From contig JARGNI010000006.1 of the NCBI GenBank assembly GCA_029213195.1, positions 124,001 to 188,000 on the forward strand: a DNA stretch of 64,000 bases, read 5' to 3'. Of the stretch, positions 1-64,000 are shown piece by piece. The translations under genes were made by a program, and so were the position numbers. Under the pieces are notes generated by a model. It worked only from the letters and a program-made list of their open reading frames with translations, searched no databases and was not told the origin of the DNA. Within the stretch, counting starts at the first letter, position 1, and every line of letters starts with the position of its first letter. The stretch comes from Verrucomicrobiales bacterium (lineage in GTDB: Bacteria; Verrucomicrobiota; Verrucomicrobiia; Verrucomicrobiales; DEV007).

Positions 1-1026
1 ACCAGTCTCCGTGTCGGTGGAATCGATTTCGCGATTCTCGAAGATCGGAAGTTCAAGACGGGACCCGAGGGAAAGATTCCGAAGATGGGCCCGCGTCCCG
101 ACCACATCAATGATCCGTCCTACGACCGAAGTGCGGTCGATCTTCCCGGACTCGTTCTCCTTGGGGACCGTCAACTCAAGTTCCTCGATGAGTGGGGCCA
201 GGACTGGACCGGAGCTGAGATGAAGGCTGTTCTTTCCCAGACCGCGTTCTGCGGAGCGGTCCATATGCATGGCGGCCGCGAAAACCGATTGCTCGCTGAT
301 CTCGATAGCAACGCGTGGCCCCAGACCGGACGCAACAAGGCACTCCGTGCGATCCGCCGGGCCTGGGCGACTCATCTCTGTGGAGACCAGCACCTCGCCG
401 TTACCGTGCAACATGGGATCGATGCCCATCGCGACGGTCCCTTTGCCTTCACCAATCCTGCGATCGTGAATACCATCTACGGACGCTGGTGGCATCCCGA
501 AAACGAGAAAGCAGGACCCAATCCAGTTCCGAACAGTCCCCTTCCCTGGACGGGAGACTTCGAAGACGGACTCGGAAATAAGATCACCATGCTCGCGTAT
601 GCCAACCCCGAGGATCGGACTGATGAGAAGAAGCGCTCCGATGGCTTCGGCGTCGCCCGCTACAACAAGAAAGATCGCACCATCACTTTCGAGTGCTGGG
701 ATCGCTACGCCGATGTTTCCTCAGGAGAAGGGCAATTCCCCGGTTGGCCGATCACGGTCAAGATGGAGGAAAACGACGGTCGCGAAAAGACCCATTCTCT
801 CCCCACCCTTCAGTTCTCGAAGCCCAACCCGGTCGTCCAGGTCATTCACGACGAGAGTGGAGAGATTCTCTACACGATTCGCGTGAAGGGAGATTCCTTC
901 CAGCCCGCCGTCTACGCCGGCGGCACCTACACGGTGAAGACGGGAGCCGATAAGCCGGAGACCGTTGTCCTCGACAAGATCGAGGCCAGTGAAGGGAAGA
1001 CAGACAAGACGCACGAAGTCGAGTAA
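1..1026 (+). CDS. PhoD-like phosphatase/metallophosphoesterase, C-terminal part (5' end outside window)
   Basis: The frame is open from the first base, so only about 341 C-terminal residues are seen and the start lies upstream of the window. The text fits PhoD-like alkaline phosphatases and phosphodiesterases, which are usually exported. Recognisable pieces are the strand FAILEDRKFKTGP near the beginning, the LGDRQLKFLDEW helix, and a GDQH motif (about bases 382-393) like the metal-binding motif these enzymes carry before their last catalytic segment. The C-terminal 100 residues form a beta-rich extension (FECWDRYADV, then GDSFQPAVYAGGTYTVKTG) of the sort seen in planctomycete and verrucomicrobial members. 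Substrate cannot be told. The family call is fairly firm; the catalytic N-terminal half is not visible. Confidence 0.75.
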   Translation, partial: TSLRVGGIDFAILEDRKFKTGPEGKIPKMGPRPDHINDPSYDRSAVDLPGLVLLGDRQLKFLDEWGQDWTGAEMKAVLSQTAFCGAVHMHGGRENRLLADLDSNAWPQTGRNKALRAIRRAWATHLCGDQHLAVTVQHGIDAHRDGPFAFTNPAIVNTIYGRWWHPENEKAGPNPVPNSPLPWTGDFEDGLGNKITMLAYANPEDRTDEKKRSDGFGVARYNKKDRTITFECWDRYADVSSGEGQFPGWPITVKMEENDGREKTHSLPTLQFSKPNPVVQVIHDESGEILYTIRVKGDSFQPAVYAGGTYTVKTGADKPETVVLDKIEASEGKTDKTHEVE

Positions 1027-1073
1027 TCGAGAGCAACGAAAGACGGAGCAAGGCGCGGTTTTTTCTAAGGATT

Positions 1074-1089
1074 GAACCGCGCGCGGTTC
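1074..1089. promoter_or_regulatory. 16-bp perfect palindrome upstream of the small secreted protein gene
   Basis: GAACCGCG followed directly by CGCGGTTC forms a perfect inverted repeat ending 8 bases before the ATG at 1098, with another GCGCGGTT copy about 20 bases upstream (1053-1060). It could be an operator or part of a leader hairpin. No T-run follows, so it is not a standard terminator. Function is a guess. Confidence 0.25.
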
Positions 1090-1097
1090 TCTTGGGT

Positions 1098-1541
1098 ATG
1101 ACTCTCTCGAGATATGCTGCTGGAGCTTCTTTCGCTCTTCTTCTGCTCACTTTTCCTGAATTCATCGAGGCGGCCATCGCTCCCCTCAGCCCAGAGGAGA
1201 AGCAAGAGAGGTCCAGCCATATCGTAACTGGAAAAGTTCTGGAGATCACTTCCTCGGTGGGAAAATCGAAGGTGGAAAAGTCCTTCGGAATTCATCGGGA
1301 CAGGAAATACAAAATCACGGTTCTCGTCGAAACGGTGGAGAAAGGAACCGGGGTCACGAAAGGCGACAAGATCCTCGTCCTCGCCTGGCAGCCGTCGATG
1401 CGAGTCCCGCCATTGCCGGGACCGCAGGGTCATGAAGGCATTCCGAAGGAGGGAGATCGGCTGACCCTTTTCCTCAAGAAACTCGAGAAGCAGGGAGCCT
1501 TTGCACCGCTGCTTCCGAACGGAATCGAAACCAGGGAATAA
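1098..1541 (+). CDS. small secreted protein of unknown function
   Basis: This 147-residue protein starts at an ATG; a TTG two codons upstream is possible but gives a worse signal peptide. Residues 1-26 are a signal peptide (a hydrophobic run of LLLL type, then EAAIA), so the product is exported. The mature part is a compact beta-rich domain with the segments HIVTGKVLEI, YKITVLVETVEKG and GDKILVLAW, ending in a conserved-looking PPLPGPQGHEGIPKEGDRLT stretch. That pattern recalls small secreted proteins of unassigned function in planctomycetes and verrucomicrobia. No catalytic motif is seen. It follows the phosphatase by 71 bases and may be co-transcribed with it. Confidence 0.65.
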   Translation: MTLSRYAAGASFALLLLTFPEFIEAAIAPLSPEEKQERSSHIVTGKVLEITSSVGKSKVEKSFGIHRDRKYKITVLVETVEKGTGVTKGDKILVLAWQPSMRVPPLPGPQGHEGIPKEGDRLTLFLKKLEKQGAFAPLLPNGIETRE

Positions 1542-1619
1542 CCTCTTTTCATTTCTTCCCCCCCGAAACGGGAAGAGTGGGAAGCCATTTCCTATCGAGA
1601 AGGAATTCGCTGCGCCGGA

Positions 1620-2258
1620 TCAAGCCCAGTCCTGCCAGGTATTCCACGTGCGATAACCGACGCTCGCGAAACAGAGCAAAGCGGTGAGGATGCAAATGAT
1701 GGGACCGAGTTTTGGGCTCTTGATGATCGAAGGAAAAAATCCGGTGACTGTTGTGACGCTGCAGAAACCGAGGGCGGTTCCGATGAAAACGACACCAGTC
1801 GCGGTCAGCGCATGGGCCAGTCCATTCAGACCGAGTGCGCCTCCGACCATGGCGTAGCCGATCGTGTCCGGGCCGGGAATGAATCCGATGGCCGCTCCAG
1901 CAAGAAACGGGCGCTTGAAGTCGAGTATCTTTTTCTTCGTGCCGTCTTCGTCCTGATGGCAATGGAAGGCTTCGAAGACGAGGAAGATTCCGAGGATTGC
2001 GAGAATCGGAATATCGAGATTGGTGAGGTAGAATTTTCCGCTCGGCCACGCAGCCGTCAGCATTCTTAAGAAAAACTGGCCAACTCCGAGAGCCATCGCA
2101 TCCAGCAATCCGTGGGCGATCGCCATACCAAAGGTGAATTTCCAAGCATTCCGGCGCGTCATGCTCCCTGTCGCGAGGAGTAGCGGAGTCGGATGACCGG
2201 GAAAGAACACGTGAGCGAACGAGAATCCGATGAGGAAGACAATTTGTTCCAGTGACAT
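1620..2258 (-). CDS. NicO/RcnA-like metal transporter membrane protein
   Basis: A 212-residue, about six-helix inner-membrane protein. The N-terminal helix carries SFAHVFFPGHPTPLLLATG and the third region GMAIAHGLLDAMALG, an H-x3-D arrangement like that of NicO/RcnA-type nickel and cobalt transporters. A cytoplasmic loop around residues 95-115 is rich in His, Cys, Glu and Asp (FEAFHCHQDED), plausible for metal binding. A second half repeats the theme with GAAIGFIPGPDTIGYAMVGGA, which suggests an internal duplication like that in LysE/NicO-superfamily exporters. It is transcribed alone from its own AT-rich promoter. Alternatives are a TauE/SafE-like or cytochrome-biogenesis-like transporter; the exact substrate is unknown. 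Confidence 0.55.
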   Translation of the reverse strand: MSLEQIVFLIGFSFAHVFFPGHPTPLLLATGSMTRRNAWKFTFGMAIAHGLLDAMALGVGQFFLRMLTAAWPSGKFYLTNLDIPILAILGIFLVFEAFHCHQDEDGTKKKILDFKRPFLAGAAIGFIPGPDTIGYAMVGGALGLNGLAHALTATGVVFIGTALGFCSVTTVTGFFPSIIKSPKLGPIICILTALLCFASVGYRTWNTWQDWA

Positions 2259-2326
2259 GAAGTGAAAGACGGGTTAGAGGGAATATATTAAGACATATTT
2301 AATAAACATAAAGAATTTTTATAATT

Positions 2327-2354
2327 ATCATATATTTTTCTCTTGGTCTGGCAA
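2327..2354 (-). promoter_or_regulatory. sigma-70-like promoter of the NicO-like gene
   Basis: On the minus strand TTGCCA (-35) is followed after 16 bases by TATGAT (-10). It lies in a strikingly AT-rich stretch about 70 bases before the start codon. The -10 matches five of six consensus positions. Confidence 0.45.
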
Positions 2355-2456
2355 GTTTGAAATAGGGGCTTTGCTCACGGGAATCGAAGCCAGGATGGGT
2401 TCTGCCAGTGAGACACTACCCCTCTCCGAAGTGATCGGCGGACATCGTCGCACGAT

Positions 2457-5099
2457 TCAATCCCACCTCCTCAACCACAATCCCAACCAGAGTGGGACCG
2501 AGGCGAATCCAAAGATCACTCCCCAATCTACCGACGATGGTTCACGGAGACTGAGGACATCGGCAAGAAGCGGGTGATAGCAGGCCATCGCGAGAAGGAT
2601 GATACAAACTCCGTGGGCCGCCCAGACCATCGGATTGCGGACAATCACGCTGGCAAAATAAGGCTCGTCCCGTTCCGCCATGTTGAAAACGTGAACCAAT
2701 TGCGCGATGGCAAGAGTGAAGAAAGAAATCGTGACCGCCTCCTCCGAAGTGTTTTCCAGTCGGACGATGGCAAACACATAAGCACCCAGCGTTGCTGCGG
2801 CGATCACCAACGCATGTCGGAGGATCCGCGCCCAGTCCCTCCAGCGCAGGACAGGCTCATGTTTTCCTCGTGGCGGATGCGAAAGCACATTGCCCTGGGA
2901 ATGAGTGACCCCGAGTGCCAGAGCAGGAAAAACGTCGGTCACGAGATTGAGGAAAAGAATCTGGAGAGGCAGGATCGGAAGCTGCGAAGCGACCAGCATC
3001 GCCAACCCCACCACGAAGATCTCGCTGAGGTTGCACGAAATCAGGTAGGTCACGAACTTCCGGATGTTCGAGAAGATCGTTCGCCCCTGCCTGATCGCCG
3101 CCACGATGCTGGGGAATGCATCATCTCGCAGGACCATAGCCGCGGCCTCCCGCGCTACTTCTGTTCCCCGCAATCCCATCGCGATCCCGATGTCGGCCTG
3201 CTTCAGGGCGGGGGCATCGTTGACCCCATCGCCCGTCATTGCCACGACCTGCCCTTCCTCCTGGTAGAGTTGGACCAGTTCAAATTTCTGCGTCGGTGTC
3301 GCCCGGGATATCACATTCGTCCGCAGGATCCGTTTGCGGTCCTCCGGTTGAGACGGATCCAGACTCGCCAACTCGGCACCGCTCATGACCTCTTCCACGT
3401 TCAGTCCGATATCCTCCGCGATCGACTTCGCCGTCTCCGCCTGGTCACCAGTCACCATCACGATGCGGACTCCCGCCTCGATACAGTCCTCGATCGCATC
3501 GGGGACGTCTTTCCGCGGAGGATCCATCATTCCGATCAGTCCGTAGAAGTCCAAATTGGCAAAAGGATCTTCATCAGAATCCTCCATCGATTTTCCGGCC
3601 AGGCCGATGACCCGGAGCCCCTGCGAGGCAAGCGAAGCATTTCGTTTCTCCCAGGTTGAAATCTCCTCGGCCATGTCGGGACAAAGAGGGAAGATCGCTT
3701 CCGGAGCTCCTTTCACCGAAACGACAGTCTCCCCGCCTTTCCGGCACAGCGTCGCCATACGACGGGAAACGGAGTCAAAGGGAACTTCCCCGATGCGTTC
3801 CACCTCTTCAATCCACTCCGCGAGATCGAGACCTGCTTCCTGCGCCCCTTCCAATAGAGATACCTCGAGTGGATCCCCGGCCGCCGCGCTGTCTTCCGCC
3901 GCCAGCTGAGCATTGTTGCATAAGCATCCCGCTCCCAGCAATCGGCAGGCCCCCTCCTCCGCGGAGAGGTTCGGTTTCATTTCCTTCTCGCGTTCCTCAT
4001 CCGCCATCCACAGGACCGAAACTTTCATCCGGTTCTCGGTCAGGGTTCCCGTCTTGTCAGTACAGATCACACCGGTCGATCCGAGAGTTTCGACGGCGGA
4101 AAGTCGATTGATGAGCGCATTCCGTTCCGCCATGCGCCAAAGTCCCCGCGCCAGAGCGATCGTTGCGACCACGGGCAACCCTTCCGGAATCGCAGCCACG
4201 GCAAGAGCAATCGCCGTCTGGATCATCAGGGAAACATCCCGTCCCATCAGGATCCCGACAGCGGCAATGACGAGGGTGAGAATGACAACTACCCGAATCA
4301 GCCGATAGCCGAGCCGGTCGAGCTGCTTCTCCAGCGGAGTCGAGGTTCGCTTGGCCCGACTTACCAACTCGGAAATTCGACCCAGTTCGCTGTCGGTGCC
4401 GGTCGCCGTGACGAGGCCTGTGCCAGTCCCCTCCGTGATCCGAGCTCCCCGAAAAAGCATCGATTTTCTCACGGCCAAGTCGGAGTCTTCCGCGACAGCG
4501 TCGGTCTGCTTGCGAATCGGAAGCGATTCGCCAGTCAGGGAACTCTCATCGGATTGCAGGAGATTGGCGGACAAAATCCGAAGATCAGCCGGAACGATAT
4601 CTCCTGCCTCCAATAGGACAAGGTCGCCCGGGACAAGATCCTCGGCCGCGATAACCCGCACCGTTCCCCGACGGACCCGAACCATGGTGCGGGAAAGCTT
4701 TTTCAGCGCATCCATCGAGCGGGTCGCTTTCCACTCGGTGGCGAATCCAATCAAGGCATTGATGACTACCACTGCGAGCACGGCGATCGCTTCGACAACG
4801 TCCCCAATCGCCGCGGATACGATTGCCGCAGTTACAAGCAACACCACGATCAAGCTGCGAAACTGGCCAAAGAACAGTACCCAGAGGCTGACCGGAGGGG
4901 TCGCAGCAATCCTGTTGGAACCAAACTGCAGGAGTCGCTTCTCTCCCTCCGCAGATGTGATCCCATCCGCAGAAGAAGCGAGCGATTCGACGACTGAATC
5001 CACCGAATCGGACCAGGGTGTTTTCGGCAGGGACAGGCTCGAATCTACCGCTGCCTGGAAATGAGACCTACGCGTTTTCATTGTCATCGACAATTTCAC
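2457..5099 (-). CDS. P-type ATPase, calcium-transporting (P2A/SERCA-like)
   Basis: An 880-residue cation pump that hydrolyses ATP to move a cation across the inner membrane. Full family architecture is visible: actuator-domain TGES loop, phosphorylation motif DKTGTLTEN with the acceptor aspartate near residue 348, MVTGDQAETAKSIA in the P domain and the hinge GDGVNDAPALKQADIG. The M4 motif PEGLP and M6 motif NLVTDVFPALALG match calcium-type pumps rather than heavy-metal or potassium pumps. Length is normal. The 5' end is uncertain: GTG at 5099 overlaps the upstream protease gene by 32 bases, while ATG codons at 5087 and 5081 would shorten it by four or six residues. The overlap suggests co-transcription and translational coupling with the M50 protease. 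Confidence 0.9.
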   Translation of the reverse strand: MKLSMTMKTRRSHFQAAVDSSLSLPKTPWSDSVDSVVESLASSADGITSAEGEKRLLQFGSNRIAATPPVSLWVLFFGQFRSLIVVLLVTAAIVSAAIGDVVEAIAVLAVVVINALIGFATEWKATRSMDALKKLSRTMVRVRRGTVRVIAAEDLVPGDLVLLEAGDIVPADLRILSANLLQSDESSLTGESLPIRKQTDAVAEDSDLAVRKSMLFRGARITEGTGTGLVTATGTDSELGRISELVSRAKRTSTPLEKQLDRLGYRLIRVVVILTLVIAAVGILMGRDVSLMIQTAIALAVAAIPEGLPVVATIALARGLWRMAERNALINRLSAVETLGSTGVICTDKTGTLTENRMKVSVLWMADEEREKEMKPNLSAEEGACRLLGAGCLCNNAQLAAEDSAAAGDPLEVSLLEGAQEAGLDLAEWIEEVERIGEVPFDSVSRRMATLCRKGGETVVSVKGAPEAIFPLCPDMAEEISTWEKRNASLASQGLRVIGLAGKSMEDSDEDPFANLDFYGLIGMMDPPRKDVPDAIEDCIEAGVRIVMVTGDQAETAKSIAEDIGLNVEEVMSGAELASLDPSQPEDRKRILRTNVISRATPTQKFELVQLYQEEGQVVAMTGDGVNDAPALKQADIGIAMGLRGTEVAREAAAMVLRDDAFPSIVAAIRQGRTIFSNIRKFVTYLISCNLSEIFVVGLAMLVASQLPILPLQILFLNLVTDVFPALALGVTHSQGNVLSHPPRGKHEPVLRWRDWARILRHALVIAAATLGAYVFAIVRLENTSEEAVTISFFTLAIAQLVHVFNMAERDEPYFASVIVRNPMVWAAHGVCIILLAMACYHPLLADVLSLREPSSVDWGVIFGFASVPLWLGLWLRRWD

Positions 5100-6204
5100 G
5101 CGTGCCCTTTTGCCGAAGCCATTCCGCCCCTTCGATGGCGGATCTTGTCAGGATGACCTCCGAAAGATTTTCTCGGGTCAACCAGTGAGTCAGTCGTCCC
5201 TTGTCATCCACCACCGCCACAGCGGGGAGCCCCGACTGGGCCAGCTTCTGCCATGCCTCGACCGCGGAAACTTCGCCATCGATTTGAGAGGGAATGGTCT
5301 CGAGAGCATCCGCCACCCGGTGATCCGGACCTTCATCCCGTAGACCGCGAATGATTTCATTTCTTGTCGCAATTCCGATGCATTGCCCCTGTTCGTTTAC
5401 GACCGGAAAATCGGCCTGTGATCCGTTGAGCATGAGATCAACCGCGTACTGAATCGTATCGGTCAGACGGAGAGTGTGGAACTCGCTCATCGCGGCACCC
5501 CGCGCATTCACCCCCTCCAGGATGTGCTCGGTCTCCACCATCGATGCCTCGGACCCTGCAGCGAAGAACACGAAAATCGCAACCAGCAACAAGATGGGCT
5601 GTCCCCAGCTCAGGGCGAGAACCGCGCCAACCACAGCCAACATCTGTCCGAGAAACGCCGCCACCGAAGTGGCCTTTTCCCGGGACACCACAAAGCTGAG
5701 CAGGGCACGAAAGGCCCGGCCTCCATCCATTGGAAAAGCCGGAATCATATTGAACAAAACAAGGATCACATTCACCCAGATCAGACCGTCCAGCAGGCTG
5801 CCGCCGCCCGGGATTCCGCCGGCGTCACTCCACTCCGGAACTCCCTTGCGGACCAGGATCAAAACCCCGGCGATGAGCACATTGACCATCGGCCCGGCTA
5901 CCGCCACCACCAGTTCATGAAGAGGCTGCTTCGGAATCCGACTCATACTCGCCACCCCGCCGAAGGGAAGCAGCGTGATCTTCGGCGTAGTGATGCCATA
6001 GCGGAGTGCCGCGAAGACATGGCCAAACTCGTGCAGCAGCACACACAGAAAAACCAGCAGGAGAAAAAGGATCCCGGTCAGACCGGCACTCGCACCCGAG
6101 TTCGCCGCCGTCGCGATTCCGATCCAAGCCAGCAGGAGGAGAAAGGTGAAGTGAATCCGGACTTCCGTTCCGGCGATTCTCGCAATTTTGAAGGACCAGG
6201 CCAT
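5068..6204 (-). CDS. site-2 protease family (M50) intramembrane zinc protease with CBS pair
   Basis: A 378-residue membrane metalloprotease of the SpoIVFB/Rip type that cleaves substrates within the membrane. The zinc site is intact: H58-E59-F-G-H62 in the second helix and the third ligand in NMIPAFPMDGGR (D160). About five membrane segments occupy residues 1-220. Two CBS repeats follow, at about 235-290 and 300-360, which typically sense adenine nucleotides. Cytosolic CBS domains in this family gate proteolysis by energy state (known of the family). Its 3' end overlaps the start of the calcium-type ATPase, which hints that the two are made together. The substrate, often an anti-sigma factor or a membrane regulator, cannot be seen here. 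Confidence 0.88.
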   Translation of the reverse strand: MAWSFKIARIAGTEVRIHFTFLLLLAWIGIATAANSGASAGLTGILFLLLVFLCVLLHEFGHVFAALRYGITTPKITLLPFGGVASMSRIPKQPLHELVVAVAGPMVNVLIAGVLILVRKGVPEWSDAGGIPGGGSLLDGLIWVNVILVLFNMIPAFPMDGGRAFRALLSFVVSREKATSVAAFLGQMLAVVGAVLALSWGQPILLLVAIFVFFAAGSEASMVETEHILEGVNARGAAMSEFHTLRLTDTIQYAVDLMLNGSQADFPVVNEQGQCIGIATRNEIIRGLRDEGPDHRVADALETIPSQIDGEVSAVEAWQKLAQSGLPAVAVVDDKGRLTHWLTRENLSEVILTRSAIEGAEWLRQKGTREIVDDNENA

Positions 6205-6413
6205 GTTCGATTCCAGTTCCGGAAGCGGGGCCCCGGCGATAATCTGAATCTACCGAAAACCTCCAGGCTCCACTCGCCATGTTTTGCGCTTCCCCGAGCG
6301 TGGTTTGATCCGATTCTGGCCCTTCGGTCCTGTTCGCTGATCTCAAATCGTGCTGACGTTCGGACAAGAACAGGCAAGCCGCTGACCGCCTTTTCCTGCA
6401 AGATTGGATCGTC

Positions 6414-6875
6414 ATGAAAACTCCGGCCCTCTACGCAATCGTCAACGGAACCTCTCTTCGCGCCTTCCTCCATCGCGGAAACGATGAAGAAAGTGCCCTG
6501 CCCTCCCATCTGACCGAGCTGCCGCTCGATCCGGAGCGAGCCAACCCAAAGGGAAATCTCCAGGAAGACACCGACCGGCCCGGTCGCTTCGACACCAACC
6601 AGGTCGCCGGCGAGCGAGGCAACCTTGTCAGCGGGGAACAACACTCACTCTCAAGGGAGCATCGGAAACGACAGGCGACTGCCCTGGCAGGTGCGATCGA
6701 CGAAGTCTATGCGGAGGTGGGAGCCTCGTCCCTTATCCTCGTCGTGCCGGCGCAGTGGAAGAAAGAAATTCTGTCCCAACTCGGCAATACCGCTTCTGAT
6801 CAGCTCCGCGATTCGATCGAAGGAGACTGGACCGGCCTGTCTCTTGCAGAAGTGGCGAAACGCATTCTCGGATAG
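6414..6875 (+). CDS. host attachment protein family (baeRF-like)
   Basis: This 153-residue protein fits the family annotated as 'required for attachment to host cells', whose fold is related to bacterial release-factor-like (baeRF) proteins. Supporting features are the N-terminal strand ALYAIVNGTSLRAFLHR, the middle TDRPGRF segment, a helix preceding SSLILVVPAQWKKEIL, and a C-terminal SLAEVAKRIL helix. No signal peptide is seen, so it is probably cytosolic despite the family name. It is transcribed divergently from the M50/ATPase pair across a 209-base gap. The biological role of such proteins outside agrobacteria is unclear. Confidence 0.6.
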   Translation: MKTPALYAIVNGTSLRAFLHRGNDEESALPSHLTELPLDPERANPKGNLQEDTDRPGRFDTNQVAGERGNLVSGEQHSLSREHRKRQATALAGAIDEVYAEVGASSLILVVPAQWKKEILSQLGNTASDQLRDSIEGDWTGLSLAEVAKRILG

Positions 6876-7026
6876 CATTCAGACTCCCGCACCTTCACAC
6901 GCTGCACAGCTTGGTTCGGAGTTGGGGCGGAGACAAAACAACCGGAACGGCGCCGATTCGGCCATGGTAGTTCAGGCGGAAACCCAAAACGCTTCGCAGG
7001 AAAAACCCGCGCGATCGGCAATGAAT

Positions 7027-7740
7027 CTAGCTCCCGTCCAATTTCTTTCCCTCACGAATTCGTTCGTGAGCGTCGACCCATTCACGGGCGAAATCACGCT
7101 TGAAGGCGAGATGGACCAGGATCATCGCGATGATCGAGAGGAGCGATCCCAGCATCGCCCCGAACGAATCAGCCTGTCCATCCCAGATATCACCCTGCGA
7201 ACCTAGAAAGTCCATTCCCTGGTCACTCCCGAGAACCTTTACTGCCGCCCACTCGAGGAGCTCGTAGAGTAACGAGGTCGCGAGAATGAAACTCAGGGGA
7301 ACAAGATAACTCCAGACCACCCAGCGTATCCTGGCGAAATGGAGGAAAGCCTCCCGATATGGTCGTGTCATCAGTAACCCGTAGAGAAAGTGGACAAGTC
7401 GATCGTAGTGATTTCGGTCCCAGCCAAACCAGGAATTCAGGGAGCTTCCCGTGAGGTTCTCCATCCAGTCATCATACGGAACCAGCGAATAGGTGTAGTG
7501 CGCCCCAATTCCGTGAAACACGAGAAAGATCGCCATGAGAACATAGGAAACCTCGGAGAAAACATACCATCGCCATGAAATCACGAGGACGACAAGTCCT
7601 GCAGCGACGACGATATTCTCAAGCCCCCAGTCGATTCGCGAATTGGGACGAATCGCAAGAAGGATCCACAGGAGGACATAGATTCCACAGGTCCAGCAGA
7701 GGCAACGCCGATGAAATCGAGAGCGAGGGAATGGATCCAT
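7027..7740 (-). CDS. DUF2238 (YjdF-like) membrane protein
   Basis: A 237-residue integral membrane protein with about six helices. It matches the DUF2238/YjdF family through NHYDRLVHFLYGLL in the middle, the helix YLVPLSFILATSLLYELLEW, and the near-C-terminal GSQGDIWDGQADSFGAMLG, where acidic and polar residues are conserved in the family. The biochemical role of the family is not established. It stands alone: the upstream gene is divergent (desaturase) and the downstream gene is convergent. An N-terminal Arg-rich stretch (PRSRFHRRC) precedes the first membrane helix. Confidence 0.8.
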   Translation of the reverse strand: MDPFPRSRFHRRCLCWTCGIYVLLWILLAIRPNSRIDWGLENIVVAAGLVVLVISWRWYVFSEVSYVLMAIFLVFHGIGAHYTYSLVPYDDWMENLTGSSLNSWFGWDRNHYDRLVHFLYGLLMTRPYREAFLHFARIRWVVWSYLVPLSFILATSLLYELLEWAAVKVLGSDQGMDFLGSQGDIWDGQADSFGAMLGSLLSIIAMILVHLAFKRDFAREWVDAHERIREGKKLDGS

Positions 7741-8004
7741 TTCGATTCGGTTGGGGTAGCGCTTGGCTGCCGCCTAGCAACTCTCATCACCATCCGCCCG
7801 AAGAAGGAGCCAGGTAAAGACTTTTCCGGCCCCATCCACGGGCTTCGAGAGAACCACGATTCGTTGATAACGATCGCATCCCCTGCCCTTTCCCTTTCCT
7901 CAGAAATCACATTCGAGTGGGCATTTGGGGCACTTGCCCGCATTCTTCAAATTCTTGAAAACTGCCAAAAAGCTTGCTAAGTTCCCCTTGGAAACCGCAG
8001 GGAT

Positions 8005-9072
8005 ATGGCCGATTCAGCGTCTCCAATTCCTTCCCGAAGCGGGAAGCAACTGCTCGAAGCCACGAAACCATTTTCGACGGAGATCGAGGGCCGAAGCTGG
8101 TGGCTGGTCGGTTCGACTCTTACCCTTATGCTTCTCCTTTTGGCAGGTGCGGCACTGGCTCCCGGATGGCCGATCCGACTTTTTCTTTCGGTCCTTGGCG
8201 GGCTGGTCATGGTGAGAGCTTTTATCATGTTTCATGACTTCATGCATGGTGCCCTACTCCGGGGCTCCGCCCTGGGGCGTGTCCTCATGTATGGCGTTGG
8301 CACACTTCTGCTGACACCGCCTCGTTCCTGGCGAGAAAGCCACAATTACCACCACGCCAATGTGGGTAAAATCGCGCCAGAGGGAGAAAGCATCCCCGTA
8401 GTGACCACCGACATCGGGGCCTACCCGATGATGAGCCTGGAGATGTGGGAGAGGGCGACCCGGTCAGAAAGATTTCTCTACCGCGCCCGGCGACATCCGG
8501 TAACCATCTTCTGTGCTTACCTCACGGTGTTCATGGGAGCGCTCTGCTTCGGATCGATTCTTTCCAATCCCCGAAAACACTGGCCGGGCATACTCATCCT
8601 CCTGGCTCACTTTGGGATGCTCGTTGCTCTCTGGATGGCGGGAGGATGGCAGATGATGCTGTTCGCCTATCTTCTCCCACTCTGGATTGCGGCGGCGATG
8701 GGAGCCTACCTTTTTTATGCCCAGCACAGTTTCAGAGGGGCAAAGGTTTACACTCCGGAGGAATGGAATTTTTTCGATGCCGCGCTTGGCACCGCCAGCT
8801 ATTTTCAACTGGGGAAAGTGATGGAATGGTTTACTGGCTCAGTCGGCTACCACCATGTCCACCATCTCAATGCGAAGATTCCGTTCTATCGATTACGCGA
8901 AGCGATGGAGGCAACCCCCGAATTGCAGAATCCCGTGATCACCCGTCTCAGGATACGGGATATCCTCGACTGCTTCCAAGCGAATCTCTGGGATCCCAGG
9001 AAAGGCTGCATGGTGAGCTATGAGGATGCAAAAGGTGGACAAGTGCCTCCATCCCATTCCCCCTCCTCCTGA
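8005..9072 (+). CDS. membrane fatty acid desaturase
   Basis: A 355-residue di-iron membrane desaturase of the fatty-acid-desaturase superfamily. All three histidine boxes are intact: HDFMH at residues 77-81, HNYHH at 113-117, and HHVHH at 283-287. Membrane segments lie near residues 33-75, 90-105, and two or three more between 165 and 250. The enzyme would introduce a double bond into an acyl chain or hydroxylate a carotenoid-like lipid, using oxygen and an electron donor. The box pattern and length resemble omega-6/omega-3-type acyl-lipid desaturases, though substrate and position cannot be assigned. The upstream 264 bases are shared with the divergent DUF2238 gene and must hold its promoter. 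Confidence 0.85.
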   Translation: MADSASPIPSRSGKQLLEATKPFSTEIEGRSWWLVGSTLTLMLLLLAGAALAPGWPIRLFLSVLGGLVMVRAFIMFHDFMHGALLRGSALGRVLMYGVGTLLLTPPRSWRESHNYHHANVGKIAPEGESIPVVTTDIGAYPMMSLEMWERATRSERFLYRARRHPVTIFCAYLTVFMGALCFGSILSNPRKHWPGILILLAHFGMLVALWMAGGWQMMLFAYLLPLWIAAAMGAYLFYAQHSFRGAKVYTPEEWNFFDAALGTASYFQLGKVMEWFTGSVGYHHVHHLNAKIPFYRLREAMEATPELQNPVITRLRIRDILDCFQANLWDPRKGCMVSYEDAKGGQVPPSHSPSS

Positions 9073-9207
9073 CCGGACAGAGAAGATCGAACCAGGCGGC
9101 TCACAAAACCATCACCATAGAAGAGGATGCAGAGAAGGGATCTCCGAAGGTCGGACTTCTCGAAATCTCCCGGAGAAATCGTCTTGGGTAGCGGGTGCCC
9201 CCCCCTA

Positions 9208-10068
9208 CTACACTCGCGCCTGCGCGACGAGCTCCAGCAACCGTTTCAATTCCGTCGACGACGTCTTCGCGACAAAACCGCGCGCGTGCGCAAAGTGGAC
9301 ATCTTCTTCGTCGGAAATCTGCGTGAAATCAAGATGAGGAGAATCTTCGTGACGGGAAAGCCCATAGCCGGAACCGCGACGGTCTGGATAAATCAACCCA
9401 TCCACTTTCTCTCCGGAAACCGAAACGTAGCGCGCCAGACCTGAGGACGGATCGTCGGGCATGGACTCGGTTCTCGGCATGAAAAGCACGCGCAGGACGC
9501 GCACCTCTGCCGCCGTGGCCTCCACCTCGTGGAGTTCTGCATGCTTCGCCACGTAGTCGATGCGTTCCCGCAAAGTGCGCAGATACATGATGAGATCTTC
9601 GCCGATCATGCGCATCATTTCCCAGATCGGATCCCCCGGTTTCCACTCGCTCTTCTGCGCAAAGCGACGCAGCAGCGTGATGTCGATCGGGGAATTGAGA
9701 CGATTCATGATCGCTCGATCAACTCCCAGCCAGTCCGCGGTCTGAAACGGACCACGAGTATCAAACCACTCGGCCGGCTCGAGCCATTCACAAAAAGACT
9801 TGGCATCTTCATAGAGACCCATGTCCTGGAGAACGAGAGAAAGAGCGCACACCGGTTCGTGATCCCGGGGAAACTGGTGGTGATCGAAATTGCTTCGAGT
9901 GGGCTCATGCTCCCCACCGACATCGACCACGATGATCTCGGGGTCATCCAGATCCGAAGACTCCGGCTCGCGCCGCCAGACCTGAACCTGGTATCGGGCC
10001 ACGAGGAGACAACAGGCGAGCAGGTCGTCTTTATGAGCACTTCCAGGATGGGTCAAGATGGCTTTCAT
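9208..10068 (-). CDS. MYG1/UPF0160 family DHH-type nuclease
   Basis: A 286-residue protein of the MYG1 family, relatives of DHH phosphoesterases; the eukaryotic member acts as a 3'-5' RNA exonuclease. Diagnostic motifs are the N-terminal THPGSAHKDDLLACCLL, the strand IIVVDVGGEHEPTRSNFDHH containing the DHH, and a C-terminal VDGLIYPDRRGSGYGLS segment followed by a FAHARGF region. Metal-binding His and Asp residues in the first 80 residues are intact. It starts only four bases after the end of the GT9 glycosyltransferase gene, so the two form an operon, although a functional link between them is not obvious. Confidence 0.85.
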   Translation of the reverse strand: MKAILTHPGSAHKDDLLACCLLVARYQVQVWRREPESSDLDDPEIIVVDVGGEHEPTRSNFDHHQFPRDHEPVCALSLVLQDMGLYEDAKSFCEWLEPAEWFDTRGPFQTADWLGVDRAIMNRLNSPIDITLLRRFAQKSEWKPGDPIWEMMRMIGEDLIMYLRTLRERIDYVAKHAELHEVEATAAEVRVLRVLFMPRTESMPDDPSSGLARYVSVSGEKVDGLIYPDRRGSGYGLSRHEDSPHLDFTQISDEEDVHFAHARGFVAKTSSTELKRLLELVAQARV

Positions 10069-10072
10069 CGGG

Positions 10073-11110
10073 CTATGAATCGCGATCCAGCAATGTCTCC
10101 ATCTCCCCGACCACGGTTTCGGGTGGGATGCGTAGCATGCAGCGATAATCGATAGGACACTCGCGCAGGAAACAGGGACTGCAATCCACCTGATGACGGA
10201 TCACGCGATGAATCGTCCCCACCGGAGCCGTCAGCGCCGGCTCGGTCGAACCAAAGATGGCAACGGTCGGCACCCCGAGGGCAGCCGCGAGATGCATCGT
10301 TCCAGTATCGTTGGTCGCAACAAAATGACAGGTTCGCAGCTCTTCGACAAGTTCAGCGATCGAGGTTTCTCCCGCCCGATTGTGGCCCGGAGGATCGAGA
10401 CGACCGGCAAGATCCTCCCCGATTTCCCGTTCAGCCGGGCTGCCAAAGACGGAGACCGAGATATCGATCTCGGGACGTTTCCCCCTCAAGCTCTGGATCG
10501 CCTCGGCGTAGCGTTCCACCGGATAGCGCTTCGCATTTCCATATTCTGCACCGGGACAGATCCCGATGTGAATCTTCTTCTCCGCAGAGCCGATCGGACG
10601 TGGTGTCGGAGGGAGAGCGAGCAAATCGTCGATATCGGATAGATCGGCCCCGAGGAGTTCTGCGATGGCCAGGTAGCGATGCACGTGATGCGTCGGTTCC
10701 CGATCCGCATCCGGCTCCGGGATCGACTTCCACACCAACGGCCAGCGGAGCCAACGATGATAGCCGACGAGACGATGCACTCCCCCAAACTTCAGCTCCA
10801 GGGCAGAGCGAAACGAATTTGGCAGCAACACCCCGATATCGAACGTGCCGTGGCGACGCAGGAGCTTTCCGACCTCACGCGGAGGAAGATCCCGGGAAAA
10901 AGGAATGACGGCGTCGATCTCGTCCCGAGCCTCCCACATCGGCCCGAGATTCTCCCGACAACAGATCGTGATCTCGACATCGGGCCCGCTTTTCTTGAGC
11001 GCGCGAACGGCGGGCAGCGCCATGCAGGCGTCGCCCAGGGGATTGGGAGAACGAACGAGATAGCGGACGCGAGCGCCCGATTGGGTCGAGTCAGATCCCG
11101 AATCCTTCAT
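10073..11110 (-). CDS. glycosyltransferase family 9 (heptosyltransferase-like)
   Basis: A 345-residue GT-B enzyme of the ADP-heptose:LPS heptosyltransferase family, which adds sugars to the inner core of lipopolysaccharide at the cytoplasmic face of the inner membrane. The N-terminal PNPLGDACMALPAVRALKKS and the C-terminal TNDTGTMHLAAALGVPTVAI with IFGSTEP are diagnostic. The C-terminal DCSPCFLRECPIDYRC stretch holds a cysteine cluster often seen in WaaF-like proteins. It most resembles heptosyltransferase II, but acceptor specificity cannot be told. It is the first gene of a two-gene unit with the MYG1 nuclease. The SecG gene lies 84 bases upstream on the same strand. Confidence 0.85.
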   Translation of the reverse strand: MKDSGSDSTQSGARVRYLVRSPNPLGDACMALPAVRALKKSGPDVEITICCRENLGPMWEARDEIDAVIPFSRDLPPREVGKLLRRHGTFDIGVLLPNSFRSALELKFGGVHRLVGYHRWLRWPLVWKSIPEPDADREPTHHVHRYLAIAELLGADLSDIDDLLALPPTPRPIGSAEKKIHIGICPGAEYGNAKRYPVERYAEAIQSLRGKRPEIDISVSVFGSPAEREIGEDLAGRLDPPGHNRAGETSIAELVEELRTCHFVATNDTGTMHLAAALGVPTVAIFGSTEPALTAPVGTIHRVIRHQVDCSPCFLRECPIDYRCMLRIPPETVVGEMETLLDRDS

Positions 11111-11194
11111 GCCCGGGGTGATCAGGAAACCGTCGACGACCTGTCGTCACCGTTTCCGGGATCGAATGAGGTGTAGAGAACGCCGAGCGAGTGA

Positions 11195-11728
11195 CTACTC
11201 TTTGGGCTTCTCTTCCGAGGCCGAACCACCCTCTGCAGGAGCTGCAGGAGCGGACTCCGCTGGTGCCGCATCGGCAGGTTTCGACTCGCCAGGCTGAGCG
11301 TCCCCACCGGGAAGATCGAACCCGGTATTGGGAGTCGTCGTTCCACCGTCTTCGATCGGAGCTTCGGGAGCGGGTGTATCCAGACCGGGAGTGCTCGTCG
11401 CGGAAGGAGCCAGACCAGGAAAACCTTCTGGAAGCTCGGGCTCGCGGGTCTCGACCTTCTCAAGGACATCACTGGCTGCAGAAGCACCAAACTGACGGGT
11501 CTTGATCATGGCAAGGCCGATCGCAGAGACAAAAAAGATGATTCCAAGCCAGGTCGTGATCTTCTGAAGGATGTCCGTGGTGTGGGCACCGAGGGCAGAA
11601 TCCAGCGTGCTGCCACCAAATGCCGCACCGAGACCTTCCTGTTTCGGGCGCTGGACGAGGACGATGAGGACCATCAGGATGCTGACTGCAATGATGATGA
11701 CCGTTAACAAAATCGAGAGAATTGCCAT
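11195..11728 (-). CDS. secG: preprotein translocase subunit SecG with long C-terminal tail
   Basis: SecG is the small accessory subunit of the SecYEG channel. Residues 1-75 match the family: first helix ILSILLTVIIIAVSILMVLI, then VQRPKQEGLGAAFGG and a second helix with GIIFFVSAIGLAM. The ATG at 11728 is chosen because an upstream in-frame start would add 34 residues that do not fit the family and would run into the divergent RecD2 gene. The protein is 177 residues, clearly longer than the usual 75-115, because of a Pro/Ala/Glu/Gly-rich, probably disordered tail of about 90 residues ending in SEEKPKE. Such extensions are known in some phyla. The 91-base gap to recD2 must hold both promoters. 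Confidence 0.9.
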   Translation of the reverse strand: MAILSILLTVIIIAVSILMVLIVLVQRPKQEGLGAAFGGSTLDSALGAHTTDILQKITTWLGIIFFVSAIGLAMIKTRQFGASAASDVLEKVETREPELPEGFPGLAPSATSTPGLDTPAPEAPIEDGGTTTPNTGFDLPGGDAQPGESKPADAAPAESAPAAPAEGGSASEEKPKE

Positions 11729-11819
11729 GGGGCGGCGAATATGCGACACAGGTAGGGGCTTGTAAAGGACGGGATTCGTCCTCTCTTGACGATCCTGTCC
11801 TCCTCTTTTTCCCGACTTC

Positions 11820-13997
11820 ATGAGCGCCACCCTTCCAGATCCCGAAGAAATTCGAGGTGTCGTGCACGCGGTGGTTTTCCATAACGAGGAAAACGGTTAC
11901 ACCATCATGCAAGTCGATCGAGCTGCCGGAGACAGGATTTCCGTTCTCGGGAACCTGCCTGCCGTGGTCGAAGGGGAAGAAATCCACGCGAGAGGTCACT
12001 GGAGAAAGGATCAGAAATTCGGGCGACAATTCCAGGCCGATCACATCGATGCGGTCGCGCCGGCGACGACGGAAGGGATTGAGCGTTTTCTCGCCAGCGG
12101 CCTTATCGACGGGATCGGAAAGACCTATGCAAAACGAATCGTCGAAGCCTTTGGGAAAGAAACCTTCCGCATTATCGATGAGGCATCGCAGAAGCTCGAA
12201 TCGGTCCCCGGCATCGGAAAAGCACGTCGAATCAAGATCAAGGACTCGTGGAAACGGCAGAAATCGGTGCGCGACATCATGATCTTTCTCCACGAGCAGG
12301 GCATCTCGACGGCTCGCGCTCTCCGCTTGTTCAAGGAATACGGAGAAGAAGCCGTCGCCATTCTCCGGGCTGACCCCTACCGACTGGCCCGGGAGATTCC
12401 GGGGATCGGATTCAAGACCGCCGATGAGATTGCCCGGAAAATGGGTCAGCCCGACGATGCTCCCCAGCGGATTCAGTCCGGGATCCTCTTCGTTCTCGAA
12501 CAAGCCGAGCACCAGGGACACTGCGCGCTGCCTCGGGGCGAATTGGTTTCCGGTGCCGCAGAAACACTCTCGATTCCGTTCGACCAGGCCGATGCCGCCA
12601 TCGATCACCTCATCGAGGGAGAGAAGATCGTGCTTCGAGAAACAGAGTCCGGCCCACTCGTTTTCCTCAAAGAGTTGGACGAAGCGGAGACGGTCATTGC
12701 CGACTCCATCCGAGCGCTCGCTCGATCCCCGTCGACACTTCCGACCATCCAGCCCGATTCCGCGATCGCCTGGTTCGAGCGTCATCATCAATTGAAACTC
12801 GGGGAAGAGCAGGCTGCTGCCGTTCTCCAGGCCTGCCAGTCTCGGATTTTCATCATCACCGGTGGACCGGGAGTCGGGAAAACGACCATTCTCCGCGCCG
12901 TCCTCGCTATCCTTAGTTCGAAGAAGGTTCGCCCGATTCTTTGCGCCCCGACCGGGCGAGCCGCCCGGCAACTTTCCGAGAGTACCGGTTTCGAAGCGGC
13001 GACGATCCACCGAACCCTGGAGTATCAACCAGGGCACGGGTTCACCCGTCATCGGGAGAATCCTCTCGAGGGGGATCTCATCGTCATCGATGAGGCATCG
13101 ATGCTGGATGTGCGATTGATGTCTCAACTGCTCCTCGCAATGCCTCGGAAGGCGAGCCTGCTTCTTGTCGGCGACGTCGATCAGCTCCCCTCGGTCGGTC
13201 CCGGCAACGTCCTCCAGGACTTGATCCGAAGCCGCCTCTCTCCGGTTTCCCGACTGACTCAGATCTATCGACAGGCGGCAGCCAGCTCCATCATCGATGC
13301 TTCCCATGCCGTGAATCGTGGGAACCTTCCTCCCTTGGAAAACGGAGCCGATTCTGACTTCTTCTTCCTCGAAAGAGACAATCCCCAGGAAATCCTCTCC
13401 ACGGTGGAACAACTTCTCAGCAAACGCATCCCCGAAGGATTTGGGCTGCACCCCCGCGACGATATCCAGCTGCTCACTCCGATGAATCGGCAGGCCCTCG
13501 GAACCCGGGAGCTCAACCAGGAACTCCAGAAAAAGCTGAATCCGCCGAGCGAGTTCAAAACCGAAATCGTCCGTTTCGGAACGACCTTCCGCGAAGGCGA
13601 CAAGGTCATGCAGACCCGGAACAACTACGAAAAGGAGATCTTCAACGGAGACATCGGGCACATCATCGAGATCACGACCGAGCCAACCTCCATCTATGTT
13701 CGTTTCGGGGAAGAGGCAGTCCACTTCGAACCCGGGGAACTGGACGAATTGCAACTCGCGTATGCGATCACGATCCACAAATCACAGGGAAGCGAATTTC
13801 CCGCTGTCGTAATCCCCCTGGCATCCCAGCACTACATGCTCCTGCAGAGGAATCTTCTCTACACGGCGATCACGCGGGGGAAGCGACTCGTCATCCTCGT
13901 CGGAGAACGGAAAGCATTGGAAATGGCGGTTCGCAAAACAGAAAGCGTTCACCGCCATACCGGATTGCAGCACCGTCTCGGCAAGGCAGACTCCTGA
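11820..13997 (+). CDS. recD2: RecD2-type ATP-dependent DNA helicase
   Basis: A 725-residue superfamily 1B 5'-3' helicase of the RecD2/YrrC type, which works without RecBC. The N-terminal OB-like segment (RGVVHAVVFHNEENGYTIMQ) is followed by helix-hairpin-helix repeats (VPGIGKARRIKIK, IPGIGFKTADEIA), typical of RecD2. Walker A is GGPGVGKTT at residues 348-356 with lysine 354; Walker B is VIDEASMLD; then GDVDQLPSVGPG and the C-terminal AITIHKSQGSEFPAVVIPL. Length and order are as expected. Its role is probably in DNA repair or mismatch and replication-fork processing. It is divergent from secG and convergent with the Lon-like gene, with only 16 bases between stops. Confidence 0.92.
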   Translation: MSATLPDPEEIRGVVHAVVFHNEENGYTIMQVDRAAGDRISVLGNLPAVVEGEEIHARGHWRKDQKFGRQFQADHIDAVAPATTEGIERFLASGLIDGIGKTYAKRIVEAFGKETFRIIDEASQKLESVPGIGKARRIKIKDSWKRQKSVRDIMIFLHEQGISTARALRLFKEYGEEAVAILRADPYRLAREIPGIGFKTADEIARKMGQPDDAPQRIQSGILFVLEQAEHQGHCALPRGELVSGAAETLSIPFDQADAAIDHLIEGEKIVLRETESGPLVFLKELDEAETVIADSIRALARSPSTLPTIQPDSAIAWFERHHQLKLGEEQAAAVLQACQSRIFIITGGPGVGKTTILRAVLAILSSKKVRPILCAPTGRAARQLSESTGFEAATIHRTLEYQPGHGFTRHRENPLEGDLIVIDEASMLDVRLMSQLLLAMPRKASLLLVGDVDQLPSVGPGNVLQDLIRSRLSPVSRLTQIYRQAAASSIIDASHAVNRGNLPPLENGADSDFFFLERDNPQEILSTVEQLLSKRIPEGFGLHPRDDIQLLTPMNRQALGTRELNQELQKKLNPPSEFKTEIVRFGTTFREGDKVMQTRNNYEKEIFNGDIGHIIEITTEPTSIYVRFGEEAVHFEPGELDELQLAYAITIHKSQGSEFPAVVIPLASQHYMLLQRNLLYTAITRGKRLVILVGERKALEMAVRKTESVHRHTGLQHRLGKADS

Positions 13998-14013
13998 AAG
14001 ATCCGCAAACCGT

Positions 14014-15708
14014 CTAATCCGAATCTCCCAGTTCCTTCTTCACATCCGCGCGAGAATGAAGACGCTCGAATTCCTTGCCTACAGCTTCGCCCGATGATTG
14101 AAGCTTGTTGAGCAGGTCGATTTGTTTCTGTCGAGTGTTGGGACGCTTGTTCACCCAGGTATCGACATACCCGGAGTATTCGATGATGGCGTCGGCACAG
14201 TCGCGGGTGCGAGGGTCCAACTGGGCTCTTTGACGTTGCAGCGCATACTTGGACTCGAGATAGAGGTTTTTCTCGAAAGAACCGGTTTCCTCGAACCGCC
14301 CCTGCTCCAAACCCTTGATGAGCGGAGCGGCAGCTTGATCAATCGCGGTGAGAGATCCCGATAGAGTAAGCTCCTTTGGATTTCTCCCAAGCCCGGCGAG
14401 AAGAAGATACCTCGCCGAGAGATGATTCGGAGCGAGTTGAACGATCCTGCGAAGGGATTGCTGGACCTTGGGACTGCGCAGCAGTGCATTGCTGCTCGAC
14501 CGCTGCATCGCGCTCTGGATCTTTGCAAACTCGGAAATGGCACTTCGAAGCTCTTCCGACCTTTCTTCCGGAACGCGAGCCAGGGCGAGAGCCTCGGCGT
14601 GGGTCTTGATACTGAAAATCTGGATCCCCGTCAGCGCTCCGGCCCCTTCGAGCAGGAGAAGATCCGCGACCGATCCGGCGTTCTCGACAGGGATCGCAAT
14701 GACCTCGCAACCTCTCTTCCTGGCCCCACGAATCTTGCCATCGATGCCGCCGACAGGTCCTACCTGCCCGGCCTCGCTCATATCTCCGGTCACGGCGAAA
14801 CGCTGATCAAAGTCGATATCCTGGATGATGGACTCCAGGAGGAGAAACGAGGCCACGGCTGCCGAGGGCCCGTCCTTCGGGATGTATTGTTCCTCGAAGC
14901 TCAACTCGATCGCGATGCCCTTCGGCAGTTCGCCATGCCGTTCCTCGACCAGGGAAACGGCCCGGGTCAAAGCTCCCGACATCATCTTCCCCACCCCCTG
15001 GTTGAAGCGAACCTCACACGCACGCTTCGAATCCGATCGACCAAGAACGGTGGCATTCATCTGGGAGGCGGAGCCCGCGAATCTCGAACCAGGCAACTCC
15101 TGAACGAGGAGCCCCTTGATCAAGGCCTGCTTCCTCCCGACACCACCGGGAAGATTCGATTTCTCCGCGGGAGCCCCCTTCATCGCTGCCCCCGAGATCA
15201 GGGAATCCTCCCAGGATAGGGAAACCCCATCCCGGATGCGCAGGACCTCCAGCTCGTAGGCGAGATCGACATCGTCGGGATTCAGTTGGAGGGCAAGATC
15301 GAAGAGGTGTGCGGAAATCGCGGGCTCGGAATTTCGCAGGGAGATTCCAATTTCGGAAATCTGCTTGGCGTAGAGACGCTGCCCGGCCTCGGAGAGGGAA
15401 TCCGAGGAACCTTCGACCGGTTCCGGCGCATCGAGGGACTGCAGGAAAAGCCCCACCTTCTTCCGATAGAGCGCAGGAAGCTCCTCGCTCTCGCTGAGAG
15501 GCCCCAGCGACTCGACAAGACCTTCGCGAGCCGCCTCGGGAATCCTCGAATCGAGATTCTCAAACACGCTCGCCCTTTTCTCCTGGGCGATGGCACGATC
15601 CAAACCCGGAAAAACGATGAGGAAACCGATCACGATGAGTTTGCCCACAGCAAGGGCGATCCTCTCTCGAGACCTCTGCTGCTCTCTTTCACCCAAGGAT
15701 TCCTTCAT
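14014..15708 (-). CDS. exported Lon-type (S16) serine protease domain protein
   Basis: This 564-residue protein has a basic, long N-region and a hydrophobic helix at residues 19-35, followed by AIAQEK, so it is exported or membrane-anchored. It lacks the AAA+ ATPase of true Lon. Residues 225-385 form an S16 proteolytic domain: KDGPSAAVAS holds the serine nucleophile (S282) and GPVGGIDGKIRGARKRG holds the lysine (K325). Their 43-residue spacing equals that of the Ser-Lys dyad in E. coli Lon. Flanking regions are helical, and APNHLSARYLLLAG near residue 440 looks like a TPR-type helix pair. Its start overlaps the stop of the upstream paralogue by four bases (ATGA), so the two are translationally coupled. 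Substrate is unknown. Confidence 0.8.
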   Translation of the reverse strand: MKESLGEREQQRSRERIALAVGKLIVIGFLIVFPGLDRAIAQEKRASVFENLDSRIPEAAREGLVESLGPLSESEELPALYRKKVGLFLQSLDAPEPVEGSSDSLSEAGQRLYAKQISEIGISLRNSEPAISAHLFDLALQLNPDDVDLAYELEVLRIRDGVSLSWEDSLISGAAMKGAPAEKSNLPGGVGRKQALIKGLLVQELPGSRFAGSASQMNATVLGRSDSKRACEVRFNQGVGKMMSGALTRAVSLVEERHGELPKGIAIELSFEEQYIPKDGPSAAVASFLLLESIIQDIDFDQRFAVTGDMSEAGQVGPVGGIDGKIRGARKRGCEVIAIPVENAGSVADLLLLEGAGALTGIQIFSIKTHAEALALARVPEERSEELRSAISEFAKIQSAMQRSSSNALLRSPKVQQSLRRIVQLAPNHLSARYLLLAGLGRNPKELTLSGSLTAIDQAAAPLIKGLEQGRFEETGSFEKNLYLESKYALQRQRAQLDPRTRDCADAIIEYSGYVDTWVNKRPNTRQKQIDLLNKLQSSGEAVGKEFERLHSRADVKKELGDSD

Positions 15709-17336
15709 CGCATCAACTCCTCCCGAATTGCAGGTTTCCTGAGAACGGCCTCGTACTCATCCCGCACCCGAGTCTTGGCGGCTTCGACGAGGGCTTTCCG
15801 ATTGTCCCCGATCCGGCCAGTGTTCGAATACTGGATCACGGCATTGGTCAATTTTTCGAGTCTCGGGTCGATGGCATACTGTACCCGGGTCAACGCCCGG
15901 AACTCCGCACCTCGATCTCCCTCCTCCCTTCCATTTCCAGGATCGCCCTCTCCTCCCACGAGATCGAACACCGGGTCCACGACGAGGTCCAGCGAAGCAG
16001 CGAGACTGAGTTGCTTCGGAACCTGGTTGGTAGCCCAGAGTCCCAGCATCCGCGCAGAGAGATGATTCGGTGCCAGTGCCAGGACTTCACGAAGCTTGGT
16101 GATGGTCGAAGGGTGCTTGAGGTGACGGTGCCCCTCCGGCTGAGTCAGGACATCCTGGATGATGGTAAACTTCTCGATCGCCTCCTTCAGTTTCCCGTCA
16201 CGGTTATCGTTCTCGCCCGAGAGAGCCACCGCATCGGAAAAACTCTTCAAGGTAAAGATCTGGTGCTTCGCAAAAATTCGCGGCCCATCGAGAATCAACG
16301 CGTCGCTGACGGATGGATAGTCGGTCAACGGAATCCCGATGATTTGAGAGCCGCCGTCTTCCAGGGCCTCTATCCGCTCGAGGACATCGTAGATCGGTTG
16401 AATCGAGCCGTCTGCATTCACATCGCCAGCGAGGGCCACTGCAGGATCGATCTCCGTCCCGTCGATCAAGGCCTGCAGAGCGACCAGTCCGGGCAAGGCT
16501 GCGGCTGGCCCTTGGTAGTCGAAGAAATCCTTCCCATGATCTGTATTCGTCTCGAATGAGATCCGGACTCCACGCAGTGCCCCCGGTCGAGTGACCTCGA
16601 GAAACTTGACCCCTTCCCGAAAAGCGGAGGTGAAATAGGACGTTATGAGATCTCCCTCGGCGAGAAACTGCAGGGGATGGTTTCCTCCTCCACTGCCCTT
16701 GGCCACAATCTCGATCAGGCCCTGGGTCGAAAACAGGGAGATGCGATGAACCTGCACTTCCGACCCCAGCGAAGTTCCTGCTGAAGCCCCCCCGAGGTCT
16801 GGAAACACATTGTCCCACGATGGTTCAAACCCCTTCCCTCGGAGGCTCGCCAGTCCACTCATCACGTCCGAGCCATTCTCCTCCGTGGAGTCGAGCAGAT
16901 CGAAGAGATGGAGGGCCAACCACTGCTCCGACTTCTCGGAACTCCCCTCCATTTGCTTCGCAGACCCAAGAATGACCGCCGATGCCTCGGAGAGGGTCTC
17001 GTATCGTCCCAGCTTCGCCGGAGTCACGCCTCGAGAAAGTTGGTAGTCGGCTACAAAGGTCTCTTTGTGAAGCGGAGCGATCCGACGGGAAACGGCGACC
17101 GCTTTCGCCTTCGACTGAGGGGATACTGCTTCAAAATCACGAGCGAGGCTGGCCAGTGCATCCAGCAACTGGTCCCGCACTTCCGCCTCGATCGACAGCC
17201 CGCCCGAAGGGAGCGGCAGAGCCTCATATTTAGGGCGAGAATAGGAGTCCTCAGAAATGAGCGGGGAATTCTGACCGAGGAACAGGCCTGCAACCAGGAT
17301 TCCCTGGACCCATCGTTGGCACTTCTCCCCTTTCAT
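15705..17336 (-). CDS. exported Lon-type pseudoprotease, paralogue of the downstream gene
   Basis: A 543-residue exported protein; the ATG at 17336 gives a clean signal peptide (GILVAGLFLGQNS), whereas a start at 17408 would add 24 residues. It is a full-length paralogue of the overlapping S16 gene. Over the catalytic core the two align without gaps: TGDM-EAGQVGPVGG against AGDVNADGSIQPIYD, then IAIPVEN against IGIPLTD, and both carry LAPNHLSAR near the C-terminus. The nucleophile is replaced (GPSAA to GPAAA, alanine 278) and the lysine is replaced by arginine 321, so it should be proteolytically dead. It probably acts as partner, scaffold or inhibitor of the active paralogue; that role is inference. 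Confidence 0.75.
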   Translation of the reverse strand: MKGEKCQRWVQGILVAGLFLGQNSPLISEDSYSRPKYEALPLPSGGLSIEAEVRDQLLDALASLARDFEAVSPQSKAKAVAVSRRIAPLHKETFVADYQLSRGVTPAKLGRYETLSEASAVILGSAKQMEGSSEKSEQWLALHLFDLLDSTEENGSDVMSGLASLRGKGFEPSWDNVFPDLGGASAGTSLGSEVQVHRISLFSTQGLIEIVAKGSGGGNHPLQFLAEGDLITSYFTSAFREGVKFLEVTRPGALRGVRISFETNTDHGKDFFDYQGPAAALPGLVALQALIDGTEIDPAVALAGDVNADGSIQPIYDVLERIEALEDGGSQIIGIPLTDYPSVSDALILDGPRIFAKHQIFTLKSFSDAVALSGENDNRDGKLKEAIEKFTIIQDVLTQPEGHRHLKHPSTITKLREVLALAPNHLSARMLGLWATNQVPKQLSLAASLDLVVDPVFDLVGGEGDPGNGREEGDRGAEFRALTRVQYAIDPRLEKLTNAVIQYSNTGRIGDNRKALVEAAKTRVRDEYEAVLRKPAIREELMR

Positions 17337-17351
17337 GAGAGTCAAAAATAG

Positions 17352-17630
17352 CAAAACCGGTGCCCATCTGTCACGAATCCATATTTCTTTTCCGGATCTT
17401 CTTACCAACCTGGATATTCCGATCTCTCAGGAGAAGGAGAGGAAAGCCTCCAATGGATCGGGTTCTTCAGCCAGGCGACCACCGACACGACACTCTGGAT
17501 CGATGATCTCGAAGTATCGCGAGCGAAGTGCCTGAAGGCCCGGGAATCGCCCACGAATCCACCGAACCCCATCTTGACGGGTTGTGTCGGAAAAGGTTAC
17601 AACCGCAAGGAATTCAGCGTCCCATCATGA
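17352..17630 (+). pseudogene. orphan C-terminal protein fragment without a start codon
   Basis: An open frame with no usable ATG reads like the tail of a secreted beta-sandwich protein: YQPGYSDLSGEGEE, then LQWIGFFSQATTDTTLWIDD. This resembles C-terminal 'deformation/dissection' segments of PVC-phylum proteins. It ends in TGA overlapping the ATG of the next gene (ATGA), an arrangement normally seen between coupled genes. An in-frame TAG at 17349 cuts it off upstream, and its 5' part runs antisense through the leader of the pseudo-Lon gene. It is best read as the relic of a gene whose 5' part was lost. The call rests on protein-like texture only. Confidence 0.3.
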
Positions 17631-18220
17631 AACGATCTCGTCTCCTCACCCTGCTGATCGGGCTTTGGCTCGTCCCGGCACTCTGCTCTGCCGAATGGCA
17701 CACCTTCACCAGCGCCGACGGCTCCAAGAAACTTGAAGCAGTCGTGCAGGACTACAACATCGATTCAGGTGTCGCGACGCTCCGACTCAAGGACAACCGA
17801 AAAATCACCGCCCCCGCAACTGCCTTTTCGGAAGCGGACCAGGAACATCTTGAGGAAATCGGTCTCGCATTCAAACTCGGACGGAGTCTGTGGGTAGAAT
17901 TCGAGGACGAGGAGAGCGTCGTCAGTGAAAAACGGAATCCGACGAACGGATACCAGACCATGGAACTCAAGAACGGATACCGCCTCGAGGTGAGAAACAA
18001 TGGAACCGTCCCCTTCGACGGACTCATCGCTGAGTATCAGGTCTTCTACGGAGCCTACGAAAATCCTTTCAAAGACAACGAGAAGACTACCCAGGTCCAC
18101 CGTGGCAAAATCGATCTTCCAGTCTTGCAGCCGCGAGAAGAAACCGTCGTAAAGACCGATTCGGTCAACCTGACCTCGATCAAGCGATTACCGCTAAAAG
18201 AATGCGTCGGGGGGTCGTGA
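17627..18220 (+). CDS. secreted SHD1-domain protein, probably truncated by an in-frame stop
   Basis: A 197-residue exported protein starting at ATG 17627; the longer upstream reading lacks a signal peptide. Residues 1-22 are the signal peptide (LLTLLIGLWLVPALCSA). Residues 23-75 are an SHD1-like domain (EWHTFTSADGSKKLEAVVQD, then VATLRLKDNRKITAPATAFS), a module common in secreted PVC-phylum proteins. The second half is a beta domain (LKNGYRLEVRNNGTVPFDGL, EYQVFYGAYENPF) whose last strand appears to continue, in the same frame, beyond the TGA at 18218-18220. The gene is therefore probably a recent truncation, or the tail was separated by a small insertion. Function unknown. Confidence 0.65.
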   Translation: MKRSRLLTLLIGLWLVPALCSAEWHTFTSADGSKKLEAVVQDYNIDSGVATLRLKDNRKITAPATAFSEADQEHLEEIGLAFKLGRSLWVEFEDEESVVSEKRNPTNGYQTMELKNGYRLEVRNNGTVPFDGLIAEYQVFYGAYENPFKDNEKTTQVHRGKIDLPVLQPREETVVKTDSVNLTSIKRLPLKECVGGS

Positions 18221-18385
18221 CGCGCTCCGGCCCGAACGTTCCGCGGTTCGCGGATCGACCAGATGGAAGGAATTATCCTGCGTGTCACTTTGAACGGTAA
18301 ACTTGTCCGAGAAGCGAAGTTTCCCTCCAGCATGAGCAAGGAATGGGACTCGACCGAAGACGGTCGCGCTGGAGAATCCGGATAG
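18221..18385 (+). pseudogene. in-frame continuation of the SHD1 protein after a TGA stop
   Basis: Directly after the TGA the same frame stays open for 54 codons to a TAG. It reads RGSRIDQMEGI, then ILRVTLNGKLVREAKFPSSM, which looks like the missing final strands of the upstream domain. The first ten codons (RAPARTFRGS) look foreign and contain a small inverted repeat (CGAAC...GTTCG), as if about 30 bases had been inserted. Confidence 0.35.
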
Positions 18386-18434
18386 ATGCCCCTGACCCTG
18401 CTTCGTATTACCCCTCGAATAGTCGGGAGCCCAC

Positions 18435-18959
18435 TTAGTCTGACGCCCCCACCCAGGTTGCGTCAATGATCTGCCCGTGATGCTCGTTCCCTGAGTGGTC
18501 ACGCAAAACAAGCCCTTCTCCGGCTTCAAAAAGGTAGAGGCCGATCGTGGCTTCTTCTCTTCGCAACTGGCTCGGAGGAGTGAAGCCCTCTTCGTATCGA
18601 ACCCCTTTCGAAACACGGAATTGCTCGATCTTGCCTTCGAAATTTCCTCCAAGATACATGGGGTGAGGAGTTGCTGAAAATTCGACCGAAGAGTCCACCA
18701 CCACGCGGTCCTTGAGCTCCCCGTTGACGAAGATCGTTATGATTTCCCCGTCCGAAGTCGTGGCAAGATGCGTCCGCTCGCCAGTGTCCCGCTCCACCCC
18801 GAGAGCAAGTTTCAGGAGATCTTCCACCCGATTCTGAAGATCAAGGTCTCCGGCACAGGCTCCTTCGACGAAGCTTTGCCGCTCTTCAGGATCCCGAATG
18901 GAAACCGCAGTTTGAAACACTTCCTGCTCTTGGTTCGGAGAAGAATCAGGATCGTTCAT
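18435..18959 (-). pseudogene. remnant joining a Ser/Thr kinase N-terminus to a LamG C-terminus
   Basis: This 174-residue frame is intact but looks like a deletion product. Residues 1-52 (QTAVSIRDPEERQSFVEGAC, then VEDLLKLAL) are the typical N-terminal helices of PVC-phylum Ser/Thr kinase or kinase-like proteins, in which a catalytic domain should follow. Instead residue 53 onward is the C-terminal half of a LamG/concanavalin-like domain: TIFVNGELKDRV, YLGGNFEGKIEQFRVSKGVR, then FTPPSQL and DHSGNEHHGQI. Kinase, membrane helix and first LamG strands are all missing. An intact original would be a kinase-LamG protein of 800-1,000 residues. Whether the small frame is still expressed is unknown. 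It lies in a short region with other broken genes. Confidence 0.5.
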
Positions 18960-19053
18960 GATAGTCGGCCCTGATGTTCTATACTACGAATCGGACCGAC
19001 TCCCAAACCGAATCGTCTCGGGAAAACCGAGACGAAGAGACATGGAGTGAATC

Positions 19054-20610
19054 CTATTGGGGGGCAGTCACCATGGGATAGTCATCTGTCCGAAATGGCG
19101 TCAGCGGCAACCCGTCCTTGGTATAGACGTTGCAGACAGGATTCTCGGCCCAGGCATACCGAACCGAGACTGGAGCAGCGACATCGGCACTCCAAACCTC
19201 GATCGTATCTTTGCCTGTAATCTTGGCCTCCGCCCATTTCCACTGGCGATCTTCTCCACAAATCGCAAAACCCCTCACCTCGTTGACGTCCACCGTGCGA
19301 AGCCCCCCACTCACGGAGTCGAAAGTGAGAATGGCCTTGCCTCCCTCGACTTTCATCTCCCGGTAGAGGGGACTCTGGGGTTCAATCCCTGGAATCCCAT
19401 AGTCCTTTGCCAAGGCCCAGCGCACGAGTCGCGAGGCGACATCATACTTGTTCTTGGGATGAATGTCGTTCGCCTCCCCCAGGTCGATGATGACAGTTTC
19501 TCCCGTGTTTGGCAGGGAAAGCGCCATCGTCTGTGCTTCCCTCAGTTCCGCCCAAGCACTCTCACCAGGTTGCTCGACCTCGCTCCTGAAATCGGCCAAC
19601 TGCACCCAGTAGAAAGGGAAATCGCCCTGCCCCCACTCGGCTCTCCATTGCTCAATCATGTAAGGGAAAAGGGCACGATATTCATGGGCACGGCTGGCAT
19701 TGCTCTCTCCCTGATACCAGATCACTCCCTTCATTCCGTAGCCGAGGGTGGGATGAACCACGCCAGCAAAAATATTCCCGGGTCGGGAGTTTCCCTCGAG
19801 CAACTGTTCCGGAGATCGCGGTGGTCTCGGTACAGGCTGGCCCGCAGCCTTGGCGGCCTTGGCCTTCTCTTCCCAGTTCGCCAGCGCTTTTGCGTATTTC
19901 TCTTTTTCCTCATCAGACTGGAGCTGGGCTTCGCGTTTCACCCACCCCTCCATCAGCCGGGAAAATCTCTCATCTTTCTCCAGCGACTCCCGCCGAACCC
20001 AGGCCTCCGCCGCGGAGCCTCCCCACGCGTTGTTGATCAAGCCCACAGGGACCTTGAGAATTTCATGCAGATAACGTCCGTAGAAAAAGCCAACCGCACT
20101 GAATCGCTTGCAGTTCTCCGAATTCGCGGGTTCCCAATTTCCTGAAAAATCATTCTGGAGTTCCTGGGTTCCGACCCTTGGAACAGTAATCAGTCGCAGA
20201 TGAGGGTGATTCGACGCCAAGGATTCCACCTGCGCCTTCCAATCCCCTGAAACCGTCATCCCCATATTGGATTGACCGGAACACATCCAGACCTCACCAA
20301 CGAGAACCTCGGAAAACTCAAGGGTTGAGGAACCTGACACCTTCAGGGTCAGGGGGTCGAAACTGGCATCGAGGGGATCCAGTCTGACTTCCCATCGACC
20401 ATCGGCTCCCGCTTTGGCAGTTTTCTCCTGGTCGCCCAGCACGACGGTGACTTCCGTCCCTGGAGTATCCCATCCCCAGATAGGGTTTTCCTGCTTCTGC
20501 TGCAGGACCATGTGATCGCCAATAATCGACGGCACCTTGAGCTCCGCATGGGCGAACAACGGCAAAAGAGAAAGAAGGCAGAGGAGGGAAAAAATCGGGC
20601 GTTTCATCAT
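19054..20610 (-). CDS. sialate O-acetylesterase family esterase
   Basis: A 518-residue exported SGNH-type carbohydrate esterase that removes acetyl groups from sialic acids or other glycans. Adjacent ATGs at 20610 and 20607 both give the same signal peptide (FSLLCLLSLLPLFAHA). The family's first domain starts at VPSIIGDHMVLQQ. The nucleophile block is CSGQSNMGM with S114, followed by GVIWYQGESNA and the catalytic Asp-His in EANDIHPKNKYDVASRL. The C-terminal beta domain (VKYAW-like RYAWAENPVCNVY) is complete. An upstream extension to 20730 would overlap the divergent gene's start and is rejected. Its likely role is trimming acetylated host or algal glycans, consistent with the sulfatase elsewhere in the window. 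Confidence 0.88.
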   Translation of the reverse strand: MMKRPIFSLLCLLSLLPLFAHAELKVPSIIGDHMVLQQKQENPIWGWDTPGTEVTVVLGDQEKTAKAGADGRWEVRLDPLDASFDPLTLKVSGSSTLEFSEVLVGEVWMCSGQSNMGMTVSGDWKAQVESLASNHPHLRLITVPRVGTQELQNDFSGNWEPANSENCKRFSAVGFFYGRYLHEILKVPVGLINNAWGGSAAEAWVRRESLEKDERFSRLMEGWVKREAQLQSDEEKEKYAKALANWEEKAKAAKAAGQPVPRPPRSPEQLLEGNSRPGNIFAGVVHPTLGYGMKGVIWYQGESNASRAHEYRALFPYMIEQWRAEWGQGDFPFYWVQLADFRSEVEQPGESAWAELREAQTMALSLPNTGETVIIDLGEANDIHPKNKYDVASRLVRWALAKDYGIPGIEPQSPLYREMKVEGGKAILTFDSVSGGLRTVDVNEVRGFAICGEDRQWKWAEAKITGKDTIEVWSADVAAPVSVRYAWAENPVCNVYTKDGLPLTPFRTDDYPMVTAPQ

Positions 20611-20718
20611 TTGAGTCGTCCGCATTCTGGATAGTCCGAGAAAAATGCAAAGCACGAAACGGGACGCATGAACGGAAAACGATTGGGCTTTCTCTCTCGC
20701 TTCCGGTAAAAGTTCTGC

Positions 20719-22167
20719 ATGAACGATCAAGAGGCAGCCCTATGGGAGCGAATCGAATCCTTCTCGATCGGCGAGACGACCGCCGTATTTGGTTTCCACC
20801 ATCGTCTCGCCAGAGAAAACGGATGGACCTATGCTTTCGCAGAAAAAGTGATCGAGGAATACAAGCGATTCATGTTTCTCGCCGTTTGCGCGGATCATCC
20901 CGTAACGCCTTCCGAAGAGGTCGATCAAGCTTGGCATCTCCATCTCGTCTACACCCACTCCTACTGGGAGGAGTTTTGTCGAGACATCCTCGGGAAACCC
21001 ATACACCACGGCCCCACGAAGGGTGGGATCGTAGAGGCGGATCGGTTTGAGGACTGGTATTCCCGAACTCTCGAAAGCTATGAACGCTTGTTTGGGGAAA
21101 AGCCTCCCGAAGATGTCTGGCCCACGATCGAAAAGCGCTTTCTTCCTCGAAAGTGGCAGTGGATCGATCGTCGAAGCCACTGGATCCTTCGTCGCCCCCG
21201 GTTCTTCGATCGAATCACCCTGGGAGGGGTCGCGACCCTCATAGCCAGTCTCCTCCCGGTGCTCCTTTTGACGGGATGCGTTGGGAATGTGTTGAACTGG
21301 TATGGGACTCCATTTCTCCTCCTCTATCTCGCCCTCCTTCCGGCCGCATTGGTTCTCGCTCTCTCACTGAGTGCCTTGGCCAGGCCCTCGGGTCGATATG
21401 TCGAACGATTCGACTCCCCCTACGAGCTGGCATTCCTTCGCGGGGGCCAACCTCGAGCCTTTGCAGCCATGCTCGGGAAACTCGTCGCAGTTGGAGCGAT
21501 CACGGTAAGTAAGAGTCGTCGAAGCGGAGGCTGGATTCGAAGGGCTGAGGATGACATCGACCATTCCGAAAACCTGACTCTGGAGGAACAACGAATGCTT
21601 TCAGCGATTCCCATGGGGAAGGAAATCAGCCTCAAAAATCTGAGCAAGTCCGTGGGCACGATCTTCGACGAGATCAAGGAACGCCTCATTCGAGGCGGCG
21701 CCCTCATCAGCAATGGTGGGAGAGCTTTCGTTCAATTCCTGATGAGCGTTCCTTTCGTCTTGCTCGCTCTCCTCGGGGTCCTGAAAATCGGGATCGGAAT
21801 TTCACGCGACAAACCTTTTCTCTATCTGCTCATTCTCGTGGTGCTCACCTTCGTCGCGATGACATTCTTGGTGAAGAAAGCTCCGCGAAGAACTCGCGAA
21901 GCCGATCGCTTCTGGAAACGGGCGAGAAAACCGCTGCAGTCCGAAGCTCGGCAGAATCTCTCTTCCGGCAGTGAAGCGGCGGTTCCTGTCGCGGTCGCAG
22001 TCCTCGGAACGTCCGCCGTTTCCAATATCGAAGGCTTCGAAGATTTTCACCCCGCCGTTCGCTATCTCGAGCAACAGGCCGCGAGAACGACTACCGGAGA
22101 TGGCGGTTGCGGCAGCGGCTGTGGTGGGGGCGGATGCGGGGGTGGATGTGGCGGATGCGGCGGGTAG
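20719..22167 (+). CDS. TIGR04222-type membrane protein with Gly/Cys-rich tail
   Basis: A 482-residue membrane protein. The N-terminal third has the soluble domain seen in glycine-rich-domain proteins, with CADHPVTPSEEVDQAWHLHL and YTHSYWEEFC. Two helices at about 180-225 are followed by a cytoplasmic winged-helix-like region (FLRGGQPRAFAAMLGKLVAV, LEEQRMLSAI) typical of the TIGR04222 family, then two more helices at about 335-390. The C-terminus is a run of Gly and Cys (GCGSGCGGGGCGGGCGG), a family hallmark also found in DUF2207-like proteins. Function is not established; a cell-envelope role is likely. It is divergent from the sialate esterase across 108 bases. Confidence 0.75.
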   Translation: MNDQEAALWERIESFSIGETTAVFGFHHRLARENGWTYAFAEKVIEEYKRFMFLAVCADHPVTPSEEVDQAWHLHLVYTHSYWEEFCRDILGKPIHHGPTKGGIVEADRFEDWYSRTLESYERLFGEKPPEDVWPTIEKRFLPRKWQWIDRRSHWILRRPRFFDRITLGGVATLIASLLPVLLLTGCVGNVLNWYGTPFLLLYLALLPAALVLALSLSALARPSGRYVERFDSPYELAFLRGGQPRAFAAMLGKLVAVGAITVSKSRRSGGWIRRAEDDIDHSENLTLEEQRMLSAIPMGKEISLKNLSKSVGTIFDEIKERLIRGGALISNGGRAFVQFLMSVPFVLLALLGVLKIGIGISRDKPFLYLLILVVLTFVAMTFLVKKAPRRTREADRFWKRARKPLQSEARQNLSSGSEAAVPVAVAVLGTSAVSNIEGFEDFHPAVRYLEQQAARTTTGDGGCGSGCGGGGCGGGCGGCGG

Positions 22168-22287
22168 ACGCCGAACTCTCTCGCCACGGAAACTTCGGGT
22201 CTACGCCGGAAAGCTCTCTCCGCTTCAGGGAAACAGAAATTACAACTCGCTGACAACTCGCCTCCCCGTTTGTGGAAGAATGGGAGA

Positions 22288-22839
22288 ATGAAAAGAGCAC
22301 TTCCCCTTCTTCCTCTCCTCATTCTCGGTTCTGCCACCTTGACCTCTGCAGCGGACCCGAATCCCGCTAAATCGAGACCATCTCTCGTCGACTTCTCTCA
22401 GTTCTCGAAACTCAGCCTCGAGGCTTCGCAACTGCGTTCGAAACGATTGGTGAAATGGGAAAAGTTCCAGGAGATTGCAGACCGCCCCGGCACCATCATT
22501 CTCGATACCCGCTCAAAGAAGGCATTTGACCAGGTCCACCTCAAAGGCGCAGTGCATCTCAACTTCTCCGACTTTACGGAAGAGAAGCTCGCAAAGGCAA
22601 TCCCTGACAAAGCCACCACGATCCTAATCTACTGCAACAATAACTTTTCGGCCCTCCCCGGAATGGAGGTCAACTTTGCTGCCTTTGCCGACAAGTCGCC
22701 CGGCCTCGCGCTGAACATTCCCACCTTCATCAATCTCTATGGCTACGGATACACCCAAGTGTATGAACTGTCCGAACTCCTTGATGTGAACGACCCACGA
22801 ATCACTCTCGAAGGAACGGCAACCTCAAAAAGACCCTAA
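22288..22839 (+). CDS. secreted rhodanese-like domain protein
   Basis: A 183-residue exported protein. The ATG at 22288, preceded by GGGAGA-like bases, gives the signal peptide LPLLPLLILGSATLTSA. Residues 55-165 are a rhodanese domain: WEKFQEIADRPGTIILDTRS, then HLKGAVHLNFSDF and the active-site strand TILIYCNNNFS with the catalytic cysteine. The loop after the cysteine is longer and Asn-rich compared with the usual CxxGxRS, so sulfurtransferase activity is uncertain. Related periplasmic proteins are common in marine bacteria without known substrates. It lies 120 bases after the TIGR04222 gene on the same strand and converges with the nitrilase gene. Confidence 0.75.
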   Translation: MKRALPLLPLLILGSATLTSAADPNPAKSRPSLVDFSQFSKLSLEASQLRSKRLVKWEKFQEIADRPGTIILDTRSKKAFDQVHLKGAVHLNFSDFTEEKLAKAIPDKATTILIYCNNNFSALPGMEVNFAAFADKSPGLALNIPTFINLYGYGYTQVYELSELLDVNDPRITLEGTATSKRP

Positions 22840-22877
22840 CAAACACGCCTGAACGAGTATACTCAGGGACACTTGGC

Positions 22878-24215
22878 TCAGAATTTCGCAGAGGCTCCGA
22901 TCCTGAGTTCCCCTCTTCGCAAGGGAGCCTCCCGGCGAATTCTTGACTGAAAATCACCGAGACCGTGCCAGTAGGTCGGCTTGTTGAGGTCAACTTCCTC
23001 AACAATCACGGACTCCCAGTGATCAGCCGTGACCAGTCGATCGCCTTCCCGATTCCAGATCGCAGTTTTCATCCAATCGCTACTGTGATCGGTGTAGGTA
23101 GAACTGATGAGAAAAACTCCATTTTCGGCACACCTCGCCCCCGCCAACCTCGGGTTTCCACCCCAGATCGGCAGGGCGATGATCTCGGCTCCATTCATGG
23201 CCAATTCTCTTGCCACTTCCGGGAAAAACACATCGTAGCAGATCATCATCCCGACTTGGCCAAACCGGGTTTGGAAAACGGGATACTCATTTCCCGGAGA
23301 TATCCCTCGCGCAATCTCTTCTCGAGGCAGGGTGACCTTTCGATATTTCCCGACGACTTCTCCCTCCGGACCGAGCAATACCGCTACGTTGTAAATCAGG
23401 TGCTTCTCGCGCTCCACCATGCCGACGACGAGATAGCAATCGTGCTCCTTGGAAAGAGCCGCAAAGTAGTCCGTCGTGGGACCGGGAATCGGCTCTGCAA
23501 CGGAAGCGTAATCCTGGGTCACCCCCTTGCAGGTCAACAATTCCGGAAGAACAATCAGGTCCGCGCTTGCCTTGGCAGCTTCCTCGATGAACGGTCGGAA
23601 GATCTCTCGATTCTCGGCAACGCTTCGACCTCCCCCAGCGAGCCTCGTATGCACAGCTGCCAGTTTCACCCTGCGAGGCGAGGGAGCCTCCACTTCCTCC
23701 AGGCTCACCTGGTGCCAGCTCACCGAGGCACTCGGCGCCCATCGCAAATGCAACTGGACGATGGCAGTGGTAGCGCCTTTCGGAACCGGGTAGACATCGG
23801 AAACTTCGACCCGGCCCGCCTTGTCGCGTCCTTTATCCCGCGGGAAATCGGGTCGGGCCCGCGTAACCTCGGACCCGAAGTAGGCCGGATTGACACGACG
23901 CGGACTCTCCACAGGTTCTCCCTGTTCTCCTTCCCACTCGATCCGAACAACACAGGACCGCCTTTCGGAAAATACATTGGCAGCCTTTCTCCAAGCTTGG
24001 AATCGAACCCATTGAGCGCCTTCGACAGAAAACCTCTTCTCCCAGAATCCATTCAGTCCTTCCCGACTGTCACTCTGCAGGATGAGTTCCCCATCCGCGC
24101 CCAGGCTCCCCTTGATCGCCAACTCCGGACGAGGTGATTTCAGGACCCATTCTGAAGCCTCCAACGGACCAAGGACAAAGAAAAGAACCAGGCAGAAGGC
24201 GTAGCGAGCGGTCAT
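22878..24215 (-). CDS. exported carbon-nitrogen hydrolase with N-terminal beta domain
   Basis: A 445-residue exported amidase/nitrilase-superfamily enzyme. Residues 1-20 are a signal peptide. Residues 21-180 are a jelly-roll-like beta domain (VRFQAWRKAANV, YPVPKGATTAIVQLHLRWA) that probably binds carbohydrate or stabilises the enzyme. Residues 185-435 form the hydrolase with a complete triad: E225 in VLPELLTCKG, K293 in KYRKVTLP and C326 in MMICYDVFFPE. The glutamate-lysine-cysteine spacing of 68 and 33 residues is as expected. It hydrolyses an amide or nitrile that cannot be identified. Export and the beta domain set it apart from cytosolic omega-amidases. It sits 92 bases downstream of the DUF1501 gene and may belong to that transcript. 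Confidence 0.85.
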   Translation of the reverse strand: MTARYAFCLVLFFVLGPLEASEWVLKSPRPELAIKGSLGADGELILQSDSREGLNGFWEKRFSVEGAQWVRFQAWRKAANVFSERRSCVVRIEWEGEQGEPVESPRRVNPAYFGSEVTRARPDFPRDKGRDKAGRVEVSDVYPVPKGATTAIVQLHLRWAPSASVSWHQVSLEEVEAPSPRRVKLAAVHTRLAGGGRSVAENREIFRPFIEEAAKASADLIVLPELLTCKGVTQDYASVAEPIPGPTTDYFAALSKEHDCYLVVGMVEREKHLIYNVAVLLGPEGEVVGKYRKVTLPREEIARGISPGNEYPVFQTRFGQVGMMICYDVFFPEVARELAMNGAEIIALPIWGGNPRLAGARCAENGVFLISSTYTDHSSDWMKTAIWNREGDRLVTADHWESVIVEEVDLNKPTYWHGLGDFQSRIRREAPLRRGELRIGASAKF

Positions 24216-24307
24216 GCCAATAGTTCTATGAAATGGGGATCAGACTGCCAATCCCCTATTCTCCGCGTATTCGACCCTTTCTCTGCAAACTCATCGATTC
24301 ATAGAAT

Positions 24308-25786
24308 CTACGCAAGCATCTCGCGGATGACATGTCCTTCCACGTTGGTCAGGCGTCTCTCGATCCCGTTGTGAAAGTAGGTCAATCTTTCATGATCGAT
24401 CCCCAACAGGTGAAGGATCGTCGCATTGAAATCGTAGAGCGGGTGCTTGTCTTCGATCGCCTTTCGTCCGAGTTCATCGGTTACCCCGTGGCTCACTCCC
24501 GGCTTCACTCCCGCGCCCGTCATCCAGCAGGTAAACCCATCAGGATTGTGATCTCGGCCCTGCGCTCCTTTTTGAAACATCGGCATTCGTCCGAACTCAG
24601 TGCACCAGACCACAAGGGTCTCCTCCAGCAGTCCCCTTTGCTTGAGATCGCGGATCAGGGCTGCTGCCGGCTGATCGAGAATCTCGGCATGACCATCATA
24701 CTGCTCCTTGAGCTTGGAGTGGCCATCCCAGTTCAACCTTCCTCCACTCGCATAGGCACCATTGAACAACTGCACAAACCGAGTCCCTTTCTCGAGGAGG
24801 CGCCTCGCCAGGATGCAGTTCTGGGCAAATCCTGCTTTCACCGGGTTCGATTCATCATCGGCCCCATACATCTGCAACACGTGGTCTGGCTCGGTCGAGA
24901 GGTCGCTGATCTCAGGAACACTGAGTTGCATCCGAGCCGCCAACTCGTAACTCGCAATGCGAGCAGCAAGACTTCCATCCTCTGGATTGCTCTCAAGATG
25001 GCGCGCATTCATCCGTTGGAGAAACGATCTCGCAGCCTGGTCACTCGAAGGGGTTACCGAAGGAGGCGCCGAAAGGTGGCGGATTGGGCTCTGCGCATTG
25101 AAGACCGTGCCTTGAAACTCCGCAGGGAGGAATCCGGGTCCCCAATTATTGATGCTCGCCTGGGGTATCCCTCGAGGATCGAGCAAGGAGACAAAGGCGG
25201 GGAGGTCCTCGTTTTCACTTCCCAAGGCATAACTCAACCAGGCTCCCATGCTGGGAAATCCGTCCTGCACAAATCCTGTAGAGAGAAAATTCTCCGCTGG
25301 TCCATGCGTATTCGTTTCGCTGGTGAGAGAATGGACAAAGGCAATTTCATCGGTCAATTCGGCAAGGTGGGGAATCATGTCCGAGACCCATTTGCCTGTT
25401 TCACCACGAGGTCGAAACTTGTACTGGGGCCTTGCCAGGTTTCCCGCCGGTCCCTGGAAGGTCACCGCGGGCCCACCCTGCAGCGGTTTTCCATCCTGAC
25501 GAATCAACTCAGGTTTGTAGTCCCACGTCTCCAACTGGCTCACCGCCCCGGCACAAAAGATGACCACGACATTCTTTGCGCGGGGAGGAAAATGAGGCTT
25601 CCTCGCGGCAAAAGGGTTTCGCGGATCGATCTCGGGGGGAATGCCCTTGCCCGCACCCAGCAACCGATCCGAACCCAGGAGGCTGGTCAGAGCAATGGAT
25701 CCCAGTGCCGTCGCATTGTTCGAAAGGAACTGACGCCTTTCCAGCAGTCGGCGCCCTTCCTTGGAAATCTGTTCGGCTTCGTTCAT
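24308..25786 (-). CDS. DUF1501 family exported protein (sulfatase-fold)
   Basis: A 492-residue protein of the DUF1501 family, distant relatives of alkaline phosphatase and sulfatase folds. The N-terminal [20 protein letters not shown] looks like a Tat-type signal with paired arginines. Family markers include [41 protein letters not shown], the metal-site-like [20 protein letters not shown] and the C-terminal [16 protein letters not shown]. The start overlaps the stop of the PSD1 gene by four bases (ATGA). Such pairs are found repeatedly in Planctomycetes and Verrucomicrobia and are suspected to act in polysaccharide or redox metabolism, though no reaction has been proved. Confidence 0.88.
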
Positions 25787-28521
25787 GGAAGAAAAAGAAA
25801 CTCGTTGGAATTGAAGAGCGCGCGGGCAAGCGTCGGCAGTCCATGCTCGCGAACCAACTGCGTCGCGTCCTGCCGCTCTTCTACATCAGGCATCCGCCCA
25901 AAGGCGAGCTTCCACGCTTGCTCCACCTGTCGCTCAACTTTCTCGCCCGACAGGGAAGTCACATATTCAGAGAAGTCGGAGGCGAGATCGATGGTGAAGG
26001 AACTGTTGAACAAGTTGAGCGCCTGGATCGGAGTCGTCGACTGCCCTCGAGTGGGTGCGCTCTGACCCGCGTCCGGGCAATCGAAGGCGCCGAAGACGGC
26101 CTCCTGTTCCATTCTGACCTTGTAGGCATAGATCATGCGACGACGACCTTCCGGTTTCTGATGAGATTCCACGGGGCGAAATCCGCCTGTGCCACCGCGG
26201 CTATGAAACAAGTCATAGCCCCTTCCGAACATCTTCCGGTCGAGCTGACCGCTGATCGCGAGGATGCTGTCCCGGATCACTTCCGCCTCGACCCTGCGGG
26301 AAGGATAACGCCAGAGAAGCCTGTCGTCCGCATCCAGCGAGAGCCCGTCGGAGTGAATCCGATTCTCTTGTCGATAGGTGGCCGAGAGGACAATCTTTCG
26401 ATGGAGGTCCTTGATCGACCATCCGGAGTCCATGAAATCCCTCGCCAACCAATCGAGCAACTCCGGGTGGGAAGGCAGAGCACCCGCATTCCCGAAATCA
26501 TTTCCGGTAGCGACCAGCCCCGTTCCAAAATGTCCCTGCCAGACACGGTTCACGATGACTCGCGAAGTGAGCGGATTTTCGGAAGTGGCGATCCAGTCCG
26601 CCAAGGCTCGTCTCCTCGCAAGGTCAGGAGAATCCTTGGGCAATTCCACTGGCTCCAGGAATGAGAGTGTCGTTGGCGAAACTTCTTCGACTTTCTGCTC
26701 CGGGTCGCCTCGGTTGAGCAAATACATGGCCTCGGGAGTATGAGACTGCGCCGCAAATACCTTTCGCTCCCCGCCCTTGTACTGCCGCAGTTCCTTCACG
26801 AGAGGTTCCCGACGCGCGAGAAGTTTCCGGGCCTGCGAATGAGACTCGACCTGGAGATCATCGAGCTGATAAAGCTCCGCTCGCACTCTCTTTTCATCAA
26901 ACGGTTGGCGATTCGTCGAGTCAGCGATCACGATCCACTCTCCCGGCTTCACTTCCGCCTCGATTCGGTAGTCTGATGCAAGGCGATCCGGGTATTTTCC
27001 AGTGCGGTCGCGCCCCCAATTGATTTGCTGGATCACTCGGGGTTCCGGAAATCGGAGAGTGAGCGTTCCTCCCCCTTTCTTCTTCGATCGCCAGCAACTG
27101 GCGTTTCCGTAGACCCCATCGATCGCCAGGTCCGCTTTCGCCCCATCAGACGTCGCTTTCGCGATAAGCGCCACATTCTCTCCATCGGGATCGAGGACTT
27201 CAAACTCGTCGATGAAGGGTTCGTGAAGATTGTCGCTGATCGTTGCCTCGATCGAAATCCGAACCGCAGAAACCGCGATCGGAGAAAACCGCTCCAGGTT
27301 GGCGCGAGCACTAACGGGAGCTCTCAACTTCTCCCCCCGGGCCGCCAGGGCATGCTCTCCGAGTTCGCGATCCAATCTCGACAAGCTGGCTTCGAGTTCC
27401 TTCACCCGCGTTTCTCCCTCGGGATTCGGTAGGCTTCGATCTCCATAGCGAACGCCCGCGAAAAACGCCTGCATCGCATAGTAGTCTCTCGAGGTGATGG
27501 GATCGAACTTGTGATCGTGACATCTCGCGCAACCAATGCTCAATCCGAGGAAGGCTTCTCCGAGGTTGATGACCATCTCGCCCAACTCATCCTGGCGGGC
27601 GAGACGCTTCGACTCCTCATCTTTTCCGATCTGTCCGGGGAGAAGGGCCGCTGCCGTCACGAGAAATCCCGTCGCCTCTGGTTTGCCAAAAGCATCTCCC
27701 GCGATCTGCTCTCTCACGAACTGATCCCAGGGAAGATCCTCATTGAAAGACTGGATCACATAGTCTCGATAAGGCCAGGCGTGTGCCCTCTCGGTATTCA
27801 CCTCGAATCCATGGGTATCCGCATACCGCACCACATCCAACCAATGCTGGGCCCAGCGCTCTCCATAGTGAGGCGAAGCGAGCAATCGCTCCACCACCGT
27901 CTCGAAAGCGTTCCCGGAAGAGTCGTCGAGAAATCTGTCGACCTCCTCGGGAGTCGGCGGCAAACCGGTGAGATCGAGAGTCACGCGCCGCAACCAGGTC
28001 AACCGATCCGCTTCCCGAGATCGACGCAGGCCTTTTTCCGCCAACTTGTGATCAATGAAATCGTCGATCGAAGTGTTCTCCCCTTCGACTCTCAACGGCT
28101 TGAAGGCCCAATGATCACTCGTGTCTTCCAACTCCACGAGATCGACCCCATCCGGCCAGTGAGCGCCTTCGTTCACCCAGCGGGTCAAAATCGAAATTTC
28201 CTGATCGGACAACCGCTTCCTCCCTTTTCCCGGAGGAGGCATGAGCAGGTCTTCGTCATCGGTGACGACAAATTGAATCAACGGACTCTCGTCGGACTTC
28301 CCCGGGACGATGTCCGGGCCATGATTGTCCCCTCCTCGAAAGGCCGCGGACTTCACATCGAGGCGAAGACCTGACTTCTGCTTTTCTTCCCCATGGCAGG
28401 AATAACAGTGCTTCTCGAAAATGGGGCGTACTTCTTCCACAAAGTCGACCTCATCCGCGCTCACCTCCCCAAGGAGGGAAGCGGCGATGAGAAGTCTGAG
28501 AATCCTGGGAAAGAGAATCAT
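25783..28521 (-). CDS. PSD1 / planctomycete-cytochrome-C protein with DUF1549 and DUF1553
   Basis: A 912-residue exported protein. The ATG at 28521 gives a proper signal peptide ([15 protein letters not shown]); a longer reading does not. Order: planctomycete cytochrome C domain with one heme-binding CYSCH (C39-H43), DUF1549 ([40 protein letters not shown]), a discoidin/F5-8-like beta insert around 450-590, and DUF1553 ([47 protein letters not shown]). It forms a coupled pair with the DUF1501 gene. Very large families of such pairs occur in PVC bacteria and are thought to work in periplasmic carbohydrate turnover; substrate unknown. Confidence 0.9.
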
Positions 28522-28951
28522 GATCCGTTGAAACCGGGAACTCCGGAGAAATGGGAATCTCGAAGCGAGGACATCCTCTCTGTTTTCGAGCCGTATTGGA
28601 ATCACGCAATGCGGTCACCCTGCAACCCCCACCTTTCCCAATGAGGGGCGAACTCGATCTCCCCGGGGCTTTCGACATCTTCCCCTTTCCACCCCATCAA
28701 GAGAGCCGAACCTCGGCTCCAAGGAGAACCAGATCCTCCGCGATCACTGGATCCGGCACTCTCTTTCCGGAATTTCGTCAAAATCGATCGAAATCGCTTG
28801 CGAAACAACGTTTCTTAAGCTTCTGTCATAACAGAAATAAATGAAAAAAATTCAATTCACGGCTTGTTCCCAAATTCTTCTTCGTCGCCCCTTCCTTTCT
28901 TGATTTTTTATTTCCCACTGAATTTCTCTCAATACAGAAATTTCTGAAACA
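28522..28951. other. 430-base intergenic region between divergent operons
   Basis: No credible coding frame is seen. The left part is ordinary in base composition and should hold the PSD1 promoter. The last 120 bases (from about 28825) are AT-rich with two AACAGAAAT/ATACAGAAAT motifs and a palindrome just before the DCC/acyltransferase start, so this is the probable promoter and operator of that operon. Confidence 0.4.
28935..28946. promoter_or_regulatory. 12-bp palindrome just before the DCC/acyltransferase operon
   Basis: CAGAAATTTCTG is a perfect inverted repeat ending five bases before the ATG at 28952, with a half-site CAGAAAT at about 28832. The position suits an operator or translation-control site; no regulator is identified. 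Confidence 0.3.
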
Positions 28952-30130
28952 ATGAATACCGCCGAGATTTTCTATGATGGAAGCTGCCGAATCTGCACGA
29001 ATGGGATCGCTCGGATTCGTCCCTGGCTGGATCGTCGCAACATCAAACCGGTTCCCTTTTCTTCCGGTGCCGAGGAGGAGGAGATGATCCTCAAGTGGCA
29101 CGACGGCCGAGTCTTCGGAGGAGCCGATGCGATCATTTTTCTGGGACAGCTCTTCTGGTATTCCTGGCCGATTGCCACGCTCGCCAAAGCACCTGGACTT
29201 CATGCCCTCGCCCACACTGTCTATCGCTGGATCGCAAGAAATCGCAGCTGTATCAATGGCGCCTGTGCCATCGAATGGGACGCACCCAAGTTGGGCGCCT
29301 CCAAACCAAAGACCTGGCCCGGATGGACCTTTCTCACCTTGGTGATCGTGGTTGCCGTCGGCCTGGGTCTGCTCTACCCCCTCCCCGGCTGGCTCTGGAT
29401 GTGGCTCATCGCGGGAGCTCTCTGGATCGGGTTCAAAGGAATGACATTCCGGGAGAATGGGGGATGGAGGAAGATCAGCCTCCTCTATTTTCTCTGGGTG
29501 GGCACGGAGACAGGCCCATTTCTCCGGAAGCGCCCGTCGCCCCCCCCTCGAGAGACGCTTGTGATCAGTCCCTTCATCTTTCTCTCTCTCGGGCTACTCC
29601 TGCTCGCCCTCGTCGTTCCTCGCCTCGACGATCCCATTGCAACAGGCTGGGTTGGTGTCGCGGCCATGCTTTGCCTGCTCCACTTTGGTTCCTTCGCAGT
29701 CCTCGCCTTTCTCTGGAAACGAGCAGGATTCCCGGTTTCGCCCATCATGAAAGCTCCCTGGGCCGCGAAGAGCCTCGGGGAATTCTGGGGCCCAAGATGG
29801 AATCGTGCCTTCAGCGACTGGGCCCGGGTGCACATTTTTCGCCCCCTCGTACGCTTGCTCGGTACGTCGCGAGGAACGCTCGCGGGATTCCTCGCCTCGG
29901 GATTGGCCCACGAACTGGTCATCTCGCTTCCCGCTCGCGGAGGGTTCGGTCTCCCCACCTTCTACTTCCTCCTGCAGGGGACAGGACTTCTCCTTCAGAG
30001 AAAATCGCCCGCTCTGAAGAATCGAATCACCACGCTCGCCATCGTGCTCTTGCCGGCACCTCTGCTCTTTCACCCTCTTTTCATCGAACGGGTCTTCGCC
30101 CCCATGATCACTCTCCTTCCTTGCCCCTAA
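28952..30130 (+). CDS. fusion of DCC thiol-redox domain and wax-synthase-like membrane acyltransferase
   Basis: A 392-residue protein with two families joined. Residues 1-105 are a DUF393/DCC domain: FYDGSCRICTNGI carries D9-G10-x-C12-x-x-C15, the redox-type motif of this thioredoxin-like family. From residue 125 on there are about eight membrane helices, and the second half matches the MBOAT/wax-synthase-like family: SLGEFWGPRWNRAFSDWAR (FWGPRW at 278-283) and the conserved histidine in ASGLAHELVIS (H320). It would transfer an acyl group to an alcohol or sugar at the membrane. It leads an operon with two small paralogous membrane proteins and a DoxX-like protein. The fusion is unusual; the acceptor is unknown. 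Confidence 0.7.
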   Translation: MNTAEIFYDGSCRICTNGIARIRPWLDRRNIKPVPFSSGAEEEEMILKWHDGRVFGGADAIIFLGQLFWYSWPIATLAKAPGLHALAHTVYRWIARNRSCINGACAIEWDAPKLGASKPKTWPGWTFLTLVIVVAVGLGLLYPLPGWLWMWLIAGALWIGFKGMTFRENGGWRKISLLYFLWVGTETGPFLRKRPSPPPRETLVISPFIFLSLGLLLLALVVPRLDDPIATGWVGVAAMLCLLHFGSFAVLAFLWKRAGFPVSPIMKAPWAAKSLGEFWGPRWNRAFSDWARVHIFRPLVRLLGTSRGTLAGFLASGLAHELVISLPARGGFGLPTFYFLLQGTGLLLQRKSPALKNRITTLAIVLLPAPLLFHPLFIERVFAPMITLLPCP

Positions 30131-30150
30131 CACAACATCTAAAAATAAAC

Positions 30151-30582
30151 ATGGAACCGCTAGAACTCGCACTCCTCCTCGCAGGCATCGCGCACTTCGG
30201 AATTCTCATTGCCAGTGCCAATGCTCCGAAAGCCCTCAACTGGAAAGAGGCGTTGCGTCCTCTCTCGCCACTCCTCCGCCAGATGTTCTGGGTCTACGGC
30301 TGGTTCATCGTCCTCATCATCATCAGCTTCGGCACGATCACCCTGGTTCATCTCGAAACCTTCGTCGCAGGAGAATCGCTGGCCCGATGGGTCTGCGGGA
30401 TGATCGCCCTCTTCTGGTTCGTCCGGCTGATAGTTCAGTTCTTCGTCTTCGATGCCAAACCCTATCTCACGAACTGGTTCTACCGCGTCGGATATCACGG
30501 ACTGACCGTTGTCTTTCTCTATCTCACTGCCGTCTACAGCTGGGCGGCATTCTTTCCCAGCTTCACCCTACCACTACCATGA
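30151..30582 (+). CDS. small four-helix membrane protein, paralogue of next gene
   Basis: A 143-residue integral membrane protein starting at the ATG 20 bases after the acyltransferase gene. Four helices are visible: LALLLAGIAHFGILIASA, FWVYGWFIVLIIISFGTITL, WVCGMIALFWFVRLIVQFF and GLTVVFLYLTAVYSWAAFF. A motif LSPLLRQMFWVYGWFI recurs as LPPLLQEVFVVHKWFI in the next gene, so they are tandem duplicates. No known family was recognised with confidence. Its stop overlaps the next start (ATGA). Membership in the operon suggests a partner of the acyltransferase or of the redox domain. Confidence 0.7.
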   Translation: MEPLELALLLAGIAHFGILIASANAPKALNWKEALRPLSPLLRQMFWVYGWFIVLIIISFGTITLVHLETFVAGESLARWVCGMIALFWFVRLIVQFFVFDAKPYLTNWFYRVGYHGLTVVFLYLTAVYSWAAFFPSFTLPLP

Positions 30583-31001
30583 ATCCCATTCTCGAACACC
30601 TCGACAAAATCCTCATCGCCGCGGCCATCGGTCAGCTCATCATTGCCGGAATCAACATGCGGCTCGACCGGCTCCTGAACTGGAACACTGATCTGCAGAC
30701 TCTCCCTCCCCTTCTCCAGGAGGTCTTTGTCGTGCACAAGTGGTTCATCTCCATCACCCTTGTCATTTTCGGAGCGATCACGATCCGCTTCGCCGGAGAC
30801 ATCGCCGCGGCCAGTTACGAAATGACACGTTGGTTTGCCGCAGGGGTGGGTGCCTTCTGGGCGATCCGCACCGTGATCCAGTGGTGCTACTACGGATGGG
30901 ACAACTGGCGAGGCAAGACTCGTGAAACCACGATCCACTGGATCCTGACGATCAGCTACGGCGGTGCTGCATTCGTCTATCTCTTCGCCGCTTTTCGTTG
31001 A
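30579..31001 (+). CDS. small four-helix membrane protein, paralogue of preceding gene
   Basis: A 140-residue integral membrane protein whose ATG overlaps the preceding stop by four bases; the longer upstream frame is antisense-like and rejected. Four helices match those of its neighbour: ILIAAAIGQLIIAGINM, FISITLVIFGAITIRFA, WFAAGVGAFWAIRTVIQWCY and ILTISYGGAAFVYLFAAF. Conserved between the two are the PPLLQEVF segment and an aromatic-rich third helix followed by a short polar loop (YYGWDNWRGKTRE). They could form a heterodimer. Function unknown. Eighteen bases separate it from the DoxX-like gene. Confidence 0.7.
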   Translation: MNPILEHLDKILIAAAIGQLIIAGINMRLDRLLNWNTDLQTLPPLLQEVFVVHKWFISITLVIFGAITIRFAGDIAAASYEMTRWFAAGVGAFWAIRTVIQWCYYGWDNWRGKTRETTIHWILTISYGGAAFVYLFAAFR

Positions 31002-31019
31002 TCGCCAGACACTCTGACC

Positions 31020-31469
31020 ATGAACCAGGAAAAAACACTTCTCTACCAACTCAAGCTCATCTGCCGTTGGGCACTCGGACTCGTCTGGATCTGGGAAGGC
31101 CTCGTCCCCAAGATGCTTCTCCCCACCGCAATGCAGACCCGTGTTGTCGAAAACTCGGGACTCTACTGGCCCGATCCCGATACCTGGCTGGTCATCCTCG
31201 GTGCCTGGATGATCCTCGTCGGAGTTGTCCTCTGTATCGGCTGGCGCGAACGGCTCACTGTCTTCGGCGCGTCGCTCGCGATGACCCTCCTCATCTTTCT
31301 CGTTGCCGGAAACAACGCCTACGATTCTCTCGGTGACATGCACGGCGGAATCGCCAAGGACCTCTGTCTCTATGCCTGTGCCTGGGTCGTCTGGAAACTC
31401 GCGCCAATCGTTCCTTCACGCCCGACGCTCAGCGAGAGCGCATCGCACAGGGTTGAGTCCATGACCTGA
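31020..31469 (+). CDS. DoxX-like family membrane protein
   Basis: A 149-residue four-helix protein of the DoxX-like family. The opening LKLICRWALGLVWIWEGLVP, with a charged residue set in the first helix, and LGAWMILVGVVLCIGWRERL are typical. DoxX relatives form membrane complexes with oxidoreductases and may handle quinone or thiol redox; this is family knowledge, not proof here. It is the last gene of the DCC/acyltransferase operon. A hydrophilic tail (PTLSESASHRVESMT) ends 23 bases from the convergent sulfatase stop. Linkage with a thioredoxin-like DCC domain supports a redox role for the cluster. Confidence 0.7.
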   Translation: MNQEKTLLYQLKLICRWALGLVWIWEGLVPKMLLPTAMQTRVVENSGLYWPDPDTWLVILGAWMILVGVVLCIGWRERLTVFGASLAMTLLIFLVAGNNAYDSLGDMHGGIAKDLCLYACAWVVWKLAPIVPSRPTLSESASHRVESMT

Positions 31470-31492
31470 CCCTGTTGCGCGGTTGCTTCGGC

Positions 31493-33151
<1,659 letters not shown>

Positions 33152-33172
33152 GGAAGAAGGGTCCGGGGTTTC

Positions 33173-33196
33173 CTCGATGATGTCTTGTGATGAGGA
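33173..33196. promoter_or_regulatory. candidate operator between sulfatase and AraC-type regulator
   Basis: The 69 bases between the divergent genes contain an imperfect inverted repeat CCTCGAT...GATGAGG, with a further TTTTTTGG tract and a GATCAGACATGATC repeat next to the regulator start. An AraC-family site is expected here. The repeat is imperfect and the call is tentative. Confidence 0.3.
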
Positions 33197-33220
33197 GACA
33201 TTTTTTGGTATCGATCAGAC

Positions 33221-33979
33221 ATGATCAATGCGCCCCACTCTCCTCCGGAGATCCTGGATCATCCCGTGACGATCTCCTTGCTGAAACTGTTCGATCATCT
33301 CGATGAGGTCTGTTTCTTCATCAAGGATGACGAAAGTCGATTTCTTCATGTGAACCAGACCCTTCTGCTTCGCCTTGGATTGCGGGATGCCAGGGAAATT
33401 CTCGGGACGACCGATCACGAGCGCTATCCTGCCCCTGTGGCGGACCAGCTAGCGAAGGGAGATCGAGAAGTCATGGAAACGGGCGCTCCGCTGATCGAGC
33501 ACGCCGAGGTGCTCTTTGATCACCAGGGAAAACTCGAGTGGTTCTCCACTTCCAAGTATCCCATTGTCGCCAGCCAGGGAACCGCGCTGGGAGTGGCAGG
33601 GATCACCCGAAGCCTCTCCAAGGGTTTCTCCCAGGCAGGCGGGAGAAGCTTGGCGAATTCTGCCGCCACCCAGGTGATCGACTGGATCAGCGAAAACCCC
33701 AGTGGTCGATTTCGGGTTCGCGAACTGGCCCGAAGATCGGGCATTTCGGAAAGGCAACTGCATCGCCAGTTCATTGACCTCGTCAAGATGACTCCAAGCG
33801 AGTTCCTCCTGCGGTCCCGGGTCCATGCGGCTGCCGCAGATTTGCGCTACTCCGACGAGACGATTGTGTCGCTGGCGGAGAAATATGGGTTTTGCGATCA
33901 GAGCTCTTTTACGCGACAGTTCCGCCGCCTCCTCGGAATCACTCCGGCTCGCTATCGAAAGCGGCTGCATGAAGGATGA
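33221..33979 (+). CDS. AraC-family transcriptional regulator with PAS sensor domain
   Basis: A 252-residue regulator. Residues 15-130 form a PAS domain (ISLLKLFDHLDEVCFFIKDD, then REILGTTDHERYP and GVAGITRSL), which would bind a small ligand or cofactor. Residues 150-250 are an AraC/XylS double helix-turn-helix: IDWISENPSGRFRVRELARR, ISERQLHRQFIDLVKMTPSE and the closing FTRQFRRLLGITPARYRKR. The combination is common in verrucomicrobia next to sulfatase genes. Divergence from the sulfatase across 69 bases makes it the likely local activator. Confidence 0.85.
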   Translation: MINAPHSPPEILDHPVTISLLKLFDHLDEVCFFIKDDESRFLHVNQTLLLRLGLRDAREILGTTDHERYPAPVADQLAKGDREVMETGAPLIEHAEVLFDHQGKLEWFSTSKYPIVASQGTALGVAGITRSLSKGFSQAGGRSLANSAATQVIDWISENPSGRFRVRELARRSGISERQLHRQFIDLVKMTPSEFLLRSRVHAAAADLRYSDETIVSLAEKYGFCDQSSFTRQFRRLLGITPARYRKRLHEG

Positions 33980-34009
33980 GAATTTCGAGCTGCCCCACAG
34001 ACTTTCCCC

Positions 34010-34474
34010 ATGGACAAAGAATCGATCGTCGCCTCCCTGCGCGCCCAAGTTCAGGCGCAATATGAAAGAGCCGTCGCCGCCCTCGATGGGGCCCGAGAAG
34101 CAGCGACTGGAGACGACACCAAGGCGGAGAGCAAATACGACACACGAGGACTGGAGGCCTCCTATCTCGCAGCTGGCCAGGCCGAACAGGCCGACGAGCT
34201 TTCCCGAGCGGTGACGCTCCTGGACTCGGCGGAGTTTCCTCCCTACGATTTCGATGATCCGATCGGTCCAGGTGCCCTCATCGAAGTCGAAAAGGACGAA
34301 GAGATACTGAACTTCCTTCTCGCTCCAGCCGGCGGTGGATTGTCGCTCGAAACGGAAGAAGGCGAACTGGTGACCATTCTCGGCCCCGCTGCCCCGCTTC
34401 GCAGCGATCTGATGGGAAGACGCGCCGGTGAAATCGTCGGAGATCCTCCCGTCGCGATCCTAGAGGTTTTTTGA
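34010..34474 (+). CDS. GreA/GreB-family transcription elongation factor-like protein
   Basis: A 154-residue protein annotated in verrucomicrobia as GreAB-like. The N-terminal helical region (AQVQAQYERAVAALDGAREA) corresponds to the coiled coil, with ENKYDTRGLEA-type text seen here as ESKYDTRGLEASYLAAGQAE. The C-terminal FKBP-like domain carries GALIEVEKDEEI and the typical final segment LRSDLMGRRAGEIV. The coiled-coil tip is short and its acidic tip residues are less regular than in GreA, so transcript-cleavage activity is uncertain; it may work through the secondary channel of RNA polymerase in another way. It follows the regulator by 30 bases and converges with algH. Confidence 0.65.
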   Translation: MDKESIVASLRAQVQAQYERAVAALDGAREAATGDDTKAESKYDTRGLEASYLAAGQAEQADELSRAVTLLDSAEFPPYDFDDPIGPGALIEVEKDEEILNFLLAPAGGGLSLETEEGELVTILGPAAPLRSDLMGRRAGEIVGDPPVAILEVF

Positions 34475-34510
34475 ATCGTGGACTCGCACAAATCCTCGCG
34501 AGCTCTCTGA

Positions 34511-35065
34511 CTAATTCAGCCCCAGGTTGTCGGGCTCGTCCGCGATCAATTTGTACCAGGGACTCAATTCTCGAAGGAGATCTTTCCAGAGATCCTCTAC
34601 TTGCGAAACGTCGATGATCTCGCGCTCGGGTTTGTGGGTGATCCAGGAATTCCGCTCCAGCTCACCTTCCAGCTGCCCTTCCGACCAGCCGGAGTAACCT
34701 ACGAAAGCTCGAATATGAAAGCCCTCCATCTGGTGCATGACCGCTTCGGCGGCAGAAAGGTGCGTCGAGTATTGCAGCGATTCATCCTGCTCCGACCAGC
34801 CCAGGGCGGAAAAGGTGAGGTGCTCAGTATTGACCGGACCACCCAGGAAGACCGGCACCTCCGAAAGGTTCTCGTATTGCTCCACGGGTAGAGACTCTGC
34901 CGAGAGCAGGTCCCCGACTTTTTTCCCGATGGGACGATTCAGGATATAGCCGAGAGCCCCGGACTCCTCGTTGTGCTCGGTGAGGAGGAGGACGCTTTGG
35001 AAGAAGGTCGGCTCTTTCAGGCTGGGATCCGCGAGAATGAGGTTTCCTTGGAGAGAATCGTTCAC
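34511..35065 (-). CDS. algH: YqgE/AlgH family protein
   Basis: A protein of about 184 residues of the widespread YqgE/AlgH family, whose molecular role is not established. Recognition rests on SLQGNLILADPSLKEPTFFQ, LLTEHNEESGALGYILNRP and GGPVNTEHLTFSALG, then the C-terminal RAFVGYSGWSEGQLEGELE. No ATG fits. GTG at 35065 is chosen because it begins right at the family's N-terminus; TTG at 35074 is the alternative. A much longer upstream reading through the trpD gene is an antisense artefact. It is divergent from trpD, with starts about 105 bases apart. Confidence 0.85.
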   Translation of the reverse strand: MNDSLQGNLILADPSLKEPTFFQSVLLLTEHNEESGALGYILNRPIGKKVGDLLSAESLPVEQYENLSEVPVFLGGPVNTEHLTFSALGWSEQDESLQYSTHLSAAEAVMHQMEGFHIRAFVGYSGWSEGQLEGELERNSWITHKPEREIIDVSQVEDLWKDLLRELSPWYKLIADEPDNLGLN

Positions 35066-35170
35066 AATATACAAAAAGATGACGTTGCCGGGGCGTCTCA
35101 AAGACGCAAAAAGATTCTCGAACACAATTTCGCGATTGGCAATCCGGAAGGGTGAGTGTTCACTTCCCCC

Positions 35171-36214
35171 ATGGAAGCACTCACCGAAAAAGTTCGCTCC
35201 GGAGCGGAGCTTTCCAGCGCAGATGTCGCTGCCGCGACCGAATCTCTTCTCGACGAAAATGGAAGCGAGACCGCAAAAGCGGACTTTCTCGCCGCCCTCG
35301 CGCAGAAAGGCGAAACCGCTGCCGAGATCGCAGCATTCGTAAACGAATTCCTTTCTCACGCGGTTCAACCCGACCTGGACTCGGCGTCGATTTCGAAACC
35401 CCTCCTCGATGTCTGCGGGACCGGCGGCGATAAGTTGAACCTTTTCAACGTATCGACCACTAGCGTCTTTGTCCTCGCCGCAGCAGGGGTGGCCGTGGTC
35501 AAACACGGGAACCGCGGAATCACTTCGAAGAGCGGCGGAGCCGATGCCCTCGAAGCGTTGGGGATCCGAATCGATCTCGGTCCGGAAGACTTTGTTCGTT
35601 GCCTCGACGAAGTCGGAGCCGGCTTTCTTTTTGCCCCTCACTATCACCCGGCCTTCAAAGCGGTCGTCCCGGTGAGAAAGCAACTCGCCGCCCAGGGGCA
35701 GCGAAGCATTTTCAATATTCTCGGGCCGCTTCTCAATCCCGTTCGACCCGACTACCAGCTTATCGGGGTCTTCGATCCCGGGCTCTGTCCTGTCTTTGCC
35801 GAGATTCTCCAACGACTGGGCCGCAAGAGGGCCTGGGCTGTACACGGAAGTGCAGGCGAGGCCGGGGGAATGGACGAGCTCTCCACCATCGGGGCCACCG
35901 AAGTGTGGGAAACCGCAGGTGCGGGGACCACCCCATCCTCGTTCACGATTTCTCCTTCCGATTTGGGTATCGCTCCCCCCTCCCTCGAAGATCTCCAGGG
36001 GGGAGAGGCCAAGGAAAATGCCCAGCTCATTACCGACATCCTTGCCGGAGATTTGACGGGGCCAAAACGGGACCTGGTCTGCCTCAATGCCGCGGCAGGC
36101 CTTGTCATCACCGGGAAATCGCCGGACCTCCCGGCGGGTTGGGCACGGGCCAACGAGAGCATCGATTCGGGTGCCGCCCAGGAAATCCTCGAGCGTTGGC
36201 GGGCATTTTCGTGA
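35171..36214 (+). CDS. trpD: anthranilate phosphoribosyltransferase
   Basis: TrpD joins anthranilate and PRPP in the second step of tryptophan synthesis. The 347-residue product has all landmarks: helical N-terminus, DVCGTGGDKLNLFNVSTTS (PRPP-binding GTGGD near residue 80), VKHGNRGITSKSGGADALEA, APHYHPAFKAVVPVRKQL, and NILGPLLNPVRPDYQLIGVF. The DELST segment near the C-terminus is the second metal site. ATG 35171 fits the family better than the GTG five codons earlier. No other trp gene lies in the window, so the pathway genes are dispersed. Confidence 0.93.
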   Translation: MEALTEKVRSGAELSSADVAAATESLLDENGSETAKADFLAALAQKGETAAEIAAFVNEFLSHAVQPDLDSASISKPLLDVCGTGGDKLNLFNVSTTSVFVLAAAGVAVVKHGNRGITSKSGGADALEALGIRIDLGPEDFVRCLDEVGAGFLFAPHYHPAFKAVVPVRKQLAAQGQRSIFNILGPLLNPVRPDYQLIGVFDPGLCPVFAEILQRLGRKRAWAVHGSAGEAGGMDELSTIGATEVWETAGAGTTPSSFTISPSDLGIAPPSLEDLQGGEAKENAQLITDILAGDLTGPKRDLVCLNAAAGLVITGKSPDLPAGWARANESIDSGAAQEILERWRAFS

Positions 36215-36274
36215 GTATCCCGGCCACTCTTTCTGTGAGCAGAAAACGATGAGTCCGGTATAGTAGAGCAACGC

Positions 36275-38134
36275 ATGTCGAAACGGGCTCTCATTTTCAC
36301 CTTTCTCGGGGTCATCCTCGTTGGATTTCTCGTGTTCATCAACTTCGGGAAGAACCTGCCGCTGTTGGGCTTCTTCACCCCCAAGTTCACCGAAGAGATT
36401 CCGGAAAAACGACCTCCGCGGCTGGATCGACGTGACCTTGTTCGATTCGAGGGCATGAAAATGGAAGAAGTCCTCGCAACGCTGCTTGCCGAGCAGGAAA
36501 CGGTCGAAGGAGCAACCTCCCCCCAACCCTCTTCCTCTCCGTTTTTCTCCAGCCTCCCGGATCACCCGGTTCCCTTCCCCGAGAATGCGATCCCTCGCGA
36601 TGAGAAATGGCTCCGCGATTTCGTGACGTCGTTCGAGAAGGGGGACGGATCCAAACCCTCGGAGGAAGAGCTCTGGCAATTCACACTCGCCCTCTCGGCT
36701 CTTCGGATTTCACCCGAGCAGCTTCCAGAATCCCTCCGCGAAGCCGGCAACCCGAAGTCGGAATCGGACACCCTGTCAATCACTCTTCAATCCATTCCCA
36801 ACGAACTCGCCGGCCCGTTTGTCATCGGTGATTTTCACCGGGACGGAGAGGGTCTCGAGATTATCGACCAAGGGGGAACGCGGATGAGCACCCTCGATGG
36901 CGAAGGGAGGCCCGTCCCCGTTTCGGGCTCTCTCTCCCCCTTCGCAGGTAGCCAACTCGCCCCCGCCGATTTTGATCGGGACGGAGATCTCGATCTGCTC
37001 GTACTGCGGAGAAATGGTCTCCCCGATTCGCTGCTTCGCAATGAGGGCGGCGGAAATTTTCGTGACGTGACGATCGAGCTCGGCCTCCTCGCTTTTCGTG
37101 ACAGCACCGCCGCCGCTTGGATCGACTATGATGGAGACGGTCTCCTCGATCTCCTCTCAGGGAGCTCGGATCACCCGCTCGAGCTTTATCACCAGACCGA
37201 AGGTGGTGGCTTTCAGCCGGTCGCCTGGGATTTGAAACTCTGGGTCCCGCGGGGAATTCGTCAGATCGAGGTCGGTGATTTCTCAGGAGACGGACTCAGC
37301 GATATTTTTCTTGGGATCGATAGCTATCGAGATCGGTTCTGCCGGACTACTCCTGCGGAAACCTGGTCGGATTGGCGTTTTCCCGAAATCACTGCCGACG
37401 CCAATCTCTCGCCCAGTGAAGATGGTGTCGTGTCTTTCATCGATTTTGATGCCGACGGAAGACTCGACATTTTCATCCTGCCCCCATCAGAATCCACTGC
37501 GGAGACGAAAAAGCTGCAAATCTATCACGCCCGATCCGATGGGAGTTTCGAGGAAGTTGCTGAAGCCGTGGAGCTGGCTGACTACCAGGATCTTCGCAGC
37601 GTCACTCCAGTCGATATCGACAATGACGGATTCCTCGACCTGTTTTGTGCCACCCCCGAACTGGAGATCAATCGCCTCCTCTGGAACCGAGGCGGCCTCG
37701 CCTTCAAGGAAATCAGTATCGCCAGTCGCGCCAGCTTCCTCGATGCCCCGCTCGCAACCGAAGCGGTCGACTTCGACCAGGACGGGGTCATGGATCTCAT
37801 CTACGAGAACGAATCGGGTGAGCTGAGATGGCTTGAACCCCAGGGTGCCACTCAGGATTGGCTGCGAATCTCCCTTTCCAATGCTCGTGCCGGAATGCGC
37901 ATGACCACAGAGATCCGAGACAAGGACTGGGTCGTGCACGAGGTCACGCGGAATCTCAGGGGAGAAAAACAGCTTCACCTCGGATTGGGAGAAGCCGATG
38001 TGGTCGAAACCATTTCCATTTTTTCAGCAGATGGAGAGACCCCATTGGCCACCCAGGAAAAGGTGGCCCCCAACCAGGAAATCAGATTGGAACTGCCTCT
38101 CGAACCTCGGAAACGAGCCGTCGCCCCGCTCTAG
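36275..38134 (+). CDS. membrane-anchored FG-GAP/VCBS repeat protein
   Basis: A 619-residue protein with one N-terminal membrane helix (ALIFTFLGVILVGFLVFINF) and a large exported part. Residues 200-520 carry at least six FG-GAP/VCBS-type calcium-binding repeats: DFDRDGDLDLLVL, DYDGDGLLDLLSG, FSGDGLSDIFLGI, DFDADGRLDIFIL, DIDNDGFLDLFCA and DFDQDGVMDLIYE. These form a beta-propeller like integrin alpha. The C-terminal piece resembles the UnbV/ASPIC domain (LRISLSNARAGMRMTTEI, QLHLGLGEADVVETI). An adhesion or scaffold role on the cell surface is likely. It follows trpD by 60 bases, without a functional link that can be seen. Confidence 0.85.
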   Translation: MSKRALIFTFLGVILVGFLVFINFGKNLPLLGFFTPKFTEEIPEKRPPRLDRRDLVRFEGMKMEEVLATLLAEQETVEGATSPQPSSSPFFSSLPDHPVPFPENAIPRDEKWLRDFVTSFEKGDGSKPSEEELWQFTLALSALRISPEQLPESLREAGNPKSESDTLSITLQSIPNELAGPFVIGDFHRDGEGLEIIDQGGTRMSTLDGEGRPVPVSGSLSPFAGSQLAPADFDRDGDLDLLVLRRNGLPDSLLRNEGGGNFRDVTIELGLLAFRDSTAAAWIDYDGDGLLDLLSGSSDHPLELYHQTEGGGFQPVAWDLKLWVPRGIRQIEVGDFSGDGLSDIFLGIDSYRDRFCRTTPAETWSDWRFPEITADANLSPSEDGVVSFIDFDADGRLDIFILPPSESTAETKKLQIYHARSDGSFEEVAEAVELADYQDLRSVTPVDIDNDGFLDLFCATPELEINRLLWNRGGLAFKEISIASRASFLDAPLATEAVDFDQDGVMDLIYENESGELRWLEPQGATQDWLRISLSNARAGMRMTTEIRDKDWVVHEVTRNLRGEKQLHLGLGEADVVETISIFSADGETPLATQEKVAPNQEIRLELPLEPRKRAVAPL

Positions 38135-38304
38135 TCCGCCCCGGCATTCTCCGTAAAGCATTCTGCTTTCCTCCTTGTTTTAGAAAAAGTCTGGCGAATC
38201 TGGCATTTAAGATCTGTTTATGGATCGAGATACTTGTCTATCCGAGATATTCTGTGCAAGGTAACGAACAGGGAGAATCCAGCTCCTCCGTAAAGTGCAT
38301 TCCC

Positions 38305-39216
38305 ATGATTACCCCGGTTCAGAAAAATGAGGAGTTCCTCAGCGATTTTCACGAAGCTGACAAGGTAACAGGAGCGATTCACCTCTGGTGGCTGGGCCAG
38401 AGCACGGTCCTGATCAAGTGGGATGGAAAAGGCCTCCTCTTTGATCCTTACCTCTCCGATTCCCTCACCCGGGCGAGAAGAGGCACCGATTCTCCCATGA
38501 CTCGAATCTCCGAGCGAGTCATCGATCCCCTCCTCCTGACTGGGATCGATCTTGTTGCCTGCACCAGCCTGGAACCCGACCGGCTGGACGCGGAGACCAT
38601 ACTCCCCCTTCGCGCCAGCAATCCCAATCTGAAGCTGGTTCTCCCTGCCGGGGCAGCCCAAGAAGCCGAAGACCTCCTCGGAAGGGCGGCTCCGCCGATA
38701 CTGCGCGTCAATGCGGGCACCTACACCAGCTACAGTTCCTTTGATTTCCACGGCATCGAAGCAGCGACCCCAAAAATCCATCGCGATGCGAATGGGCACT
38801 CACGAGAGCTTGGCTATGTCGTCTCCTTTGGCCCCTTCGCCATCTACTTCAGTGGCGAGACAGTCTGGCACACCAATCTCGTGAAACAGATCCGGCGATG
38901 GCCGATCAACCTGGGAATTCTGCCGATCAGCGGAGAGGTCAAATCCGGGGATCGCGGAGATTCACTCAATGGTTTCGAAGCAGCTGCCCTGTCGAAAGCG
39001 ATCAGCGCAAGCATCGTGATCCCCTGCGACTACGATCTTTTCGAAGAAACGACCACCTCTCCAGACGAATTTTCCTCGTGTTGTGAACGCCTCGGGCAAC
39101 GATCTCGCATTCTCAAGCTCGGTCAGCGAATGACGATGGGGCCTGTCTCCGACCCCGGTGCCGGCAAAGCCCTTCCCAGCGATCCCTACCAGGACGACTG
39201 GCAATTGGGCTACTGA
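38305..39216 (+). CDS. UlaG-like metallo-beta-lactamase-fold protein with lost metal ligands
   Basis: A 303-residue protein of the UlaG-like (MBL-fold) family: HLWWLGQSTVLIKWDGKGLL with FDPYLSDS, then GYVVSFGPFAIYFSGETVW, ILPISGEV and VIPCDYDLFEETTTSPDEF. The fold is kept but the metal site is not. The usual HxHxDH block is CTSLEPDRLD (S88, E90, D92, R93), so all three histidines are gone. SGDT is SGET, and the final P-x-H-Y-D is PCDYD. It is probably a non-hydrolytic pseudoenzyme. The ATG at 38305 begins right before the fold; longer upstream frames are unconvincing. It stands alone between the FG-GAP gene and the sigma factor. Confidence 0.7.
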   Translation: MITPVQKNEEFLSDFHEADKVTGAIHLWWLGQSTVLIKWDGKGLLFDPYLSDSLTRARRGTDSPMTRISERVIDPLLLTGIDLVACTSLEPDRLDAETILPLRASNPNLKLVLPAGAAQEAEDLLGRAAPPILRVNAGTYTSYSSFDFHGIEAATPKIHRDANGHSRELGYVVSFGPFAIYFSGETVWHTNLVKQIRRWPINLGILPISGEVKSGDRGDSLNGFEAAALSKAISASIVIPCDYDLFEETTTSPDEFSSCCERLGQRSRILKLGQRMTMGPVSDPGAGKALPSDPYQDDWQLGY

Positions 39217-39654
39217 GACGCGACAGACTGGAAAAAAGGTCTCGCATCCGACAGGGCCCCCCGTTTCCCTGGGGACCAGGCCTGGATATGCCCATTTTCA
39301 CTGGGCTGAATCAGGAAAGAATTCGCTTGTAAAACGAGTTGAAATTTCATAAAAGTTAAACGATTGAGAAGTTACGTGTTAATTTACTTGATTTTTTATT
39401 GAACAGATCTACAACCCGAGTCACAAATAAGAGTCTGATGTCGAAGTATTTTGAGGAGTGATTCTCTTCCCGGCCTGCCACGTTACTAATAGAATATCAG
39501 GGAGTCAGGCTTCGGCCATGCTCCCTATCTGCCGGGCTCCCTACTTCAACATTTTTGGAAATAAGCGAAGAATTTCACTCCGCGGAACGTTTTCTGCTCA
39601 AGTGAGGAGTCTTTGTCCCACTTTCCACCCTTTTTTGCAACCCACTCAGCATTT
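39217..39654 (+). other. 438-base leader region before the sigma factor gene
   Basis: No coding sequence is seen. The left 80 bases are GC-rich; the middle (39340-39440) is very AT-rich (TGTTAATTTACTTGATTTTT and similar) and is the likely promoter region. The remaining 200 bases form a long leader without a clear Shine-Dalgarno sequence before the ATG. Confidence 0.4.
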
Positions 39655-40563
39655 ATGGCAAATTTAGAAATGGACGGCGGAATCAAGATCTACCTTCGGG
39701 AGATCGGGAAAACGCCCCTACTTACTCGAGAAGAAGAGGTCGAGCTCGCAGACCGCATTAAGAACGGCGATCGCGAAGCGAGAGCCCACATGATCAAAGC
39801 GAACCTTCGACTCGTCGTGAAAATCGCGCAGGACTATGCGAACTACGGCCTCCCGCTTCTCGATCTGATCTCGGAAGGGAACATCGGTCTCATGAAGGCG
39901 GTCGAGCGTTTCGACCCTAACAAGGGTGGCAAGCTCTCAACCTACGCTGCGTGGTGGATCAAGCAGTCCATCAAGCGTGCGCTCGCCAACCAGAGTAAGA
40001 CCATTCGTCTCCCTGTCCACATGGTGGACAAGATCTCGAAGATGCGTCGTGTCGCCATGGTCCTCAGCGAGGAACTGGGCCGCGAGCCGACGGACGAAGA
40101 GCTCGCCGAAGAGATCGGGATCGATCGCGCCAAGCTTTCTCACCTGAAATCGGCCGCGCTTCGCCCCGCCTCTCTCGATGCGCCGATCAGCGAAGACGAC
40201 ACGACCGAGTTTGGTGAAATCATTGGGGATGAAAAAGCCCAGACCCCTCTGGAGCTTCTCTCCCACAAGAACATGCACATGCAACTCGATGACCTCCTCG
40301 AGGTCCTCGACGAGCGCGAGCGCAAAATCATCGATGCTCGTTTCGGTCTCGCCGGCCAGAAGCCCAAGACCCTCGAAGAAGTTGGTCAGGAGTTTGGCGT
40401 GACCCGGGAACGGATTCGCCAGCTGCAGAACATCGCGCTGAAGAAACTGCGACGCGCTCTCCAGAAAAAGGAAGATCCCGGTCCACGGCCTCTCCGCAAG
40501 TCTGGTGAGCCTGACGACGACGACTTCTTCTCCGATCACGAGGAAACTGCAATCGCCATGTGA
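39655..40563 (+). CDS. RNA polymerase sigma-70 family factor (RpoD/RpoS-like, without region 1.1)
   Basis: A 302-residue sigma factor with regions 1.2 to 4.2. Region 1.2 is IKIYLREIGKTPLLTREEEV; region 2 holds ANLRLVVKIAQDYANYGLPL and the -10-reading stretch STYAAWWIKQSIKRALANQS; region 3 is IRLPVHMVDKISKMRR; region 4 is RFGLAGQKPKTLEEVGQEFG and VTRERIRQLQNIALKKLRRA. Region 1.1 is missing and the size is that of a group 2 (RpoS/HrdB-like) factor, though it could be a main housekeeping-type factor of this lineage. The ATG at 39655 is preferred to one 14 codons upstream. The C-terminal tail is acidic (EPDDDDFFSDHEE). A terminator follows at once. Confidence 0.9.
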   Translation: MANLEMDGGIKIYLREIGKTPLLTREEEVELADRIKNGDREARAHMIKANLRLVVKIAQDYANYGLPLLDLISEGNIGLMKAVERFDPNKGGKLSTYAAWWIKQSIKRALANQSKTIRLPVHMVDKISKMRRVAMVLSEELGREPTDEELAEEIGIDRAKLSHLKSAALRPASLDAPISEDDTTEFGEIIGDEKAQTPLELLSHKNMHMQLDDLLEVLDERERKIIDARFGLAGQKPKTLEEVGQEFGVTRERIRQLQNIALKKLRRALQKKEDPGPRPLRKSGEPDDDDFFSDHEETAIAM

Positions 40564-40587
40564 TCCTCGGATACAGGAATTTCAAAG

Positions 40588-40621
40588 AACGTCATCTCAC
40601 CGGTTGGGATGGCGTTTTTTT
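40588..40621 (+). terminator. rho-independent terminator of the sigma factor gene
   Basis: AACGTCATCTC pairs with GGGATGGCGTT (11 base pairs, including G-U pairs) around a seven-base loop and is followed by a run of Ts, 24 bases after the stop codon. Confidence 0.75.
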
Positions 40622-40649
40622 GTGCTCGAAAACGGCCCCGCAAACGGAG

Positions 40650-40672
40650 AAAAAATCGTCTCCTTTGGAGAC
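40650..40672 (-). terminator. rho-independent terminator of fabF
   Basis: On the minus strand GTCTCC-AAA-GGAGAC is followed by GATTTTTTC, about 60 bases after the fabF stop. Confidence 0.7.
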
Positions 40673-40730
40673 TGATTCCGATCACCACACTCCAGAGAAA
40701 TCGAATCGCTCGATCCGCTTTCTCCGAATC

Positions 40731-41978
40731 CTAGTCTTCGAATCGCTGCACGAGAAGCGAGGCGTTGTGCCCCCCGAACCCGAAAGAGTTGGTCAACGCG
40801 GAATCCACCCTGGTCTCCCTGGCTTCCAGCGGAACGTAGTCCAGATCGCAATTCGGATCCTGGTTCTCCAGGTTGATCGTCGGAGGGATCATCCCGTCCG
40901 TGATTGCCTTGACGCAGGCGGCCAGTTCCACACCACCGGCTGCTCCGAGGAGGTGACCGGTCATGGACTTGGTCGAACTGACAATAAGGCCATCCTTGGC
41001 GTAGCTACCAAAGGCTTTCTTGATTGCCTTGGTTTCACAAACATCACCGAGTCCCGTCGAAGTCCCGTGGGCATTGACGTAGTCGATATCGGTAGGATCG
41101 ATCCCGGCGTGACGAATCGCCATCTCCATGCAGCGATGTGCTCCATCCCCTTCCGGATGAGGCGACGTCAGGTGATGCGCATCTGCAGAGACACCGTAGC
41201 CGGTCAATTCCGCATAAATGCGGGCACCCCGTTGCTTGGCATGCTCCAATTCCTCGATCACGACCACACCGGCGCCTTCTCCCATGACAAAGCCATCCCG
41301 ATCGACGTCGAAGGGACGGGAAGCCCGGGCTGGCTCATCATTGCGGGTACTGAGCGCCTTCATGTTACCAAAACCAGCGAGCCCCATCGGACAAATCGTG
41401 GATTCGGATCCGCCAGCAATAAAGGCATCGGCGTCACCGAATTTGATCATCCGCCAGGCTTCCCCGATGTTGTGATTCGATGTCGCACAAGCTGTCACGA
41501 TACACATGTTCGGCCCCTTGAGATTGTATTCCATCGAGACCATCCCACTTGAGATGTTCGCGATCATCATGGGAATCGTAAACGGGGAGACACGGCTCGG
41601 AGATTTCTCGAGCAGGTTGATATGCTGCTCCTCCAACGTCATGAGCCCCCCGATCCCGCTGCCCACCATGCATCCGAAGCGATCCAGGTTCGTCTTTTCC
41701 AGATCCACCCCGGAGTCTTCCATCGCCATGACCGATGCGGCCATTCCCAACTGGGCGAAGCGATCCGCCCGGCGAGCATCCTTCGGATTCGAAAAATAGG
41801 GAGCGGGATCAAAATCCTTCACCTCACCGGCTATTTGGCAGGTATACCCCGCCAGATCGGGATTCTGGAGAGTATCCACTCCACTTTTTCCTGAGACGAG
41901 GTTCGACCAAAACGATTCGAGATCGTTTCCTACGGGCGAAACCACTCCCATCCCGGTGATGACTACACGACGTTCCAT
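40731..41978 (-). CDS. fabF: beta-ketoacyl-ACP synthase II
   Basis: FabF condenses malonyl-ACP with acyl-ACP in fatty acid elongation. The 415-residue protein shows the whole family pattern: RRVVITGMGVVSPVGND, the active cysteine in TACATSNHNIGEA, histidines in VNAHGTSTGLGD and STKSMTGHLLGAAGGVE, and the terminal NSFGFGGHNASLLV. All three catalytic residues (Cys-His-His) are present. It is 81 bases downstream of a small zinc-ribbon gene and may be the end of that transcript. No acpP or fabD neighbour is seen. Confidence 0.93.
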   Translation of the reverse strand: MERRVVITGMGVVSPVGNDLESFWSNLVSGKSGVDTLQNPDLAGYTCQIAGEVKDFDPAPYFSNPKDARRADRFAQLGMAASVMAMEDSGVDLEKTNLDRFGCMVGSGIGGLMTLEEQHINLLEKSPSRVSPFTIPMMIANISSGMVSMEYNLKGPNMCIVTACATSNHNIGEAWRMIKFGDADAFIAGGSESTICPMGLAGFGNMKALSTRNDEPARASRPFDVDRDGFVMGEGAGVVVIEELEHAKQRGARIYAELTGYGVSADAHHLTSPHPEGDGAHRCMEMAIRHAGIDPTDIDYVNAHGTSTGLGDVCETKAIKKAFGSYAKDGLIVSSTKSMTGHLLGAAGGVELAACVKAITDGMIPPTINLENQDPNCDLDYVPLEARETRVDSALTNSFGFGGHNASLLVQRFED

Positions 41979-42059
41979 AGCTGAAATAGGGCGCTAAACT
42001 CATCGCGCATAGAACCCATTGCAAGGCGATTTCTCGGATTCCTCGGCGATGAGAACAGG

Positions 42060-42299
42060 CTAGATCTCGATAATTTTTTCCCGCTCGTTCATCGCCCCAC
42101 AGCGAGGACATTCCGCGAGATCATGCTCCGACGGATCCTCGAAGACATGATCACAAATGCCACAGATGACGAAATACTTTCTGCGACGATTTTCCCGTCC
42201 CTTCTGAAAGATCTCGGCGGCGACCCAGGCAAAAAAGACCGAGCAGAGAATGATCGCGAGAAAAACTGCGATCATACCGTCTAGAGTGACTCGAAACAT
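42060..42299 (-). CDS. small membrane-anchored zinc-ribbon protein
   Basis: A 79-residue protein: one membrane helix (GMIAVFLAIILCSVFFAWVA) followed by a basic linker (KGRENRRRK) and a zinc ribbon with CGICDHVFED and AECPRCGAMNE, two CxxC knuckles 22 residues apart. It is probably cytosolic-facing, docking on nucleic acid or protein. The cysteine pairs and helix make it convincing in spite of its size. It sits between the Exb/TonB cluster and fabF on the same strand, separated from each by about 80 bases. Function unknown. Confidence 0.7.
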   Translation of the reverse strand: MFRVTLDGMIAVFLAIILCSVFFAWVAAEIFQKGRENRRRKYFVICGICDHVFEDPSEHDLAECPRCGAMNEREKIIEI

Positions 42300-42376
42300 G
42301 GCAAGAAGGTGCTAGCTGTCTGCCGGAGCAGATAGAATCTCTCCCATCTTTCTCCAGAAATTCGAATTTCGCCAGA

Positions 42377-43114
42377 TCAATTCTGCCTCGTGAAAATTCG
42401 GATCCAGCCCTTGGACTCTTCACTTGAAGGTTCGAACCGGAGAGTCGATTCGATCACCCCCACCAGTTCCGCCTTCGCCAATTCTTCCAACTCGCCATCA
42501 ACTTCTTTGACTGAAACCTTCCCGTCCAGGTCGACAAGCAGGTGCACTCGAATTTCTGGAATCCAGTCTGCACGCCGAATGTAGTCACCAAATACCGACC
42601 AGGGCGCAAAGTCTCGCCCGGAGAGATCGCCTTCCCGCTCCAGTGCGACCCGCGAATTCAGCGCACTGGACGATTCCGGTCCGGGTCCATTCTTCAGATA
42701 GTAAAACGGCAGCGACCAGGGATACTCGGGCGAGCGCAGATCTTCAGGGAGCTCTCCAAAACTCGGGGAAAAGGGAATCAATGAGTCCTCCAATTCAACC
42801 CTCACATCTGAACCCCGGGAAACGGGGAGGAAATAGATCGATCGATCTTCGACTCGCTGGAGCAGATTGCGAATCGCAGGGTCTCCGGAATCGAGAACGG
42901 CGATCTTTCCTACGGAAGGTTCCACTCGCGAGGGAGTCGGGTAGACGACCTGGAAGAGGTAGAAGCCAGCTCCATGAATTACGGTGGAAAAGAAGAGGAA
43001 ACCTCCCAGGTAGACCCAGGTCCTCTTGTTCTGGACCCAGTGAAAAATCGTTGTGGCTTCCTCGCCCTCTTCGGGAGCGGATTTACGAAAAGCTCTCTGG
43101 AGGACTCCGATCAT
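42377..43114 (-). CDS. TonB-like membrane-anchored protein
   Basis: A 245-residue protein with one N-terminal membrane helix (WVYLGGFLFFSTVIHGAGFYL) preceded by a cytosolic 35 residues, and a periplasmic part ending in a TonB/TolA-like alpha-beta domain (IRVHLLVDLDGKVSVKEVDG, AELVGVIESTLRFEPS). It lies three bases after ExbD, so with ExbB and ExbD it would make a complete proton-driven energy transducer to the outer membrane. The middle lacks the long Pro-rich spacer of classic TonB; the sequence is divergent and the call rests on context as much as on the domain. Confidence 0.6.
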   Translation of the reverse strand: MIGVLQRAFRKSAPEEGEEATTIFHWVQNKRTWVYLGGFLFFSTVIHGAGFYLFQVVYPTPSRVEPSVGKIAVLDSGDPAIRNLLQRVEDRSIYFLPVSRGSDVRVELEDSLIPFSPSFGELPEDLRSPEYPWSLPFYYLKNGPGPESSSALNSRVALEREGDLSGRDFAPWSVFGDYIRRADWIPEIRVHLLVDLDGKVSVKEVDGELEELAKAELVGVIESTLRFEPSSEESKGWIRIFTRQN

Positions 43115-43117
43115 CGA

Positions 43118-43522
43118 TCAAAGCGCTCGTTCCTGGGTGGCGAAGGCCAATTCGAAGCCTTTCTGGAGAATAATTTCGGAAATCTCCATGATCTTCCCGT
43201 AAGGAATCGACTCGTCACCCAGCAAGATCACCTGCCGAGAGCGTTCCGCGCCCTCATCGAGAAGTGTCTCCAGTGACTTCAAATCCGACTTCTGATCATT
43301 GAAGTAGAAAGTCGAAATATCCTCCGACAGCAGGGTAATGATATGAGCCTCCTCGGCGACAGGAAGCGCGGAGCTGGAGCGAGGTAGATTCACTCCCACT
43401 CCCGACTTGAGAACGAGACTGCTGCCAAACAGAAAAAAGATGATCAAAAGGAGCACGACATCCGCAAGGGGGGCGGTGTAGATCATCCCAGACCGATCCT
43501 GTATCGTCGACTCGAGCTTCAC
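43118..43522 (-). CDS. ExbD/TolR family biopolymer transport protein
   Basis: A 134-residue single-pass protein: cytosolic start, one helix with the conserved aspartate (PLADVVLLLIIFFLFGSSLV), then a periplasmic domain (GVGVNLPRSSSALPVAE, ILLGDESIPYGKIMEISEII). The helix aspartate is the proton path of the ExbBD/TolQR motor. The N-terminus is shorter than usual and lacks a typical leading MINVTPLVD; here it is TAPLADVV. It lies 14 bases after the ExbB gene and 3 before the TonB-like gene, a tight three-gene unit. Confidence 0.85.
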   Translation of the reverse strand: MKLESTIQDRSGMIYTAPLADVVLLLIIFFLFGSSLVLKSGVGVNLPRSSSALPVAEEAHIITLLSEDISTFYFNDQKSDLKSLETLLDEGAERSRQVILLGDESIPYGKIMEISEIILQKGFELAFATQERAL

Positions 43523-43536
43523 AACAAGATCTCTTT

Positions 43537-44244
43537 CTACTCGTTCTCTTCCTTCGACTCGGAAGGATGGAAGGAAGGCTCCGGCGACTCCTCGACAGAA
43601 GGTGAATCCGGCAGCATGGAAATGATATCGTTCGGCTGATTCCGAAGGTCACAGATGGTATTTACGATCTCAATTCCTGCCGCCTCCATGTCATGCATCA
43701 GGCTCCTGCTGTAGGCCCTGAGGTGGGAATAGAAGACAAAAGAAGGGATCGCTACCATGAGCCCTGCGGCAGACGTGATCAGCGCCTCGTAAACCCCCTG
43801 CGAAATTTCCGCCACGGTAGCGAAACCACCGACCGCGTTGATCTGTACAAAGGTATCGACAAGACCGAGAACCGAACCGAGCAAGCCAATGAGAGGGGCA
43901 ATGTAGGCTACGGTCAGGAGAACGGTGAGATGTTTTTCGAGCTTCGGAACTTCCAACTGACCGCTTTCCTGAACGATCTCCTTGAGCTCTGTGCGGGGCG
44001 CCGAGTACCGCCGGATCGCCGAATGAATGACCCGGGCAACGGGTCCTGGTGTGGCGGCACATTCCGAGAGAGCTTCCGAATAGGCCTTGTTCTTGATCAG
44101 GTTTCGCAACCCGAACAACAAATCACCCACATCGATTCGAGCTCGGTGGAAGTAGAAGAGACGTTCAAGAAAGATCGCGATAGCGATGATCGAACAACCC
44201 AACAGGAGCCACATCAACGGCCCCCCTTTTGTGATCAAATCCAT
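43537..44244 (-). CDS. ExbB/TolQ/MotA family proton channel protein
   Basis: A 235-residue protein with three membrane helices: near residues 8-25 (MWLLLGCSIIAIAIFLERL), the conserved LLTVAYIAPLIGLLGSVLGL around 110-130, and ALITSAAGLMVAIPSFVFY around 155-175. These match the ExbB/TolQ proton channel. The cytosolic domain and a C-terminal acidic tail (SPSVEESPEPSFHPSESKEE) follow. It powers a TonB- or TolA-like partner using the proton gradient. The upstream roadblock gene ends 101 bases away, close enough for co-transcription. Confidence 0.88.
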   Translation of the reverse strand: MDLITKGGPLMWLLLGCSIIAIAIFLERLFYFHRARIDVGDLLFGLRNLIKNKAYSEALSECAATPGPVARVIHSAIRRYSAPRTELKEIVQESGQLEVPKLEKHLTVLLTVAYIAPLIGLLGSVLGLVDTFVQINAVGGFATVAEISQGVYEALITSAAGLMVAIPSFVFYSHLRAYSRSLMHDMEAAGIEIVNTICDLRNQPNDIISMLPDSPSVEESPEPSFHPSESKEENE

Positions 44245-44345
44245 GAATCAATTGTGTTTCTCCCGCAGAAGAAGTCCGAGTATCGGTAACATAGATCCGC
44301 GGACCCGAAAAGAGAGAAATCCGATCGGGAGCGAACCTCAGCCGA

Positions 44346-45644
44346 TCAGAAATAGAACGGCCCGGAACTCCGGACCTCTTCTTCCTCTTCAGGCTCTGCC
44401 TCTTCCGTTTCCTCCTCGTCAGGCTCGCTGGGTTCGTCATCGACAGCCTCGGCCTCATCGGCTGCTGTGGACTCCTCGTCGTCGCCTTCCGACTTCTGTT
44501 CCTCCTCCAGACTGATTTCTTCTTCCTCCTCTTCGTCTTCGAGATCGATTTCAAAGGGAGCGTATTCTGGAACTTCCTCCGAATCGGAGTCTTCCTCGTC
44601 ATCCACTTCGAAAATATTTTCGGGGAGCCCCGGGGATACCTCTTCCGCTTCCTCTCTTGAAAGCGACTCGACCTCCTCGATTTCCTCCTCCGGATCTTCC
44701 TCGAAAATCGAAGCGGGAACATCTCCTCCGTCATCGTCCGCTTCGTCCTCTTCAACTTCAAAAATGGATCCAGTCACCACCCCTCCAACATTGAATACCT
44801 CCCGTTCGTCCAGCGGCTCCTCTTCTTCGATACTCTCGGCTTCGCTTTCCTCGCTGACGACCTCGTCACTCAAGTCTTCTTCCTCGTCAGCTTCGTCCTC
44901 AACAGTCTCAAAAGGAGAATCGACGCCATCGATCACGATCTCGGGCTCATCTCCACCGAGCAGTTCGATCACTTCGGTGGGCTCTTTCTCCTCCTCGGGG
45001 TCAGGAGCCGGGGCTTCCTCGACTTCCGCTTCCAGTTCGGGGGTGGAAGAATCCAGTTCTGACTCCACCGCCTCGTTCGTTTTCTCTACCGGGATGAGCT
45101 CAAGCGATGGGGTCTGGGCTGCAACTGCGGCAGGAGGAATGGCGGCCCGGAGCGGTTGCCTTTCTTTCGTTGGTTCGACAATTTCGACCTGCACCGGTTC
45201 CGGCAGATCTTCGAGCACACCAATCAACTCATCGACATTCTGACGGGCCGCTTCGCGCACCAGCCCAACGGGAACCGTCGCGGAACTTACGCCGACAAGA
45301 ACAAAGTCTCTCGGCAGTGCCTTGAAATAGATCGATCGGTCGTCCCCCTGGTGAAAACTCTCAAGCTCTCCGAATTCTTTCAACTCCTGCCCCAGCGCCT
45401 TGAGCGCTCCGCTGGCGGAGGCCACAAGAGCCGAAATGACATCGACGGTGACGTCAGCCTCGGAAGAGATTCCGCTGACGAGACAACCACTCGAGTGAAC
45501 AACCAGTGCGGTATCCAGTTCGGCCGTCTCGGCGAATTTCTGAAGAATATCATCCACCTCTCTCGCCTTTTCGGCAGAGATTTCGAGAGGGACGGCAGGA
45601 GAATAATCTGCTCCGTCTGGATTGGGAAGTTCGGGGTCACTCAT
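44346..45644 (-). CDS. roadblock/LC7 domain protein with very long acidic tail
   Basis: A 432-residue protein. Residues 23-140 are a roadblock/LC7 domain: VDDILQKFAETAELDTALVV, SSGCLVSGISSEADVTVDVI and RSIYFKALPRDFVLVGVSS. Such proteins bind and regulate small GTPases, as MglB does for MglA. Residues 170-430 are low complexity, over half Glu and Asp, with short hydrophobic islands (GSIFEVEEDEADDD, ASIFEEDPEEE, ENIFEVDDEEDSD) that repeat the pattern [SN]IFEv[DE]. These could be repeated binding motifs. It is 18 bases downstream of the MglA-type GTPase. Very long acidic tails are not typical of MglB. Confidence 0.75.
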   Translation of the reverse strand: MSDPELPNPDGADYSPAVPLEISAEKAREVDDILQKFAETAELDTALVVHSSGCLVSGISSEADVTVDVISALVASASGALKALGQELKEFGELESFHQGDDRSIYFKALPRDFVLVGVSSATVPVGLVREAARQNVDELIGVLEDLPEPVQVEIVEPTKERQPLRAAIPPAAVAAQTPSLELIPVEKTNEAVESELDSSTPELEAEVEEAPAPDPEEEKEPTEVIELLGGDEPEIVIDGVDSPFETVEDEADEEEDLSDEVVSEESEAESIEEEEPLDEREVFNVGGVVTGSIFEVEEDEADDDGGDVPASIFEEDPEEEIEEVESLSREEAEEVSPGLPENIFEVDDEEDSDSEEVPEYAPFEIDLEDEEEEEEISLEEEQKSEGDDEESTAADEAEAVDDEPSEPDEEETEEAEPEEEEEVRSSGPFYF

Positions 45645-45662
45645 GAAGCACCTTCGATGAGA

Positions 45663-46319
45663 CTAGGAAGAAATCGCCACGGTGGATTCCCGAGGGGCCT
45701 GGCCTCGAACCCACTCGCCTCCCGTCTCTTCTTCAACGGGCGGAAGCTCGAATCCTTTGAGAATCTTCTGGGTCACGGCATCCAGCGTCGCAAAGATCTG
45801 GTAACCGGAGACCGCGCTGGCAAGGAAACTCGGGGTGGACACTTCGAGGAGATCATCGAGATCCTCCGGAAAAGTCGCGCCCGGGAGGTCACGCTTGTTG
45901 TATTGGAACACAAACGGAATCGCGTCGGGATGAATCCGGTTCTCGCGGAGGCATTCCCTCGTGTCAGCCAGCGCCGCGACATTGGACTCCAACCGCTCCG
46001 GCGCAGAGTCCGCTACGAAGATGACGGCATCCGCACCCGCAAGAACGGCTTTGCGAGTATCGCGCATCACCTCCTGCCCAGGGACAGTGTAGAGCTGAAA
46101 CCGGACCTGGAAATCCCCGATTTTCATCGCCTGGAGTGGCAAATAGTCGAACGAGATCGTTCGATTTTGTTCTGTCGCTACCGAAATCATGTCACCTCGC
46201 CATAGAGGATCGAGGCGGCGATGGACATACTGCAGGTTGGTGGTCTTTCCACCGAGTGGAGGCCCGCAATAGACTACCTTGAATTGAACTTCTTTCTCGT
46301 CTCTTCGAATTACGGCCAT
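45663..46319 (-). CDS. MglA-type Ras-like GTPase
   Basis: A 218-residue small GTPase of the MglA family, which sets cell polarity and motility in myxobacteria. Walker A is GPPLGGKTTN (G19-K25-T26), the family TVPGQ replaces DxxG at 78-82, VIFVADSAPERLESN follows, and the guanine motif is QYNKRDL (N141-D144). The C-terminal 25 residues (ELPPVEEETGGEWVRGQAP) extend past the usual end. It is three bases after a roadblock-domain gene and 18 before another, an MglA/MglB-like module with two candidate regulators. The switch regions look functional. Confidence 0.88.
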   Translation of the reverse strand: MAVIRRDEKEVQFKVVYCGPPLGGKTTNLQYVHRRLDPLWRGDMISVATEQNRTISFDYLPLQAMKIGDFQVRFQLYTVPGQEVMRDTRKAVLAGADAVIFVADSAPERLESNVAALADTRECLRENRIHPDAIPFVFQYNKRDLPGATFPEDLDDLLEVSTPSFLASAVSGYQIFATLDAVTQKILKGFELPPVEEETGGEWVRGQAPRESTVAISS

Positions 46320-46322
46320 CTC

Positions 46323-48062
46323 TTACTCCTCCAACTTGTGTATGCTTCTGGCGACGAGGATCAGCTTCTCGCGAACCCCTGGTCCGAAGTCATCGGTTTC
46401 GTGGTGAATGGTTACACAGCTGTCTCCCTCCAGGAAAAGGCTGACCGTTCCTCGATCGGTGTTCAGGGTGAAAGACTTTGCCTCGGGAAGTCCGGAGAGG
46501 CGAGCCAGATTCCGAATCGAATCCACCATTTCGCGAGCCTCATCACCCAGGCGCCCCTGCTCTCCCTTGGATGCCTGCACAATCTTATTCGGGGTCGCCA
46601 GCGCACACCCCGTGATTCCTTCGAGGCTGACCACGCTCCTGGCGACCTTGGCGAGAGTGAAGGACTCGGATGTGGAAAAGATGGCTTTGAACTCCAGATC
46701 TCGAAGGGTTTCGTCCTTCTCGTGATGACTCGGCTCCGACTTTGTTGCAGTAGGAGTGACCCCAAGAGAAATGCTCGCGGAGGATCCTGCCGTTGCCGAA
46801 ATGGAGGGAACCTCCTCTGTTTTCTTCTCCTCTGGGATTTCCAGTTTAGCCTCTTGATCGGACACGGGCCCTGACTCCGATTCCGCAGGAGGCTGTGGCT
46901 CGGGCGTTGGCTCGGGCTGGGCGGGAGGTTGCGTGTCCCGCTGAGCCGCCGCTTCGGTCGGAGGCTTGCTGGCGGACGCCTCGCTTGAGATCGGGGCCGA
47001 GAAAGAGGTGGGCGAAGAAAACCCGCTCAATGGCTCGAGGGTCCCGGAACTCGGCTTCTCCTGGACCTCGGGAGCTGGATCCGAAGCTGCGACATTGGAT
47101 TTGGCCGAATCGGGAAGAAAGGAATCAAAGGCACTGCTGGCAAAGGGTTTTCCCTCGGGCGCGTCAGGTTGGGCGGAGGGAGCTCCCCCCTGATCGGCCT
47201 CGGTAGGATAGGGAATTTCCTCATCCTTTTGTGCTTCCTTCGAGAACAAGGTGGCAAAGCCCTCGGTACTGTCGAAGGGATTCTGGTTTCCCGCAGCCAA
47301 ACCCGATCCGAAACCAAAAGACGGAATTTCTTCCTGGCCGGCAGAGGTAGCCTCGTTTTCCGATCCGCGGGCGGCTGTATCGGGTTCTTCTCCCTGTAAT
47401 TTATTGATGGGCGCACCGAAAACAGAGTCTGCCGGCGGGCTCGGCGCCTGCTCATTCGGAGGGGTCGCCTGGAATCCGCTTCCGAATCCCTTGGCACCCG
47501 TCACGACCTGCTTGGGAGGAGAAGAATGCGCCTCCCTTTTCGGCGCTGCGGCAGAAGCTGCAGCAGTAGACCAGAAAGGATTTTCCTCCTCCGATTTGGT
47601 CGATGGTTTCTCCCGCTGCGGGTTCGACACCGAATCTCGAGGAGGATTCGCGGGCCGTGCCGGGGGAGCTGCAAAAGGAGAGGCAGCCGACGGGGCAGCC
47701 TCGATTCCCCCGAGCTTGGCCGGCAGCGTAACCACAGAATCATTGAGAGGAGTGATCTCGGTCGCAAAGAGTTCCGGACAGACCTGGTAGAGCGTCGACA
47801 ACTCAACATCTCGCCCACCTTGCGCAGGAATCGGAACGGCGACCTCTTTCTCCATCGGAATTCCACTCTGCGCAGAGATCGCCGGGGGGATGAAGGGCAA
47901 CAATTCGCTGACCAAAAAATACTGTACCTCTCCTCTATCTTCGGATTTCATGGACGAAGTTCCTCGTTGGCTCGAACCATCCTCCGGATGGATCACTTCT
48001 CGGTTTTCACCGGAAGCTTCCGTGCCGTCTTCAGAAAAGAGATCGCGAAACGTGAACGACAT
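46323..48062 (-). CDS. long disordered protein with conserved N-terminal module and C-terminal roadblock domain
   Basis: A 579-residue cytosolic protein. Residues 45-115 form a compact module (VQYFLVSELLPFIPPAISAQ, VELSTLYQVCPELFATEITP, then LNDSVVTLPAKLGG) that also occurs, from memory, with other roadblock-type proteins; its function is not established. Residues 120-440 are Pro/Ala/Ser/Glu-rich and disordered. Residues 450-575 form a roadblock/LC7-like domain: FKAIFSTSESFTLAKVARSV, GITGCALATPNKIVQASKGE and CVTIHHETDDFGPGVREKLI. It is the first gene of the MglA operon and is a candidate scaffold for the GTPase. Confidence 0.65.
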   Translation of the reverse strand: MSFTFRDLFSEDGTEASGENREVIHPEDGSSQRGTSSMKSEDRGEVQYFLVSELLPFIPPAISAQSGIPMEKEVAVPIPAQGGRDVELSTLYQVCPELFATEITPLNDSVVTLPAKLGGIEAAPSAASPFAAPPARPANPPRDSVSNPQREKPSTKSEEENPFWSTAAASAAAPKREAHSSPPKQVVTGAKGFGSGFQATPPNEQAPSPPADSVFGAPINKLQGEEPDTAARGSENEATSAGQEEIPSFGFGSGLAAGNQNPFDSTEGFATLFSKEAQKDEEIPYPTEADQGGAPSAQPDAPEGKPFASSAFDSFLPDSAKSNVAASDPAPEVQEKPSSGTLEPLSGFSSPTSFSAPISSEASASKPPTEAAAQRDTQPPAQPEPTPEPQPPAESESGPVSDQEAKLEIPEEKKTEEVPSISATAGSSASISLGVTPTATKSEPSHHEKDETLRDLEFKAIFSTSESFTLAKVARSVVSLEGITGCALATPNKIVQASKGEQGRLGDEAREMVDSIRNLARLSGLPEAKSFTLNTDRGTVSLFLEGDSCVTIHHETDDFGPGVREKLILVARSIHKLEE

Positions 48063-48251
48063 GAGGAGAGACGGGGTGAGAATGATAACGAAATACTCAG
48101 GCTAAAAACCTCTCCTCAATATAAGAAGAGATGGGATTTATGAATATTTTAATTTCATCAGACTAGAATGGAGAAGTTGGTTTATCAAGGATATTTTTAC
48201 TTTTAATATTCCTTAACAAAAATTCTGGTCTCAAACCCGATTCGGGACCCC

Positions 48252-49652
48252 TCAGAGGGCCAGACAGAAGAGACCGACCAGGACTCCATTGTTGATCGCG
48301 TGCGCTACCATGGGTGCGATCAAGGAATCTCGCCATTCGCGGAGAAGAGAAAATCCCACTCCGATGGCTGCCAGCGCCGGAATTCCCATCCACCCCTGTG
48401 GATGAAGGGCGGCGAAGATCACGCTGGTGATGATCGCAGCCGGGAGAAACCGGAGACGCCCCCGAAGGTAGCGGTGCAGCGCCCCACGGAAAAAGATTTC
48501 TTCGAAAAGCGGAGCAAACCCGGCTGCAAGGAGGAGGCAGAGCAGCCTCTCCTTCCACCCGCCTTCATAGATCCAACCGACGATGGGATGGGTCACTGGT
48601 CCTACAGGAGCCGAACCCGTTCCCTCTCCTCCGCCTTCCATCCCGGCAGCCTGGACCTGGGTAACGACAAAAACGAGAACGAGGGTCAGGAAGATCCCGA
48701 CGGACGCGATCGCAAGAACTCCGGTGTAGCCGACGAAACCCGCTCCGATCTCGCGGAGTATCCCTCTCCCCTTGTGCCACCCGATCGAATTGCGGAAGTC
48801 TTTCCATCCGACTTTGCGAAGCAATGGCCAGACAAGGGGAAGAACGACCGCGAGAGCATACACGAGCGGTGAAAAACCGACCGGCAACTCCCGGATGAAC
48901 AACTCACCCACTGCCATCGTCCCAAGATAGATGGCGAAGCACTCCAGGCAGATGCCTTGAGGTCCGTCAGTGCGAGAGAATTGGAGCAGATCTGCACCTT
49001 CCTTTTTTTTCTTGAGCAGGAGAAACAGCAAGGTGGCCCCCGCCAACACAGAAAAGACGGCTCCCATGAAGATCACGCCCACCGCGGTCAAAACGAGCAG
49101 GGAGAGAGTGCGAATCGAGCCGCCACGGGGCACCTCTCCGGTTTCTCGATCGGCAGCCAGGTCCGCGAACCATCCCAGCTTTTCTTCGAGGTCCTTCCTC
49201 TCCGATTCCGTGACTCCGAACTCGATGGCCTTCTCAGTCAGGTTGCGCAGAGGGCTCGATTCGACATTCCACTTGGGCTGCTCGGCCTCACTCTCCGTCT
49301 CTCTGCCTCGGGAGACAAAATTCTCGAGCAAGAGGTAGGCCGCGACCATCCCGTCTCCGGAAACGTGTTTACGAATCCCCTCGAGCGATTTTTCGGCCTC
49401 TTGGGGATCCGCCACCGATGCGGCAATCACGATTTGCCCCTCGAGTTTCATCAAGGCCAGATCACTGGCTTTGAAAGCAGGGCTGGTCTCGGATTCCGAA
49501 TCGCCGCGCGAGGCGGTCTCGTTCGACTCGAAGAAAACCGCCCCCCCGATCGCAAGAACAGATAAGAGAATCACCGGCCAACTCCACCAGCCGGCTGGCT
49601 TACCTTTTTGAGACTCATCCGAGCCCGGAACCAGAGGGGGTGCCTCCATCAT
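48252..49652 (-). CDS. CPBP family intramembrane glutamic protease (CAAX-like)
   Basis: A 466-residue membrane protein. After an N-terminal helix (WSWPVILLSVLAIGGAVFF) and a periplasmic domain of about 120 residues, seven or eight helices follow. The catalytic region is at the C-terminus: APLFEEIFFRGALHRYLRGR contains the EExxxR motif, followed by ITSVIFAALHPQG and the second histidine motif APMVAHAINNG. It is a Rce1-like intramembrane protease; bacterial members often serve peptide-toxin immunity or regulated proteolysis. Here the extra N-terminal domain is unusual and no substrate gene is adjacent. It lies downstream of, and opposite to nothing regulatory; 115 bases separate it from the PQQ protein gene. 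Confidence 0.85.
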   Translation of the reverse strand: MMEAPPLVPGSDESQKGKPAGWWSWPVILLSVLAIGGAVFFESNETASRGDSESETSPAFKASDLALMKLEGQIVIAASVADPQEAEKSLEGIRKHVSGDGMVAAYLLLENFVSRGRETESEAEQPKWNVESSPLRNLTEKAIEFGVTESERKDLEEKLGWFADLAADRETGEVPRGGSIRTLSLLVLTAVGVIFMGAVFSVLAGATLLFLLLKKKKEGADLLQFSRTDGPQGICLECFAIYLGTMAVGELFIRELPVGFSPLVYALAVVLPLVWPLLRKVGWKDFRNSIGWHKGRGILREIGAGFVGYTGVLAIASVGIFLTLVLVFVVTQVQAAGMEGGGEGTGSAPVGPVTHPIVGWIYEGGWKERLLCLLLAAGFAPLFEEIFFRGALHRYLRGRLRFLPAAIITSVIFAALHPQGWMGIPALAAIGVGFSLLREWRDSLIAPMVAHAINNGVLVGLFCLAL

Positions 49653-49767
49653 GGATGGGAAGTCTCAGGCATGAAGATTCAACAGGGTCTGGTCAGGGAG
49701 CCAACCCTGTTGCATCGGGGTGCCAGCGTCTTGAAGACACCCGACTCTACCTCGCATATTCAGCGAA

Positions 49768-51207
49768 CTACTTCGCGGTGACGTCGTAGGAGACAATAAA
49801 CTCCTGGTCTCGAAGGTAGAGCTTTCCTCCTATGACGAGAGGATGAGTCCAAACCTTGCCCTTGGGGTTTCGATTCGGGCTCTGGGGATCGAGGGTAAAC
49901 TGCCCCTTGTGCTCAAATCCGTCCGGAGTAGCCGTTGCCAAAGTGAGGGTTCCATCCCCTTCGTTCAGCGCATAGATATTGCCTTCGGCAATGTGGACCG
50001 AACCTTTCGAGGTGAACTGCCCCTTCTCATTCCAGACCATCTCGCCTGTCTTCCAGTCCTGGCAGATCAGGCCTCCGCCATCGGAGAAGCCGTAGAGGTA
50101 GTCCCCCACTTTCACGACACCACCATGGTGGTTTTTCATCGTCTTGTTGATCCAGACATCCGAAGCCTCGTTGTTGGAATCGATCGAGACCAGCTTGCAT
50201 CCTACTCCGTATCCGGAAGTGATGTAGATTTCGTTTCCATCGACGATCGGAGTGGGGATGACCGCAGTCTTTCCGTCCCAGGGAGAGCTCCAAAGGAGAG
50301 AACCATCTTCGGCCGAAACTCCGACGAGTTCTTTCTCAAAGAGACGCACATACTGCTTCACCCCATTGATTTCGGCCGGAACGATCGTGGCATACTCGGC
50401 TTTGCCAGGAGTCACTTCGGAAGCTTCCCAGACGACATTTCCCGTTTTCTTCTCGAGGCAAACGAGTCCTGCCTTGTTCCCACCCGGGGCGAGAATGAGA
50501 TGTTCACCATCCACGAAAGGCGAGGCGGAAAAGCCCCACCCGCCAGACTTTCCGCCGAAGTCGGCCTGCATGTTCTTCTTCCAGATTTCCTTACCATCTT
50601 CGACAGAGAGACAGGCGATCGTTCCCTTGGGACCGAGAGCGAAAACCATACCGTCGGAAATCGTGGGCGTGCTGCGAGGACCATGCCCCCAACCGGCGCT
50701 GTAACCGGACTGGTCATCCGTCCCGATGACCGTGGACCAGACTTCCTTGCCCGTCGCCGTATCGACGCAGAGCACTGTCAGATCCTCACCTCGAGTGCCC
50801 ATGGTGTAGAGCTTCCCATCGAGGACGGAAAATCCGGAATATCCCATTCCGGCATCCTCGAAGACCCAGACCTTTTCCGGTCCTCCCTCGGGCCAGGAAG
50901 CAAGAAGGCCTTCGTCGGTGGAAATGCCGTCTCCATTCGGACCGCGGAACGCAGGCCAGGCGGCGGAACTGTCGCCGGAACCCTGATTCTTCATCGAGGC
51001 GATATACTCCTGGTCCTCAAGACTCAGGGAAAGAACTTCGACTCGTCCTTCGCGCCCGTCGGCGAGACGGAGGACTGCCGTGCTTCCTTCCACTCGGAGA
51101 AGTTCCGCATCGATTTTCTTCCCGGAGGCCGCTTGCGTCCAGGTGCGCGCGGAAGAGGGAAAGACAAGAAGAAATGAGAGACAGGCCAGGGTGAGGACGA
51201 ATTTCAT
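49768..51207 (-). CDS. secreted SHD1-PQQ-type beta-propeller protein
   Basis: A 479-residue exported protein with a signal peptide (VLTLACLSFLLVFPSSA). Residues 20-70 are an SHD1-like domain (TWTQAASGKKIDAELLRVEG, LRLADGREGRVEVLSLSLED), then a PQQ-type beta-propeller with repeats such as GEDLTVLCVDTATGKEVWST, GTIACLSVEDGKEIWKK, KAGLVCLEKKTGNVVWEAS and GGLICQDWKTGEMVWNEKG. Motif spacing resembles outer-membrane assembly (BamB-like) and PQQ-dependent proteins. Many PVC-phylum proteins have this arrangement. It may bind a protein partner rather than PQQ, since residues for cofactor binding are not obvious. Confidence 0.85.
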   Translation of the reverse strand: MKFVLTLACLSFLLVFPSSARTWTQAASGKKIDAELLRVEGSTAVLRLADGREGRVEVLSLSLEDQEYIASMKNQGSGDSSAAWPAFRGPNGDGISTDEGLLASWPEGGPEKVWVFEDAGMGYSGFSVLDGKLYTMGTRGEDLTVLCVDTATGKEVWSTVIGTDDQSGYSAGWGHGPRSTPTISDGMVFALGPKGTIACLSVEDGKEIWKKNMQADFGGKSGGWGFSASPFVDGEHLILAPGGNKAGLVCLEKKTGNVVWEASEVTPGKAEYATIVPAEINGVKQYVRLFEKELVGVSAEDGSLLWSSPWDGKTAVIPTPIVDGNEIYITSGYGVGCKLVSIDSNNEASDVWINKTMKNHHGGVVKVGDYLYGFSDGGGLICQDWKTGEMVWNEKGQFTSKGSVHIAEGNIYALNEGDGTLTLATATPDGFEHKGQFTLDPQSPNRNPKGKVWTHPLVIGGKLYLRDQEFIVSYDVTAK

Positions 51208-51271
51208 GAGAGAAGTTTCCTAGAGTTTGCCCTGCTTGGCAAGTCACGGAATCTACGGATCCAGGGAAGAA

Positions 51272-51301
51272 AAAGACCGAACGGTTTCCCGTTCGGTCTT
51301 T
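51272..51301 (-). terminator. strong rho-independent terminator of the outer-membrane barrel gene
   Basis: AAAGACCGAACGG pairs perfectly with CCGTTCGGTCTTT (13 base pairs) around TTTC. On the minus strand it is followed by further Ts (TTTTTCTTCC), 31 bases past the barrel stop codon. Confidence 0.88.
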
Positions 51302-51332
51302 CTGAATTTGAGGGCTTTTGCGGTTCCCGAAA

Positions 51333-52034
51333 CTAGAAGTGGAAACGTCCGCCAACGAGGAGGTTGCTGGTGTCCTCACCAAACTCACCGCCGACTTTGA
51401 TTCCGAAGACTTCGTTCAGGTGGAAGATCATTCCAGGGGTGAACAACCAACCGTGACCGGCAAACGCTCCGTTCGGAGAAGTGTAAGGGTGTCCGGGGAT
51501 TCCGTCACCCGAGCGGTCGAAGTAAAGCGCCTTAGCGTAGACCTCGAGACGTCCGGAGCGAGCCCGGAGACCAGGTCCGACATAGTAGCCCCAGCTGTCA
51601 TATTCGACCACGGGATGAATGTTCTGGAACTCGGCGTCCACGTGAGTGGCTCCCCCCTCGAAAGTCAGGTCGACACACTTGGCAAGAGCGACATGAGTTC
51701 CCAATCCGAGACGAAACGCACGGGTGTCGACGGATCCGATGTGAGGTGCCCAGTTGTAATCGAAGCTACCACCATTGAATCCACCGGTGAGGAAGAAGTT
51801 GTGACCGAGGGACTTGGAGAATCCGAAACCGAATCCCTGTCCGTCATCGATGTAGCCGGCGTCATAGGCGCTATGGACATACTCCAGATCGATAAAGTCG
51901 TAAGAGAGGCAGCTCTCCTGGACGGGAGGTGCAAGAGGAGCAAGTCCTTTGCCCGACGTATGCCAATCTCCGGCAAAGCTCACTCCAGGTAGAAGCAGCG
52001 AAGCCACAGCGAAGCAGATCAGTTGTTTTTTCAT
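51333..52034 (-). CDS. outer-membrane beta-barrel protein
   Basis: A 233-residue exported protein with a signal peptide (LICFAVASLLLPGVSFAGDW). After it, alternating hydrophobic strands with aromatic girdles are visible (SYDFIDLEYVHSAYDAGYID, FGFGFSKSLGHNFFLTGGF, RAFRLGLGTHVALAKCVDLT, EVYAKALYFDRS), and the last residues are GGRFHF with the C-terminal phenylalanine used by the BAM complex. This fits an 8- to 10-stranded barrel of the OmpA/Opa or Porin-like type. It has its own strong promoter and a strong terminator, so it is probably abundant. Two cysteines (C42, C110) might form a disulfide. The exact family was not identified. Confidence 0.75.
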   Translation of the reverse strand: MKKQLICFAVASLLLPGVSFAGDWHTSGKGLAPLAPPVQESCLSYDFIDLEYVHSAYDAGYIDDGQGFGFGFSKSLGHNFFLTGGFNGGSFDYNWAPHIGSVDTRAFRLGLGTHVALAKCVDLTFEGGATHVDAEFQNIHPVVEYDSWGYYVGPGLRARSGRLEVYAKALYFDRSGDGIPGHPYTSPNGAFAGHGWLFTPGMIFHLNEVFGIKVGGEFGEDTSNLLVGGRFHF

Positions 52035-52098
52035 ATAATTTCAGTCAGATTGTTCAAGTTGAGGAGTAATGAGCCCTCTAATTGCTCAATATTTTTAA

Positions 52099-52127
52099 AA
52101 TAAACTGTAAAAATTATAAATTGTCAA
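52099..52127 (-). promoter_or_regulatory. sigma-70 promoter of the outer-membrane barrel gene
   Basis: On the minus strand a consensus TTGACA (-35) is followed after 17 bases by TTTATT (-10), in a markedly AT-rich stretch. It would give a leader of about 60 bases before the ATG at 52034. Confidence 0.6.
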
Positions 52128-52254
52128 CAAATATTAGTATTTTATTTGTTCTGATGGCTCAGATTTGTGGGTATTCCGGAGATAAGCCCAATAGGAACCG
52201 CAAGACCCTCACTGGGAAGGAGTCGTAAAGATCCACCAACCGAGATCACGGAGG

Positions 52255-52320
52255 CAACCCATCGCACGATGCCCGCGCGATCGATCCTCACGGATCACAA
52301 TCCTCTTCGTTGAATACACC
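52255..52320 (-). pseudogene. possible peroxiredoxin relic in a 344-base gap
   Basis: The gap between the barrel gene and the hydrolase gene (52035-52378) holds the promoter above but no intact gene. On the minus strand GVFNEE in one frame and IDRAGIVRWV in another lie 17 bases apart. Those are the two consecutive motifs near the end of AhpC/TSA peroxiredoxins, where about 30 bases would be expected between them. It may be an eroded gene end, or chance. Confidence 0.2.
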
Positions 52321-52378
52321 CGAAAGGGCCAATGGTGCGACGGCCTACAGGTTTGCAGAAGAAGGCCGAAAGCTCGAC

Positions 52379-53260
52379 CTAGTAGTCCTGTTCTCTCCAG
52401 GAGATCAGCCTCGAGTCGTCATCCTCATCTGCTTTGGCGAGGATACCGTTTCGATCGAGGAAATCGTTCATCGTTGAAAGGGAGGCTTCATACGAAACCG
52501 GATCGGTATTCATATTGAAGAAATTCTGGTCCCTTCCCTCGAACTCGATCAGTTCAAAGGGCGTCTTCTTTCTCTTCATCTTCGAAGCAAACGAAGACGC
52601 TTTCGAAAAAGGGACGAGTCGATCTTCCGTGCCATGAATCATGAGAATCGGGGGCAATCCATTCGCAACATAGCGAGAAAGGCAGGCGCGTTTCGCACTT
52701 GAAGAGTCGGCGAACTGGTCAAAGCCGTAGCCACCTTTTTCGACATCGATGATGGCACTGAGAAGCACCGCTGCGTTCGGTTGCGAATCGGAGAGCAGAT
52801 ACGGGCTCTCGGCCGCCGGGATATGTGCCTTCATCGTCATCGCCCCGGCAATGTTGGCACCTGCCCCGGCTCCCACCGCGACGACTTTCCCCGGATCGAT
52901 GCGAAGCTTCTCCGAAAAATGCCGCGCGAACTGAACTGCCGTCTGTCCATCCTGGAGAGCCTCCATGGCATGCGAATCCGGATGAGTCGCCCGGTTGCGG
53001 TACTGGACAAGTCCACACACGACCCCGCGCTCGACGAAATAGAGAGCTTGCGGGGCAAACTGGATGACGCTGCCGCGGTCCCACCCTCCACTGTTGAAGA
53101 AGAGGAAAAGCGGATGGTCCGTCCGCGATTCGAGATCTTTCGGGAAGTAGAAGTAGATCACCAGTTCCGAACCATCCGGAGCGGTCTTGTAGGTCAGTGA
53201 CTGGGCATTTTCCAGCAACACCTTTTCCCGCTCATTCAGAATGGTTTCGCGCTTCGCCAT
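52379..53260 (-). CDS. alpha/beta-hydrolase-fold protein lacking catalytic Ser and His
   Basis: A 293-residue cytosolic or secretion-uncertain protein of the alpha/beta-hydrolase fold (dienelactone/esterase/lipase-like). Fold markers are ELVIYFYFPKDLESRTDHPL, the oxyanion-type LFLFFNSGGWDRGS, and ILMIHGTEDRLVPF with the acid D213. The nucleophile elbow GxSxG is VGAGAGAN: the serine is replaced by Gly132. The histidine position in EGRDQNFFN is Gln245 where GHGFFN is usual. Two of the three catalytic residues are thus lost. The ATG at 53260 (MAKRETIL) is chosen because further upstream text is antisense-like. It is probably a non-enzymatic binding protein. Confidence 0.6.
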   Translation of the reverse strand: MAKRETILNEREKVLLENAQSLTYKTAPDGSELVIYFYFPKDLESRTDHPLFLFFNSGGWDRGSVIQFAPQALYFVERGVVCGLVQYRNRATHPDSHAMEALQDGQTAVQFARHFSEKLRIDPGKVVAVGAGAGANIAGAMTMKAHIPAAESPYLLSDSQPNAAVLLSAIIDVEKGGYGFDQFADSSSAKRACLSRYVANGLPPILMIHGTEDRLVPFSKASSFASKMKRKKTPFELIEFEGRDQNFFNMNTDPVSYEASLSTMNDFLDRNGILAKADEDDDSRLISWREQDY

Positions 53261-53365
53261 AATTGCTTCTCTGGAGACTACGAACTCGCCCTCCGAATTC
53301 AAGCAGGATCTCTCGGTGGCTGAATCCCGACTGGTCCTACGCTTTTCCGAGTGGTAGTTTCCGGT

Positions 53366-54247
53366 ATGCGGTTGATTCCTTCCTTCCCTCCCCTTTTGCT
53401 GGTGCTCTTCCTGGTACACACGATTCCTTCGCTGGGGCTCTCTCAAGCCAAATCGGATCCGGCGATTCGGGCGACCCTCGAGAACGCCTACAATGCCTGG
53501 CGCTCGGCCATGGATTCCCAGGATCTGAAGCGATGGGAGCAGGCGACAGCCTTGTCCCGCCAAATCGATATTCGAAATCGAATCGTTTCTCAAAAGCTCC
53601 CCTTCCCCCAGGCGCTCTTCGAGGATCCCATCGGGGCGCCTCCTCTGGGTGGCTTGTTCGCCCTGGGTGTCCTCAGCACGGGAGAAACCGCCACCTCCAC
53701 CTATTTTGGAAAAGCCAACTTCGGCGAGGCTCCCGGCGCGGCGATCACCGACAATATGATCGTCCTCCACTTTCTGAAAGAAGAGGGCTCGTGGCGATTC
53801 GACACCTTGCGGGTCGTGAAGATGGGTGCCGACTCCGGAATTCTCCTGCAAATCCGGAACCGGGATTATTCTTTTCTCCAGAGCGCCGAGTTTCAGCCAG
53901 CTCCTCAATTGCCTCCCCTCCCTCAACCCGTCGAGACTCCCGACTTTGTAGCCGAGGCCTGGATCGATGCGACCGGCTACGAACTCACCTTGACGGTCAA
54001 TGGAATCAAGACCGGCACCTTCCCCAACATGAAAGGAGCCGAACTTCTCATCGGCGGACTCAAGAAAGGCCAGAACCAGGTTACGATCACTTCAAGACAT
54101 CTTCCCGAAGCGCAAGCAGGTGCCGGTCGCGTCGAAGTCGCCATCTACGCCGCCAGGGATGCCTCTGGAAAGGCCTCTCGTGTTTTCCATTACCTTCCTG
54201 GCGCAGACGTCCTGCCGTCGGTGTCCGAAACTTTTGTTGTGGAATAG
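53366..54247 (+). CDS. exported protein of unknown function
   Basis: A 293-residue protein. ATG 53366 gives a good signal peptide (SFPPLLLVLFLVHTIPSLGL). The first half is a helical segment (RATLENAYNAWRSAMDSQD, ATALSRQIDIRNRIVSQKLP) then a small alpha-beta domain of SnoaL/nuclear-transport-factor-2-like type (VLSTGETATSTYFGKANFG, MIVLHFLKEEGSWRFDTLRV). The second half is a beta-sandwich (FVAEAWIDATGYELTLTVNG, QVTITSRHLPEAQAGAGRVE). No family was recognised with certainty and no catalytic residues stand out. It is divergent from the degenerate hydrolase across 105 bases and converges with the PEGA-SUMF1 gene. Confidence 0.6.
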   Translation: MRLIPSFPPLLLVLFLVHTIPSLGLSQAKSDPAIRATLENAYNAWRSAMDSQDLKRWEQATALSRQIDIRNRIVSQKLPFPQALFEDPIGAPPLGGLFALGVLSTGETATSTYFGKANFGEAPGAAITDNMIVLHFLKEEGSWRFDTLRVVKMGADSGILLQIRNRDYSFLQSAEFQPAPQLPPLPQPVETPDFVAEAWIDATGYELTLTVNGIKTGTFPNMKGAELLIGGLKKGQNQVTITSRHLPEAQAGAGRVEVAIYAARDASGKASRVFHYLPGADVLPSVSETFVVE

Positions 54248-54279
54248 AGTGCCCACTCGACCGATCCGGGCAAGTGCTC

Positions 54280-56364
54280 TCAATCCTGCATCAGCACGAC
54301 ACGAAATCCTACGTCGTAACGATCCTCGGCTGAAGGGCGGGCGGCCATGCGGTTCCCTACGGCCAGATCATACTGGTCCGATCGATTCCAGGCTCCTCCT
54401 CGCAGGACTTTTCGGTCCGTGCCGACCCAATCCGTGTTTGGGGTCGCGCCATCCTTGCGAATGCGTCGCACGATGGTCTGCGAGTACCAGTCTGAAACCC
54501 ATTCCCAGACGTTGCCCCGCGCATCGTAGATACCGAATTCGTTGGCTTTGAGGCTGCCAACGGGAGCTGTCGACTTCTTCAGTTCGAAGAGACTGGTCAC
54601 GGCACCGTCGAGCTTCTGCCCTCCGACGAATCGACTCCATTCGCTATCGGTCGGCAAACGGTAGCGGAATCCCTCGGGAATCCGACCCGCTCCTCTTTCC
54701 TGAACCGTCAACGCTTCGCAGAATCGGGCCGCGTCATACCAGTTCACACTCTCGACCGGATGATTGGGAGCGGGAAAGTAGCTCGGGTTCTTGCCCGTGA
54801 TCCGCTCATACTGCGCCTGGGTGGTTTCATAGGCCGCAACCCAGCCCCCGAGTTCCGCGATCCATACCATTTTCTGCCCCAACCCGTTGGTGAAGCTGCG
54901 GCTCGTGGTTGGTTGGGGATCATAAATGAGGCTGGCAGTAAAGTTGAGCGATCCTCCGGGCTCGAGTACCCCGGATACAGAACTGCTACGATATTGATCC
55001 TTCCGAAGCTCGTAGGTATAGGAGCCGGGAGGAAGCACCGGGAGTTGCAGAGGAGTTCTCCCGAGCGGCGTGCCGTTGGCAATCACCGCGGCCCCCGAAG
55101 GTTCACTGGTAAGTCGAACGGAACCATAGGGAAAACGAAACGCGACTTCCGCCGATCCTGCATCCGCATCGACATAGATCTTTTCTTCGACGACCCCCAG
55201 TTGAGGATGCTGCGCCCGAAAGGCGTAGTCGCCCTCAAGGAACTCCACTTCGAACGGAGTGACCTGCCGCCCATCTCCGAGGCGCTTTCCCTCCTTGAAA
55301 ACCGGTACGCCAGGCGGATCACTGGTGAATTTGACCCAGGCTCTCTCCCATGAGAATTCCATCTTTTCGGTCACACCCTGCACAATCTCCACGGAGCGGG
55401 TGATGGGCGGCCAGTCCTGGTATCGAAGTTCGACCTTCTGGCGTCCCACCGGTAGATCTCGAACACTCACCGGAGTCGTTCCACGCAATTCCGGAACTCC
55501 CTCTTCATTCTCGATCCAGACCTCGGCTCCCGTAGGATCACTCTTCACCGACAACCCCCCCTGCGAGAACACGGCGGAAACCGAAGCGTTCCGATTGTTC
55601 TCCACCTGGACGGTTTCCGAGTATTCCGGCCAACCTTCGACCGCAAAAAGCACCTCGTATTCTCCCGGGTCGAGCTTTTCAATCAAGGCAGGTGTGCTCC
55701 CGATCTGAACCAACTCTTTCTGGTCGTTCTTGATGGTCTTGAGAAGCTTGTACTCGGCTCCCACCGGATCACTCACCACTTCCAGTTGTCCGGCACTCCG
55801 TGCGAGCTCGATAGAATCCATCACCACGGGCGACTCGGAGGAGATCGAAATCTTTCTCTCCACCGACTCGTATCCCTCCATGGCGATGGTGACCTGGTGC
55901 TCCCCGAGAGGCAGTCCGCTGATTGTGGCAGGGCTTTGAAATACGCCTGCTCCCGGGATACTCACCTCGGCCCCGGGTGGCTCGGTTGTGACGACGATAC
56001 TGCCCTCAGCCTCATCGAGCCGCCGATCGATCAAAGGAAGCGAAGCCAAGGCATCCGGGTTATCGGGATCCAGTTCGCGCACCTCCTCAAAGAGGCTCCG
56101 AGCCAGGAGCCAATCTCCCTCGCCCACTGCAATCCGCGCCTCGCCAAGCTTGCGCGCAATTTCCTCCTGAAGCTTCGGGTCCTCCTGGGTGACCGGCTCG
56201 ATCACCGGAGCTTCTCTCTTCAATCCAATAAAGAGACCGCCCCCCGTACCTGCGAGGAGAGCGATCACGAGAAGAAGAATCCAGACCCAACGAGGCGCTC
56301 CCCCTTTCGGTGACTGAATCATCCGAGGGGGTGGCAATTCGATCCTGGTAGTCTCCCGGTTCAT
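54280..56364 (-). CDS. membrane protein with PEGA repeats and C-terminal SUMF1-type domain
   Basis: A 694-residue protein: cytosolic start, one membrane helix (WVWILLLVIALLAGTGGGLF), a helical stretch (APVIEPVTQEDPKLQEEIAR), then at least four PEGA repeats between residues 120 and 460 (VVTTEPPGAEVSIPGAGVFQ, LEVVSDPVGAEYKLLKT, LSVKSDPTGAEVWIENEEGV, VRLTSEPSGAAVIANGTPLG). Residues 475-690 form a SUMF1/FGE-sulfatase-type domain (GQKMVWIAELGGWVAAYETT, YRLPTDSEWSRFVGGQ, DARGNVWEWVSDWYSQTI, VLRGGAWNRSDQYDLAVGNR). The catalytic cysteines of true formylglycine-generating enzyme are missing. The repeats suggest binding to cell-surface or polysaccharide material. Confidence 0.8.
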   Translation of the reverse strand: MNRETTRIELPPPRMIQSPKGGAPRWVWILLLVIALLAGTGGGLFIGLKREAPVIEPVTQEDPKLQEEIARKLGEARIAVGEGDWLLARSLFEEVRELDPDNPDALASLPLIDRRLDEAEGSIVVTTEPPGAEVSIPGAGVFQSPATISGLPLGEHQVTIAMEGYESVERKISISSESPVVMDSIELARSAGQLEVVSDPVGAEYKLLKTIKNDQKELVQIGSTPALIEKLDPGEYEVLFAVEGWPEYSETVQVENNRNASVSAVFSQGGLSVKSDPTGAEVWIENEEGVPELRGTTPVSVRDLPVGRQKVELRYQDWPPITRSVEIVQGVTEKMEFSWERAWVKFTSDPPGVPVFKEGKRLGDGRQVTPFEVEFLEGDYAFRAQHPQLGVVEEKIYVDADAGSAEVAFRFPYGSVRLTSEPSGAAVIANGTPLGRTPLQLPVLPPGSYTYELRKDQYRSSSVSGVLEPGGSLNFTASLIYDPQPTTSRSFTNGLGQKMVWIAELGGWVAAYETTQAQYERITGKNPSYFPAPNHPVESVNWYDAARFCEALTVQERGAGRIPEGFRYRLPTDSEWSRFVGGQKLDGAVTSLFELKKSTAPVGSLKANEFGIYDARGNVWEWVSDWYSQTIVRRIRKDGATPNTDWVGTDRKVLRGGAWNRSDQYDLAVGNRMAARPSAEDRYDVGFRVVLMQD

Positions 56365-56511
56365 TTCCTTTACGAACGGCTCGGATCTGAAAAAGATTTC
56401 CCTCTCAGACTACTCCGTTCTTTCCATACGGTCGAGGCCCAAATCTCGTCTCACAAGGATACGAGCCCAACAATTCTTTTCGTCACCGCAAGAAACGTGA
56501 CACTCGAGACG

Positions 56512-56539
56512 AAAAAAGGCAGAGCTTTCGCCCTGCCTT
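56512..56539 (-). terminator. rho-independent terminator of rpsA
   Basis: On the minus strand AAGGCAGGGC-GAAA-GCTCTGCCTT forms a 10-base-pair hairpin with one G-U pair, capped by a GAAA tetraloop and followed by TTTT, about 60 bases after the S1 stop. Confidence 0.85.
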
Positions 56540-56600
56540 CTTCGAAATGATTTCGCTCGGGAATTCCCCTTCTCGGAGAATCCTACCGACCGAGAAGAAT

Positions 56601-58325
56601 CTAGTCTTCCGCTTCTTCGGAATCTTCAGCAGATTCCTCTCCGGGACGCCACTCTTCCGTGGCAAGATTGAAGGCCTGCTCCAGTCCAACGAGATCGGAA
56701 CTCGGACGGAGGGCATCGAATGCCGCAGTCTCCTTCTTGAGCTGCTCCTCGGAGTATTCGGCAGCCTTGATCGAGAGACCGATCCGACGCTCGACGCGGT
56801 CGACTTTGATGACCCGGGCTTCGACGTCGTCGCCCACCTTGATGACATCCTTGACCTTGGCCACGTGATCTTCGCTGAGCTGCGAAATGTGAACGAGACC
56901 ATCGATGTCGTCTTCCAGCTGGATGAAGGCTCCGAAGCTGGCAATCTTGGCGACGGTTCCCTTGACGAGATCGCCGACCTTGAACCGGTTGTCGATTTCG
57001 CTCCAGGGGTCGTTCTCAAGCTGCTTGACGCCAAGAGAGATCCGCTGATTCGTCTTGTCGATTTCGAGGACCTGCGCCTCGACTTCTTCGCCCTTCTTGA
57101 GGATTTCGCTGGGGTGGTTGATCTTCCGAGTCCAGCTGAGGTCGGAAACGTGGATCATTCCGTCGATTCCATCCTCGAGCTCTACGAAAGCACCGTAAGG
57201 AGTGAGGTTGCGGATCTCGCCCTTGATCGTGGTTCCGATCGGGTAGCGGGATTCGACTTCGTCCCAAGGATTGGGCTCGAGCTGGCGAACACCGAGGGAG
57301 ATCTTCTGCTCTTCCTTGTTGATCGCAAGAACGACGGCCTTGACCTCCTGGTCGAGAGTGAGGACATCGCTCGGGCGAGTGATGCGCTTGGTCCAGGACA
57401 GCTCGGAAACGTGAATGAGACCTTCGACGCCTCGCTCGATCTCCACGAATGCTCCGTAAGGAACCAGCTTGGTGATCTTTCCAGCGACCTCGGTTCCGAT
57501 AGGGAACTTCGAATCGATGTTTTCCCAGGGGTTGTCCTGGAGTTGCTTGAGGCCGAGAGAGACACGCTCTTTATCCTTGTCGACGTCAAGGATGATGACC
57601 TCGACAGACTGACCAATCGCGAGCATCTCGCTTGGGTGGTTGATGCGGCCCCAGCTCATATCGGTGATATGAAGAAGTCCGTCCATGCCCTGAAGATCGA
57701 TGAAAGCACCGAAGTCGGTGATGTTCTTGACCATTCCCTCGACCTTGTCGCCAATCTTGACGGACTCGAGGAACTCGGCACGCTGCTCGGCACGCTCGGC
57801 CTCGATGACCTCGCGACGGCTCAGGACGATGTTCTTCCGGATATCGTTGACCTTGACGATCTTGAACTCGTAGACGTTTCCGACATACTCGTTGAGATCC
57901 TTGGGAGGAATGATGTCGATCTGGGATCCGGGAAGGAATGCCTCGACACCCACGTTGACCATGAGGCCACCTTTGACGACCGACTTGACCTTGCCCTTCA
58001 CGAGACCGCCATCTTCGTAAACCTTGACGATCTTGTCCCAGTTCTGCTTGTGCGCTGCTTTCTCTTTCGAGAGGACCACCATGCCCTCATCGTTCTCAAG
58101 TTTCTCGAGGAGAACTTCGATCTCATCTCCTACGGCGAACTCTTCGTCTTCAAACTCGGAAATCGCGATGATGCCTTCGGACTTGGCACTGACATCGACG
58201 ACGACGACCTGAGGTCGGATCTCGATGATTTTTCCACGCACGATCGAATTCTCGCGGTGGGTGTGAAATTGTTTTTCAATCTGAGCGAAAAGCTCAGGAT
58301 TCTTGGGGGTGATAGCTGCTGCCAT
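56601..58325 (-). CDS. rpsA: 30S ribosomal protein S1
   Basis: A 574-residue S1 with six RNA-binding S1 domains at roughly 25-95, 110-175, 190-260, 275-350, 362-435 and 447-520. Repeated signatures are KVEGMVKNITDFGAFIDLQG, VAGKITKLVPYGAFVEIERG, IKGEIRNLTPYGAFVELEDG and VKGTVAKIASFGAFIQLEDD. It carries mRNA to the 30S subunit and is important where leaders lack Shine-Dalgarno sequences, as many here do. The C-terminus is acidic (SAEDSEEAED). The leader has a TTGG tandem repeat (58343-58356) on the plus strand, and a weak TTGTGA/TACATT promoter about 110 bases upstream. Monocistronic by its terminator. Confidence 0.95.
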   Translation of the reverse strand: MAAAITPKNPELFAQIEKQFHTHRENSIVRGKIIEIRPQVVVVDVSAKSEGIIAISEFEDEEFAVGDEIEVLLEKLENDEGMVVLSKEKAAHKQNWDKIVKVYEDGGLVKGKVKSVVKGGLMVNVGVEAFLPGSQIDIIPPKDLNEYVGNVYEFKIVKVNDIRKNIVLSRREVIEAERAEQRAEFLESVKIGDKVEGMVKNITDFGAFIDLQGMDGLLHITDMSWGRINHPSEMLAIGQSVEVIILDVDKDKERVSLGLKQLQDNPWENIDSKFPIGTEVAGKITKLVPYGAFVEIERGVEGLIHVSELSWTKRITRPSDVLTLDQEVKAVVLAINKEEQKISLGVRQLEPNPWDEVESRYPIGTTIKGEIRNLTPYGAFVELEDGIDGMIHVSDLSWTRKINHPSEILKKGEEVEAQVLEIDKTNQRISLGVKQLENDPWSEIDNRFKVGDLVKGTVAKIASFGAFIQLEDDIDGLVHISQLSEDHVAKVKDVIKVGDDVEARVIKVDRVERRIGLSIKAAEYSEEQLKKETAAFDALRPSSDLVGLEQAFNLATEEWRPGEESAEDSEEAED

Positions 58326-58542
58326 GATTTTCTTGGGTTAAGTTGGTTGGTTGGTTTTTTAGCCTTCCGACGTTACTTCTCTTTTACTAATCCCCCGCCA
58401 CCCGAGAAGCGCCTGCGATGCGCGGAGGGGCGCAAATGTAAAGGTTCAAGGCGGTTTCACAAGCGGTTTTATCGATTCTTCCAAGCTCGAGAATCTGCAC
58501 TCCAACTCCTTCCGAACACGTATTCTGACTAGATCACTCGCA

Positions 58543-58725
58543 ATGAATACCTACCCCGTGACCTGCCCAACCTGCTTTGAAGAATTCGAGGTGCCGCTCC
58601 CGGCCGTAACCGAAACGCCCTCGGAAGTCGACTACGATTGCGAAATCTGCTGTCGTCCCATGCGCATTTTCTTCGAAAATGAATGGGACGAGGTGACCGC
58701 CTCGGCGGTCGGGATCCACGATTGA
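58543..58725 (+). CDS. CPXCG-motif cysteine-rich zinc-ribbon protein
   Basis: A 60-residue protein of the small CPXCG-motif family. It has VTCPTCFEEFEV and VDYDCEICCRPMRIFFENEW, giving CxxC and CxxCC zinc-binding pairs, followed by a short acidic and aromatic end. The length is normal for the family, whose role is unknown. It is transcribed from the region upstream of rpsA (218 bases shared) and converges with the receiver-pseudokinase gene, five bases apart. Confidence 0.85.
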   Translation: MNTYPVTCPTCFEEFEVPLPAVTETPSEVDYDCEICCRPMRIFFENEWDEVTASAVGIHD

Positions 58726-58729
58726 AACG

Positions 58730-61105
58730 CTACTCTGCAGGTGCCTCGGGCGTCCCGGATTCCGCTGGTTCGGGGGCGTCGCCCCCCGCGGCTCCAGGAG
58801 CCATGGCACTATCCTCTCCCGCAGCAGCCGCAAACGGGTCTTCTTCCATTTCTTCAGGAGTCCCTTCCGACGGAGCCGGGGCACCACTGCCCTCCTCGAC
58901 GGGATTCTCGGGAGTGGTTTCTTCGGGCTGACCCTCTTCTTCCATCCCTTCATCCGGAGTGACGGATTCGCCGGAGGTTTCCTCATCTTCCGTCACCGGC
59001 TGGCTCAGCGGATTCGGATCGGGAACGTCGGAAGCAATTCGGAATCCGGTCAGAAAGTTTCTCTCTTCGGCAGTTTCCCCCGCTCTTCTCGCGGTGAGCT
59101 CGAAACCGGACTGGGTCGCAAAAGAGGCCCCGCGCTTGAGTGGCACCTGCTTGTCGGGAGAATCGGGATGCGCATCCCAGGTCGCGGTCCACTCGCTCAC
59201 ATTTCCCGCCAGTCCGACGATGGCATAACGACTCTCGTCGGCGTCGATGGCATCGACCGGGCACCAGTACTTGTAGCCATCCACCCCGCCTTCTTCGGTA
59301 GTTTCGTTGGCCTCGTGATCGAGGCCGCTGTTGAAATTGGCAGGGACAATCTTGTCACCCCACGGGAACAGGCTCCCCGAACGACCTCGCGCTGCTTTTT
59401 CCCATTCCTGCTCCGTCGGCAACCTCGCTCCCTGCCAGGTTGCGTAGGCGTGGGCGTCCCACCAGTCGACACCGACCACGGGGCAGTTGGGATCGATTGG
59501 GCCTCCGAGAAATTTGCCGCCCTTGAGCGCGGCATCGTAGAGCTCGCCCCATTTTTCAGGAACATAGGAGGTCTTGTTGTCCGGTTGCTTTGGATGGGAC
59601 ACCTTGGCTTTCAATGAGGGATCGGCGCGAAGGGCGTCGAGGAACTTTGCATAGTCTGCGATGGTGACCTCGTATCTGCCGATGTAGAACTCCTCGACTT
59701 CGATCTCGTCACCATCCTGGTACGGGAACAAACCTGCGGGGACCTTCGAAAATTCGTTGAGATTGCGAATCTCCGGCTTGGATGAACTCACGATGAACGT
59801 GATGATCGCACCGGCTACGATGAAGATTCCAATCAGGCTTCCGACCAGAATCGCGGTGGTGTTGTTCTTCTTTTCATTCAGCTTGGCGATATCCGCACCC
59901 GACATCCCCTCCGTCGGATCGACCGGAGCGAGAGCGCGCTTCAGTCCATCGATGGAATTGACCGCATCGATGCGGTCCGCTCCCATTCGATCGATCAAGG
60001 AATGCAGAGCCGGATCCCCCCCCGTCTTGTGAAGAAAGGGCGTGACGGCATCAGCAAGCAAACCCATCTGGGTTCTTTCTTCGTCGGCAGAGAGAGAATC
60101 CCCCCTGCCCCTCACTGGATTCGCAATCCTCGGCTCTCCATTCTTGAGGATCAGGATACTCTGGGCCGAAACGAGTCGATGGCTCATTCCATTTTCTCGA
60201 AGGTAGACAAGCGCATCGGCGATCGCCTCGAGAATCTTCCAGATTTCAGCTTCATCCATCTGGCTTCGGCGTCGAGCCAAGTCCGCCAGGCTGGGTGCGT
60301 CAACCAGCTCGAGAGTGTAGAAATTCACCCCCATCTCCTGGTCGCATTCATACACGAGAGAGATCGCCGGATGATTGACCGAAGCTCTCGCGCTGGCCTC
60401 ATTGACGAAGCCCTGAACCCAATTGATGTCTTTGCGGTGTTTCCGATACAAGGTCTTCAGGGCCACCTGACGACCGATCGACGTCTGCTCGGCCTCATAG
60501 AGCGCGAAATCCGAATCTCTCTGGATCTCTCGAAGGAGCTTGTAATCGCCAAGACGCGTGCCCACCGGCAGGGCATCTTCGGGCAATTCCACGGGGACCG
60601 ATTCCACCGAGGGCAATGGCTCTGCGGGAGGCTCGGAAGCCGGTTCCGTCTCGATCTCCGGGGGAGGCGAACTGACCGGCCCGTGTTCGCGGTGATCCGA
60701 GGTGAGCGCGGGACTGGGGTCCTGCTCCTCGGAGTCCTGGCTGCCGGCCACGGAATCGAACCACTCGAGGAGGATTCCCCGATTCACCGGCTTGAAAAAG
60801 AGTTTCTCGTGGTCGAGGACCCGGGGGTAGAACTCGGTCATGTCTTCCCGGCTGCAAAACATACCGGCAAAGAGCCCCAGTTCCGACTGGAGGTGATCCC
60901 TCAGGTCGAAGACATCGCTGCCGGTATTGGCATCAATCCCTGCGATGAAGAAGGTCAATCGATCGATCGACTGGGACATCTCCCAGGCCTCGGCAGCGGT
61001 CGATGCTGGCAAAATCTCGACATCTCGTCCCGACAGGATCGAAAGGATGTCGTTTCGATCCTCTTCCGAAGGATCGACGAGAAGGACAACGGGAGTGCGT
61101 TCCAT
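58730..61105 (-). CDS. receiver-pseudokinase-SUMF1 membrane protein
   Basis: A 791-residue multi-domain protein. Residues 1-120 resemble a response-regulator receiver (VVLLVDPSEEDRNDILSILS, KLFFKPVNRGILLEWFDSV with the conserved Lys-Pro). Residues 185-400 are a Ser/Thr kinase-like domain: VALKTL keeps K217, but HRDLKPxN is SHRLVSAQS (H309-R310-L311) and the DFG position has no DFG, so it should be inactive. A membrane helix follows (LVGSLIGIFIVAGAIITFIV), then a SUMF1-type domain at 465-700 (EEFYIGRYEVTIADYAKF, RLPTEQEWEKAARGRSGSLF, VGLAGNVSEWTATWDA) and a disordered Glu/Pro/Ala tail. It is co-transcribed with the upstream TPR protein, nine bases apart. Confidence 0.75.
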   Translation of the reverse strand: MERTPVVLLVDPSEEDRNDILSILSGRDVEILPASTAAEAWEMSQSIDRLTFFIAGIDANTGSDVFDLRDHLQSELGLFAGMFCSREDMTEFYPRVLDHEKLFFKPVNRGILLEWFDSVAGSQDSEEQDPSPALTSDHREHGPVSSPPPEIETEPASEPPAEPLPSVESVPVELPEDALPVGTRLGDYKLLREIQRDSDFALYEAEQTSIGRQVALKTLYRKHRKDINWVQGFVNEASARASVNHPAISLVYECDQEMGVNFYTLELVDAPSLADLARRRSQMDEAEIWKILEAIADALVYLRENGMSHRLVSAQSILILKNGEPRIANPVRGRGDSLSADEERTQMGLLADAVTPFLHKTGGDPALHSLIDRMGADRIDAVNSIDGLKRALAPVDPTEGMSGADIAKLNEKKNNTTAILVGSLIGIFIVAGAIITFIVSSSKPEIRNLNEFSKVPAGLFPYQDGDEIEVEEFYIGRYEVTIADYAKFLDALRADPSLKAKVSHPKQPDNKTSYVPEKWGELYDAALKGGKFLGGPIDPNCPVVGVDWWDAHAYATWQGARLPTEQEWEKAARGRSGSLFPWGDKIVPANFNSGLDHEANETTEEGGVDGYKYWCPVDAIDADESRYAIVGLAGNVSEWTATWDAHPDSPDKQVPLKRGASFATQSGFELTARRAGETAEERNFLTGFRIASDVPDPNPLSQPVTEDEETSGESVTPDEGMEEEGQPEETTPENPVEEGSGAPAPSEGTPEEMEEDPFAAAAGEDSAMAPGAAGGDAPEPAESGTPEAPAE

Positions 61106-61114
61106 AAAAAAATC

Positions 61115-62365
61115 TTACAAATCAGGGGTCTGGGGGAAAAGGGCATTCTCGGGGCCTATCCGTTCTGGACGGGCACCCCCGGGAAATCCGCCCGGAGGGG
61201 CTGTAGCAGCGGGAGGTTCCAATCGAAGTCGTGAAATTTCCGCCGGCATCACTACGGTATCCTGCAAGGCATCGCGATAATACAACTGAATCGCGTATCC
61301 GTAGTACTGCCGTTGTCCGAGTTCGATGATCTCTTCCTCCGAAAACTTCGGTTGGTTGTAATTCACGATGAACTCCTCCTTTCCATTGACCTCCCAGTCA
61401 TAGGGCTCGGTCGGATAGAGATAGGAGGTATCTGCAGTCGATTCCAGAATCTGGTCTCCGTTGACCAGGTCGTAGAAAAAAACGAAGAGAGAGAGATCCT
61501 CTCCAACGTGATTCCCACCATCGACGGAATCGACCACGATTCGGAGCGAGACTCGTTGCCCGCTGTCTCCAGGCGGCTGTTCATCGACCTTGACTTCTCC
61601 AATCGCAAGAATCGAGCCCAACTCGGAAGGGGCCGCGCGATCCACTGGCTCCGGTTCAGATACCGAACCGAGAAGCGGTTCCCGATTTCTGACTCGATTC
61701 GCTATATCGAAGTAGGGGCCCGAGGCCGCGGAACCAAGAGCGATCACTTCGGCCCAATACTCACTCGCTGTTTGATTGACCCCCATCTCCTGGTAGGTCG
61801 CCGCCATTTGGCTCAGGATGCGAGGATGCTCAGGATAAGCAGCTTCCGCTTTGCTGAGCGCCTGTAAGGCTCCCTGCATGTTCCCTGAGGCCCGCAATTC
61901 TTCTCCGGTGTCGACGAGCCGGGCGAGGATGGTATCCGAAATCGGTGGCGCCGTCGCACGTGCCTGCGCCAGGGCAATATTCAGGTCGGAGATGCTGATT
62001 TCTGCAGAAGAATTCAAGGGAACCGTTTCCCGTGGGGGTGTCGGGGCAACCGGACGTGTAGGGATCGATCCTCCACGCTCTGGCGCAGCAGTGACTTCAC
62101 TCGGCGGTCCGACCGCGGGACCGTCCCCGATGGGGGCCTCAGCCTCAACGGTTGTTGTCGCGAGCGGATTGGCTTCGATTTCTGCGGGAGGCGGAGGATA
62201 GAAAGCGATCTCTCCAGGCGGGGAAAAGATCTGTCGCTCGGGTCGCAAGAGAAAGGCGGAAGCGACCAGCAAAGCCTGAATCGCAAAGGCCAACCCGATG
62301 ACCCACACCACGACGGTGAAGGTTCGGCCCCTGTCAGATCGATTTGCTAATAAATTCTCCGCCAT
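61115..62365 (-). CDS. membrane-anchored protein with TPR-like repeats
   Basis: A 416-residue protein with one N-terminal membrane helix (FTVVVWVIGLAFAIQALLVA), a Pro/Ala-rich linker of about 100 residues, then a helical repeat region that looks like TPRs (GNMQGALQALSKAEAAYPEH, ILSQMAATYQEMGVNQTASE). The last third is a beta-rich domain (RVSLRIVVDSVDGGNHVGED, LFVFFYDLVNGDQILESTAD, QRQYYGYAIQLYYRDALQDT) with a Pro/Gly-rich end. The first gene of a two-gene unit with the receiver-pseudokinase protein, it may serve as that protein's extracytoplasmic or scaffold partner. No known family was identified. Confidence 0.7.
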   Translation of the reverse strand: MAENLLANRSDRGRTFTVVVWVIGLAFAIQALLVASAFLLRPERQIFSPPGEIAFYPPPPAEIEANPLATTTVEAEAPIGDGPAVGPPSEVTAAPERGGSIPTRPVAPTPPRETVPLNSSAEISISDLNIALAQARATAPPISDTILARLVDTGEELRASGNMQGALQALSKAEAAYPEHPRILSQMAATYQEMGVNQTASEYWAEVIALGSAASGPYFDIANRVRNREPLLGSVSEPEPVDRAAPSELGSILAIGEVKVDEQPPGDSGQRVSLRIVVDSVDGGNHVGEDLSLFVFFYDLVNGDQILESTADTSYLYPTEPYDWEVNGKEEFIVNYNQPKFSEEEIIELGQRQYYGYAIQLYYRDALQDTVVMPAEISRLRLEPPAATAPPGGFPGGARPERIGPENALFPQTPDL

Positions 62366-62576
62366 ACCCCGTCCACGACTCGAAAACCCGATCAGGGACT
62401 TTCGAGGCGCTAAACTACCAACCCGACAGAGAATATCAAGAACGTAGACTTTTGCGGATTGGTCTTGAGAACACGCACTTTTTTAAAAATAATGCTCAAC
62501 ATTCCCAAGATTCCAAGGTAAGCTTCCCCGTCGGCGATTTTGATCGACACTTTATTCATTTCAACGTCTTCACACC

Positions 62577-62894
62577 GTGAGTAGCCATCTTTCAAGCGAC
62601 ATCCAGATCGAAGGAGATCTGAACTGTTCCACCGATCTTATCTTCGACGGAGCCATTACTGGAAACATCACCTCCAAAGGAGGCCTTACCATCGGGCAGA
62701 ATGCCTCGGTGAAAGGTGATTTGCAGGCCGAAAAGGCCGTGATCGAAGGGAAAGTGACCGGAAACGGAGACTTCACCACGTGCCGGCTCTCCCCGACCTC
62801 GGTGATCTCGGGATCTGTCAGCACCGTCAGCCTTCAGATGGAAGAGGGTGCCTCTCTCGAGGGGCAGTGCAAAGTCGGCAAGGCCAAAGCCTGA
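62577..62894 (+). CDS. bactofilin family cytoskeletal protein (minimal form)
   Basis: A 105-residue bactofilin: SDIQIEGDLNCSTDLIFDGA, ITGNITSKGGLTIGQNASVK, then GDLQAEKAVIEGKVTGNGDF show the right-handed beta-helix with short hydrophobic and Gly/Asn-turn repeats. Bactofilins polymerise without nucleotide and organise cell shape, stalks or cell-wall enzymes. No usual long flanks or M23 peptidase neighbour are seen; the GTG start at 62577 is the only in-frame start that fits. It is divergent from the TPR gene across 211 bases. Confidence 0.85.
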   Translation: MSSHLSSDIQIEGDLNCSTDLIFDGAITGNITSKGGLTIGQNASVKGDLQAEKAVIEGKVTGNGDFTTCRLSPTSVISGSVSTVSLQMEEGASLEGQCKVGKAKA

Positions 62895-62927
62895 CCTTCT
62901 CCTTTTTCTCATCGAAAAGAATTTCCG

Positions 62928-62957
62928 AAAACCTCCAGGGAAACCTGGAGGTTTTTT
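62928..62957. terminator. bidirectional terminator between bactofilin and the zinc-finger gene
   Basis: AAAACCTCCAGG-GAAA-CCTGGAGGTTTT is a perfect 12-base-pair hairpin with a tetraloop and a T-run on the plus strand and A-run on the other side, serving both converging genes. Confidence 0.88.
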
Positions 62958-62996
62958 CGTGCCAGGACGATTTTCCGACCGAGTTTTCTCCACGGA

Positions 62997-63590
62997 TCAG
63001 GAGAAGTCTTCGAGAATCAGGGAGGCCCACACGATTCCAAGAATCAACCAGCCGACCAGCCAGGCAATCGAGAGGAAGAGTGCCAACCACCAACGCCACG
63101 CGCTTTTTCGCTCGAAGCCCTGGGGCTCTTTTCGATGTTTCCAAAGCAGGATCAACGCAATCGGAGCGGTGAACAGGGTAAAGGGAGCAAAGAGCGTAAC
63201 GAGAGCGAGCGCACGATTATCGAAACGTTTCGCTCGAGCGAGGAATTGCGTCGTTTTTTTCTCCTCGCGCAAACGGTGCAGACAAGGGAGGCAGAAATCC
63301 TGGTCTCCCCAGCGGACCGACGCTTTCTCCGAGAGAAAACAACCACATTCATCGCAAACCTTCTCCGCCTCCAATTCCGGATAGAAGCTGCAACGAGCCT
63401 TGGAGTCATCGGCCAGGACCGCACTCTCCCTGGGAACGGGAGCACGATAGAGACGCGGAAACGACCGAATCCAGACCTGGGCCTGGCAAATGGGACATTT
63501 CTCCTCGATTCCCTCCACTTCGCCACTCACACTCAGTTCCGTTCGGCAACTGGGACACTGCAGGATGGCTTTCTCGAGCTTGGCTTCCAT
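62997..63590 (-). CDS. membrane protein with zinc-ribbon and B-box-like zinc finger
   Basis: A 197-residue protein. Residues 10-40 contain a zinc ribbon (LQCPSCRTELSVS, EEKCPICQAQVW), residues 67-105 a second cluster (RCSFYPELEAEKVCDECGCF, then DFCLPCLHRLREE) with B-box-type Cys spacing, and residues 125-190 two membrane helices (LALVTLFAPFTLFTAPIALI, WWLALFLSIAWLVGWLILGI). It is 15 bases downstream of the RDD gene. Function unknown; similar zinc-ribbon membrane proteins occur widely in verrucomicrobia. Confidence 0.65.
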   Translation of the reverse strand: MEAKLEKAILQCPSCRTELSVSGEVEGIEEKCPICQAQVWIRSFPRLYRAPVPRESAVLADDSKARCSFYPELEAEKVCDECGCFLSEKASVRWGDQDFCLPCLHRLREEKKTTQFLARAKRFDNRALALVTLFAPFTLFTAPIALILLWKHRKEPQGFERKSAWRWWLALFLSIAWLVGWLILGIVWASLILEDFS

Positions 63591-63605
63591 GATCAGTAAT
63601 TCCCC

Positions 63606-64000
63606 CTATTTCTTTACGACACGGGTCGACGCGATGCGGTCGTGGAGCGTTCGCTTCTCGGAATCGAAAGCCGCCATCCAGTAGACCCCGAGGCAGATCG
63701 CAAGCAGTGCGAAGAAAACGAAAAACGCCGAAACAAAGGCGAGCCCGAAAGTAGCCGATCCATTGCTCGCATCGGTAAACTCGGTCACGCCTGCAATGAC
63801 AAGTCCCATCCCAAGACTGGCGGGAATCCAGACGATGACATAATTCAGCGGCTTCTTCGCAAGCCATCGCACGAATGCTCTCTTGTAGGTCAGCTTCGAG
63901 CCATCCGGATTCACCACTCGCGCTCCGATGATCAGCTTCCCCAGGGTCCCCTGATATTTCCCAACCATCCAGGTTTCGTAGAAAATGCTGACGCCCAGCA
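63606..64000 (-). CDS. RDD family membrane protein (5' end outside window)
   Basis: An RDD-family integral membrane protein whose frame runs out of the window, giving at least 131 residues. Visible are ISIFYETWMVGKYQGTLGKL with the family's Gly-Lys-x-x-Gly stretch, LIIGARVVNPDGSKLTYKRA, two to three helices (IVWIPASLGMGLVIAGVTEF, FGLAFVSAFFVFFALLAICL) and the typical ending EKRTLHDRIASTRVV. The family often carries small-molecule or ion transport roles without certainty. The ATG at 63968 is internal to the family's sequence and is not the real start. Confidence 0.8.
   Translation of the reverse strand, partial: LGVSIFYETWMVGKYQGTLGKLIIGARVVNPDGSKLTYKRAFVRWLAKKPLNYVIVWIPASLGMGLVIAGVTEFTDASNGSATFGLAFVSAFFVFFALLAICLGVYWMAAFDSEKRTLHDRIASTRVVKK

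Follow-up and report, generated by a model that had tools for sequence, protein, structure and literature searches.

Two adjacent genes on the reverse strand of the window, a stretch of 64,000 nucleotides from a Verrucomicrobiales bacterium, encode a Lon-type (S16) protein with a Ser-Lys dyad, P0001, and a dyad-less paralogue, P0002. With a probability of roughly 50%, the pair represents one functional cell-envelope unit, a putative two-subunit protease composed of the catalytic P0001 and the pseudo-peptidase P0002. As part of this joint reading, and at the same odds, P0001 is predicted to act without ATP as a serine peptidase of the Lon S16 fold. At the level of sequence, the recurrence of the twin arrangement in related bacteria suggests that the two proteins work jointly outside the cytosol.

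The downstream gene, P0001 (14014..15708, reverse strand), encodes 564 amino acids with a signal-peptide-like start. The upstream gene, P0002 (15705..17336, reverse strand), encodes 543 amino acids counted from ATG; the open reading frame itself begins at a TTG at 17408. The first-pass annotation had described the two genes as overlapping by ATGA and their products as paralogues that align without gaps through the dyad. Both points were confirmed, with the start/stop overlap located at 15705..15708 (reverse strand) and BLASTP giving 27% identity over 426 amino acids (E 3e-33) with zero gaps between the two dyad positions. A helical C-terminal part is common to both proteins in addition to the S16 domain. 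The same genome also carries a separate full-length Lon (G000:C81).

P0001 belongs to S16 according to the Pfam model Lon_C (4.6e-14, 52.9 bits, cut-off 21.1). The S16 fold was assigned to residues 193-383 (14560..15132, reverse strand) by Foldseek (E 2.3e-12) and by a VIA match to the proteolytic domain of E. coli Lon, 1rr9_F, with a Z score of 22.4 and 1.7 Å over 176 aligned residues. Ser282 (codon TCG, 14863..14865) and Lys325 (codon AAG, 14734..14736), both on the reverse strand and read directly from the sequence, are 43 residues apart and fall in the same alignment columns as the Ser and Lys of true Lons. Neither P0001 nor P0002 had an AAA+ family listed at E values up to 1, in a search whose HMMER filters drop most matches above 0.1. 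Scores with the Lon equivalog models were far below their cut-offs, which argues against a LonA or LonB protein with an AAA+ domain. The description of the downstream product as an S16 protein with this dyad and without AAA+ was thus borne out. No LON N-terminal domain was found in P0001 and no PDZ domain match was listed up to E 1, a difference from the PDZ proteins YlbL and SepM; the SepM model NF041438 gave 18.2 bits against a cut-off of 200. Structural matches to MtaLonC span residues 194-386 of P0001 and barely probe its N-terminal part.

For P0002, Lon_C gave only 0.015 and 15.4 bits, below the cut-off of 21.1, and the profile alone therefore fails to recognise the protein as S16. Structure prediction, by contrast, does assign it to S16: residues 197-378 (16203..16748, reverse strand) matched the proteolytic domain of E. 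coli Lon (3wu6_F) in VIA with a Z score of 18.6 and 2.0 Å over 165 aligned residues, in a model with low confidence at residues 183-193 and 215-217. ComM was also among the structural matches (Z 15.8). The first-pass annotation had named failure of the S16 profile to hit either protein as a refutation; this came about only in part, as the profile hits P0001 well and P0002 only below its cut-off. As annotated earlier, sequence and alignment place Ala278 (codon GCC, 16503..16505, reverse strand) at the catalytic Ser position and Arg321 (16374..16376, reverse strand) at the catalytic Lys position. The two residues are 43 apart and do not form a Ser-Lys dyad.

Export was judged from the N-termini, which read like signal peptides, and from a home-made rule that was run with controls, not by SignalP. 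In P0001 the signal-peptide-like segment comprises approximately residues 1-42 (15583..15708, reverse strand), with a presumptive cleavage site. A looser rule was discarded because 45 of 68 true Lons passed it in the control. Under the stricter rule that was used, such a start was present in 35 of 38 complete catalytic pair members and in 31 of 36 complete degenerate ones, compared with 7 of 68 true Lons, and the export claimed for the window proteins is in line with their N-termini. In the catalytic relative at L040 a C-type lectin domain, a type usual outside the cytosol, precedes the S16 domain.

The distribution of the pair was surveyed in stretches around loci taken from the matches listed, and the fractions apply to those loci rather than to the order as a whole; four or more of these matches, among them G408, G620, G635 and G690:C121, are not included. 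Membership of the catalytic clade was defined by more than 250 bits with the A1 profile, irrespective of the dyad, which yielded 136 ORFs; 77 further family rows fall below this line. The rows below it include two with Ser/Lys: L274, a divergent protein scoring 149.5 bits, and L076, a fragment from a broken gene. Ser and Lys were retained together in 133 of the 136 catalytic-clade ORFs at the surveyed loci among the matches listed, and identity to P0001 ranged from 24 to 43% (32 rows). In a 74-row subset, the columns for Asp, Ser, Thr and Lys, which have roles in Lon, were each conserved in 73 rows, and two true Lons in the alignment read the same residues. A search of genome contigs with P0001 alone found no relative. 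With the A1 profile, 7 of the 80 contig loci listed were relatives of the exported kind, all from Verrucomicrobiales; with the family profile, the other 73 scored in the manner of true Lons (97-138 bits).

Pairs were detected by looking upstream of the catalytic ORFs, with "directly upstream" covering genes on the same strand from a 120-base overlap up to a 600-base gap. Among the matches listed, 39 linked pairs were found in 39 genomes, representing 11 genera and two families of the order. Two further cases of an upstream degenerate copy, of 41 in total, were dropped: at L071 a frameshift divides a single catalytic gene, and at L295 a Tyr/Lys copy stands next to a partial degenerate one. All 39 downstream members have Ser and Lys, and none of the 38 readable upstream copies has both; Ser occurs twice and Lys once, never together. 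The linked homologous genes, one of them dyad-less and conserved as such, have the arrangement expected of a catalytic/pseudo-catalytic protease complex. The first-pass annotation had suggested a search for the same adjacent pair in relatives and had named free variation of the dyad in both copies as a refutation; the survey found the pair and no such free variation. In the upstream copies read from the window's branch, the Lys side is always Arg and the Ser side varies (A/R three times, G/R and S/R). No intact degenerate copy was found downstream of a catalytic ORF where there was room for one (129 of 136), and the sole downstream degenerate trace is a fragment of a broken gene at L277. In 7 of 8 pairs from the window's family (f1), the two genes share four bases or are no more than three bases apart. 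In f2 a gap of 27-164 bases separates them in 28 of 31 pairs, so the tight overlap of the window pair is not general.

Flanking genes differ between genome groups and the pair stays constant. Clustering of the neighbours was used in the search for a conserved operon partner and gave none that was constant beside the copies or the pair. Ten neighbours could be named by Pfam, including a caspase, a mechanosensitive channel and a TonB receptor. Scans for promoters and terminators yielded 1 promoter-like site (0.8 expected) and 4 terminator-like sites (3.7 expected); these counts are close to expectation and give no signal.

Selection on the two genes was assessed by dN/dS in 35 of the 39 pairs (595 comparisons), leaving out the partial-gene pairs L285, L057, L210 and L216. 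Usable synonymous distances were obtained for f2 comparisons only. In the 11 closest comparisons, all from f2, dN/dS was 0.13-0.27 for degenerate and 0.03-0.13 for catalytic genes. The f2 dyad-less genes are under purifying selection. For the f1 degenerate gene, two comparisons at a synonymous distance of 2.1 would give 0.43-0.48 and one at 2.0 gives about 0.34, but synonymous sites are too saturated for dN/dS to be had in the window's family. The rank correlation of pair identities was 0.90 (251 non-independent comparisons). Because linked genes share their ancestry, this correlation and the matching trees do not prove an interaction. A tree was calculated from full-length sequences for 113 of 131 aligned rows; it leaves out L053, the partial genes L057 and L096, the first L208 copy and all rows from seven near-duplicate genomes. 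In this tree a single branch separates all degenerate rows from the others (SH-aLRT 86, not starred). This grouping fits a single ancient loss of the dyad, although it may also be the product of long-branch attraction.

Not all family members are paired. Among the matches listed, 78 of the 136 catalytic ORFs had no family member directly upstream, and for 10 the room was too short to tell. A degenerate-profile search found, one weak match aside, no degenerate-clade member in 20 of the 22 f4 genomes among the matches listed. A solitary degenerate type was present in at least 28 of the 33 genomes of its genus; 22 of these 28 were read in sequence, and G002, G011, G017, G018, G023 and G027 rest on match rows. 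No exported catalytic copy was found in 15 of the at least 28 genomes, many of which have incomplete assemblies, and the 16 genomes counted with such a copy include a Ser/Met copy (G028) and broken frames (G022 and G026). The unpaired catalytic ORFs and the degenerate relatives standing alone argue against an obligate partnership, and the 15 genomes imply that a dyad-less S16 protein can serve alone.

These solitary relatives are what would be expected if the two window proteins had separate jobs and were linked through shared expression only, with the degenerate S16 fold acting as a binding or scaffold module for its own ligand. The faster protein-sequence evolution of the degenerate genes and an Asn peculiar to the f2 degenerate type (column 279, 31/31) point in the same direction. 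However, the solitary type lies on a different branch of the tree from the window's paired type, and the pairs persist despite their changing flanks, which makes this explanation rather unlikely. We also doubt a purely auxiliary role for P0002, as a dedicated inhibitor, chaperone or zymogen-keeper that is made first, stays outside the working enzyme and holds its partner inactive or folded until export takes place or a signal arrives. Such a role would accord with the position of the degenerate gene, which comes first in all 39 pairs without an intact reverse case, with the tight spacing in f1, and with a full-length homology that would allow capping of the catalytic subunit. But constant inhibition is not generally needed, given the many catalytic ORFs without an upstream member, and the fixed order counts as few independent observations because the pairs descend from few events. 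It is very improbable that neither protein is now a protease, the S16 fold being reused outside the cytosol and the Ser and Lys of the catalytic clade having another role. A report on B. subtilis YlbL, an S16 protein without AAA+, would favour this, as it describes no in vitro protease activity for YlbL purified without its membrane segment (PMC6051672). Against it, Ser and Lys are kept almost throughout a clade that has diverged widely from P0001, along with the Asp and Thr columns.

In the preferred reading of one two-subunit unit, P0001 and P0002 would each leave the cytosol by means of their own signal peptide and assemble together. Since S16 domains form rings, as known for Lon, and both chains share the S16 domain and the helical C-terminal part, co-assembly is plausible. 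P0002, made first, might help P0001 to assemble; alternatively, it might bind and gate substrate, standing in for the missing AAA+ ring. The substrates would be periplasmic or surface-located peptides or unfolded proteins. A more specific version, put forward tentatively and on balance unlikely, is a self-compartmentalising envelope protease of two S16 chain kinds. Its pseudo-Lon subunits would take the place of the AAA+ motor, serving as both gate and substrate receptor, and the whole would be an ATP-free Lon in the periplasm or at the surface of Verrucomicrobiales. Overall, the earlier interpretation of the pair as a hetero-oligomeric exported protease regulated or supplied with substrate by its dead copy is partly supported. 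A lineage that sends the cutting domain out of the cytosol, to where ATP is not expected, and retains it next to a same-fold pseudo-enzyme could reveal how such a protease is regulated in the absence of a motor; the two genes offer a simple system for testing the role of a pseudo-enzyme. Among the best-ranked matches in the open-licence literature, none described a pseudo-enzyme partner for an exported S16 protein, and to our knowledge the pair would include the first pseudo-Lon partner.

Lon domains are known mainly within ATP-driven cytosolic machines. With E. coli Lon (MEROPS S16; PDB 1rr9 and 3wu6) the window pair shares the fold, in both proteins, and the Ser-Lys spacing, in P0001. It differs in having no AAA+ or LON N-terminal domain found, a signal-peptide-like start and a dyad-less paralogue alongside. 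The S16-like fold of P0002 also occurs in ComM, RadA and ChlI, whose S16-like domains are not known to have a Ser-Lys dyad; these proteins are cytosolic, fused to ATPases and not known to be paired with a catalytic copy. The PDZ-S16 proteins YlbL and SepM likewise have S16 without AAA+, but P0001 differs from them in its domain content and its low SepM score, and we know of no pseudo-enzyme partner for either. For YlbL, a site of action outside the cytosol has been proposed (PMC6051672). MtaLonC is a single protein, in contrast to the window pair, and carries an AAA-like remnant. It is located in the cytosol. It is described as a Lon-like protease without ATPase activity, whose S16 hexamer degrades unfolded substrates without ATP (PMC3391209). 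Precedents for the combination come from other peptidase families. In chloroplast ClpP/ClpR, a single protease core combines catalytic subunits with homologues that are not catalytic (PMC6508832); these cores differ from the window pair in belonging to another peptidase family, residing inside an organelle and working with AAA+ chaperones. M16B pairs have an unrelated metallopeptidase fold. The mitochondrial processing peptidase, TTHA1264/TTHA1265 and AlbF/AlbE each consist of two homologous chains, of which one lacks the catalytic motif, and in T. thermophilus the partner is encoded by the adjoining gene (PMC12731061).

The P0002-P0001 gene pair forms a unit standing alone between its flanking ORFs. 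The gene for the upstream, dyad-less paralogue P0002 (15705-17336, minus strand; 543 residues counted from ATG) is followed by that for the downstream protein P0001 (14014-15708, minus strand; 564 residues), whose start overlaps the P0002 stop by ATGA. A RecD2-like helicase gene (11820-13997, plus strand) heads towards the pair and ends 16 bases off, and on the other side an ORF at 17528-18220 (plus strand) is directed away from it. The two proteins are 27% identical across 426 residues, and the dyad positions are Ser282 and Lys325 in P0001 and Ala278 and Arg321 in P0002, with a spacing of 43 in each. When the sequence was re-read, the ORF coordinates, strand, overlap, dyad residues and spacing of the first-pass annotation were all reproduced. 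The source genome also encodes a full-length Lon and a fourth relative, which is degenerate and solitary. Elsewhere in the window, a short ORF (18435-18959) gave a laminin-G-like match of 26.9 bits, just below the Pfam cut-off of 27.6, and an ORF of 482 residues (20719-22167) has a tail rich in glycine and cysteine.

An S16 domain without AAA+ had been claimed. P0001 matched Pfam Lon_C above cut-off, and neither an AAA+ nor a PDZ domain was among the Pfam matches of P0001 or P0002. The profile did not carry over to P0002, which stayed below cut-off (E 0.015). Structure prediction, which had been proposed for each protein, yielded the Lon proteolytic fold in both (mean pLDDT 84.2 for P0001 and 85.7 for P0002). 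Residues 193-383 of the P0001 model superimposed on the E. coli Lon proteolytic domain with Z 22.4 (1.7 Å, 176 aligned), and residues 197-378 of the P0002 model with Z 18.6 (2.0 Å, 165 aligned). Foldseek E values against the Lon fold were 2.3e-12 and 3.5e-08, respectively. In both models helical parts flank the S16 domain on both sides.

Export was assessed with a home-made signal-peptide rule, for which true Lons (7/68 passing) and internal pieces (1/127) served as controls; a looser rule did not pass its control and was discarded. Both proteins passed, in line with the export claimed in the first-pass annotation; the charged-hydrophobic-small pattern is clear in P0001 and weaker in P0002. 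Among complete pair members 35/38 catalytic and 31/36 degenerate proteins passed, as did 103 of the 127 catalytic proteins that were 380 residues or longer and 26 of 28 solitary degenerate proteins. A 753-residue catalytic relative (L040:4802-7063) carries a C-type lectin domain ahead of its S16 domain, which points the same way. To our knowledge this combination has not been described elsewhere. A caspase-domain (C14) gene adjoins it (L040:3399-4625).

Of the 383 genomes searched in the phylum, 78 matched the catalytic-clade profile at E ≤ 1e-15. Strong matches (E < 1e-50) were confined to the order of the window and one genome outside it (G284); weaker ones were mostly short and inside frames of Lon size. 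Named relatives among the matches listed were Verrucomicrobiales MAGs, a MAG labelled Prosthecobacter debontii and Verrucomicrobium sp. BvORR034, and on these the order is taken as Verrucomicrobiales. When P0002 served as query against 386 genomes within the order, at least 160 gave a match at E ≤ 1e-6. In the stretches around the matches listed, ORFs of at least 100 residues were scored in the window and 160 loci, 161 sources in all, giving 136 catalytic-clade ORFs in 112 genomes among the loci examined. Their dyads were Ser/Lys in 133 and Ser/Met, Tyr/Lys and Ser/Arg in one each. Directly upstream on the same strand lay a degenerate gene in 41 cases, a catalytic gene in 7 and neither in 78, with no room in 10. 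Two of the 41 were dropped. The search of relatives for the same adjacent pair, carried out upstream from catalytic ORFs, thus returned 39 pairs, each from a different genome, that spread over 11 genera and two families (8 in f1, the family of the window, and 31 in f2), and the downstream member was Ser/Lys in all 39. An intact degenerate copy downstream was found for 0/129 catalytic ORFs with room (of 136), the one occurrence being a broken-gene fragment. In f2 the degenerate neighbour stood beside 32/37 middle-length catalytic ORFs (including L295, later dropped) and 0/16 of shorter or longer length; in f1 it stood beside 9/44, L071 counted in. The flanking genes fell into several distinct sets, with the pair constant. 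Separately, a tandem of two degenerate copies was seen at L208:1242-5020, with the catalytic copy absent within the stretch examined.

Residues were tabulated from a full-length alignment of 131 rows. Within its catalytic part (74 rows), Asp279, Ser282, Thr307 and Lys325 were each conserved in 73. Readable degenerate rows from pairs numbered 38, of which 2 had Ser, 1 had Lys and 0 had both. Columns are assigned with less certainty in the f2 copies that diverge most (~15% identical to P0002). Free variation at the dyad in both copies was therefore not seen. The window's own branch has A/R (window, G497, G438), G/R (G029) and S/R (G023, read from the front piece of a gene split across two contigs). 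One branch separates all degenerate rows (SH-aLRT 86), which would be compatible with a single old loss of the dyad, and in f2 the catalytic and degenerate groups are similar in branching in a tree from cut rows. Among 35 pairs, the 11 closest comparisons all fell within f2 and gave dN/dS values of 0.13-0.27 for degenerate and 0.03-0.13 for catalytic genes; the degenerate genes in these comparisons are therefore not decaying. In f1, where synonymous sites were saturated and dN/dS was not obtainable, the only signs suggesting constraint are open frames and the shared pattern. Identities of both genes across genomes were rank-correlated (0.83 in 595 comparisons; 0.90 in the 251 with catalytic identity >45%), but these comparisons are not independent and such a correlation is expected from linkage alone.

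Evidence against a fixed partnership of the P0001-P0002 type came from f4 and from solitary copies. In 20 of the 22 f4 genomes among the matches listed for P0002, the degenerate profile found only catalytic-clade or like-scoring places, plus one weak match. Tandem catalytic copies also occur. One f4 locus (L203:4576-11616) holds three S16 copies in tandem, Ser/Lys, Ser/Arg and Ser/Lys; the Ser/Arg copy belongs to the catalytic clade and may mark a second, recent loss of the dyad. The solitary degenerate protein of the source genome (L037:3685-5619, contig G000:C74; relatives L049, L050 and L097-L115) represents an exported-looking type, mostly of ~640 residues, that is commoner in the genus than the catalytic form. 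Of the 33 genomes tallied in the genus, many of them incomplete assemblies, at least 28 had this type, and in 15 it occurred without an exported-looking catalytic copy being found; such a catalytic copy was present in 16 of the 33. None of the 22 solitary sequences fetched and read had both Ser and Lys.

The finding is real, and broader than the first-pass annotation could see. Fold, residues, linkage, gene order and, in f2, constraint are shown. The pair is best described as a putative S16 peptidase that would lie outside the cytosol, accompanied by a linked pseudo-enzyme. Assembly of P0001 and P0002 into a mixed complex, on which the reading centres, is inferred, as are gating, proteolysis and location. 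The odds for this reading are the same after the selection evidence was confined to f2, because linkage and residues carry them, not dN/dS.

No paper joining an AAA+-less exported S16 protein with an inactive partner was found among the top-ranked results in the open-licence literature, and the passages available from a survey of S16 architectures (PMC2605481) hold nothing like an exported S16 protein with a dyad-less partner. Each half of the idea has precedent: YlbL is an S16 protein without AAA+ that probably acts outside the cytosol (PMC6051672), MtaLonC forms ATP-free Lon-like hexamers (PMC3391209), and active and inactive partners occur in other peptidase families (PMC6508832; PMC12731061).
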